In this document: one piece after another, positions 1 through 36,367 of the stretch
Position numbering within the stretch: position 1 is the stretch's first letter
Layout: the number at the start of each line of letters is the position of its first letter
Origin: a bacterium
GTDB lineage: Bacteria; Myxococcota_A; UBA9160; UBA6930
Assembly: GCA_024228115.1 (NCBI GenBank)
Contig: JAAETT010000424.1
Coordinates: forward strand, 1-36,367
Direction: 5' to 3'
Length of the DNA: 36,367 bases
Program-made: the position numbers and the translations under genes
Notes under the pieces: model-generated
The model's input: the letters and a program-made list of their open reading frames with translations, nothing else
Told to the model about the DNA's origin: nothing
Database searches by the model: none

Positions 1-32
1 GTCAAGTCAATCCGATACCGCTTCTTCGACAT
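1..32 (-). CDS. IS630-family transposase, N-terminal fragment cut by the window edge
   Basis: The minus strand from 32 reads MSKKRYRIDL before leaving the window. This basic start followed by an R-I-D-L strand is typical of the opening of IS630-type transposases, which usually begin with a short basic stretch and an LT/DEER-like motif. Ten residues are too few to prove identity alone. The call depends on the terminal repeat at 127-135 and on the clear transposase C-terminus at the right end. Confidence 0.5.
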   Translation of the reverse strand, partial: MSKKRYRIDL

Positions 33-135
33 ACGGGCCCCATGAATCGGCCCGCGACACGGCGAGAACCGATTGGCTGCGGGGGACGCAGTGCTTAGCA
101 TGACAACACTTCCGCCTTTGGTCGATACAAGGGAC
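1..135 (-). mobile_element. IS630-family insertion sequence, start-side end (partial)
   Basis: Read on the minus strand, the element begins with GTCCCTTGT at 135, directly after a TA dinucleotide at 136-137 inside a CTAG. It runs about 100 bp of leader to a transposase start codon at 32 and leaves the window at base 1. The same GTCCCTTGT, also next to CTAG, opens the element at the right end of the window. After it the two ends can be aligned with a one-base gap (CGACCAAAGGCGG against ACACCAAAAGCTGG), as expected of imperfect terminal inverted repeats. IS630/Tc1-mariner elements insert at and duplicate TA. Assignment rests on the terminal repeat, the TA site and the transposase fragment seen at the other end. 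Confidence 0.7.
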
Positions 136-910
136 TAGGGGTGTGGATCACGAGGTCCGAGGCGGGGGCCTCGCCTTCCGAGCTCTCGCAGGTGCCATCC
201 CCCACGCGTAGCCAGTAGTCGCCGGTTTCTTCACCGCTCACATGGAACTGGATCGTTGCTCGCGCATCGCTCGCGGCCTTCGCGTCGAAGGTGAGCGGCA
301 TTCCGAGGATCGCGGTCTCGACGCTTTCGGGCGGATGGGGCCCGAAAATCCTGAGGTAGAGGGGCGGGAACCACAGCTGGGTCGGAAGTCCGACGACGAA
401 TATCAGCAGGTTCGGGTAGAGGATCGAGAAGCGGAAATCGTGGGGGGCCCACGCGACGAGGGCCGCTGCCGTCAGGAAGAGCAAGCCGAACCAGCAGGCG
501 ATGATGCGATTGATGATGACGAAGTCGCGTGTCTTCTGTTGCCAGGCCGGTGTTCCCCGGCGGGCAAAGAAGACCGTGAACGGTTCGCGACCGAGCATCA
601 CCGGAACCAGGGCTACAGCCGCCAGGGTGCAGAAGAGGATCGCGGGTGAGTAGTTTGCGAACAGGCTCCGCGCGCTTTCGGATCCTCCCAGCACGGACGC
701 GGTACCCAGGGCGAACATCATCCATAGACCGAAGTCGAATTGCTTGAGCAGGCGGACGCGTCGGGCGAGCAGCATGTAGCCGGTCATGACAGCCAGCGCC
801 AAGGGAAGGGCCACGCCGACACCGGCCTCCGGATCCGAGGCCTGGCCGAGTGTCACGAAGTAGACGATCACGGCGACGAAGCTGCCCACGTGGACGAAGA
901 ACGCCTCCAT
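95..910 (-). CDS. Six-TM membrane protein with SCP2-like C-terminal domain, truncated by IS630
   Basis: The start is chosen at the ATG at 908-910, which overlaps the stop of the upstream FAD oxidoreductase as ATGA and indicates translational coupling. About six hydrophobic segments fill residues 5-190. They are followed by a segment resembling the first half of an SCP2 sterol-binding fold (ATIQFHVSGE, then DYWLRV and ASDLVIHTPS). An SCP2 domain is normally about 100 residues; here only about 45 remain. The frame then crosses the TA at 136-137 into IS DNA, so the last dozen residues (after IHTP) and the TAA stop are IS-encoded. The intact protein probably bound or presented a hydrophobic substrate at the membrane for the coupled oxidoreductase; this is inference. 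The present product may be non-functional. Confidence 0.7.
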   Translation of the reverse strand: MEAFFVHVGSFVAVIVYFVTLGQASDPEAGVGVALPLALAVMTGYMLLARRVRLLKQFDFGLWMMFALGTASVLGGSESARSLFANYSPAILFCTLAAVALVPVMLGREPFTVFFARRGTPAWQQKTRDFVIINRIIACWFGLLFLTAAALVAWAPHDFRFSILYPNLLIFVVGLPTQLWFPPLYLRIFGPHPPESVETAILGMPLTFDAKAASDARATIQFHVSGEETGDYWLRVGDGTCESSEGEAPASDLVIHTPSPLYRPKAEVLSC

Positions 911-2418
911 CACCGATCCTTGCTTCCTGCCGCTCTCCCCTCGATGTCTTCGAAGACGAGCCCCGCCGTGTGATGGCCCGAGATCATGGTGCCGGTGAAG
1001 CCCGCGCCGGGGAAGGTCCAGGCACCGGCCAGATACAGGCCCGGAACGCTCGTTCTCGGTTGGGGGCGGTGGATGCTGTGGCTGGTGGGGCTGAACGAAT
1101 AGCCGTAGATCGAGCCGAGCGGGTTCAGCGAGTAGCGACTCATCGTGTGCGGAGTTCCCGTTTCGCAGATCTCGATGCGCTCGCGCACATCGGGAATGGC
1201 TTCGGCGAGTCGATCGATGAGGTATTCCTCGAGATCGCCCTTGCGCTCCCGGTACTCGGCTTCGTCGAGATCGGCCCAGAGGCGGCCGTCGGCCATCACG
1301 GTTGCGTGGACGATGGACCGACCCTCCGGTGCGTGGCCCGGGTCGGCGAGGTCGTGATTGCCCATCATCCAGCCCTGGGAACGGTAGTCGCCGCGTTCGA
1401 GCGCATCCCATTCGGCGTCCAGGTCGTAGGAATTGCTGTAGAACGCGCCGCGGTCGCTGAGACCGAGCTTCGCGGCGTCCCCGCGAATCCCCACGTAGGC
1501 TTGATGGATCGAGCACGCGAGCGGTAGCGCTTCGCCGATCTTCCGGTCTGCTTCGGCGAGCTCCGGGCGATCGAGGAGATGCTCGAAGGTCAGGGGAGCC
1601 GCCGCATTGCTGACGACGGCGGGGGCGCGGAAGCTACCGCGCTTCTTCGTGTCCACGCCGACGATGCGCCCGCCCTCCGTGACGATGCCAGTGACCTCGG
1701 TGTTGAGGAGGACCTTCCCGCGGTTCTCCTCGATGATGGAGACGAACGCATCGGAGAGCGCCTGGCCGCCTCCCTTGACGTAGAAGCAGCCACCGAAATG
1801 GAAGCTGCACCACATCATCGCGTAGCTGAAAGCCGAGAGCTGGGACGGGACCAGGCCGACGTAGCCCCAGAGCGTGGAAAAAATCGACATCAAGCGCTCG
1901 TCCTGGAAGTGCGCCTCGATCATTTCCTGGAGGGTCAGTCCCATCGAGGCCATCGCCGCCTCCGAGAGCCCGTCGGCGCCCCTGGCGTCGATCTTGCGCA
2001 GCGTCGCGAACAGATCGCGGAGGCCGCCGGCGTGTTCCGGATAGGATTCGCAGAGCAGGGCCTCGTAGGCATCGGCATCCGCCGGGATCTGATGGTCGTG
2101 GGCGGGCCCGCAGGTGCGGTAGGCAGTCTCGAAGCGGTTGAGCCCGATGCGTTCGAGCACTCCGAGATCGGTGAGCATGCGGTGGATATCGCGCCCTGGA
2201 GCGAGATTCCCGGTCTGGTGCAACGCGACATCGAAGTCGTAGACGATCTTCGTGCCCCGTACCTTGCGGAGGAAGTGGTGAGCGTAGCCTCCTGAGAACA
2301 CATGCTGCTCCAGCACGAGCACGCGCAGCCCGGCCTTGGCCATTCGCGTTGCGGCGGTCAGTCCGCCGAGGCCGGATCCGACGACGATTACGTCCCAGTT
2401 CGTGTCGATTGCTGCCAT
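910..2418 (-). CDS. NAD(P)/FAD-dependent oxidoreductase, phytoene desaturase / retinol saturase-like
   Basis: This 502-residue protein starts with a Rossmann dinucleotide-binding motif (VIVVGSGLGGLTAA, residues 11-24) followed by an acidic strand end (VLVLEQH). It closes with the flavoprotein C-terminal motif around residues 463-482 (GLYLAGAWTFPGAGFTG). That architecture matches the CrtI/CrtO/RetSat branch of amine-oxidase-like flavoenzymes, which desaturate or saturate isoprenoid or other lipid substrates. The substrate cannot be read from the sequence. The start codon lies inside the end of the PadR gene (31-bp overlap) and the stop overlaps the membrane/SCP2 gene, so the three form a tight operon. 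Regulation by the adjacent PadR protein is likely. Confidence 0.85.
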   Translation of the reverse strand: MAAIDTNWDVIVVGSGLGGLTAATRMAKAGLRVLVLEQHVFSGGYAHHFLRKVRGTKIVYDFDVALHQTGNLAPGRDIHRMLTDLGVLERIGLNRFETAYRTCGPAHDHQIPADADAYEALLCESYPEHAGGLRDLFATLRKIDARGADGLSEAAMASMGLTLQEMIEAHFQDERLMSIFSTLWGYVGLVPSQLSAFSYAMMWCSFHFGGCFYVKGGGQALSDAFVSIIEENRGKVLLNTEVTGIVTEGGRIVGVDTKKRGSFRAPAVVSNAAAPLTFEHLLDRPELAEADRKIGEALPLACSIHQAYVGIRGDAAKLGLSDRGAFYSNSYDLDAEWDALERGDYRSQGWMMGNHDLADPGHAPEGRSIVHATVMADGRLWADLDEAEYRERKGDLEEYLIDRLAEAIPDVRERIEICETGTPHTMSRYSLNPLGSIYGYSFSPTSHSIHRPQPRTSVPGLYLAGAWTFPGAGFTGTMISGHHTAGLVFEDIEGRAAGSKDR

Positions 2419-3002
2419 GAGGGGTCTCCTTCTTCGCCGGCCTGGCTCCCGCCATCGGGGAGCTCATCCAGGACAGCCAATGTCTCATCGCACCACGCGA
2501 TATGCGCGGCGCGGTCGCGCTCGCCGAACCGGAGCGTCAGCAGCCAGTAGGGCAGTTCCGCATTCCCCGAGCGGTCGCGGTGGAGGCGCTCCGTGATTTC
2601 CCGGTAACGCTCCAGGTCGCGCACCATCTGCTCGCGGTAGGCGAGAACCTGTCTTCGGTTCGTCGCCCGGTCGCAGTTCGCACCGAAGAAGAGCTTGAGG
2701 AGCAGTTCGATCCTGACAGGCGGCGGTGCGGTCGGCTCCTGTTGCCAGGTGGCCAGTGCCGCGCGCCCCTGGTCGTTGATCGAATAGATATGGCGCGGCC
2801 GCCCACCCTCACTGGCAGTGGCCTGCTTCTCGATCAGGCCATCCTCGCTGAGCTTCCGCAGGGCCGGGTAGAGCTGGCCGAAGCTCTCGCTCCAGAAGTT
2901 CTCGGTGCTCTCCTCGACCAGCTTCTTGATGTCGTAGCCGGACATGGGCCCGAGCGTGAGGAAGCCGAGGATCGCGAAATGGGTGCGGTTCGGTCCAGCC
3001 AT
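2388..3002 (-). CDS. PadR-family transcriptional regulator
   Basis: This 204-residue protein has the PadR winged-helix DNA-binding domain at residues 8-90 (ILGFLTLGPMSGYDIKK, LYPALRKLSEDGLI, then a wing ending in RHIYSI). A C-terminal helical PadR_C/Vir-like dimerisation region follows at about 95-185. PadR proteins usually repress their own operon and a neighbouring gene and are relieved by hydrophobic or phenolic ligands. The gene is first in an operon with the FAD oxidoreductase and the membrane/SCP2 protein and is divergent from the gene at 3161. Three direct repeats upstream are the likely operator. Confidence 0.9.
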   Translation of the reverse strand: MAGPNRTHFAILGFLTLGPMSGYDIKKLVEESTENFWSESFGQLYPALRKLSEDGLIEKQATASEGGRPRHIYSINDQGRAALATWQQEPTAPPPVRIELLLKLFFGANCDRATNRRQVLAYREQMVRDLERYREITERLHRDRSGNAELPYWLLTLRFGERDRAAHIAWCDETLAVLDELPDGGSQAGEEGDPSWQQSTRTGT

Positions 3003-3023
3003 GATCGGAATTTATCGTCTAGA

Positions 3024-3057
3024 AGATATAATGGCAAGATATATTTTCCAGATATAT
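3024..3057. promoter_or_regulatory. Putative PadR operator: three AGATATA iterons at 13-bp spacing
   Basis: AGATATA occurs at 3024-3030, 3037-3043 and 3050-3056, exactly 13 bp apart, 22 to 55 bp upstream of the padR start and in the divergent intergenic region shared with the gene at 3161. The AT-rich block is conspicuous in GC-rich DNA. PadR proteins commonly bind ATAT/ATGT-containing dyads next to their own gene. The ATATAT halves also form a dyad. Binding is inferred. Confidence 0.55.
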
Positions 3058-3160
3058 GGCTGCCAAGAGGAGTGAAGTGGACAGTCCCCGGTGAGCTCCT
3101 GCGGATGAAGGGCGTTGAAGGGCCGGCCTGATCGCCCGATCGCCGGGTGGAGGAATCGGA

Positions 3161-4177
3161 ATGACCATGCGAGCTGCAGTCGTCTACGAACACGGTCCGC
3201 TGGAGAAGATCATCCTGGAGGAGGCCTACCCGAAGCCCACCGTCCCGGAGGGTTGGGTGCGCCTGCGCGTCAGAGCGTGTTCGCTCAACTACCACGACAT
3301 CTTCAGCCGCCGTGGGATGGAGGGCATCAAGCTGGATCTGCCGCTGATCATCGGCTCCGACATCGCAGGTGAGATCGAAGCGTTGGGCGACGGGGTGCAG
3401 GGGTGGTCGGAGGGGGATCGCGTGCTGGTCGACCCCTTCCCGATTCTCGAGACGGCGGGCGGAATGATCGGTGAAGGTTTCGATGGGGGCCGAGCGGAGT
3501 ACTGCGTGGCGCATGCTTCACAACTCGTTCCGATACCGCCTTCCGTATCCTTCGAGGTCGCCGCATCCATTCCCCTGGCCTACGCCACGGCCCATCGGAT
3601 GATGGTCACCAGGGGACAGATCCAGGCCGGGGAGACAGCGCTCGTGCTGGGCGCATCTGGAGGTGTGGGTACTGCCTGTGTGCTCCTGGCGAAGAAGGCG
3701 GGTGCCAAGGTGATTGCCTGTGCAGGCAGCCAGGACAAGCTCGATAGGCTGGAGGAGCTGGGTGCCGATCACGGCATCAACTACGTCGATCAAGACATGC
3801 GCAAGGAGGTCTGGAGCATCGTCGACAAACCTCGCGTCTACGGCACCGGCGGGGTGGATCTGGTGATCAACAGCACCGGCGGCGGCACGTGGGTCGATTC
3901 CATCCGTTGCTTGAAGGTCGGCGGGCGCATGCTGACGTGCGGGGCTACCGCGGGTTTCGATGAGAAGGTGGACGTCCGCTACGTCTGGACCTTCGAACAG
4001 AATCTGATGGGATCCAACGGCTGGCGTCGCAGCGATATCACGACCTTGTTGGGCGACGCGGAGGATGGATCCCTGGTGCCCGTGATCGACAAGGTCATGC
4101 CCCTCGAAGAGGTTCGCGAGGCCGAGCGGCTGATCGAAGACCGGGAGGTGTTCGGCAAGATCGTCGTCACCCCGTGA
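3161..4177 (+). CDS. Medium-chain dehydrogenase/reductase, quinone oxidoreductase-like
   Basis: This 338-residue protein has a GroES-like N-terminal domain (SLNYHDIF, then IIGSDIAGEIEALG) and a Rossmann cofactor domain with GASGGVGTA at about residues 165-173. It lacks the four-cysteine structural zinc loop of classical alcohol dehydrogenases. It fits the zinc-independent or catalytic-zinc-poor quinone oxidoreductase/enoyl reductase branch and would reduce an activated C=C or oxidise an alcohol with NAD(P)H. A GGAGG motif 7 bases upstream supports the start. It is divergent from padR across the iteron block, so it is probably in the same regulon. Its 3' end overlaps the convergent gene by 11 bp. 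Confidence 0.85.
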   Translation: MTMRAAVVYEHGPLEKIILEEAYPKPTVPEGWVRLRVRACSLNYHDIFSRRGMEGIKLDLPLIIGSDIAGEIEALGDGVQGWSEGDRVLVDPFPILETAGGMIGEGFDGGRAEYCVAHASQLVPIPPSVSFEVAASIPLAYATAHRMMVTRGQIQAGETALVLGASGGVGTACVLLAKKAGAKVIACAGSQDKLDRLEELGADHGINYVDQDMRKEVWSIVDKPRVYGTGGVDLVINSTGGGTWVDSIRCLKVGGRMLTCGATAGFDEKVDVRYVWTFEQNLMGSNGWRRSDITTLLGDAEDGSLVPVIDKVMPLEEVREAERLIEDREVFGKIVVTP

Positions 4178-4682
4178 CCGGGGGCTGGCGGGAACCGGCG
4201 CCCCGCGGTTGAAGGCGGATCAAGGGAAGGACTCCCGCGAGGCTACGCAGGTCTTCATCGGTTCCGTCGTGCTCGTAGCCGATCAACTTCGCGACCATCT
4301 TGGCGGCCCGTGGGTTGCGCTGGCCGTAGTCCAGCATCTCACGTTCCGCCTCGTCCCGAGGAAGTCGCTCCGCCTGGATGTCGATCTTCTTCCAGCCGAG
4401 CTCGATCCGGGTCTCGGGCTGCGCCATCAGGTTGCGAAACCAATCGGCTCTTTCGCCGAAGCCCGATGCGATGATGCAGGTGTGGGTGGCCGGGTCGTGG
4501 CGCACGACCTCGAGCACGGCCTGGCGGGCGAGGCCACTACGTCTTCCGACGTGGTGCAGCAGTAGGAAGCGTCTGCCGAGCAGTCCGCCGAGGCCCATCC
4601 GATAGAGAACGATCGGGGCCCGGTAGAATCTGCGGGACCAACCCTGGGGCGGGCTCGCGTCGCGTAGCTTTCGGAGTGTCAT
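4167..4682 (-). CDS. Nitroreductase-family, deazaflavin (F420)-dependent-type oxidoreductase
   Basis: The 171-residue protein resembles the Ddn/DUF385 family of split-barrel F420H2-dependent reductases. Visible signatures are an N-terminal RFYRAPIVLYRMGLG segment, LLLHHVGRRSGLARQ (the G-R-[RK]-[ST]-G cofactor motif, residues about 40-54), IIASGFGERADWFRNL and PETRIEL. Family members reduce nitro groups, quinones or unsaturated ketones, and some bind F420 or other flavins. It is the last gene of an operon with a MarR regulator and a DUF2269-like membrane protein; the spacer to the membrane gene is only 3 bp. Whether this organism makes F420 cannot be judged here. Confidence 0.8.
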   Translation of the reverse strand: MTLRKLRDASPPQGWSRRFYRAPIVLYRMGLGGLLGRRFLLLHHVGRRSGLARQAVLEVVRHDPATHTCIIASGFGERADWFRNLMAQPETRIELGWKKIDIQAERLPRDEAEREMLDYGQRNPRAAKMVAKLIGYEHDGTDEDLRSLAGVLPLIRLQPRGAGSRQPPVTG

Positions 4683-4685
4683 TCT

Positions 4686-5165
4686 TCACCTGCCGATCAG
4701 GTTCATCCGTCCGACCATGGTTGCCAGCATGAGCAGAATGCCCAGCGTGGCGATTCCTCCAAGGGCGGACCAGCGCCGGCTCAGCCGCCAGTAGGCCTCG
4801 GGTAGTGCTGACTCTTCCCGTTCGGCGTCCTCGGCGAGCGCCAGGAGTTGGCCTTCCATTCGAATCGCCAGGCCCAACAAACCGGATAGCGCGACAAACA
4901 GCAGTAGCGCGCCCAGCAGCCAGCCGCGCATCCAGGAAAGGCCTGTGACGTAGGCCATCCCCAGCCCTGTCGCGAGCAGGATTGCGCTCGCAGGCAGCAG
5001 GAAGACGCGGTTCTGGCCAACGACCAGGTCGAGCGCCAGCGCGGCGGCACGTGGGTCGTGACGGCCGTCTGCCCGGGTCTTGGCATAACCATTGGATACC
5101 GAGACGCCCAGGTAGATGCAGGCCGCTACGAGGTGGAGCGTCTTGAGCACCAGGTAGAGCGACAT
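4686..5165 (-). CDS. DUF2269-like integral membrane protein
   Basis: This 159-residue protein has four hydrophobic segments (about residues 5-25, 52-72, 78-102 and 133-153). The first carries a histidine (LKTLHLVAACIYLG) as seen in DUF2269/CopD-like small membrane proteins, where such histidines may ligate haem. The function is unknown. Its ATG overlaps the marR stop as ATGA, and the F420-type oxidoreductase follows after 3 bp, so the three are one transcriptional unit. It could be a redox partner or membrane anchor for the oxidoreductase; this is inference. Confidence 0.65.
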   Translation of the reverse strand: MSLYLVLKTLHLVAACIYLGVSVSNGYAKTRADGRHDPRAAALALDLVVGQNRVFLLPASAILLATGLGMAYVTGLSWMRGWLLGALLLFVALSGLLGLAIRMEGQLLALAEDAEREESALPEAYWRLSRRWSALGGIATLGILLMLATMVGRMNLIGR

Positions 5166-5602
5166 CAGCCCTGTTCGTCCGGCTCGAGGGTTTCGACCAG
5201 GCGTCCCAACAACCGGTGTAGTTCTCGCCGCTCTGCCGCGGTCATGCTGTCGAGTGCTCTCGCGAGTCGCGCCTCCATTCCTGGGCGGAACGAGGCCATT
5301 CGTCGACGACCCCTCCCCGAGAGATGCAGGTGGCGCTCCCGACCGACCCGCATGCCTTCGATCCAGCCCTCGCTTTCGAGGCGCTTGGCCAGGGTATGCG
5401 CGTGCTGCCGACTCACACCCTGGAGCCGCGCCCAGGCTGCCTGGCTGAGCCCGCCCGGGAACTCTGCCAATACCGCCAATGCAACGGCCTGGGCCCGGCT
5501 CAGCCCGAGCGGTGCAACACGCTCCTCGACGATCTCACCGAGCAGGGCATGCGCGTATCCCACGCGATCCGTGATCGACCAGGCGAGAGGTCCAGGGTTC
5601 AT
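5165..5602 (-). CDS. MarR-family transcriptional regulator
   Basis: The protein (about 145 residues) has a MarR winged helix: helices around LSRAQAVALAVLAEFPGG, then LSQAAWARLQGVSRQHAHTL as the helix-turn-helix, LESEGWIEGM, and a basic wing (RVGRERHLHLSGRG). MarR proteins bind short dyads as dimers and usually autoregulate. The start is uncertain. The ATG at 5602 has GGAG directly abutting it, and an in-frame TTG at 5620 would add six residues but has no ribosome site. A perfect inverted repeat overlaps this region. The operon continues into the DUF2269-like and F420-type genes. Confidence 0.85.
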   Translation of the reverse strand: MNPGPLAWSITDRVGYAHALLGEIVEERVAPLGLSRAQAVALAVLAEFPGGLSQAAWARLQGVSRQHAHTLAKRLESEGWIEGMRVGRERHLHLSGRGRRRMASFRPGMEARLARALDSMTAAERRELHRLLGRLVETLEPDEQG

Positions 5603-5611
5603 CTCCTGATT

Positions 5612-5626
5612 GTCAACCAAATTGAC
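5612..5626. promoter_or_regulatory. Putative MarR operator, GTCAA-N5-TTGAC dyad
   Basis: A perfect 5-bp inverted repeat with a 5-bp spacer (5612-5616 and 5622-5626) sits 10 to 24 bp upstream of the ATG at 5602 and overlaps the alternative TTG start. Size and position fit MarR autoregulatory sites. A second dyad (GCAACG, 3-nt loop, CGTTGC) lies just beyond it at 5634-5648. Confidence 0.45.
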
Positions 5627-5633
5627 GATTAGC

Positions 5634-5648
5634 GCAACGACCCGTTGC
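5634..5648. other. Small perfect hairpin between the MBL gene and marR
   Basis: GCAACG and CGTTGC pair around a 3-nt loop in the 61-nt gap after the MBL stop codon. No T-run follows in either direction, so an intrinsic terminator is doubtful. An overlapping larger dyad, AGCGCAAC (5631-5638) with GTTGCGCT (5676-5683), embeds the MBL stop codon. The role is unknown: it could be a second operator or an mRNA-end structure. Confidence 0.35.
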
Positions 5649-5681
5649 TTCGGTGTTGAGGGAAGGGTGTCCCCTGTTGCG

Positions 5682-6920
5682 CTAGTCCCGAGCGGCGGCG
5701 CGGTAGATGCCTTTGGCCATGAGGCTGGTTTCGGCTTTGGCGCGGGCTTTGAAGATGGTCGCGCGGACTGCTTGGGCGTTCTTGTCCTCGGGGGAGGCCT
5801 GGACGGCCCATTCAGCGAGGTGGCAGGCGAGGTCGAGGCGGTCTTCTCCGGCGAGGGATTCGGCGCGCATGGTCAATGCCTCCGTTCCGCCGACGAGATC
5901 GGCAATTTCCTTGGCCAGGTCCGTTTCTCGGGCCGGGTTCAGGTGGGCGGGGTTTCCGTCGTACCAACCGCCGTAGAGGCGCCACAAGTTGCGCACGATG
6001 AAGCGAGGATCGTCGTAGGTCGGTCGCAGATACGGCCGTTCGAGCAAGGCATCGGGGATGACGACCGAGTGCAGCACGTCATCGAGGCGTGCGCCTTCGT
6101 TCATCAGGGCGAGGGTCTGCGCGACGAGGGTTTCGAGCAGGCTGGCGCTCTCGTCCAATGCCTGGTGCACCCGTTCCTTTCCGAGAATCGGCGGGCCGTG
6201 GCCCGGTAGGAGTATTTCTGCTCCGAGGGCTTGCATCTTTCGCAAGGCGAGCGCCCATTCGCGAGGAAAGCGCTGGGCCTTCTGGGGATTCCCGCAATTG
6301 GGTGAGGCCCAGATGAACAGGTCGCCGGTGTAGATCGTGCGCTCGGAGGGAATCCAGATCCACAAATGATCATCGGTTTCGCCCTTGTCGTGGCGAAGCT
6401 CGAACGATGTATCCCCGACGACGATCGTGTGGTCGCCACCAATGGTCTCATCGGGTTGCCGATATTCCTTCGGGAAGACCGCTTCAGGGAATCCGAATTG
6501 ACGCTGATTGATGACGGCGTTGTAGCCGTTGGTCAGCACGTAGCGTTCGAAGCGCGCGGGGCACGCATCGTGGGCGAGCACCCGGGTGCGCGGCTGTCCC
6601 TTCTGCTGTGCCTCGTCCTCGAACGGGCCCAGGCCAAATACATGATCGACATGCCCATGGGTGTAGACGGCAGTATGCACCCTTGCGTCGGTCCAGGCGC
6701 GGATCCCCTCGTGCAGCTGCCTCGCATGGAACAAGCTGCTGGTATCGAGGAAGACCAGGCCCTCGTCGGTGGCGAGAGCGGCCACATTCGAGAATGCCGA
6801 CATGAAGCCAAGGCCTGGCGCCAGCTCCTCGAAGCCGACCAGGGCACGGCCCGGTGCGACTTGCGTGCCCTCGAGTTCTCCTCGCCATGCCCGCTCTGCG
6901 AGCTCCAGGATCTCACCCAT
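5682..6920 (-). CDS. Alkylsulfatase-like metallo-beta-lactamase-fold hydrolase
   Basis: The protein (412 residues from the ATG at 6920, which has GGAGG 9 nt upstream) carries the metal motif THGHVDH at about residues 87-93, a downstream YTGDLF and LPGHGPPI, and the SAGAS-like scaffold of SdsA1/BDS1 linear alkylsulfatases. The helical dimerisation region with many Asn/Tyr/Arg (NLWRLYGGWYDGNPAHLNP) follows at about residues 290-310. Full SdsA1 proteins end in an SCP2-like domain that is missing here, so the protein is short for the family. It may hydrolyse alkyl sulfates or other esters. An in-frame GTG at 6944 is a less likely start. Confidence 0.8.
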   Translation of the reverse strand: MGEILELAERAWRGELEGTQVAPGRALVGFEELAPGLGFMSAFSNVAALATDEGLVFLDTSSLFHARQLHEGIRAWTDARVHTAVYTHGHVDHVFGLGPFEDEAQQKGQPRTRVLAHDACPARFERYVLTNGYNAVINQRQFGFPEAVFPKEYRQPDETIGGDHTIVVGDTSFELRHDKGETDDHLWIWIPSERTIYTGDLFIWASPNCGNPQKAQRFPREWALALRKMQALGAEILLPGHGPPILGKERVHQALDESASLLETLVAQTLALMNEGARLDDVLHSVVIPDALLERPYLRPTYDDPRFIVRNLWRLYGGWYDGNPAHLNPARETDLAKEIADLVGGTEALTMRAESLAGEDRLDLACHLAEWAVQASPEDKNAQAVRATIFKARAKAETSLMAKGIYRAAARD

Positions 6921-6980
6921 ACTTCGTGCCCTCCAGGCCGGCACGCTACCACACGCCAGCGTCGTGCCGGCTTGGCGAGT

Positions 6981-8126
6981 TCAGTTGGCCATCGAGCGGA
7001 ACAGGGCAAACGCGCTGGTGTATCCGTGCAAGAATGTTCGGCTGCCGACCGGGCCGATTTCTCCGTTGCAGAAGAAGCCGCCGATCGGAAGTTCGCCGAG
7101 TGATTCCCGGAGCGCATCGGAATCGTGATCGGGCACCCCGTAGAGCCCCTGGCCCCGACCCAGACACGCGAAGAGCAGGGCGCCACCAGGCTTGGAGCCC
7201 AACTGCTGGTAGCGCTCGAGGTGGCCATCGAGATCGTTGTCTGCCGTGTGGGCGTCGCGCAGGTGGAATTGTACGACCTGCCGCGGTTCGATCTGCGCCG
7301 CGACATGCAGCGCGCCGGTTTCATCATCGGCACCGAGCAGGTTGCGGATCAGATAGTCGCCCTGGCCATATTGGTCTTCCGCAGGGCGCATGGCCAGGCC
7401 GAGGAACATCGACGACTGGAAGAGCGCACGTTCCCGGGCATCCTCGGCTCGTTCGAAGAGCTCGTTCAGTACTTCGATCGGAGGCACACCATCCACTTCG
7501 TGGATGACGTTGCCCTCGGCCCGGGTGACGAAGAGTGGGTGGCCGACCGGCCTGCAGCCCTGGGCGACGATCGTATCGACAGCGATGTTGCCGTGGATCG
7601 CCACACCGGTGAGGCCTGCGCGCATCGTCTCGTCGCCCAGGAAGAGCCGGCTGTCGCCGGGCTGTTGCGCGCCGCTTGCGAGCCCGCCGACTTTCGTTCG
7701 GCCAGGAAATCGTTCATCGAGCTGGGCCAGGAGCCCATCGAGTTCTGAGCTGAAAGGATCGCCGAGGAGCAGGAAGTCCGTTTCGCCCGGAACCGGGAGC
7801 TCCGGGAGGCGCCCCGCCGGAACGTGAAAAGGGTGAAGTTCCACCCCGGGCAGATGAGCGCCGGTGAGCGCGATACCCGGGCCTTCTTCGATTTCCCGCC
7901 CCGCACCGATCACGCTATGCGCAGAGCAACCAAAGAGGAGTGCATCCGGGAAGCCTCGTCGTACCTGCTCGGCAATGCCGAGTATCGAGTCGGCGTGATG
8001 CGCAGAAGCAAAAGCGACGATCAGCGAGGGCGTTGCACCGCGCATCTTTTCCGTCAACAGATCACAGGCCTCGCCGGCCGCACGATCTGCATCCGGGAAC
8101 TGGGAGACCACGGAAGCCCAATGCAT
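6981..8126 (-). CDS. FIST-domain signal-sensing protein
   Basis: The protein (381 residues from the ATG at 8126) resembles FIST_N and FIST_C sensory domains. Typical motifs are SLIVAFASAHHAD, LLFGCSAHSVIGAG, GGLASGAQQ and near the end GGFFCNGEIGPVG with FLHGYTSAFALF. FIST domains are thought to bind small ligands such as amino acids and are often fused to signalling modules; this one stands alone with no kinase or GGDEF in the window. It follows the VTT gene on the same strand. A start at 8189, only 9 nt after the VTT stop, is also possible but has no better ribosome site. Confidence 0.85.
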   Translation of the reverse strand: MHWASVVSQFPDADRAAGEACDLLTEKMRGATPSLIVAFASAHHADSILGIAEQVRRGFPDALLFGCSAHSVIGAGREIEEGPGIALTGAHLPGVELHPFHVPAGRLPELPVPGETDFLLLGDPFSSELDGLLAQLDERFPGRTKVGGLASGAQQPGDSRLFLGDETMRAGLTGVAIHGNIAVDTIVAQGCRPVGHPLFVTRAEGNVIHEVDGVPPIEVLNELFERAEDARERALFQSSMFLGLAMRPAEDQYGQGDYLIRNLLGADDETGALHVAAQIEPRQVVQFHLRDAHTADNDLDGHLERYQQLGSKPGGALLFACLGRGQGLYGVPDHDSDALRESLGELPIGGFFCNGEIGPVGSRTFLHGYTSAFALFRSMAN

Positions 8127-8198
8127 CCCGTTAGCGTAGCAGCGGAAGAGGGAGGACGTTCCCTGGCTTCTCGACTTGCGGGCGAGCATCTCGAAGAA

Positions 8199-8852
8199 TC
8201 AAGGAACTTCCACGTTTCCGTTGCCTCGTCGCCAGAGGTATCCCAGGAGCAGGACCGCCGCGACCACGGCCGCCATTGCGCCAGCTCGCCAGTCGAACCC
8301 GTTCTCCCGCAGGTAGACGACCACCGCTTCCGTTCCGAAGACCAGCACCATCATGGGTGGCGCGAAGCCGATCGCGCTGCCCAGAACGAAGGGAACGAAG
8401 CGGATGTTCGAGATGCCGAGGGCCCAATGCGCGGGAGCCGCCAGGAAGAAGACGAGCCGCACGAGTACGACGGTCCGCAAGGGCCGCTCTTCCGCATGGC
8501 GCGTGAAGCGGCGCACGCGCGGCGGGAGGTGCTCCTGCACCCAATCACGCAGGAACCAACGCGCGGCGATGTAGGAAACGATGCCCGCGCCCACCGCCCC
8601 CGCCAGAGAGAGGCCCACCACCGTCCAGTAGGACCAGACGGTCGTCGCGGGGCCGATGAAGAGAATGCCTGGGACGCCCAGAGGCTCGATCAGCGAAAAG
8701 GCCGCTACGTAGAGGAGAGGGCCGAGTGCTCCCGAATCGGCCAACAATGCATGCATGCGTTCTGCATCGGCGAGGGCGCCGATCGCACCGCTCCACCAGA
8801 AGGCGAAGACGAACAATCCGAAGGCGGGAATGGCGAGCAGGCGGGGGTTCAT
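8199..8852 (-). CDS. TVP38/TMEM64 (VTT-domain) membrane protein
   Basis: This 217-residue integral membrane protein has a VTT/DedA-like core: a re-entrant LIEPLGVPGILFIGPATTVWS segment (residues about 54-74) and GIVSYIAARWFL, followed by a basic helix and the conserved VVLVRLVFF segment. DedA/VTT proteins are linked to lipid scrambling, membrane potential and undecaprenyl-phosphate recycling. It lies 27 nt after the zinc dehydrogenase and precedes the FIST gene. A direct functional link is not evident. Confidence 0.8.
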   Translation of the reverse strand: MNPRLLAIPAFGLFVFAFWWSGAIGALADAERMHALLADSGALGPLLYVAAFSLIEPLGVPGILFIGPATTVWSYWTVVGLSLAGAVGAGIVSYIAARWFLRDWVQEHLPPRVRRFTRHAEERPLRTVVLVRLVFFLAAPAHWALGISNIRFVPFVLGSAIGFAPPMMVLVFGTEAVVVYLRENGFDWRAGAMAAVVAAVLLLGYLWRRGNGNVEVP

Positions 8853-8879
8853 GACGCGAAAATCAGCGAGGTTCGGCGG

Positions 8880-9974
8880 CTAGGGCTGAGGGTGGAGAGA
8901 GCAGTGGATGGCATCCTCGCCGGGTATTTCCCGAGCCAGCGTACGAATCGCCAGCTCCGCATCTTCCAGCGAGAACTCGTGGGTGTGCATTCTCTCGAGC
9001 GAATGCTGCCCGCCCTCGATCATGCGGATGCCACTTCGATAGGCCGAAGACGTGACGCCGATCGCGCCGTGAACGCGGATCTCCTTGATCACGATCTTGT
9101 CCGAGATGAAATCGGGAATCGCCTTGAATCCCTTGACGCCGGCCAGCACGACGGTGCCACCCATGCGTACCAGGTCGAGAGCCTCGGTCACCGGCGTGGT
9201 GGCGTAGGAAGTCACTTCCACCACGACGTCGACCCCACGGCCGTCGGTCAGCTCCCGCACGCGCTCACGCACGTCTTCATGTTCCACGTCGATCGTCGCG
9301 TCCGCTCCGAACGCACGGGCAAGCTCGAGCTTCTTGGCGTCGGCACTCAGGCCTGTGACGATGATCTTGTTCGCACCCGCCTGGCGTGCCGCCAGCACGC
9401 TGGCCAGGCCTCTCTGCCCGGGCCCCATCACGAGCACGTCGTCGCCGGGCTTCGTCTGCGGAATCTCGACCGCCCAGCGGAAGCCGGCACCCAGCGGGTT
9501 GAAGAGCACCGCGAGTTCTGGGGGCAACGCGGCGTCGATCTTGTGCACCACCGAGCCCGGGGCCAGCACCATGTGATGGGCGTAGGCCCCCCATAGGCCG
9601 TGTTGTTCGGCCAGCGGAATGTAGGAGTAGATCTTCCGTCGCTCGCATAGATGGCGGAGGCCGGCCAGGCAGCGCGTGCAATGCCCGCATGAGATCATGT
9701 TCTCGACCGCAACCCGATCGCCGACATCGACGCGCCACTGCTCCGCAGCCCGATCACCGATTGCCTCGATCACGCCCAGGGGCTCGTGCCCGGGGATGAC
9801 CGGAGTGGGTGTCCGCAGTGCTCCCTCGAACTGCTCGTAGTCGCTGCCACAGATTCCACAGGCCTCGAGGCGTAGCAGCGCGGTGTCGTCCGTCAGGTCG
9901 GGGATCGGAAGGTCGCGCGCTTCGAGCTGACGGGGCGCGGTGAGGACCATTGCGAAGGTGGACGGAGGAGGCAT
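8880..9974 (-). CDS. Zinc-dependent alcohol dehydrogenase (MDR family)
   Basis: This 364-residue protein carries the zinc motifs of classical medium-chain dehydrogenases: ACGICGSD (residues 38-45, catalytic Cys) and GHE near 63-65. The structural-zinc cysteines are in SCGHCTRCLAGLRHLC. A Rossmann motif follows near residue 180 (VMGPGQRGLA). The glycine motif reads GPGQRG instead of GxGxxG, a Q replacing a usual hydrophobic residue. Similar enzymes include threonine or polyol dehydrogenases, and the substrate is unknown. The chosen ATG at 9972-9974 leaves a 97-nt divergent spacer to the PPIase gene. Confidence 0.85.
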   Translation of the reverse strand: MPPPSTFAMVLTAPRQLEARDLPIPDLTDDTALLRLEACGICGSDYEQFEGALRTPTPVIPGHEPLGVIEAIGDRAAEQWRVDVGDRVAVENMISCGHCTRCLAGLRHLCERRKIYSYIPLAEQHGLWGAYAHHMVLAPGSVVHKIDAALPPELAVLFNPLGAGFRWAVEIPQTKPGDDVLVMGPGQRGLASVLAARQAGANKIIVTGLSADAKKLELARAFGADATIDVEHEDVRERVRELTDGRGVDVVVEVTSYATTPVTEALDLVRMGGTVVLAGVKGFKAIPDFISDKIVIKEIRVHGAIGVTSSAYRSGIRMIEGGQHSLERMHTHEFSLEDAELAIRTLAREIPGEDAIHCSLHPQP

Positions 9975-10071
9975 GACCCCGCATTGTATCCCGATCTTCG
10001 TCCGGAAGCTTCGTGGGGAGCCCCCGTTTCGGCCCACACGCTGGGGCGGGCTCGGCTACGGTCACCGCCCC

Positions 10072-10962
10072 ATGAGCACACAGCCCTTCTCGGAACGTCG
10101 GCCCGTCGTCCTGCTCGGCCTCGGGGCCGTTCTCGGTGTCGCCGTGGCTGCCTGGGGTTTGCTGTCGACGGATCCGACGGTTGGCGCCCTCCCGGGGGCC
10201 GCGATCGCTCGCGTGAACGGGACGCTCATTTCGAGCGAGGACTTCCAGAGCCTCGTTTCGGGCCTCGAGAGCGATACGCGTCAGGCCGTCTCGGACGAGA
10301 TGCGCAAGCGCGTTCTGGATCGGATGATCGACGAAGAGCTTCTGGTTCAGCGCGGTATGGAACTCGGCCTGGTGGAGAGTGATCGGCGTGTACGAGCCAA
10401 CATCACATCGGCCATGGTTCGAATGGTCGTCGTCGATGCGGAGGATCAACCGACCGAAGAGGATGAGCTGAGGGCATTCTATGCCGAGGAAGCGGGGTTC
10501 TTCACCCAACCGGGCCGCTTGCGGGTTCGTCAGGTCTTCATCCGCGTACGGCGGGGTGAGGACGATCAGGCAGGTCAGGCGCGGGCGGAGGCGGCACGCG
10601 CCGCCTGGGTCGGTGGCGAATCGCTCACCGAGGTTCGCAAGACACATGGGGATGTGGAGGTCTCACCGGTTCCTGATGCCCTTCTTCCGCCGGCGAAGCT
10701 TCGCGAGTACGTAGGGCCTACGGCACTGCGCACGGTCATGGACATGTCGAAGGGCGAGATCAGTCAACCGGTTCGGTCCGGCACTGGCTACCACGTCTTC
10801 CTGCTGTTGGATCGTGAAGAGGAACGCGTCCCGAGCTACGAAGAGATCTCCGAGTTGGTGCGCAAGGAGTGGGTGCGCCGCTCCGGGGATCGTGCCCTGC
10901 GCACCTACCTCGACGATCTCCGAGCGCGGGCCGATGTCGTACTGGGGGAAACGGCGCCTTGA
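10072..10962 (+). CDS. PpiC/SurA-type peptidyl-prolyl isomerase, membrane-anchored
   Basis: This 296-residue protein has an N-terminal hydrophobic anchor (residues 12-31) and a SurA_N-like helical region (ARVNGTLISSEDFQSL, then RKRVLDRMIDEELLVQRG). A parvulin domain follows from about residue 157 (LRVRQVFIRVRR ... GTGYHVFLLLDR). Such proteins fold secreted or outer-membrane proteins in the periplasm. The start at 10072 is chosen because it gives a normal anchor sequence. The stop overlaps the likely TTG start of the HupE-like gene (TTGA), so the two are coupled. Confidence 0.85.
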   Translation: MSTQPFSERRPVVLLGLGAVLGVAVAAWGLLSTDPTVGALPGAAIARVNGTLISSEDFQSLVSGLESDTRQAVSDEMRKRVLDRMIDEELLVQRGMELGLVESDRRVRANITSAMVRMVVVDAEDQPTEEDELRAFYAEEAGFFTQPGRLRVRQVFIRVRRGEDDQAGQARAEAARAAWVGGESLTEVRKTHGDVEVSPVPDALLPPAKLREYVGPTALRTVMDMSKGEISQPVRSGTGYHVFLLLDREEERVPSYEEISELVRKEWVRRSGDRALRTYLDDLRARADVVLGETAP

Positions 10963-12179
10963 GACCCGCGTTGATGCTCGCGATCTGGGCCGCGCTCATC
11001 GCGGCTGCCGCAGGCCCGGCCGGCGCTCATACCCGCAGCACGTCCTACTCCACCTGGGAGATTGACGGCGATGATGTCCGGGTGCGTTTCCGAATCCCCC
11101 AACTCGAACTCACGCGCCTGCCATGGGGCATCGTTTCTCCTCCCCATATCCCGGGCCCGCTCGCCCGCTACCTGCCCGATGCGCTTCACGTGGAGGTGGA
11201 AGGCGAAGCATGCACGTTGGCCGCGGGGCCTCGGGCCCTGGCTTCACCGCCGGAGAGGGCTCTGCTCGAATGGGAGTTGCTGTGTCCGGGGCCGGGTGCG
11301 CCGACCCTGACCACCAATCTGCTGCGCGAGGTGGCGCCCAATCATCTGCACTTCGCCCGTTTCAAGAGATCCGACGGGTCTGTCGTCGAGAGGGTTCTGA
11401 CGAAGGCCCAGCGCAGCTGGCTCCTCCCCGTCGGGGATCCAGAGGATGTGACCGAGTCCACCGGAAGCGGAATTCTCGAATACGTGCGCGTTGGTGTGGA
11501 ACACATCATCAGCGGCTACGACCACCTGGTTTTCCTGCTGGGGCTGCTGCTTCTCGCCAGGCGGGCCAGGGAAGTCATCACGATCGTGACCGGCTTCACG
11601 ATCGCCCACAGTATCACCCTGGCCCTGGCGGCCCTTGGTCGGGTGCAGCCGGAAGTGGGCGCCGTGGAAGCGCTGATCGGATTGTCGATCGCCTTGATCG
11701 CGGCCGAGAACGGATGGCTTCTCTCCGGCAGGGGCAGGGCGCTTCCTACTGCAGTGGTGGGCGTGTTGCTCGCGATGGCCGCGGCTGCGGCCTTCGGCGT
11801 AGGCGCCATTCCGCTCCAGACCCTTCTTGGCCTGGCCTTGTTCAGTGCCTGTTACTTCGCCCTGCTCGAGCGGCTCGATGCGCCCATGGGCCTTCGAGCC
11901 GCCATCGCCTTCTGTTTCGGCCTGGTCCACGGATTCGGCTTCGCCGGCGTGCTGATGGACATCTCTCTCCCCCAGGGTCGACTGCTTCCGGCGCTGCTGG
12001 GCTTCAACCTGGGGGTGGAACTCGGCCAGCTGGCCATCATTGCCGCGATCTGGCCCATCCTTCGGGCCGTCACCCACATTCGCGAGGGACACTTCCACCG
12101 TGTCGTGGTCGAGGTCGGCACAGCGGCCGTCTGTGGCTTGGGGATCTTCTGGATGGTGGAACGCGCGTACGGGGCGTAG
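10959..12179 (+). CDS. HupE/UreJ-like membrane protein with secreted N-terminal domain
   Basis: A signal peptide (WAALIAAAAGPAGA) opens the protein. An exported beta-rich domain of about 150 residues follows, and then a seven-helix HupE/UreJ_2 region with the family histidines (VGVEHIISGYDHLVFLLG, GFTIAHSITLALAALG, FGLVHGFGFAGVL). HupE/UreJ proteins are associated with nickel or other metal uptake, but this subgroup often sits next to periplasmic isomerases and its substrate is unproven. I prefer the TTG at 10959, which has GGGGGAA upstream and a 4-bp overlap with the PPIase stop. An ATG at 10974 is the alternative and would lose the arginine of the signal n-region. Confidence 0.8.
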   Translation: MRPALMLAIWAALIAAAAGPAGAHTRSTSYSTWEIDGDDVRVRFRIPQLELTRLPWGIVSPPHIPGPLARYLPDALHVEVEGEACTLAAGPRALASPPERALLEWELLCPGPGAPTLTTNLLREVAPNHLHFARFKRSDGSVVERVLTKAQRSWLLPVGDPEDVTESTGSGILEYVRVGVEHIISGYDHLVFLLGLLLLARRAREVITIVTGFTIAHSITLALAALGRVQPEVGAVEALIGLSIALIAAENGWLLSGRGRALPTAVVGVLLAMAAAAAFGVGAIPLQTLLGLALFSACYFALLERLDAPMGLRAAIAFCFGLVHGFGFAGVLMDISLPQGRLLPALLGFNLGVELGQLAIIAAIWPILRAVTHIREGHFHRVVVEVGTAAVCGLGIFWMVERAYGA

Positions 12180-12188
12180 GATGGGGGC

Positions 12189-13172
12189 ATGGCGGATCCC
12201 CTCCGCATCGGAATTCTGGGTGCTGCGGCGATTGCCCCGTCCGCGCTGATCAGGCCGGCCCGGGATGTGCCCGAGGCTCTCGCTTTCGCCGTGGCAGCTC
12301 GCGAGCCAGGGCGTGCCCGCGCCTTCGCGAACAAGCACGGCCTGCCGAGGGTGCACGAGAGCTACGACTCGCTGATCGACGATCCCGACGTGGACGCCGT
12401 CTACAACCCGCTCCCCAATAGTCTGCACGCCGAATGGACGATCCGCGCGCTCGAAGCCGGCAAGGCGGTCCTGTGCGAGAAGCCCATGGCGTCGAATGCC
12501 GATGAGGCGCAGCGCATGGTCGACGCCGCCGAAAAGACGGGCCGACCGTTGATGGAGGCCTTTCACTGGCGCTACCACCCGCTCGCGGAGCGGATGCGCC
12601 AGGTGATCTTGAGCGGACGTCTGGGGCGGGCCCACCACTTCGAGATGGACATGTGCCTGCCGATTCCCAGGCCTCGCGACATCCGCTTCAACCTGGCGCT
12701 GAGCGGTGGATCGACCATGGACATGGGTTGCTATTGCATCTCCATCCTTCGGTTCCTGGCCGATTCCGAGCCCGAGGTAGTCTCCGCCCACGCGAAGCTC
12801 ATGGGTGCAGGCGTCGATCGCTACATGCACGCGGAGCTGCTCTTTCCGGGTGATCGCACGGCTGCGTTCACGGCCTCTCTGTTGGCGTTCACGCCGCCGC
12901 GGTTGCGGGCACGGGTGATCGGCACCCAGGGCGAGATGCACGTGACCAACCCTGTTGCACCCCATTGGTTCCATCGTCTGACGATCCGCAACGAGGCGGG
13001 TGTGACCCGTGAGACCGAACCGGGGCGCACGAGTTACACCCATCAGCTCGAAGCGTTCGTCCGCCTGGTGCGAGATCGCCTCCCGGTACCGACCCATGCT
13101 CGCGATGCGGTGCTCAACATGAGTGTGATCGACGCGGTCTACACCGCGGCTGGGCTCGGTCGTCGCGGCTGA
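12189..13172 (+). CDS. Gfo/Idh/MocA-family oxidoreductase
   Basis: This 327-residue protein has an N-terminal Rossmann motif (IGILGAAAIAPSA, residues 7-19) and the diagnostic VLCEKPMA motif with its catalytic lysine at about 98. The C-terminal beta-sheet domain includes EAFHWRYHP. It resembles dihydrodiol or sugar dehydrogenases. It follows the HupE-like gene after 9 bp and may be co-transcribed, without an obvious functional link. Confidence 0.88.
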   Translation: MADPLRIGILGAAAIAPSALIRPARDVPEALAFAVAAREPGRARAFANKHGLPRVHESYDSLIDDPDVDAVYNPLPNSLHAEWTIRALEAGKAVLCEKPMASNADEAQRMVDAAEKTGRPLMEAFHWRYHPLAERMRQVILSGRLGRAHHFEMDMCLPIPRPRDIRFNLALSGGSTMDMGCYCISILRFLADSEPEVVSAHAKLMGAGVDRYMHAELLFPGDRTAAFTASLLAFTPPRLRARVIGTQGEMHVTNPVAPHWFHRLTIRNEAGVTRETEPGRTSYTHQLEAFVRLVRDRLPVPTHARDAVLNMSVIDAVYTAAGLGRRG

Positions 13173-13280
13173 AAACCACCACCTGGCGCCATATCCCGTC
13201 AGTGCAGTAGGGCGGCGGCGTTGTGCATCCGAGGATCGTTCGTGTAGGATCGAAACTCGCGCCTGCTCGAGGAGCCGCAC

Positions 13281-14336
13281 TTGATCGTTCGGCCTCGCAA
13301 CGCTCTCTGGAATGCCCCTATCTGCAGCCTGGCTTGCGTCACGGCGATGGTCTGGCTCGGCTGCGGAACGCCGGAGGCACCCGATGCGCCTCTCGCCAAG
13401 GTGGCGCGGGGCTCGATCGAGAGGGTGGTCGTCGCGACGGGAACCGTAGAGCCCGCCGTCGAGGTCGAGGTCCGGCCGCGGATTGCCGGTATCATCGAGG
13501 GGATTCCCGTCAAGGCAGGGGAACTCGTCGAAGCTGGCCAGGTATTGGTGGAGATCGAGAAGGAGTTGCTGAGAGCCCAGGTGAGAGAGGCCAGCGCCGC
13601 CTTGCAGGCAACGAACGTAGAAACCCGATACGCAGAAATCGGTTTGCACCGGGCGGAGAAGTTGGAGCAGACCGGGGCGGCATCGGCCGAGAAGCTCGAC
13701 GATGCACGATCTCGCTTCGAGACGGCCCAGGCGAGTCGCGCCCGGGCCCAGGCAAGGCTCGATACGCTCTCCACCCAGCTTGGCTATGCGAGCGTAGTGG
13801 CCCCGATGGCGGGGCGCGTTCTCGAAGTTCACGAGGAGGAGGGCAGCGCGGTCTCCCCGGTCACGGCCGTCACTGGCGGAACCCTGCTCGTGACACTCGC
13901 CGGCACGGAAGCGTTGCATCTCGAGGGCCTGGTGGACGAGAACGAAGTTGCGCGCGTCGTGGTGGGCCAGGTCGCCCGGATACGGACCGAAGCATTCGGA
14001 GATCGGATCTTCGAGGGTCGCGTGAGCGAGATCGCGCCGATGGGGGAGCGAATCCAGAACGTGACCTACTTCGAAGTCGAGGTTTCGATCACCGATTTGG
14101 ACGCGAAGATGCTTCGCCCTCGTATGTCGGGGGATGGTGAGATCGTTGCTGACACGATCGAGGCTGCCCTCTGGGTTCCAGAAACGGCGCTGCGCTACGA
14201 AGGTGCCGACATCTACGTCGAGGTCCAGAACGGGGAGGGCTTCGACCGTCGGAGCGTCACGATCGGCATCGTCGATCGCGATCGGGTCCAGATCCTGGGC
14301 GGGGTCGAGGAAGGGGAAGAGGTCCGGCTCCAATGA
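13281..14336 (+). CDS. HlyD/MacA-like periplasmic adaptor of an ABC exporter
   Basis: The 351-residue protein starts at a TTG with a strong GAGGAG six bases upstream (13269-13274). It has an N-terminal hydrophobic segment ending in WLGCG (possible lipoprotein cysteine, imperfect lipobox) and a biotinyl-lipoyl half-motif (PRIAGIIEGIPVKAGE). A coiled coil with many Ala/Arg/Glu at about residues 95-155 and the matching second half (ASVVAPMAGRVLEVH) follow, then a beta-barrel domain. It should link the inner-membrane ABC proteins encoded next to an outer-membrane channel. No TolC is present in this window. The stop overlaps the ATPase start as ATGA. Confidence 0.87.
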   Translation: MIVRPRNALWNAPICSLACVTAMVWLGCGTPEAPDAPLAKVARGSIERVVVATGTVEPAVEVEVRPRIAGIIEGIPVKAGELVEAGQVLVEIEKELLRAQVREASAALQATNVETRYAEIGLHRAEKLEQTGAASAEKLDDARSRFETAQASRARAQARLDTLSTQLGYASVVAPMAGRVLEVHEEEGSAVSPVTAVTGGTLLVTLAGTEALHLEGLVDENEVARVVVGQVARIRTEAFGDRIFEGRVSEIAPMGERIQNVTYFEVEVSITDLDAKMLRPRMSGDGEIVADTIEAALWVPETALRYEGADIYVEVQNGEGFDRRSVTIGIVDRDRVQILGGVEEGEEVRLQ

Positions 14337-15058
14337 ACGCCAACCCGTCCGTAGGGCTTCCGACGGAAGGTACGGCGCTGGAACTGGTCGACGTGCACAA
14401 GTCCTACCGGACGGGTCAGGCCGAGGAAGTCCAGGCGTTGCGAGGGGTCGACCTCTGCATCCGGCGCAGCGAGATGGTTGCCGTCATGGGCCCTTCTGGC
14501 TCCGGCAAGACGACGCTGATGGAGATCCTGGGATGTCTCTCGCAGCCGACGTCTGGCTCCTATCGGCTCTTCGATTGCGACGTCGACGGAATGGATCCCG
14601 ACGGTCTGGCTCGCCTGCGGGGTCGGGAGATCGGATTCATCTTCCAGAGTTTCCATCTGCTGCCTCGGCTCGACCTGGCCGAGAACGTCGAGTTGCCGCT
14701 CTTCTACCAGCGCGTGCCACGGGCCGAGCGTCGGAAACGGGCGTTGCGCGTCCTCGAGCGCGTCGGACTCGATCATCGAGCCAGCCACAGGCCTGGCGAG
14801 ATCAGCGGCGGAGAGCGCCAACGGGCGGCGATTGCGCGCGCCCTGGTGAACGAACCCTCTCTCGTATTGGCAGACGAGCCAACGGGGAACCTCGATACGG
14901 ATCGCGGCCAGGAGATCCTGGCCATGCTCGAGAGCGTACACGCAGGTGGGGCGACGGTGGTGATCGTTACCCATGATCCCAGCATCGGGGGCCGTGCACC
15001 ACGACGAGTGTTGATTCGGGATGGTCTCCTGGTCGGGGACGAACGGCAGGCTTCGTGA
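14333..15058 (+). CDS. MacB/LolD-type ABC transporter ATPase
   Basis: This 241-residue nucleotide-binding protein has Walker A GPSGSGKTT (residues about 53-61), Q-loop FIFQSFHLLP, signature ISGGERQR, Walker B LVLADEPTGNLD and H-loop VTHD. These match the MacB/LolD/FtsE branch of export ATPases. It overlaps both neighbours by 4 bp (ATGA upstream, GTGA downstream), indicating strict stoichiometry. Unlike E. coli MacB, the ATPase is not fused to its permease. Confidence 0.92.
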   Translation: MNANPSVGLPTEGTALELVDVHKSYRTGQAEEVQALRGVDLCIRRSEMVAVMGPSGSGKTTLMEILGCLSQPTSGSYRLFDCDVDGMDPDGLARLRGREIGFIFQSFHLLPRLDLAENVELPLFYQRVPRAERRKRALRVLERVGLDHRASHRPGEISGGERQRAAIARALVNEPSLVLADEPTGNLDTDRGQEILAMLESVHAGGATVVIVTHDPSIGGRAPRRVLIRDGLLVGDERQAS

Positions 15059-16299
15059 ACGGGTCCCTGGAGACACTGCGCCAGGCCTGGCGCTTGCTCG
15101 TTGCTCACAAGCTCCGATCGGCGCTCACGTTGTTTGGCGTCGTGTGGGGGACCGCCTCGGTGATCTTTCTGGTCGGCTGGGGGGAGGGGGTCTCCAAGAT
15201 GTTGGAGGACGGCTTCTCCCGGGCCGGAAAGGATATGGGCCACGTGTGGGCGGGGCGTGTCTCGGAAGATTTCAGCCCGGCCGTCGATCGCCGTATCCTC
15301 TGGTTCACGACGGACGATCTCGAAGTGGTGCGGCGTCGCGCACGGTTGCCAGAGCTCATTGCCGGAGAAGCCCGCCGCTACACGGCTGCAGCATTTCGCC
15401 AGAGGGGTCGGAATGCCGAAGTCCGGGGTGTCGAGCCCGAGGGCATGGTCATTCGTGGTGCCGTGTTGGCCGGGGGGCGGCCGATCCGACCGAGCGATCT
15501 GGAGCATCGACGCCGCGTCGCGATCCTCGGCCACGATATGCGTCGGGATCTACTTGGGGCCGAGGGGCGTATCGGAAATTGGGTTCGTCTCGGGGGGACG
15601 CCGTTTCGAATCATCGGAGTGCTCGAGCGCGTCGGAACCCAGTTGAGCCGCGATGGCGCACCCATCGACGACCAGATCTGGATTCCCCTCACGACCCATC
15701 TGGTGCACTTCGCCAATCCCGTCCTGAATGAGCCGATCCTCAACACCTTGATCTTCCAGCTGCGCGGTCGGAAGCTCCTCGATCCCACGCGACATGAGAT
15801 TCGCGCGATCCTGGCCGAGCAATTGCGTGTTTCACCTACCGACACGGAGGCCATCTCGATCTGGAGCGCGGTCGAGTTGCTGAATCGGATGCCGGCCAAC
15901 CGCCAACGCGGATTGATGATCCTGGTGGCCGGGGCCACCCTGATGATCTCCGGCATCGGGATCATGAGCATGATGCTCGATTCCGTTCGCGAACGGCGCC
16001 CAGAGATCGGCGTGTGTCTGGCGGTTGGCGCCACACGTCGCGCGATCCTGGTCGAGTTCTTCCTCGAGACCTTCGCAGTCGTCGCCATCGGGGGCCTCCT
16101 GGGCGTGGCTCTTGGAAGTCTCCTCACTCTGGCGATGGCCAGCATCGACGTACCGGATCTGGTGCCCGTTCCCATCTACTCATGGAGCGCGGTCGTGGCA
16201 TCTCTCGTCGTGATGGGCACCGTGGGAGTGCTCGCCGGCCTCGTGCCGGCCTGGCGAGCGTCTCGTATCGACCCGGCTGAGACGCTTCGGGCGGAGTGA
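15055..16299 (+). CDS. MacB-like ABC permease, FtsX fold (first of two)
   Basis: This 414-residue protein starts at a GTG overlapping the ATPase stop. One N-terminal TM (residues 20-40) is followed by a large MacB_PCD periplasmic domain and an FtsX core of three TMs near residues 286-405 (VAGATLMISGIGIMSMMLDSV; ERRPEIGVCLAVGATRRAIL is the coupling region). It pairs with the next gene as a heterodimeric permease. It ends in the family signature P-A-x-x-A/E-x-L-R (PAETLRAE). Confidence 0.9.
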   Translation: MNGSLETLRQAWRLLVAHKLRSALTLFGVVWGTASVIFLVGWGEGVSKMLEDGFSRAGKDMGHVWAGRVSEDFSPAVDRRILWFTTDDLEVVRRRARLPELIAGEARRYTAAAFRQRGRNAEVRGVEPEGMVIRGAVLAGGRPIRPSDLEHRRRVAILGHDMRRDLLGAEGRIGNWVRLGGTPFRIIGVLERVGTQLSRDGAPIDDQIWIPLTTHLVHFANPVLNEPILNTLIFQLRGRKLLDPTRHEIRAILAEQLRVSPTDTEAISIWSAVELLNRMPANRQRGLMILVAGATLMISGIGIMSMMLDSVRERRPEIGVCLAVGATRRAILVEFFLETFAVVAIGGLLGVALGSLLTLAMASIDVPDLVPVPIYSWSAVVASLVVMGTVGVLAGLVPAWRASRIDPAETLRAE

Positions 16300-16302
16300 G
16301 AA

Positions 16303-17535
16303 ATGGGTGACCTCCTCTACGAGACCTGGCGAAGCGTGCGCGCCCACGTCTTCCGCTTCGTTCTCACCTCTGCGGGCATCGCCTGGGGCGCGTTCATGCT
16401 GACCTTTCTTTCAGCCCAGATGGCCGACACCGATGTGCAGATCCGTCGCGAACTCGAGGAACTAGGCGAAAAGACCGTCTACATGGGTGCCGGCGTGGTC
16501 CTGAAGAATCGCGTGGGCGAACGATCGTCTCGCTCCGTCGAGTTGGAGCAGGATGATCTCCGGCGGGTGGCCTCGGTGGCCGCGGTCGAGCGTGCGACCC
16601 CGAATATCGAAATCTGGGGCCAGATCGTGCGAGCGGCCGGTCGGACCAAGGTGCTGAACGTGGTCGGCGTCAACGAGAAGGCCGCCAGCGTTCGCAACAT
16701 CCAGGCGGAGCGGGGAAGGTTCGTCTCTGCGCTGGACGTCGAGCGCTCCGCACGCGTCGCTTTTCTTGGCCCGGAAGCGGCGTCGCGCCTGTTCGGTCAT
16801 GCCGCACCCATCGGCCGGGTCGTACAGATCGGGTCCGTGGGGTTTCGGATCATCGGAATCGCGCGGGCGAAAGGAGAGCAGCTCATCAATACCGGCGATC
16901 GGGACAATTTGATGGTCTTCGTCCCCTACACCGCGGCTCAGCGCTGGCTGACACGCGGCGAGGCCATCAACGAGATGATCTTCTCGCCGGTCGTGCGTGA
17001 GCACGGCGAAGCGACGATCGAGAGTGTGAGGCAGGTGCTGGCACCCCATCATGGCTTCGACCCGAGCAGCGATACGGCGCTCTGGTTCGGAAACATGTGG
17101 GAGACGTTGAAGGTGTTGTTCGCGATGATGATGGCGATGCGCGTGTTCTTGTACGGCGCCGGGCTCGTGACCCTCATGGTCGGGGCCGTTGGCGTGATGA
17201 ACATCATGTTCGTCGTGGTGGGCGAGCGGACTCACGAGATCGGTTTGCGCAAGGCAGTTGGCGCCCGGAGCAAGGATGTCTTTCGGCAGTTCCTGGCGGA
17301 GGCTGTGGTGGTCTCCACCGTGGCATCGATCGTTGGCGGAACCGCTGGCATCGGCATGGTGCAAGTCGTCATGGCAGTTCAGCGCGCCCAGGGGAAGTTC
17401 GCCGGTGACGTCGTGATCGACCCGCTCACGATCGGGGTTCTCCTCTTTGCCCTGGCCGGAGTCGCCGTCATCGCCGGGGTGTTGCCGGCTCGAAGCGCTG
17501 CGCGTGTTCCGCCTTCGGAAGCGCTGCGCGCATGA
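16303..17535 (+). CDS. MacB-like ABC permease, FtsX fold (second of two)
   Basis: This 410-residue protein has the same architecture as the preceding gene: TM near residues 20-35, a periplasmic MacB_PCD domain, and C-terminal TMs with VGAVGVMNIMFVVVGERTHE and IGLRKAVGARSKDVF. It ends in the PSEALRA motif. Two different permeases beside one ATPase suggest a heterodimeric export channel. The gap to the first permease is 3 bp. It closes the adaptor-ATPase-permease-permease operon. Confidence 0.9.
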   Translation: MGDLLYETWRSVRAHVFRFVLTSAGIAWGAFMLTFLSAQMADTDVQIRRELEELGEKTVYMGAGVVLKNRVGERSSRSVELEQDDLRRVASVAAVERATPNIEIWGQIVRAAGRTKVLNVVGVNEKAASVRNIQAERGRFVSALDVERSARVAFLGPEAASRLFGHAAPIGRVVQIGSVGFRIIGIARAKGEQLINTGDRDNLMVFVPYTAAQRWLTRGEAINEMIFSPVVREHGEATIESVRQVLAPHHGFDPSSDTALWFGNMWETLKVLFAMMMAMRVFLYGAGLVTLMVGAVGVMNIMFVVVGERTHEIGLRKAVGARSKDVFRQFLAEAVVVSTVASIVGGTAGIGMVQVVMAVQRAQGKFAGDVVIDPLTIGVLLFALAGVAVIAGVLPARSAARVPPSEALRA

Positions 17536-17590
17536 GTTCGCGGTCGGATACCTTCCAGGCAGCCCACGCCTACTAGCACCCGAGGAGCCA

Positions 17591-18190
17591 ATGGAACGCC
17601 GCGAATACGAGCTTCTCGGGAGGGCGTTTGCGTTTGCCTCCGAGGCCCACGCCGACCAGACGCGCAAAGGCAATGACATCCCGTACGTGAGTCACCTGCT
17701 CCAGGTCTCGGGTCTCGTCCTGAGCCACGGCGGCACCCCCGATCTAGCCGCAGTCGGCCTCCTTCACGATACCGTCGAGGATTGCGCCGGAGTCAGCATC
17801 TCCAGCCTCGAGGAGAGTTTCGGCCCGTCGATCGCCGGCCGGGTTGCAAGCCTCACCGACCTTCTGCTGGGCGATGAACCCGATCAGAAGGGTCGCTGGC
17901 TCGATCGAAAACACCACTATCTCGCCAAGCTGAAGAATGCCGACGCAGGAACTCGTCTGGTCGCCGCTTGTGACAAGCTGGACAACCTGCGTTCCGTCAT
18001 CGCCGACATCGAGGAGCATGGCGTCGAGACACTCGATCGATTTACCGGCAGCCCAGCTCAGACCCGGTGGTACTACGAGGAAGTCCGAGACGCCGTCGCT
18101 TCGGATCTACCGACGCCGCTCCTCCGCGAGATCGATAGACTCCTCGCAGCCTTGAAGCGATCCGTTCCGGTAGCAACCGCCGAAGCCTAG
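17591..18190 (+). CDS. SpoT/MESH1-like HD-domain hydrolase, single domain
   Basis: This 199-residue protein has the RelA/SpoT hydrolase layout: HADQTRKGNDIPYVSHLLQV (residues 18-37), LLHDTVED (HDxxED, about 57-64) and an ACDKLDNLRS segment equivalent to the A-D-K-x-x-N motif. It lacks a synthetase or TGS/ACT domains, so it fits small alarmone hydrolases such as MESH1, which degrade ppGpp or possibly NADPH. Its GAGGAG ribosome site is unusually close (3 nt) to the ATG. The gene starts 55 nt after the ABC operon and ends 8 nt before a large palindrome. Confidence 0.8.
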   Translation: MERREYELLGRAFAFASEAHADQTRKGNDIPYVSHLLQVSGLVLSHGGTPDLAAVGLLHDTVEDCAGVSISSLEESFGPSIAGRVASLTDLLLGDEPDQKGRWLDRKHHYLAKLKNADAGTRLVAACDKLDNLRSVIADIEEHGVETLDRFTGSPAQTRWYYEEVRDAVASDLPTPLLREIDRLLAALKRSVPVATAEA

Positions 18191-18198
18191 CCAACAGA

Positions 18199-18293
18199 AA
18201 GTCAACAAGCGGGGACGGGGTTTACAATTGACTTTTGAAGGGGCGAAGCCCCGTCAAAAGTCAATTGTAAACCCCGTCCCCGCTTGTTGACTT
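18199..18293. repeat. REP-like 40-bp-arm palindrome, copy 1
   Basis: An inverted repeat centred on 18246 pairs 18199-18238 with 18254-18293 without mismatch. It continues after one mismatch (18239/18253) through 18240-18244 with 18248-18252 to a tiny loop, so nearly all 95 bases can form one hairpin. It shares a 27-bp arm core (GCGGGGACGGGG then TTTACAATTGACTTT) with copy 2 at 31016-31096. It lies between convergent genes: 8 nt after the HD-hydrolase stop, and inside the end of the ABC ATPase gene, to which it gives the last codons and the stop. No transposase is nearby, as is common for REP elements mobilised by a distant RAYT. Confidence 0.85.
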
Positions 18294-19013
18294 CCCGAGC
18301 ATCCAGAGGATGACGTCTTCTCGGGTTGTTTCCTGGCAGGTTGCGGTGGCTACGAGTTGGCCGCCTCTCAGGACGGCGAGCATGTCCGCGAGTTCGAGCA
18401 AGCCGTGTAGATCGTGGCTTACCACGACGATGGCCAGGCCTTCATCTCGAAGGCGTCGGATCACCTGGTGAACCATGCTCGTCTCCGCCGTTCCCAGGCT
18501 CGCGGTGGGTTCGTCCAGGATGAGTACGCGCGCCCGGAAGCGAAGGGCTCGCGCGATGGCGATGGCCTGGCGTTCGCCCCCGGAAAGAGCGCGGACGGGT
18601 GTGCGGAAGGCATCGAACGCCGGGTTCACTCGGCCCAGGACCTCGCGTGCTTCGGCCTCCATGCGAGGCTCGTCCAGCAGGCCATGGCGGGTGGGCTCAC
18701 GGCCCAGGAAGAGATTCGCAGCAGCATCCAGGTTGTCGGCGAGGGCGAGATCCTGGTACACGGTTTCGATACCGAAGGCGCGCGCGTCACGCGGGCTCTT
18801 GATCAGGATCGGAGCACCGTCGATGCGGATCTCTCCCTCGTCGAGAGGGTCGGCTCCGGAGAGGGTGCGCATCAGCGTCGACTTTCCCGCGCCGTTGTGG
18901 CCGACGAGGCCGAGCACCTCACCGGCGTTCAGCTCCAGATCCACATCTTCGACGGCACGTACGCCTCCGAAGTGTTTGCCTACACCGCGCATTTCGACGA
19001 GCGGAGTGCTCAC
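18261..19013 (-). CDS. Sugar ABC importer ATPase, single NBD (XylG/FrcA-like)
   Basis: This 250-residue ATPase has Walker A GHNGAGKST, the Q-loop YQDLALADNLD typical of the sugar CUT2 class, signature LSGGERQ, Walker B LILDEPTASLG and H-loop SHD. E. coli XylG and RbsA have two NBDs (about 500 residues); this is a half-size FrcA-like form. The GTG start at 19013 overlaps the permease stop as GTGA. After EDVILWMLG the frame runs into the palindrome at 18199-18293, so the tail and TGA stop are repeat-derived (see findings). Confidence 0.88.
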   Translation of the reverse strand: MSTPLVEMRGVGKHFGGVRAVEDVDLELNAGEVLGLVGHNGAGKSTLMRTLSGADPLDEGEIRIDGAPILIKSPRDARAFGIETVYQDLALADNLDAAANLFLGREPTRHGLLDEPRMEAEAREVLGRVNPAFDAFRTPVRALSGGERQAIAIARALRFRARVLILDEPTASLGTAETSMVHQVIRRLRDEGLAIVVVSHDLHGLLELADMLAVLRGGQLVATATCQETTREDVILWMLGKSTSGDGVYN

Positions 19014-20179
19014 GCAGTCTCCCTTCGGAAGTGGCCGTCGATCCATACGGCAAGGATCAGCACCAGGCCTATGGCGATCTGTCTCGCGGCGCTGGAGGCG
19101 CCGATCAGGACGAGGCCATTTTCGAGGCTCTGCATCAGCAACGCGCCGAGTAGTGCACCGACTACGCTTCCACTTCCGCCGCGCAGGGACGCTCCGCCGA
19201 TCACTGCTGCCGCGATCACACTCAGCTCGGCGAGTGTACCCATCGAACTCGTCCCGGCCTCGAGGCGCGCCACCGTCACGCTGCCGGCCAGAGCAGCCAG
19301 GAGGCCGAGCAAGGCGAACAAGCCGAGGGTGACGCGTCGGGTATCGATGCCTGCACGCTCGGCGGCTGTCGGGCTTCCGCCCATGGCAAAGACCCAGCGG
19401 CCGAAGCGGGTGGCATGGGCCAGCAAGCCCACCGCCAGGGAGACGACGGCGAGAATCACGACCGGGTAGGGCACGCCCCGCGTCGGTCCGCCCTCGCGCA
19501 AGGGGGTCGTGAAAACGAATACAGCGCCGAGGGCCAGTGCGCAGATGGCCGCGCCGCCGAGCCAACGCGTTCTGGATCCACCTCGTCGAAGGCGTACGGC
19601 TGCGAACGCGAGAGTACCTCCGGCGACAATCGCCCAGCCTAGCCACGCGGGCAGGGTGCCGCCGGGTCCACCCCCCATGCGCGAGAAACCCTCCGCCAGT
19701 GGCGCTACCGTCCGGCCATCGGTCACCAGGAAGGCGGCGCCGCGAAACACGAGCAGGCCAGCAAGGGTGACGACGAAGGAGGGCACACCGCGGTAGGCCA
19801 CCCACCAGCCCTGCCAGGTTCCAATCGTCACGCCGAGGGCCAGGCCCGCGGCCAACGCGATGGGTCCGCTCCAGACGGCTTCGCGCGGCCAGACATCGGC
19901 CTGAAGCACGGCCACGACCATCCCCGTGGCACCGAGTACGGAGCCCACCGAGAGATCGATCTGCCGCGCGGCGATGGCCAGCACCATCCCCGTGGCCATC
20001 AGCCCGACGACACACGTCTGCACGGCCAGATTGGTGAGGTTGCGCGGAGTGAGGAAGGCGCCGTCCGAGGCCAGATGAAAACCGAGCCACAACGCGGCCA
20101 ACGCCACCAGCAGGCCCACCCGACGCCAGGACTCTCCAGTCACGGCTTCGAGTTCGTCGACAAGCGGCCGGTGGATCAT
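19010..20179 (-). CDS. Sugar ABC importer permease, XylH/RbsC-like
   Basis: This 389-residue polytopic protein has about ten TMs and the BPD_transp_2 signatures [20 protein letters not shown] (residues about 63-82) and [19 protein letters not shown] near 332-350. The intracellular loop [14 protein letters not shown] before it couples to the ATPase. Of the possible starts the ATG at 20179 is preferred because it overlaps the upstream stop as ATGA; a TTG lies two codons upstream. With its neighbours it forms a D-xylose/ribose-type importer. Confidence 0.9.
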
Positions 20180-21198
20180 CGACAAGCGGCCGGCGGATCT
20201 TCGGCGCCTGGGCAGACGTCCTCTCTCGAGACCCAGCCCGCATCGAATACGATTTCCAGGTTCGCCCGCGTGATCGGAATCGGAGCGAGCAGGATCGAGG
20301 GGACCACGCGCCCGCGCGGTCCGTCCCGATAGGGAGTGGTTCCCGCAACGGCTTCGGGGCTTGCGCCTCGCCCCATCTCCAGGGCGACCCGCGCGGCAAG
20401 GCTGCCGAGTGCACGAGCATCTTTCCAGACACTCACGGTCTGGTCGCCCCGAGCCACCCGATGCAAGGCGGCGCGATCTCCGTCCTGGCCCGAGACGGGG
20501 ATCCCATTCATTCCCTGGGCACGAAGAGCCGCAACGACGCCGCCTGCCATTCCATCATTTGAACAAACCACGGCGTCTACCCGGTTGTCGTTGGCGGTGA
20601 GAATCTGTTCCATCACGCGCTGGGCGAGTTCGGGCAACCAATCGTCGATGGCCTGTTCTCCTACGTTGACGATCCGGCCCGCCTCGAGCGCCGGGCCAAG
20701 CACATCGAGTTGCCCCTGATGGACGAAGGCCGCGTTGGGATCCTGGGAAGAACCCTTGATGAATACGTACCGGCCCTCGGGCTTCGCTTTCTGGATCTCA
20801 CGAGCCTGTAGCCGACCGACTTCGCGGTTGTCGAACGAGACGTAGACGACATCTTCCCGCTCGATCAACCGGTCGTAGGCGATGATGGGGACACCTTCGG
20901 CGCGGGCCTTTCGCACGGCAGGAAGGATGGCGTCCTGATCGTGAGCGACGAGGATGAGCACACTGGCGCCACGGGCCAGCAGGCTCTCGACATCCGCGAG
21001 CTGTTTCTCTGCGCGGCTCTGCGCATCGGCCGAGAGATAGCGAGCGCCGGCCGCCTCGAGGGCCGCACGCAGAGCGGCTTCGTCGGTCTTCCAACGCTCT
21101 TCCTGGAAATTCGACCAGCTCACGCCCACCACGAGTTCTTCCGCTGTGGCAGCAGCGGCCAGTAGGAGGAATGCGATGGCGATGACGAGCCGGGCCAT
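20176..21198 (-). CDS. xylF: Xylose-type periplasmic sugar-binding protein
   Basis: This 340-residue protein has a clear signal peptide (residues 1-19, cleavage after ATA-E). It then shows the periplasmic-binding fold of Xyl[66 protein letters not shown] and [14 protein letters not shown]. These are XylF-specific rather than ribose-binding motifs, though the exact sugar is not proven. The gene order here is F-H-G, against F-G-H in E. coli. No xylose isomerase, kinase or XylR is in the window, so the pathway is elsewhere. Confidence 0.87.
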
Positions 21199-21266
21199 GT
21201 CCTAGCGTTCCGACGGGAGCTCGAGATGTCGCTCGTAGGTGGAATCCCGGTCGTCCAATGGCTCCC

Positions 21267-22133
21267 TCAGACGTCCAGGCGGAAGGCGTCTCCGTCGCGC
21301 ACGACGCGCCCCACGGTAGGCCCGGCGAAGTGGGTTCCCATGATCAGGACCGGGCGATCGGCATAGCGTTCCAGGAATTGCAGCCGTGTGGCACGGGCCT
21401 GGTCCTTGTCGTAGTCGACCTTGGCAGCCCATTCCGGGTGAGCGCATTGCACCGGATGATGCATGAGATCGCCGGTGATCACGGCTTCTTCTCCGGCTGA
21501 GGTGATGTGTACGCTCACATGCCCCGGAGTGTGCCCCGGTGTGGGTTCGAGCACGACTTCCGACGTCACCACGTGGGTGGGCTCGACGAAATCGACCCGG
21601 CCGGCGTCGAGCACCGGCTGCACGGAATCGCCCATCACGTCGCCCATCTGCTCTTCGGGATGGGCCGTCCAGTAGTCGTATTCGTCGCGATTCCAGAGAT
21701 ACCGGGCATTGTCGAAGGTTGGCACCCAACGCCCATTCTCCAAGCGAGTGTTCCAGCCGACGTGATCCACGTGCAGGTGTGTACACAGCACCGTGTCGAT
21801 GGACTCCGCTGGATGGCCGGACGACGCCAGGTCCTGGAGGAATGGCCCCTGGCGGAGGTCCCAGCCCGCGACCGGCCGCTTCTTGTCGTTGCCGACGCAC
21901 GTATCCACGAGAATTCGCTGGCCCTCCGATTCGATCACCAGTGCGTGAACGCTCATGATCGGATCGCCCGCGTCGTCGACGAAATGGGGCTTCAGCCAGG
22001 GAACGGTCGCCAGGTGCTCGGGGGTGGCCTCTGGAAGGATCCAGGTCATGGCGCCCGGAAGCTCGAGTTCCACGACCTTGGTGATGGTGACATCGCCAAC
22101 CTTCCAGCGCTGTACGGCCTGGCCGTCTTTCAC
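21267..22133 (-). CDS. MBL-fold metallo-hydrolase (lactonase-like)
   Basis: This 288-residue protein has the dinuclear-zinc motif [11 protein letters not shown] at about residues 112-122, a later histidine in [12 protein letters not shown], and the bridging aspartate in [10 protein letters not shown]. The family includes N-acyl-homoserine lactonases, methyl parathion hydrolases and similar enzymes, but no substrate signature is clear. I chose the GTG at 22131-22133 because it overlaps the thiolase stop as GTGA. A start farther upstream would extend into the thiolase gene and is unlikely. Its link with the thiolase suggests a CoA-linked or acyl-ester substrate; this is inference. Confidence 0.82.
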
Positions 22134-23323
22134 TGCATCTTGCGGTACATCGCCACGACCGCAGCTCCGCCGAGGCCCAGGTTGTGCTGGAGCGCGATCT
22201 TGGCGCCCTCCACCTGGCGTGCGTCGGCTTCGCCGCGAAGCTGCCAACAGAGTTCGGCGCATTGGGCCAGCCCGGTGGCGCCAAGCGGATGGCCCTTCGA
22301 GATCAAGCCGCCGGACGGATTGACCACGACCTGGCCGCCGTAGGTCTGTGCGCCCTCATCGACGAAGCCGCCACCCTTGCCTTCGGGGCAGAGACCCAGG
22401 CCTTCGTAGGTGATCATCTCATTGCAGCTGAAGCAATCGTGGAGCTCGACGACATCCACGTTTTCCGGCCCGAGGCCCGATTGTTCGTAGACCTGCTGCG
22501 CTGCCGCTTTCGTGAGATCCGAGCCGACCATCTTGATCATCGACTTCTCATTGAAGGTACTGTCGAAATCCGTCGTCATGGCCTGGCCGAGAATCTCGAC
22601 CGCCTGGCTCTCGAGGCCGTGCTTCTTCACGAATTCTTCGCTGGCGACGATCGCGGCGGCGCCTCCATCCGAGGTGGGGCAGCACTGCAGCTTCGTCAGC
22701 GGTCCGTAGACGGTGGGCGATTCGAGAATCTGTTCCAGCGTGTACTCGTCCTGGAACTGGGAGTAGGGGTTGTTCACTGAATGCTTGTGGTTCTTGTAGC
22801 CGATTTTGGCGAATTGCTCGGCGGTCGTGCCGTAGCGCTCCATGTGCTCGATCCCCGCGTTGCCAAACATCTGCGGCGTGGCGGGAGCCTTCGGGTCGAA
22901 GCCGCGCTCGTCGATCATCACCTTGAAGTGCTTGTCCATCGGCATGGTCCGGTCCGTGTATTTCATGCCGAGAGAACCCTTCTCCATCTTTTCGAAACCC
23001 ATGGCCATCGTGCACTCGGCGAGGCCACCCTCGACGAATTGCTTGGCCATGAAGAGCGCGGTCGAGCCCGTGGAGCAGTTGTTGTTCACGTTGTAGATCG
23101 GGATTCCCGTGGTCCCGAGCTCATAGAACGCGCGCTGGCCGCAGGTGGAATCGCCGGCGGTGTAGCCCACGGCCGCCTGCTCGATGTCTTCGACCTTCAG
23201 GCCCGCATCGGCCAGAGCCTTCTCGCCCGCTTCACGCCCCATGTCCGGATAGTCCCAATCCTTCGAACCAGGCTTCTCGAACTTGGTCATGCCAACGCCT
23301 ACGACGAATACCTTGCGACTCAT
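22130..23323 (-). CDS. Thiolase-fold lipid-transfer protein (SCP-x thiolase type)
   Basis: This 397-residue protein has the thiolase fold with the catalytic cysteine in [11 protein letters not shown] (residues about 81-91), [13 protein letters not shown] with the conserved histidine, and the C-terminal [14 protein letters not shown] motif. It matches the acetyl-CoA acyltransferase subfamily annotated as non-specific lipid-transfer protein, used in side-chain degradation of sterols and branched acids. A TGAGGAG site 5 bases upstream supports the ATG at 23321-23323. It probably heads an operon with the MBL hydrolase and the sugar importer. Confidence 0.88.
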
Positions 23324-23332
23324 GGGGGCTCC

Positions 23333-23503
23333 TCAAGAATGAAATGGACGCGGGAGCGGACGATAGCGATGCCGCGGGAGTCCTGCTGCCTCGCCCCAGC
23401 CCGCGGGGACGGGCTCGTGGGACCTGAAGACAGGTCCGGTTTCGACCCAGGTTCCGTGAGCGACGACCCCAATGGGAAGGTGATCGATTCCTCGCAGTTC
23501 CAT
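23333..23503 (-). other. Possible 56-residue ORF in the thiolase upstream gap (uncertain)
   Basis: This is the 208-nt gap between the thiolase start and the rhodanese stop. A minus-strand frame beginning at ATG 23503 ends 9 nt before the thiolase ATG, with its TGA inside the thiolase ribosome site. The protein has no motif I recognise. Its third-position GC looks lower than in neighbouring genes and its ribosome site is weak. The rest of the gap holds no other visible signal. It may be non-coding or a gene remnant. Confidence 0.2.
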
Positions 23504-23531
23504 GTCTTTCCCGGGCCGAACCCTGGTCTTC

Positions 23532-23936
23532 CTACGGATTCTCCGCCCGAGTTTCATCGCGCCAGCGACTCATACTTCCGGCCAGCAAGCGAAGGTTCTG
23601 GAAGCCTGCGCTCTCCAGTAATTCGAGGGCGCGTGTCGCCCGTCTCCCATGCGCGCAGTAGGCAACGACGCCGCGCTCCTTGAAGGCGGCGAGTTCATCG
23701 AGACGGTTCGGAAGCTCGTCGATCGGAATCAGCAGGGCGCCCGGGATATGGCCACCACTGAACTCTTCCGGTGTGCGGACATCGAGAAGCAAGGGCGCCC
23801 GATCGGCGGCCAACACCTTTTCGAGATCCGGAGGCTCGATCTCGTCGAAACCCTCTCCCGCCGCCGCGCCCGCGATCATGATGACGAGGAGAATGAGAAA
23901 GGGATGGGGCAAGGATCTTCGTCGGACCTGTACCAT
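23532..23936 (-). CDS. Secreted single-domain rhodanese-like protein
   Basis: This 134-residue protein has an N-terminal basic/hydrophobic export signal (residues 4-28) and then a rhodanese fold: LLLDVRTPEEFSGGHIPGAL (about 49-68) and the active-site loop YCAHGRRA (about 93-100), with its nucleophilic cysteine present. It probably transfers sulfane sulfur or acts in periplasmic redox. It is divergent from the HIT gene, with the two starts only 31 nt apart. Confidence 0.85.
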   Translation of the reverse strand: MVQVRRRSLPHPFLILLVIMIAGAAAGEGFDEIEPPDLEKVLAADRAPLLLDVRTPEEFSGGHIPGALLIPIDELPNRLDELAAFKERGVVAYCAHGRRATRALELLESAGFQNLRLLAGSMSRWRDETRAENP

Positions 23937-23967
23937 GTCCGCAGGATAACCCCCGAAAGGAGCTTCC

Positions 23968-24396
23968 GTGCCGTCGATCTTCACCCGAATCATCCAGGGC
24001 GAGCTGCCCGGCCGCCTTGTCTGGCGGGACGAGCGTGCGGTGGCGCTTCTGACCATTGCGCCGCTGCGTCCTGGCCACACCCTCGTCATCCCCATCGAAG
24101 AGATCGACCACTGGCTCGATTGCGATCCGGAGTTGATGGAGCACCTGACGACGGTGGCCCACAAGGTGGGGCGGGCCATCCAGGAAGCCTTCTCGCCGAC
24201 GAAGGTAGGCCTGATGATTGCCGGCCTGGAGGTTGCCCATACCCACCTCCATCTGGTCCCGATCGATGGCCTGCATGACCTCGATTTCTCGAGAGCAGAC
24301 GCGAATCCGGATCCCGCGGCGATGGATGCGGCAGCCGAAAAGCTACGGATTGCCCTTCGCGCAGCGGGGCATTCGGAGGCGGTTCAATCGACGTAG
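23968..24396 (+). CDS. HIT-family nucleotide-binding hydrolase
   Basis: This 142-residue protein has the HIT signature HTHLHLVPI near residues 91-99 (His-x-His-x-His) and a typical N-terminal domain (IFTRIIQGELPGRLVWRDE). Members hydrolyse nucleoside phosphoramidates, AppppA or AMP-lysine adducts. The GTG start has AAGGAG six bases upstream (23957-23962). The 3' end overlaps the convergent phosphodiesterase gene by 13 bp. Confidence 0.92.
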   Translation: MPSIFTRIIQGELPGRLVWRDERAVALLTIAPLRPGHTLVIPIEEIDHWLDCDPELMEHLTTVAHKVGRAIQEAFSPTKVGLMIAGLEVAHTHLHLVPIDGLHDLDFSRADANPDPAAMDAAAEKLRIALRAAGHSEAVQST

Positions 24397-25976
24397 CCCA
24401 TCGCGCGAAGGCGCTCGATCAGGAGGGCGTTTTCGTGTTCAGGGCCAACGGGTGGCGGAAGGCGCGGGAGGTCGGAGGCCGGAACACTGCGAATTGGATT
24501 GGCCGACAACCAGTCCTCAGCGAGGAAGTGAGCGGAAAATTCGCCGTCGAGATCATCGGGCACCGCGACCCCGGCCAGGTGCAGGAACAGCGGGGCGATA
24601 TCGAGCACCGAGAGCTGTTGGCGTTCGTTCAGTGCACGGATCGGCCCGCCGGCCGCGAGGAATACGGCCGTGGGGTGATGGGTGCCCGTGAATCCGTCGC
24701 CATAGACGACCTGCCGGACCGGAACTTCCAGCCCGCCTAGCGTGACCCGGCCGTCGGGCCAGGCGGCTTCCAAGGCTTCGTTCTCGGGAATGAGCACGAT
24801 GATCGCATGGGCCGGTGCATCGAACTCGATCGAGAAGAGGAAACGGGCGGCCATCCGGTAGCCCCATTGGCGCAAACGCTCGCTCCAGCTGCGCTCCCGG
24901 CCCTCGGGCCGATCGATCTGATCGAAGACGACCACATTGAAGAGCGCTTCTCCTTCCAGGTTGTGCGCGCCCTCGAAGAAGGTGACGAGCTTTTCGAGGA
25001 CGGGTTCGCGTTCTTCGAAGGGGCCGGGCTCGACCGTCAGAGCTGGAAGGCCGAATTGCCCGTCGATACGGAACGTCTCCCGGTCCGGGACGAGTCCCGC
25101 TCGCGCCAGCTCTTCTTGGAGCTCGAACGACCAGCGCCGCTCGAAACGTTCGCCAGCTTGGAAACCATGATCCGAGGCAACGAGAACGACACTTTCATGC
25201 GGGAGCGCTGCGACCAACTCTCCGAGCGCATGGTCGATGGCTTCATAGCCCTTCTCGACCGCGCCCTGGAACGCGGACTCGAGCCCGCGCCCGGCCAGAT
25301 CGTCCGCATCGAAGCCCTCGGGAAACGTGTCTGCCCAGAAACGATGGGAAAGGGCGTCGAGCGCATAGAACGTGATCGCACCCGCATCCAGGTCGTAGGT
25401 CTTGGTCAGCGCGTTCCACGTCGAGGCCTTGCGCCGGGTCTCCTCGAAGGAACTCTCGAAGAACTCGCCACGGCTCCGCAGCCCCTGGTTCGAGTAGGCA
25501 TAGCGAGGGATGCCGGCGCGGACGAAGAGATCGTCTGGAGAAGTCGTCTCGTCCTGACGCAGCCAGGCGGGGGCGACGAAGCCGCCCGGGAGCTCCTGGG
25601 CCGGCCAGGATACGAGCCACTCCAGCGTCCCGATCCGAAGGCCCTGGACCGAAGCCCGCTCGAAGATCGTCGGAGATTGAATCGCCCGGGCATCGCCAAA
25701 GAAATCGCCGATGCCATGGGTTTCCGGCGGCTGCCCCGTGGCGATGGAGGTCCATACGACCGGGGAGATCACCGGCTCGACGGTTTCCAGCTCCGCATGG
25801 ACGCCGCGTTTCAGGAGAGCCTTCAGGTTGGGCATCCGTCCAGCCTCGACCAGGGGGTCGATCACCGACCAGGATGCCCCGTCGAGGCCAACCAGAACGA
25901 CACGCGGGGCTGCTCCGATGGGAGCCGCCACGAGGAGGACGAAAATGCACGAGAGAAATCGCGTGATCAAGGCCAT
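24384..25976 (-). CDS. Alkaline phosphatase-superfamily protein (type I phosphodiesterase-like), secreted
   Basis: This 530-residue protein has a signal peptide (residues 1-22, cleavage near IGA-A). A core follows with VVLVGLDGASWSV (metal Asp in DGAS), PVVWTSIATGQPPETHGI (nucleophile Thr/Ser region), FYALDALSHRFW and VVLVASDHGFQAG (metal DH). A second part includes GTHHPTAVFLAAG and terminal domain motifs such as ALLIERLRAMGYVD. These are features of ENPP/phosphoglycerate-mutase-like alkaline-phosphatase-fold enzymes, cleaving phosphodiesters, sulfoesters or lipid phosphates. The frame stays open upstream of the chosen ATG at 25976. It is followed, across the divergent region, by a ferredoxin reductase. 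Confidence 0.8.
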   Translation of the reverse strand: MALITRFLSCIFVLLVAAPIGAAPRVVLVGLDGASWSVIDPLVEAGRMPNLKALLKRGVHAELETVEPVISPVVWTSIATGQPPETHGIGDFFGDARAIQSPTIFERASVQGLRIGTLEWLVSWPAQELPGGFVAPAWLRQDETTSPDDLFVRAGIPRYAYSNQGLRSRGEFFESSFEETRRKASTWNALTKTYDLDAGAITFYALDALSHRFWADTFPEGFDADDLAGRGLESAFQGAVEKGYEAIDHALGELVAALPHESVVLVASDHGFQAGERFERRWSFELQEELARAGLVPDRETFRIDGQFGLPALTVEPGPFEEREPVLEKLVTFFEGAHNLEGEALFNVVVFDQIDRPEGRERSWSERLRQWGYRMAARFLFSIEFDAPAHAIIVLIPENEALEAAWPDGRVTLGGLEVPVRQVVYGDGFTGTHHPTAVFLAAGGPIRALNERQQLSVLDIAPLFLHLAGVAVPDDLDGEFSAHFLAEDWLSANPIRSVPASDLPRLPPPVGPEHENALLIERLRAMGYVD

Positions 25977-26184
25977 GCGTGAACCTACACCAGTTGAGGT
26001 TCTAGGGAAGTCGTCGGCAGGTTTCGCCGCACGAGGAGAGATTGAACGGCCATCGCAAGCGCAGAGGGCTCTCCACTTTGAGGCATCGATCCGGTAGCCT
26101 GCCGGGCGGAGTGCTTCTGTGCTGCAGCGGCGCGAGGCCTTTCCGGACTCTCCGCAGAGGGCCCCGGAACCAGCTTGACGGGAA

Positions 26185-27384
26185 ATGGAGGTGGCCGTGC
26201 AGCGCATCGTGGTGGTCGGAGCGTCGCTCGCCGGTTTTCGCGCCATCGAGACCCTGCGTGCCGACGGCTATTCGGGGGAACTCGTTGCCATCGGCTCCGA
26301 GCCGGAGCTTCCGTACGATCGGCCGCCGCTTTCGAAGCAATTCCTGAAAGGTGATTGGGACGAAGAGAAGATTGCTCTGAGGCAGCAGGGTACGGAGGAT
26401 CTCCAGGTCGAGTGGCGCCTGGGGAAACCTGCGGCCTCACTCGATCTTGGAGCATCTGCGGTACTTCTCGAAGATGGCGAGCGCGTCGCCTATGAGGGCC
26501 TGTTGATCGCCACGGGCTGCGTGCCCCGGCATCTGCCTTTCGGGGCGGGTCTTGAAGGCGTTCACGTTTTGCGCGCCGTCGCGGATGCTCGTGCGTTGCG
26601 GTCGGATCTGTCGGGAAATCCCCGTGTGGTCGTCGTCGGCGCGGGCTTCATCGGGATGGAGGTTGCGGCCACCTGCCGGGAACTCGGTCTGGAGGTGACG
26701 GTGATCGAGCCGCTGGCGGCTCCTCTGGTTCGCGGTCTTGGTGAAACCCTTGGAGGCCTGGTTGCCACTCGATTTCGGGAAGCCGGTGTGGAGATCCGCC
26801 TGGGTGTCGGCATCCAGTCGTTCGTAGGCGAGGGCCGGGTCGAGGCGGTCGAGCTTTCGGATGGGAAGAGGGTTTCCGCCGATGTCGTCCTGGTGGCAAT
26901 CGGCGTGCGTCCCGCGACGGCTTGGCTCGAAGACTCCGGGCTCCGGCTCGAGAATGGCGTCGTTTGCGATGGCTCTGGAGTCGCGGCGCCTAACGTATTG
27001 GCGGCGGGCGATGTGGCGAGTTGGGCAGGTACCGCCGGGGAAGCGCCACGCCGCTACGAGCACTGGACCCATGCCGTGGAGCAGGGCGTCCATGCAGCGA
27101 AGCGTTTGATGCACGGAACGGTGGTGGAGCCTCTCGATGTCGTTCCCTACGTGTGGAGCGACCAACTCGACATGCGCATCGCAATCGCCGGAGAGCCGGG
27201 GGCGAACGATGAGATGCACGTCTGCCACGGTAGCCTGGAGGAGGATCGCTTCCTGGCATTGTTCGGCCGAGAGGGTCGGCTGAGCGGCGCTGTGGCCTTC
27301 CGCCGTCCCCGCCCGTTGAATGCGGCACGCCACCTGATCGGTGAGCGAGCGTCCTTCGCGGACGCCATCGCGGCGAATTCCTAG
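26185..27384 (+). CDS. Ferredoxin/rubredoxin reductase-type FAD-NAD(P)H oxidoreductase
   Basis: This 399-residue flavoprotein has an FAD motif (IVVVGASLAGFRAIETLR, residues 8-25), PYDRPPLSKQFL, an ATG motif (LLIATGCVPRHLP), a second Rossmann motif (VVVVGAGFIGMEVA, near residue 150) and the conserved C-terminal FAD contact LAAGDVASW. These identify the ferredoxin reductase family that feeds monooxygenases, P450s or dioxygenases. The oxygenase partner is not in the window. A GTG at 26197 with GGAGG five bases upstream is a plausible alternative start and would give MQRIVVVG, the usual N-terminus. Confidence 0.87.
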   Translation: MEVAVQRIVVVGASLAGFRAIETLRADGYSGELVAIGSEPELPYDRPPLSKQFLKGDWDEEKIALRQQGTEDLQVEWRLGKPAASLDLGASAVLLEDGERVAYEGLLIATGCVPRHLPFGAGLEGVHVLRAVADARALRSDLSGNPRVVVVGAGFIGMEVAATCRELGLEVTVIEPLAAPLVRGLGETLGGLVATRFREAGVEIRLGVGIQSFVGEGRVEAVELSDGKRVSADVVLVAIGVRPATAWLEDSGLRLENGVVCDGSGVAAPNVLAAGDVASWAGTAGEAPRRYEHWTHAVEQGVHAAKRLMHGTVVEPLDVVPYVWSDQLDMRIAIAGEPGANDEMHVCHGSLEEDRFLALFGREGRLSGAVAFRRPRPLNAARHLIGERASFADAIAANS

Positions 27385-27387
27385 GAC

Positions 27388-28650
27388 GTGTCGTTTCGGC
27401 TTTTCGTTGCGATCTGGTGGGTCGCGAGCTTTTCCTTTTCAGCGGCTTCCGTCGGTGAGGAGGCAGAGCCGCCGATCGTCGTCTGGATCTCATTGGACGG
27501 GGTGCGTCACGATGCACTCGCCGAGGAGGGATTGCCTGCCCTGGGGCGCATCGCTCGCGAAGGTGCGACGGCCGACAGCCTGCTTCCAGTCTTCCCGTCG
27601 AGCACCTTCGCCAATCATGTGGCCCAGGCCACCGGCACCCACACGGATCGTCACGGCATCGTCGGCAATCGGTTCCTGGATCCGGAGCTCGGTTATTTCG
27701 ACTACGGCAACGATGCCCGCTTTCTGGAGGCCGAGCCGATCTGGGCGGCCGCGGAGCGTCAGGGCGTGCGCGCCGCGACCTTCTTCTGGGTCGGCTCGGA
27801 GACGGATTGGCGTGGCGTGGGGGCGAGCTACCGCCGAGCCCCATTCGACGGCGGGCTTCCGGAACGCGTGAAGGTCGATCAGATCCTGGCCTGGCTCGAT
27901 CTGGCCGAGGCAGAACGTCCGCGTTTGATCATGAGCTGGTGGCATGGCGCCGATCGTGCCGGCCATCGGAACGGGCCCGGTACGCCAGAAGTGGCTGCGC
28001 AATTGCGGGAGCAAGACAAGCAGTTGTTGCGCGTCCTCGAGGGCATCGATGCGCGCGGTCTCTGGGGCCGCACCACCCTGATCGTGTCGAGCGACCACGG
28101 CATGATCTCCGCGGAAAAGGTGCTCGACGGTCGGAGCCTGCTGCGCAAGGCGGGCCTTTCGGGTCGTGTCATTCATGGAACGTCGGTTGCCCATGTGCAC
28201 CTGCGCGACCCCTCCCAGGTGGACGAGGCGATGGGGGCGTTTTCGGGAGTGGAGGGTCTCACGGCCTGGCGGGCCGAAGAGTTGCCCCTGGCCCTGCGCT
28301 ACCGGCATCCGACCCGCGTGGGGCAGGTCGTGCTCCTCGCGGAGCCGCCGCTTCGGCTCGGAGGTGCGCGTCGCCAGCCTCAGGCGCTCCTCGAGATGGT
28401 CTTGGGCAAGGCCCGAGGCGGTGCTCACGGCTACGACCCGGCCAAGTACGAGGAGATGCATGCGATCCTGCTCGCGAAGGGGCGAGGGGTTGCGCCCGGG
28501 GCCAGGCTCGGCCGACCAGGAGCGATCGATCTCGCACCCAGTGTGGCCGCGCTGCTTGGGATCGATCCTCCGGGCGCGTCCGAGGGTGAGATCATCCCCG
28601 GGCTGGGGGCGCCGCTCAGCGAACCCCGCGCCGCAACGCTCGCTCCGTGA
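27388..28650 (+). CDS. Ectonucleotide pyrophosphatase/phosphodiesterase (ENPP)-like, secreted
   Basis: This 420-residue protein has a signal peptide (residues 1-23). Its alkaline-phosphatase fold shows ISLDGVRHDAL (metal Asp), FPSSTFANHV with the likely nucleophilic Thr (the family motif is usually PTKTFPNH), SWWHGADRAGHRNGPG and VSSDHGM (metal Asp/His), then a final H in GGAHGYDP. It likely hydrolyses nucleotide or lipid phosphodiesters in the periplasm. The GTG start is 4 nt after the ferredoxin reductase stop. The 3' end overlaps the convergent LolA-like gene by 35 bp. Confidence 0.85.
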   Translation: MSFRLFVAIWWVASFSFSAASVGEEAEPPIVVWISLDGVRHDALAEEGLPALGRIAREGATADSLLPVFPSSTFANHVAQATGTHTDRHGIVGNRFLDPELGYFDYGNDARFLEAEPIWAAAERQGVRAATFFWVGSETDWRGVGASYRRAPFDGGLPERVKVDQILAWLDLAEAERPRLIMSWWHGADRAGHRNGPGTPEVAAQLREQDKQLLRVLEGIDARGLWGRTTLIVSSDHGMISAEKVLDGRSLLRKAGLSGRVIHGTSVAHVHLRDPSQVDEAMGAFSGVEGLTAWRAEELPLALRYRHPTRVGQVVLLAEPPLRLGGARRQPQALLEMVLGKARGGAHGYDPAKYEEMHAILLAKGRGVAPGARLGRPGAIDLAPSVAALLGIDPPGASEGEIIPGLGAPLSEPRAATLAP

Positions 28651-29425
28651 AGAGATCCGGGTCGATCTCGGTGGCGTAGTCCACCTCCGAGATTCGGAAC
28701 ACGGTTCGGTGTCCGTTCTTGTGGGTCTCCACTTCGATGTGGTGGGCGGTCCAGATCCCATCGACCTGGCGGATCTCGCCGACGATTGCGCTCTTCTTCG
28801 GGCGCCCCGCTGCGTCGATGTACTCGGCGCGTCGCGCGATCCAGATCTCGGGATCGACCCAGTAGGTGACTTTTCCGTAGCCAACTGCCCGCGCCGTTTC
28901 GTCGTCTACGGGAACGGCCTCGACGACGACGCAGCGGGCCTCGCCGCAGGCTTCTTCGCGTAGGGTCGTCCAGCGGTAGTCCTGGGCGGAAACCTTGGTC
29001 TCGTTCTTCATGTCCTCATAGCTCATGTCGGTGCCGAGAAAATTCTTGCCTCGATCCCTGGCGGCAATGCGTCGAACTTTTCGCAGAGCGGGGAGGTAGA
29101 GCCATTGGGCGTCGTCCCGTTCCGGCTCCGGAAAGTCGTGGACGAGAAATGCGGTGTCCTTGATCGTGGCCGGGCTCAGGTAGAAGAGGGCGAGGCGTTT
29201 CTCCTGGCCGAACCACCGCCGCAACAGGCGCGCACTTCGTTTTCGGGAGTGACCGCTCTTGTCGATCAGCTCCATCTCGAGCGTACGCTGCGCCGAGCTG
29301 CCGTCATCCCGCGCGTTGATGCGCCGAGCGATTTCGTCGCCGTCCGGCAGCCCCTCCGCCCCGGCCACGCCGACGAGGCCGGTGGCTGCCAGGAGCAGGA
29401 TCACGCATCGCTTCACCATCCCCAT
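28616..29425 (-). CDS. LolA-like outer-membrane lipoprotein-sorting family protein
   Basis: This 269-residue protein has a signal peptide (cleavage near VAGA-E) and a half-barrel lipid-carrier fold related to LolA/LolB. Its motifs include LEMELIDKSGHSR, RLALFYLSPATIKDTAFLVHD, QWLYLPALRKVRRI and a C-terminal HIEVETHKNGHRTVFRISEVDY. This family (LolA_like, DUF4292-type) usually neighbours an RND/MMPL exporter and a DUF1302 barrel, and may shuttle a lipid between membranes. The ATG at 29425 overlaps the end of the DUF1302 gene. An ATG at 29419 is an alternative but its ribosome-binding purines would abut the codon. Confidence 0.85.
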   Translation of the reverse strand: MGMVKRCVILLLAATGLVGVAGAEGLPDGDEIARRINARDDGSSAQRTLEMELIDKSGHSRKRSARLLRRWFGQEKRLALFYLSPATIKDTAFLVHDFPEPERDDAQWLYLPALRKVRRIAARDRGKNFLGTDMSYEDMKNETKVSAQDYRWTTLREEACGEARCVVVEAVPVDDETARAVGYGKVTYWVDPEIWIARRAEYIDAAGRPKKSAIVGEIRQVDGIWTAHHIEVETHKNGHRTVFRISEVDYATEIDPDLFTERALRRGVR

Positions 29426-30750
29426 TCCATCCCCATGACGGCGCGGTCGCGCCCATCGAACTCGCCGAAGACTCCGCGGCTGCGACCGTAGAAGATATCG
29501 AGGCCGGCCCACAGGGTGAGCCCGTCCCGGAGTTCGAAGCTCAGTTTGGGGCGCAGCAGTCCGTCCCCATCGTTCGTGTTGTGGATCCAGATGCCTTCCA
29601 CCTGGAGGCGTTCGTTCCACAGTTCGCGGCGGGCGAGAAATGTGAGGTTGGTGTCCAGCCGATCGCGCAGCCAGCCCTTTTCGTCTCTCAGGAGCCAGCT
29701 CTGGAACACCTGGAACGAGAGCAGGGTGTCCTGGAAGCCGAACCAGTCGAGGCCGAGGACGTAGGCCAGCTCGCCAGTTCGGCCCACCAGGTCGGCATCC
29801 GATGGGTTCTCGACCGAGAGGCGTCGATCGCTCGTCCAGCCGACTTCGCCACGAACGGTGAGATCCCCGAACGCATTGCTGAAGGTGCCACCTAGCAGAT
29901 GGGTGCGTCGGTAGCGCGGAGTGAACGCGACCGTCGGGCCGAAGGGGCCGGCTCCGCGCTGGCCTTCGAAGATGGGGCGGTCGGCGATGTGGTAGAGGTA
30001 GTTGAGACTCACGTCGAAGCCACCGACGAAGGCTGCCAGGCGGACACCCGCGTCGGAATCGGCCAGCAGGCGGCGCGGTCGATGGGTCGGTTCGAGAGAC
30101 GCAAGGTGTCCCGGTACGGACGGCGGGAGGAAGCGGGGCGCCGTGAACTCGAAGGTTGCATCGGGTTCGGGTAGCTCGTGATAGCTCGGATCCGGAAGCC
30201 ACAAGAGTTGGAGAGTCGCCTCGCCGATCGGTACCTCTGCGTTCATGGCCCAGAGCGGGATGCGTGAATCATCGAAATCATCGAGGATGAACTCGCGGAA
30301 GTCCTGGGGGTTGACGACGTCGAGAACCTTGAGGCCGTCCGCTTGACCCCAGACGATCTGCTGCTTGCCGAGGGTGAACCAGGTGCGCCCCCACTGCGTC
30401 TCGACGAAGAGCTCGCGCAGCTCGAAATCCACGTGATCGCCGGCTGAGCCACGGCGGCTGAGCGAAGACACTTCCGTCGCTCGCGCATGCCCGGGTTCGA
30501 TGCGGTCGAACGCGTCCGCCCGCAGGCGACCGATGGCGGTAAGCCGCGTCTCCGGGCCGAGACCCCAATGCAGCTCCGGCTGGGCAACGATCTCGAGCTT
30601 CTGGCTATGGGGGCCCCGCAAACCCAGGGCCCATTCCGAATCGACGATGACCGAAAGTTCCGGGGGCTCCATCGCCGCGCTCGCGACCGCAACCCACACG
30701 ACGGTCGCAGCCAGCCCGGCAGCGTGTCCTCGTCTCCAGCCGCTTTGCAC
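29413..30750 (-). CDS. DUF1302-family outer-membrane beta-barrel protein
   Basis: This 445-residue protein starts at a GTG (no ATG is available before the signal) with a purine-rich stretch upstream and has a signal peptide cleaved after SAA. It has the DUF1302 signature GKQQIVWGQADGLKVLDVVN with PQDFREFILDDFDDSRIPLW (residues about 122-162), then alternating aromatic beta-strands ending in an aromatic C-terminus (GMEWGW). That end is a typical barrel terminus. The stop overlaps the LolA-like gene. It is expected to act with the LolA-like protein in an outer-membrane lipid or small-molecule route. Confidence 0.85.
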   Translation of the reverse strand: MQSGWRRGHAAGLAATVVWVAVASAAMEPPELSVIVDSEWALGLRGPHSQKLEIVAQPELHWGLGPETRLTAIGRLRADAFDRIEPGHARATEVSSLSRRGSAGDHVDFELRELFVETQWGRTWFTLGKQQIVWGQADGLKVLDVVNPQDFREFILDDFDDSRIPLWAMNAEVPIGEATLQLLWLPDPSYHELPEPDATFEFTAPRFLPPSVPGHLASLEPTHRPRRLLADSDAGVRLAAFVGGFDVSLNYLYHIADRPIFEGQRGAGPFGPTVAFTPRYRRTHLLGGTFSNAFGDLTVRGEVGWTSDRRLSVENPSDADLVGRTGELAYVLGLDWFGFQDTLLSFQVFQSWLLRDEKGWLRDRLDTNLTFLARRELWNERLQVEGIWIHNTNDGDGLLRPKLSFELRDGLTLWAGLDIFYGRSRGVFGEFDGRDRAVMGMEWGW

Positions 30751-30777
30751 CCCGCGCCCCCGCCTCGTCTTCGTTGC

Positions 30778-30996
30778 CTACGAGCCGCGGAGCGCGGAGA
30801 CACTCGATAGCGTCGAAACCATGTAGGGAACGAGCACGGTAAGCCCCATCTTCAGCCATCGCGTGGAATCCAGCTCTCCCCGTAGCAGCGCATCGCCGTG
30901 GTTGATGGAAATCAAGATCACCCCAACGATCACTGCGTACATCAACGCACGCCGCACCACGCCCCGCGAACTCGCCAGCTGCAACCACTCGCTCAC
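30778..30996 (-). CDS. nrtS: NrtS-like small membrane protein
   Basis: This 72-residue protein has two hydrophobic segments (residues 16-32 and 48-67) with the motif ISINHGDALLRGELDSTRWL between them and a VPYMVSTLSSVSALR end. That pattern matches the NrtS family, small membrane proteins described in cyanobacteria as nitrate/nitrite transporters and found in other bacteria. It lies 27 nt upstream of the DUF1302 gene on the same strand and just downstream (on its strand) of the second palindrome. No nitrate-assimilation gene is nearby, so transport of nitrate is an assumption. Confidence 0.65.
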   Translation of the reverse strand: MSEWLQLASSRGVVRRALMYAVIVGVILISINHGDALLRGELDSTRWLKMGLTVLVPYMVSTLSSVSALRGS

Positions 30997-31015
30997 AGAT
31001 CAAAGCCTAGGCCAC

Positions 31016-31096
31016 AACGCAACCAGCGGGGACGGGGTTTACAATTGACTTTCCGTAGGAAAGTCAATTGTAAACCCCGTCCCCGCTGGTTGCGTT
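31016..31096. repeat. REP-like 39-bp-arm palindrome, copy 2
   Basis: Arms 31016-31054 and 31058-31096 are perfectly complementary around a three-base loop (GTA). It shares with copy 1 the arm core from GCGGGGACGGGG through TTTACAATTGACTTT. Outside this core the arms differ from copy 1 but remain self-complementary. The right arm gives the last codons and TGA stop to the SH3b gene. The left end lies 20 nt upstream of the nrtS start codon. Confidence 0.85.
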
Positions 31097-32098
31097 TCTC
31101 AATTCGGCGCCGGTTGCCAGTTCGACGATGCGGGAGATCTCGTGGCAGCCGTGGACCCAGGCGTGGAAGGCTTCGCGTTGGAAATCGTCGAGGGCGTACC
31201 AGAGGTTCGTGACGTAGACGGTATGCGTGGCAGGGACCAGGGCGAAGACCAGCTCCGGCAGGGCGTCGGCTGCGGAGATCGGGCACGAGGTGGTCAGGGC
31301 AGCCGGAGCGGTTCCATCGGGAAGCAGGGTCAGGGCCAGCTCGTCCAGGCGGGCACCGACCCTCGCGGGGGCTTCGAGGTCAGGTGTCGAAGTATCCGAC
31401 CGGATCCAGCCCTCGGAGCCGCCGCGTCGGCGAACCCGCTTCCAGCCGCGTTCGATCGAGACGACCTCCACTCGCTCCTGGGCGGTGAGCCGTTCGAGGA
31501 CCTCCGTGTCGCCATCCGGCCCATGGTGCAACTCGGTGGCGGGGCGGAGCACGATCTCCTCCCGCAAGAAGTCCGTCTCCGGCCTCCGGTCCTGCGGAGG
31601 CCAGTGTTCCGGCTCTGTATGCAAGCGGGGCGGCGGCTCCCAGGTTTCTTCGTCCCACCACTCGGGGCCTCGGGAGCTACGCCGCTCCCGCAAGGTGACG
31701 GTCGAGTCGATCACACAACGACACTCGCGATGTCTCGGCGACGCTGGGAAGATCACCTGGGCGATTCGCTCTGCACCCGCGGGAAGCCTGCCCAACCCGT
31801 CCACCGAATTCATGAAGAGCGCGCGATTCGTGCCGGGCTCGAAGGCACCACACTGGAGATCCGTCAGCTCGGCCGGCTCCTCGCCGGTGCGGATCCGCAC
31901 GCGTGCGACGCGGAGGTCGCGCTGGCCTGCGTAGGGGTCACAGGAGAGCACCTGGATTCGCAGTCCATCGGAAAGGGACCGATCGGCCGCACTACGTCTG
32001 GCGCCGTCGACCCCGGCACCCTCGATCTGGGCATGCGCGATCGAGGCGACCAGGAAGAGGCCGTTCGCCAAGGCAATGCATCGATGTCGAAAGACCAT
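31064..32098 (-). CDS. Secreted SH3b-domain protein
   Basis: The 344-residue protein begins with a signal peptide (residues 1-23, cleavage at HA-Q). It has a proline/arginine-rich middle and an SH3b domain near residues 190-240 (TDFLREEIVLRPATELHHGPDG, then GWKRVRRRGGSEGWI). Bacterial SH3b domains bind cell-wall peptides or mediate protein contacts. The C-terminal part has no recognised domain. The last residues are supplied by the repeat at 31016-31096. A GTG one codon upstream (32101) is an alternative start. It is transcribed towards nrtS. Confidence 0.75.
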   Translation of the reverse strand: MVFRHRCIALANGLFLVASIAHAQIEGAGVDGARRSAADRSLSDGLRIQVLSCDPYAGQRDLRVARVRIRTGEEPAELTDLQCGAFEPGTNRALFMNSVDGLGRLPAGAERIAQVIFPASPRHRECRCVIDSTVTLRERRSSRGPEWWDEETWEPPPRLHTEPEHWPPQDRRPETDFLREEIVLRPATELHHGPDGDTEVLERLTAQERVEVVSIERGWKRVRRRGGSEGWIRSDTSTPDLEAPARVGARLDELALTLLPDGTAPAALTTSCPISAADALPELVFALVPATHTVYVTNLWYALDDFQREAFHAWVHGCHEISRIVELATGAELRNATSGDGVYN

Positions 32099-32143
32099 CA
32101 CACACAGGGTGGGACGCGATGGGCGACCTGTCGATTCGACGCC

Positions 32144-32737
32144 CTAGGCCGGGCCCGGCGTCAGGACGCAGCCCTCCAACAACTTGGCGACAGCACGGCG
32201 GTGAACGCCTGAGGGAGCCGCGCCTTCCGTCGTCTGGAGATGGAGGACATCGTAGAGGCCCTCCGAGCCTGTTTCGATCACCATCTCCACCGGGGCGAGG
32301 CCGAGAAAGCCCAACCGCTGGAGCAGCCCACCCAAGAAGCCATGTTGATCGGGCCCGAACAGATCGACCCGCAGGGCGGCGCGCTCCGGATCGTCGGCCA
32401 GCGTGAAGCCCTCGATGCGCACAGGGATCCAGTCTGCCGGGGTCGGAGGGTGGAGGGCCAGCGACAAGAGATCGAGGGAGAGCGGATCTCGAATCGCCTG
32501 TTGAGAGGAGATCTCGAAACTGGCGGACCAGAGTTCCGGGTTTTCCCGGATCGCCACGCCGCTCTCGATCGTCATGCGTGCTCGCGCCAACCCGCTGCAA
32601 ACGCCCTCGGCCCAGCGACGAGGCATCGGGCCCCAAAGACGCAACACGTGGAGGTCTCGCCCCTTGGGATGGATCTCGAAGCCGCGTCCGCCGCCTTCGG
32701 GAGATTGTTCCGCATCGTCGAAGACCCGAACCCACAT
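32144..32737 (-). CDS. Probable tandem ACT-like regulatory protein
   Basis: This 197-residue protein seems to hold two ACT-like segments. The second (VDLFGPDQHGFLGGLLQRLG, then a beta strand and TTEGAAPSGVHRR) follows the ACT pattern seen in GlnD-type proteins (DRPGLL... with a later GxP). The first half (residues about 25-75) is more divergent. ACT domains bind amino acids or other small ligands. The start ATG at 32737 (third Met) has GGAGG eight bases upstream; an ATG at 32743 is too close to it. The call is tentative. Confidence 0.5.
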   Translation of the reverse strand: MWVRVFDDAEQSPEGGGRGFEIHPKGRDLHVLRLWGPMPRRWAEGVCSGLARARMTIESGVAIRENPELWSASFEISSQQAIRDPLSLDLLSLALHPPTPADWIPVRIEGFTLADDPERAALRVDLFGPDQHGFLGGLLQRLGFLGLAPVEMVIETGSEGLYDVLHLQTTEGAAPSGVHRRAVAKLLEGCVLTPGPA

Positions 32738-32862
32738 GATCATGTCCTCCGGTGTTCCGGAGGTGCAAGGGGTATACCGCGCAGGGAGCCGTCTGCGGCT
32801 CCCGGGCCCTCTTCCCTGCTTCCTCCGCAGGCATGTGTGCCCAACTGGTAGGCTGCGCGCAG

Positions 32863-33714
32863 ATGGAGACGACAGAAAAGGAAGAAGTGGCGAAATTGGA
32901 AGCTCAGCAACCGGGTGTGCGTGAGGCGTGCCAGCACATCCTCACCCGCGGCGACCTGGCCTCCAAGCTAACACCTGTGGCCGCGGATGGGGCCACTCTT
33001 CTCGACTCTGACGTGACGAAGGACACGTTTCCCAGCCGTCCCGTGCGGGGCGCCGGGCTGGAAATGGCGAGCGGTGCCGCAACGCTGCCCCGGCCGGGTG
33101 CACTGCGCTCGCCCCATGCCCGCGCCGTATGTCTTGCCCGCTTCGCTCACCACGAGCTCCAAGCGGTGGAGCTCTTCGCCTGGGCGCTGCTTCGCTGGCC
33201 CGAACTTCCCCAGGAGATGGCGGCGGGGTGGCTACACATCCTGGGGGACGAACAGCGCCATGCCCGGGCGTATCTCGACCGGTTGGAGGCCCAGGGTTTC
33301 GCCTTCGCGTCGTTTGCCCCTCATTCGGACTACCTCTGGAAGAACGTCGACGTCATGGAGACCCCGGCGGCCTTTCTTGCCGCGGTGGGCCTCACCTTCG
33401 AGCAGGCCAATCTCGATTTCAGCCTGCTCTACCGGGACGCGTTCCGGGAGGCGGGAGACGAAGAGAGCGCGAGGGTGTGCCAGGAAATCCATGACGACGA
33501 AGTCGGCCACGTGGCGTTTGCGGCGAGCTGGCTCGAAGTGCTGCAGCCGGGGGGCGATGCCATCGCCCGCTACGAGGCGAGCGTGCCGTTCCCGTTCTCC
33601 GCGGCTCGAGCGAAAGGCAGGCGCTTCGACGTGGCGGGGCGACGCAAGGCCGGCCTCAGCGATGCCTTCATCGAGCACGTGCGTACGGCCCGCTCGTCCC
33701 AGGAACGAGGGTGA
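32863..33714 (+). CDS. DUF455-family ferritin-like di-iron protein
   Basis: This 283-residue protein has a ferritin-like four-helix bundle with metal ligands visible as HHELQAVELFAW (residues about 95-106), GDEQRHARAY (about 127-136), LTFEQANLDFS and DDEVGHVAF (about 208-216). DUF455 proteins belong to the ferritin/MiaE-like superfamily and their reaction is undefined. Of possible starts the ATG at 32863 fits the family length; an earlier ATG at 32833 adds ten residues. Its stop overlaps the next gene's GTG as GTGA, so the two products are coupled. Confidence 0.8.
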   Translation: METTEKEEVAKLEAQQPGVREACQHILTRGDLASKLTPVAADGATLLDSDVTKDTFPSRPVRGAGLEMASGAATLPRPGALRSPHARAVCLARFAHHELQAVELFAWALLRWPELPQEMAAGWLHILGDEQRHARAYLDRLEAQGFAFASFAPHSDYLWKNVDVMETPAAFLAAVGLTFEQANLDFSLLYRDAFREAGDEESARVCQEIHDDEVGHVAFAASWLEVLQPGGDAIARYEASVPFPFSAARAKGRRFDVAGRRKAGLSDAFIEHVRTARSSQERG

Positions 33715-34793
33715 GTCACCTGCCTCGCCTGCTTCCGAATGTTTCGGCCGAGGAAGGCCCGGGCTGGCGCGAGCGCATTCGCGAGCCGGCGGCGGCTGCG
33801 GTGGTGTCGCTCTGGCGCGGCCTCTTCGAACCTCCGGTGCCACTCGCGTGGCTGGAAGGGGTATCTGCCGCTGCCTGGTTGAACACCGAGGAAGCTGCCG
33901 CGTGGGCGGCCGAACAAGGCCGGACGCTTTTCGGTGCCGCGCCCGGGATCGTGGCCCGTGTCCACGACAAGGCCTTCGCATTGAGCGCCGCCCGCGAAGC
34001 CCGGCTCTTGCCTCCGCCCTGGGACCAGATCGGCGTCCTCGAGCCCGCCGAGTTGCGCGATCCATCCAGCGCCTGGGCCATTCTCGATGCCCGGTTCGCC
34101 TCCTCGCCCGATGCGTTTCGTGCCTTCACCTTGAAGCCGCGCTTCGGAAGCAGCGGCAGGGGGCGGGCGGCCGGGCGTAACAACGGCGGCGACCGTGCGG
34201 CGCTCGAAGGCGCGTTCTCACGCCTGGCCAAGCGCGGCGGCGCGCTCATCGAACCCTGGGTCGAACGCATCGAGGATCTCTCGGCGCAGCTCTTGATCGA
34301 GGAAGGCGGCAGCGTTCTGTTGCTCGGCACTTTCGAGCAGTGCACCAGCCCAGCGGGAATCGTTCGAGGGCACCGGGGCCGGGTCGATTCCCGGGGCCGA
34401 GTGACCTCGGGCTCTCGCCACGATGAAGCTCTGCGTGAGGCTGCCGTGGCGATGGGGCTGGCGGCCTCGGAGGCTGGCTACCGCGGCCCGTGCGGCGTGG
34501 ATGCCTTCGTCTACCGGGATGCGGCCGGCCAGGAAGCCTTCAGGCCGGTGGTCGAGCTGAATGCCCGCTTCACGCTGGGCCAGATCGCTCTCGCAGAAAT
34601 GCGCCGGAAGGTGCCCATCCTCCGCGAACGCCTGGGCCTGGCCCCTGGTGTGTTGTGCGCGTTTCACTTCGGGCTGGCCCCGCCTGCAGCGGGCTGGCCG
34701 GCTGAGCGGGAAGAGCTGGTGTGCGGGGCAAGCGGCGATGGACCCGGTTTGATCGCAGCACGCGAGGCGGAGGGTCTGCCGCCGGCCTTCTGA
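33711..34793 (+). CDS. ATP-grasp-like ligase coupled to DUF455
   Basis: This 360-residue protein starts at a GTG overlapping the DUF455 stop. It shows ATP-grasp features in the expected order: TLKPRFGSSGRG (conserved Lys of the lid, residues about 141-152), ALIEPWVERIEDL (adenine-contact Glu and hinge, about 179-191), GPCGVDAFVYRD and VVELNARFTLGQIAL (Mg-binding E-x-N-x-R motif, about 281-295). ATP-grasp enzymes form amide or ester bonds. The N-terminal 100 residues are not recognisable. Its partner suggests synthesis or modification of a metabolite later oxidised by a di-iron centre; this is inference. Confidence 0.7.
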   Translation: MSHLPRLLPNVSAEEGPGWRERIREPAAAAVVSLWRGLFEPPVPLAWLEGVSAAAWLNTEEAAAWAAEQGRTLFGAAPGIVARVHDKAFALSAAREARLLPPPWDQIGVLEPAELRDPSSAWAILDARFASSPDAFRAFTLKPRFGSSGRGRAAGRNNGGDRAALEGAFSRLAKRGGALIEPWVERIEDLSAQLLIEEGGSVLLLGTFEQCTSPAGIVRGHRGRVDSRGRVTSGSRHDEALREAAVAMGLAASEAGYRGPCGVDAFVYRDAAGQEAFRPVVELNARFTLGQIALAEMRRKVPILRERLGLAPGVLCAFHFGLAPPAAGWPAEREELVCGASGDGPGLIAAREAEGLPPAF

Positions 34794-34893
34794 CCGGCTC
34801 CTTTCGCCGCCCGATCGGGCTCGCATCACCGTCGGTGGGCTCCTCATCGTGCTAACGTGAGGAGTCCTGAGCGATGAACAGAGGGGACCAGAG
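34794..34893. promoter_or_regulatory. Upstream region of yhcB-like gene, with a GC palindrome
   Basis: This 100-nt spacer holds a perfect 12-bp palindrome GCCCGATCGGGC (34809-34820), a nearby weak CACCG-T-CGGTG dyad, and the purine-rich AGAGGGG ribosome-binding site before the ATG at 34894. No clear -10/-35 pair or terminator T-run was found. An ATG at 34874 is out of frame with the gene. Confidence 0.3.
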
Positions 34894-35412
34894 ATGTCGA
34901 ATTTGCAGGAGTGGTTGGCGGTGGCCTTGCAGCCCGAGGTGGCGCTACCGGTTTTTCTCGGTGGTCTGCTGCTTGCCTTCTGGCTCGGCCGCCGTACCGG
35001 CGACAATGTGAGCCAGGTCAAGGAGCTCGAGGGCGCTCTGGATGATGCCCGCGGGGAGCGACGGATCGTCGAGCAGGAACTCGGCGAATACCGAGGCCAG
35101 GTAGGCGACCATTTCGCGGAGACGTCACGCAAGCTTCACGATCTCACCCTCCAGTACCGATCGGTCTACGACCATCTGGCCGCAGGTGCCGGGCAGCTAT
35201 GCCCCGATCGCCTCGAGAAGCTCGAGGGCGGGCTCGGGCTGGACGCCCTGCCCGAGGAGCTGGCCGCTCCGCCGGTCACCGACGAATCCTTGGCGAGTGC
35301 ACCGGAAGGCGAGCCCCTCGAGACCGATGAGGATCTGCTGGCGGCTCCGCCGGTAGAGGAGACTCCGGCCGAGACTGCGCAAGACGAAAGTGCGGAGGCC
35401 CGATCCCTCTGA
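34894..35412 (+). CDS. YhcB/ZapG-like membrane protein
   Basis: This 172-residue protein has one N-terminal TM (residues about 15-33, VALPVFLGGLLLAFWLGRR). A coiled-coil region follows to about 100 with the DUF1043 pattern ELGEYRGQVGDHFAETSRKL and LTLQYRSVYDHLA. It ends in an acidic, proline-rich tail. YhcB (ZapG) in Gammaproteobacteria links cell division and envelope growth. Its ribosome site (AGAGGGG) lies about 9 nt upstream. Confidence 0.82.
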   Translation: MSNLQEWLAVALQPEVALPVFLGGLLLAFWLGRRTGDNVSQVKELEGALDDARGERRIVEQELGEYRGQVGDHFAETSRKLHDLTLQYRSVYDHLAAGAGQLCPDRLEKLEGGLGLDALPEELAAPPVTDESLASAPEGEPLETDEDLLAAPPVEETPAETAQDESAEARSL

Positions 35413-35451
35413 TTCGGGCCGGGCGAGCCCTCGGGCGCTTTCCACGCGGCA

Positions 35452-35724
35452 TCAGCGCCGTCCGGGCATCTCCGGGCCCGGCACGATGTTGATCGTTTCG
35501 GTCTCCGGGTCGAACACGACGAAGGCCTCCTCTCGCCGCAGTTGGCGAAGGACGTCTTCGACCTTGTCCTTGAGGCTCCGTTCGACGGCGCCGTAGTCGG
35601 TGCCCTCGCGGTTGACGAAGGCCTCTACTAGCCCGGTGAGCGTTTCGGCTTCGAGTTCATCCGGGGGGATGACGACGGGGGAGGGGCGCTCTTCCACACC
35701 GGGATGCTCTACCCTTGGCGCCAT
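35452..35724 (-). CDS. yheU: YheU-family small protein
   Basis: This 90-residue protein matches the UPF0270/YheU pattern: VVIPPDELEAETLTGLVEAF, VNREGTDYGAVERSLKDKV and a terminal VFDPETETINIVPG. The function of the family is unknown. The start is uncertain: the ATG at 35722-35724 shares two bases with the divergent gene's ATG, while a GTG at 35697 fits the usual YheU N-terminus (VIPP near the beginning). Confidence 0.85.
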   Translation of the reverse strand: MAPRVEHPGVEERPSPVVIPPDELEAETLTGLVEAFVNREGTDYGAVERSLKDKVEDVLRQLRREEAFVVFDPETETINIVPGPEMPGRR

Positions 35725-36235
35725 GCGTGCAACACCTCTCGCGATCATCCTGATGTCTGGCGTTCTGTTCGGCGTTTCGTCGGCCACCGCCGAGGAGCCG
35801 TACGCCGTAGGCGAACAGCTGGCGTCGATCGAACTGGAGGACCAGCACGGAGAACTCCGGGCCCTCGACGAGAGCGTGAAGCTCATCCTGTTCAGCCGTG
35901 ACATGGATGGGGGAGACATCTTGCGGGAAGGGGTGGCACGGGTCGGGGGCGAACGGCTCGAGGGCCTCGGTGCCCTCTACCTCTCCGATATCCACCGCAT
36001 GCCGGGGCTGGTCGCGCGTTTCATTGCGATACCCCGCATGCGCGATCGCCCGTACCCCGTGCTCCTCGATCGCGACGGAAAGGCAACGGCCCGTCTGCCG
36101 GATGTCGAAGGCCAGGCCACGATCCTGGAGCTGGAAGGCCTGACCCTGCGAGCGGTTCATCACTTGGATTCGGTTGAGGCCGTGCAGGAGCGGCTCGGCG
36201 GGGTGGCCGAACCTGACGAGCGAGTCGACGACTAG
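35723..36235 (+). CDS. Secreted thioredoxin-like protein
   Basis: This 170-residue protein has a signal peptide (cleavage near ATA-E, residues 1-23). It then has a thioredoxin-like fold without a CxxC: LASIELEDQHGELRALDE, LILFSRDMDGGDILREGV (the position usually holding the redox motif), ARFIAIPRMRDRPYPVLLDRDGKATARLP and a final strand. Similar proteins are common in Gammaproteobacteria near the envelope, and the function is unknown. The stop TAG (36233-36235) is the CTAG at the IS630 junction, so its true 3' end may have been altered by the insertion. No clear Shine-Dalgarno lies upstream of the ATG. Confidence 0.75.
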   Translation: MRATPLAIILMSGVLFGVSSATAEEPYAVGEQLASIELEDQHGELRALDESVKLILFSRDMDGGDILREGVARVGGERLEGLGALYLSDIHRMPGLVARFIAIPRMRDRPYPVLLDRDGKATARLPDVEGQATILELEGLTLRAVHHLDSVEAVQERLGGVAEPDERVDD

Positions 36236-36367
36236 TCCCTTGTCACACCAAAAGCTGGGGGTAGAGTCGTCGCAGTTTCACGCGGGCTTGTTGGGTCGTG
36301 AATTGCCAGTCGACGCCCTTCGTCGTTCGGTTGCGATCGTCTTGCCAGGCTTGGACTTGGCGCGTGA
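36235..36367 (-). mobile_element. IS630-family insertion sequence, stop-side end (partial)
   Basis: From 36235 the plus strand opens GTCCCTTGT, immediately after TA at 36233-36234, and the minus strand carries the 3' end of a transposase gene whose stop is 9 nt inside the terminal repeat. The remainder lies beyond the window. The transposase runs in the same direction as the left-end fragment, so the two copies are direct repeats or one is the other half of a broken element. Confidence 0.8.
36243..36367 (-). CDS. IS630-family transposase, C-terminal fragment cut by the window edge
   Basis: The last 40 or so codons read VQAWQDDRNRTTKGVDWQF then TTQQARVKLRRLYPQ and end LLV-TGA. The Q-A-W-x-x-x-R-N and V-D-W-Q-F-T-T-x-x-A-R-x-K-L-x-R-L-Y-P pattern is characteristic of the IS630 transposase C-terminus. 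The DDE catalytic residues lie outside the window. Confidence 0.8.
   Translation of the reverse strand, partial: TRQVQAWQDDRNRTTKGVDWQFTTQQARVKLRRLYPQLLV

Follow-up and report, generated by a model that had tools for sequence, protein, structure and literature searches.

Several ATP-grasp ligases that join amino acids provide the closest points of comparison for the gene pair described here. In the Bes pathway, BesA (an L-propargylglycine–L-glutamate ligase; structure 8yi6 and NCBIfam model NF042917) uses material that is made by BesC. Others are the peptide ligases 3wvq and 3wvr, which we take to be PGM1 of pheganomycin, the Streptomyces structures 8ynd and 8ynq, and the L-aspartate–L-methionine ligase LdmS (NF047900), which is presumably the protein of structures 7r8p and 7r8q (SAOUHSC_02373). 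Heme-oxygenase-like di-iron oxidases (HDOs) that are clustered with ATP-grasp amino-acid ligases represent an established logic, exemplified by the mangotoxin genes mboABCDEF (PMC13185094).

DUF455, the family considered here as the possible oxidative partner, is a named family of unknown function. It appears in a coral domain table and in a homology study in which it is related solely via designed sequences; two further papers deal with DUF4559 and DUF4551 instead. Here we analyse a 36,367-nucleotide stretch of bacterial DNA (the window) in which a DUF455 gene overlaps the gene of a predicted ATP-grasp ligase. We found no published description of this pair in the literature that was searched, a search outside which most subscription papers fell.

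The overlapping genes and their predicted products

The DUF455 gene lies on the forward strand at positions 32,863–33,714 (ATG at 32,863, TGA ending at 33,714) and encodes 283 amino acids; the program-made open reading frame (ORF) opens further upstream, at a GTG at 32,752. The ligase gene follows on the same strand at 33,711–34,793 (GTG at 33,711, TGA ending at 34,793; 360 amino acids), and its start overlaps the stop of the DUF455 gene in the sequence GTGA at 33,711–33,714 (forward strand). A reading of the window from sequence only had claimed this gene pair and its overlap, and we confirm both ORFs and the overlap at these positions. The same spacing of −4 was seen again in most unfused pairs at related loci. 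Measured against the related locus L034, dN/dS was 0.11 for the DUF455 gene and 0.13 for the ligase gene, which indicates purifying selection; this selection on both genes, together with the reappearance of the arrangement in relatives, shows that it is not due to chance. The surroundings of the pair comprise a divergent upstream gene (32,144–32,743, reverse strand) without a Pfam or NCBIfam match, a downstream ZapG-like gene (34,894–35,412) with a score barely above the cut-off and, further downstream on the opposite strand, a UPF0270 gene (35,452–35,919), the latter two being kept in the window's subgroup only.

The first protein is a member of PF04305, with a score of 147.8 bits in a Pfam scan (E = 5.4e-43; cut-off 34.3). 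Its AlphaFold2 model (pLDDT 93.0) contains four long helices, at residues 84–111, 117–143, 168–196 and 200–227, and all six standard ligands of ferritin-like di-iron proteins, in the pattern E, ExxH, E, ExxH, are present on this predicted bundle. The candidate iron ligands, all on the forward strand, are E98 and E103 of helix 1, which are alternatives (33,154–33,171), E130-x-x-H133 (33,250–33,261), E180 (33,400–33,402) and E213-x-x-H216 (33,499–33,510). Each is invariant in an alignment of 44 DUF455 sequences, which comprises the window and 43 of 46 loci (L060, L075 and L080 were left out). The PF04305 score, the ligand set and the modelled four helices together uphold the earlier assignment of the protein as ferritin-like, with a putative di-iron site. 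The best structural match of the model is an aldehyde-deformylating oxygenase (6jzu_B; Z = 14.1, rmsd 3.2, 185 residues aligned), and Dps-like proteins, bacterioferritin, rubrerythrin and other ferritin-like proteins come close behind; because these score near the top match, the predicted fold (a helical bundle matched at Z of about 14) cannot separate an oxygenase from an iron-storage protein or a peroxidase. The Pfam model Haem_oxygenas_2 reached 13.7 bits, under its cut-off of 28.9, so the protein is not an HDO by Pfam membership.

The second protein has no match to any Pfam or NCBIfam model, permissive thresholds included, and its identity as an ATP-grasp enzyme had been a guess without Pfam support. 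The guess is borne out by fold comparison of an AlphaFold2 model (51 sequences; mean pLDDT 95.0), which identifies the product as a predicted ATP-grasp enzyme. The top structural match is BesA (8yi6; Z = 25.3, rmsd 3.3, 316 residues aligned, 18% identity), with 3wvq and 3wvr (Z = 24.9 and 24.8) and 8ynd and 8ynq (Z = 22.8 and 21.6) completing a top five of BesA and ATP-grasp proteins or peptide ligases at Z = 21.6–25.3; 7r8q scored 19.4, and PurK and biotin carboxylase at most 19.5. Altogether, 772 of 1,000 chains scored a Z of at least 8, and the matches listed bear the names of ATP-grasp enzymes. A profile built from 44 chosen diverse relatives recovered 8ynd (E = 3.5e-9), BesA 8yi6 (E = 3.5e-8) and 7r8p (E = 0.0014) without recourse to structure. 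Of these 44 relatives, eight are recognised by the LdmS model (best E = 6.4e-11), four, weakly, by the BesA model (best E = 0.0013) and seven, weakly, by that of the Pfam ATP-grasp family PF02222; the window ligase itself matches neither NCBIfam model, nor PF02222 over the cut-off. What it fails is the ATP-grasp sequence model, not the ATP-grasp fold.

The predicted active site is similarly conserved. K142 in LKPRFGSSGRGR (34,134–34,136, forward strand) is the predicted ATP-binding lysine, and D264, E282, N284 and R286, in VD...VELNAR (34,500–34,568, forward strand), form a predicted Mg/ATP site; we take the ATP and Mg roles of these residues and of E181 from the general ATP-grasp pattern. All six are without variation in an alignment of 51 ligases, which comprises the window and 50 of the 56 loci found in a scan of species genomes (L060 was omitted as a duplicate; L055, L078, L082, L087 and L089 were short or poorly covered). 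Among 54 distant ligases, K142 is kept in 49, E181 in 45, D264 in 54, E282 in 51 (with Asp in 3 more), N284 in 53 and R286 in 54; 6 of these 54, which did not pass a check for a motif of three residues, were kept out of the later reference set. The lysine and Mg ligands on which the sequence-only reading had made the assignment depend (K142, E181, D264, E282 and N284) are kept. As BesA and other ligases are the nearest solved structures to the protein, it is probably an amide ligase, and because BesA, LdmS and the peptide ligases join amino acids, the formation of an amide bond on an amino acid is our best guess for its reaction.

Distribution, fusion and loss of the pair

The ligase is present in 25 of 40 related genomes, and in 21 of these 25 loci the DUF455 gene lies directly upstream, 3 times as part of a single ORF; at one fused locus (L029) an extra stop falls upstream of DUF455, so the fusion holds. 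The scan of 84,980 species genomes returned 56 ligase loci (L050 and L060 share one assembly, as do L042 and L075), from genomes that are titled Deltaproteobacteria, Myxococcota or Myxococcales, with a few others, such as Acidobacteria bacterium Mor1. Three of the loci are cut by contig ends; at the other 53, DUF455 overlaps or adjoins the ligase gene in 38, is fused to it in 8 and is absent from the locus in 7.

We then drew 282 genomes from the window's phylum, which to judge by how related genomes are titled is probably Myxococcota; 223 of them lie outside the window's class. Both genes occur in 87 of the 223, the ligase alone in 4, DUF455 alone (over the cut-off) in 13 and neither in 119 (Fisher p = 4e-42, with kinship ignored). 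The ligase gene is on the same strand and downstream of DUF455 in 75 of the 87 two-gene genomes, mostly within 700 bases, and the pairing, which it had been allowed might be found in close relatives only, therefore extends well outside the class. The genes are unlinked in the remaining 12, 11 of which belong to one family (f18). At the level of families, 20 of the 23 that have either gene have both in one genome, 1 has the ligase alone and 2 have DUF455 alone. The ligase usually occurs once per genome. Distances are correlated among 43 pairs (r = 0.746; 0 of 2,000 permutations), a correlation that vertical inheritance alone would give equally.

At 23 of 51 distant loci the two genes form one ORF, with DUF455 first; this is a biased rate of fusion, as the loci were drawn mostly from linked genomes. 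A distance filter gave no ligase at nine of the 51 (L111, L112, L113, L123, L140, L154, L157, L159 and L178). The genomes of eight of these nine have a ligase match downstream on the same strand (across a gap of 3,490 bases in G065, locus L140), and L113 comes from family f18, in which the genes are unlinked. At L113, an amidohydrolase frame (8,325–9,668, forward strand) stops just before DUF455. At L111, DUF455 and the ligase come immediately after a PLP-dependent decarboxylase (10,673–12,112, reverse strand), which was seen once and is a possible hint of an amino-acid substrate. Several genomes of one family have a second, more divergent DUF455 copy (G131:C35:3987-4562, G105:C75:947-1522 and G255:C147:70986-71570), with no ligase match listed alongside.

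Beyond the window's phylum the link fades. In a draw of 149 genomes from the phylum to which Acidobacteria bacterium Mor1 belongs, a strong ligase match occurs in 8 and DUF455 over the cut-off in 5; Mor1 is the sole genome with both, which are side by side, and the other 7 strong ligase matches are without DUF455. The annotated neighbourhood of a distant Parabacteroides ligase homologue lacks DUF455, the annotated records of Alphaproteobacteria have DUF455 without the ligase nearby, and plasmid records have DUF455 in nine cases and the ligase, weakly, in one. The distant ligase relative is a hypothetical protein of Parabacteroides distasonis (L133, 3,395–4,603), in which an N-terminal NPGHE resembles the NxDxExEL of acidobacterial relatives. 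In two Alphaproteobacteria, DUF455 comes directly after a peroxiredoxin gene (L131, 4,360–5,672; L132, 4,435–5,711). One of the plasmid records with a DUF455 homologue (NZ_CP119142.1, L130) is a 2.17-Mb Neisseria gonorrhoeae 'plasmid' that is probably a chromosome; the stretch is without annotated features.

Loci at which DUF455 is missing bear on the order of the two reactions. Four loci (L044, L045, L047 and L062) come from genomes in which the ligase is present but no DUF455 passes the cut-off; three others (L073, L085 and L087) come from genomes that carry DUF455 at a different place. In the L045 stretch (L207, 5,260–5,430), a short N-terminal and a C-terminal piece of DUF455, in different frames, immediately precede an intact ligase gene, and the predicted di-iron core has evidently been lost by an internal deletion. 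The DUF455-less ligases of L044, L045 and L047 have dN/dS values of 0.14–0.21, close to those of DUF455-bearing lineages, and also have the invariant catalytic residues. Because the ligase is under selection where DUF455 was deleted, its reaction is worth keeping without DUF455, and this favours either ligation first and oxidation second, or an oxidation that is optional; for the same reason, the coupling of the two is not obligatory.

A possible two-step reaction and its alternatives

All-against-all clustering of ORFs from the 56 loci and the window found no neighbour family, besides the pair, that is conserved beyond subgroups, and the same clustering of the 51 distant loci returned only subgroup neighbours or the ligase itself. 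The subgroup neighbours include enoyl-CoA hydratase, AMP-ligase, HAD hydrolase, sulfatase and similar genes. Similar small ORFs among the 786 that lie beside 43 pairs were found within locus subgroups only, which agrees with the earlier remark that no precursor gene is evident: none of at least 20 amino acids is conserved across the whole set. The most conserved set, upstream of the pair in one subgroup, was rejected as a precursor, as by eye it looks like the C terminus of a TetR-like regulator. Because neighbours and small ORFs are conserved in subgroups only, a precursor-peptide system and a secondary-metabolite cluster are both argued against, and the pair looks like a self-contained core module that acts on a common metabolite or macromolecule rather than a biosynthetic cluster. 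The suggestion that the genes are a biosynthetic pair thus stands in part: they are a real functional pair, widely kept and often fused, but the precursor-peptide route is unsupported and the coupling is not obligatory.

We propose that the ATP-grasp protein would use ATP to activate a carboxylate as an acyl phosphate and couple it to an amine group, supplied by an amino acid or an amino-acid-like acceptor, after which DUF455, at its putative E/ExxH/E/ExxH di-iron site, would use O2 to hydroxylate, desaturate or cleave the ligase product. The gene overlap or fusion would hold the two sites close together; DUF455 may otherwise be an optional partner of the ligase. We infer the O2 chemistry, the shared pathway and the ligase-first order, the last because L044, L045 and L047 keep the ligase without DUF455. 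The occurrence of the ligase family without DUF455, of DUF455 without the ligase, and of unlinked genes in the 11 genomes of family f18 counts against a module, as do the lack of conserved pathway genes and a fold match that does not single out an oxygenase, and we give the whole proposal, a self-contained two-step module in the window's phylum, roughly even chances. The fusion points to an uncharacterised two-step enzyme, and a module found across the phylum would reveal an overlooked conserved metabolite or modification. More tentatively, and at somewhat worse than even chances, the pair may constitute a bifunctional ligase–oxygenase throughout the phylum, often as one polypeptide, that makes a conserved modified peptide or amide of core physiology and not a secondary metabolite; if true, this would give DUF455 its first reaction.

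Oxidation could instead come first: a free amino acid would be the substrate of DUF455, and the oxidised product that of the ATP-grasp ligase. This order is in keeping with BesA as the nearest solved relative of the ligase, and with the clusters of amino-acid-modifying HDOs and ATP-grasp enzymes that are on record (PMC13185094); we nevertheless consider it unlikely, as the selection on the ligase after the deletion of DUF455 is hard to reconcile with it unless the ligase switched substrate.

It is rather improbable that the substrate is a macromolecule, namely a tRNA or protein residue that DUF455 would hydroxylate in the manner of MiaE and to which the ligase would attach an amino acid. Such a role would account for conservation as one copy in the absence of pathway genes, in line with a ligase that generally occurs once per genome and whose only conserved neighbour is DUF455. 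Moreover, at three of seven acidobacterial loci the ligase homologue directly adjoins miaA, which encodes tRNA dimethylallyltransferase (L203, 3,457–4,395; L204, 7,677–8,612; L205, 4,698–5,573). However, miaA is absent from all other loci examined, the genomes with miaA-linked ligases are without DUF455 over the cut-off, and the nearest solved ligases have small amino acids as substrates. Nor does the protein match MiaE in the Pfam scan, which returned only DUF455, Ferritin_2 and Haem_oxygenas_2 up to an E value of 1. MiaE is also missing from the structural matches listed for DUF455, but these came from the top chains of Foldseek and carry no weight on this point.

A role of DUF455 in handling iron or reducing peroxide, as a ferritin-like protein that is only co-transcribed with a ligase whose metabolite is unrelated or protective, we hold to be very improbable, since the two are repeatedly fused and DUF455 is linked to this one ligase throughout the phylum, although DUF455 adjoins peroxiredoxin in two of three annotated Alphaproteobacteria and bacterioferritin and rubrerythrin are among its fold matches.

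Comparison with known systems

Each of the described systems shares part of the pair. The DUF455 proteins of Alphaproteobacteria are of the same kind by tblastn and are annotated as ferritin-like, but they are only about 31–34% identical (tblastn) and no ligase lies in their annotated neighbourhood. LdmS is linked to the window ligase through the 8 of 44 relatives that match its model, whereas the window ligase itself does not. The ligases 8ynd, 8ynq, 3wvq and 3wvr share its fold at Z = 21.6–24.9; a difference is that no precursor peptide of at least 20 amino acids is conserved near the window pair, and its ligase has no match to the Pfam PreAtp-grasp family. BesA shares the ATP-grasp fold over the whole of the window ligase, but the two are 18% identical, the window ligase has no match to NF042917, and no other family is conserved beside the window pair.

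There is also a likeness in outline to the HDO clusters, which likewise combine a di-iron enzyme with an ATP-grasp amino-acid ligase (PMC13185094). Those clusters differ from the arrangement here, in which the partner is a ferritin-like DUF455 protein, often fused to the ligase, without a surrounding cluster and found across a phylum. Because its di-iron partner is ferritin-like and under the Haem_oxygenas_2 cut-off, and because the pair is often fused and stands without a cluster, it is not a member of the HDO clusters. The pair would instead carry the logic of joining a di-iron enzyme to an ATP-grasp ligase from heme-oxygenase-like to ferritin-like enzymes.
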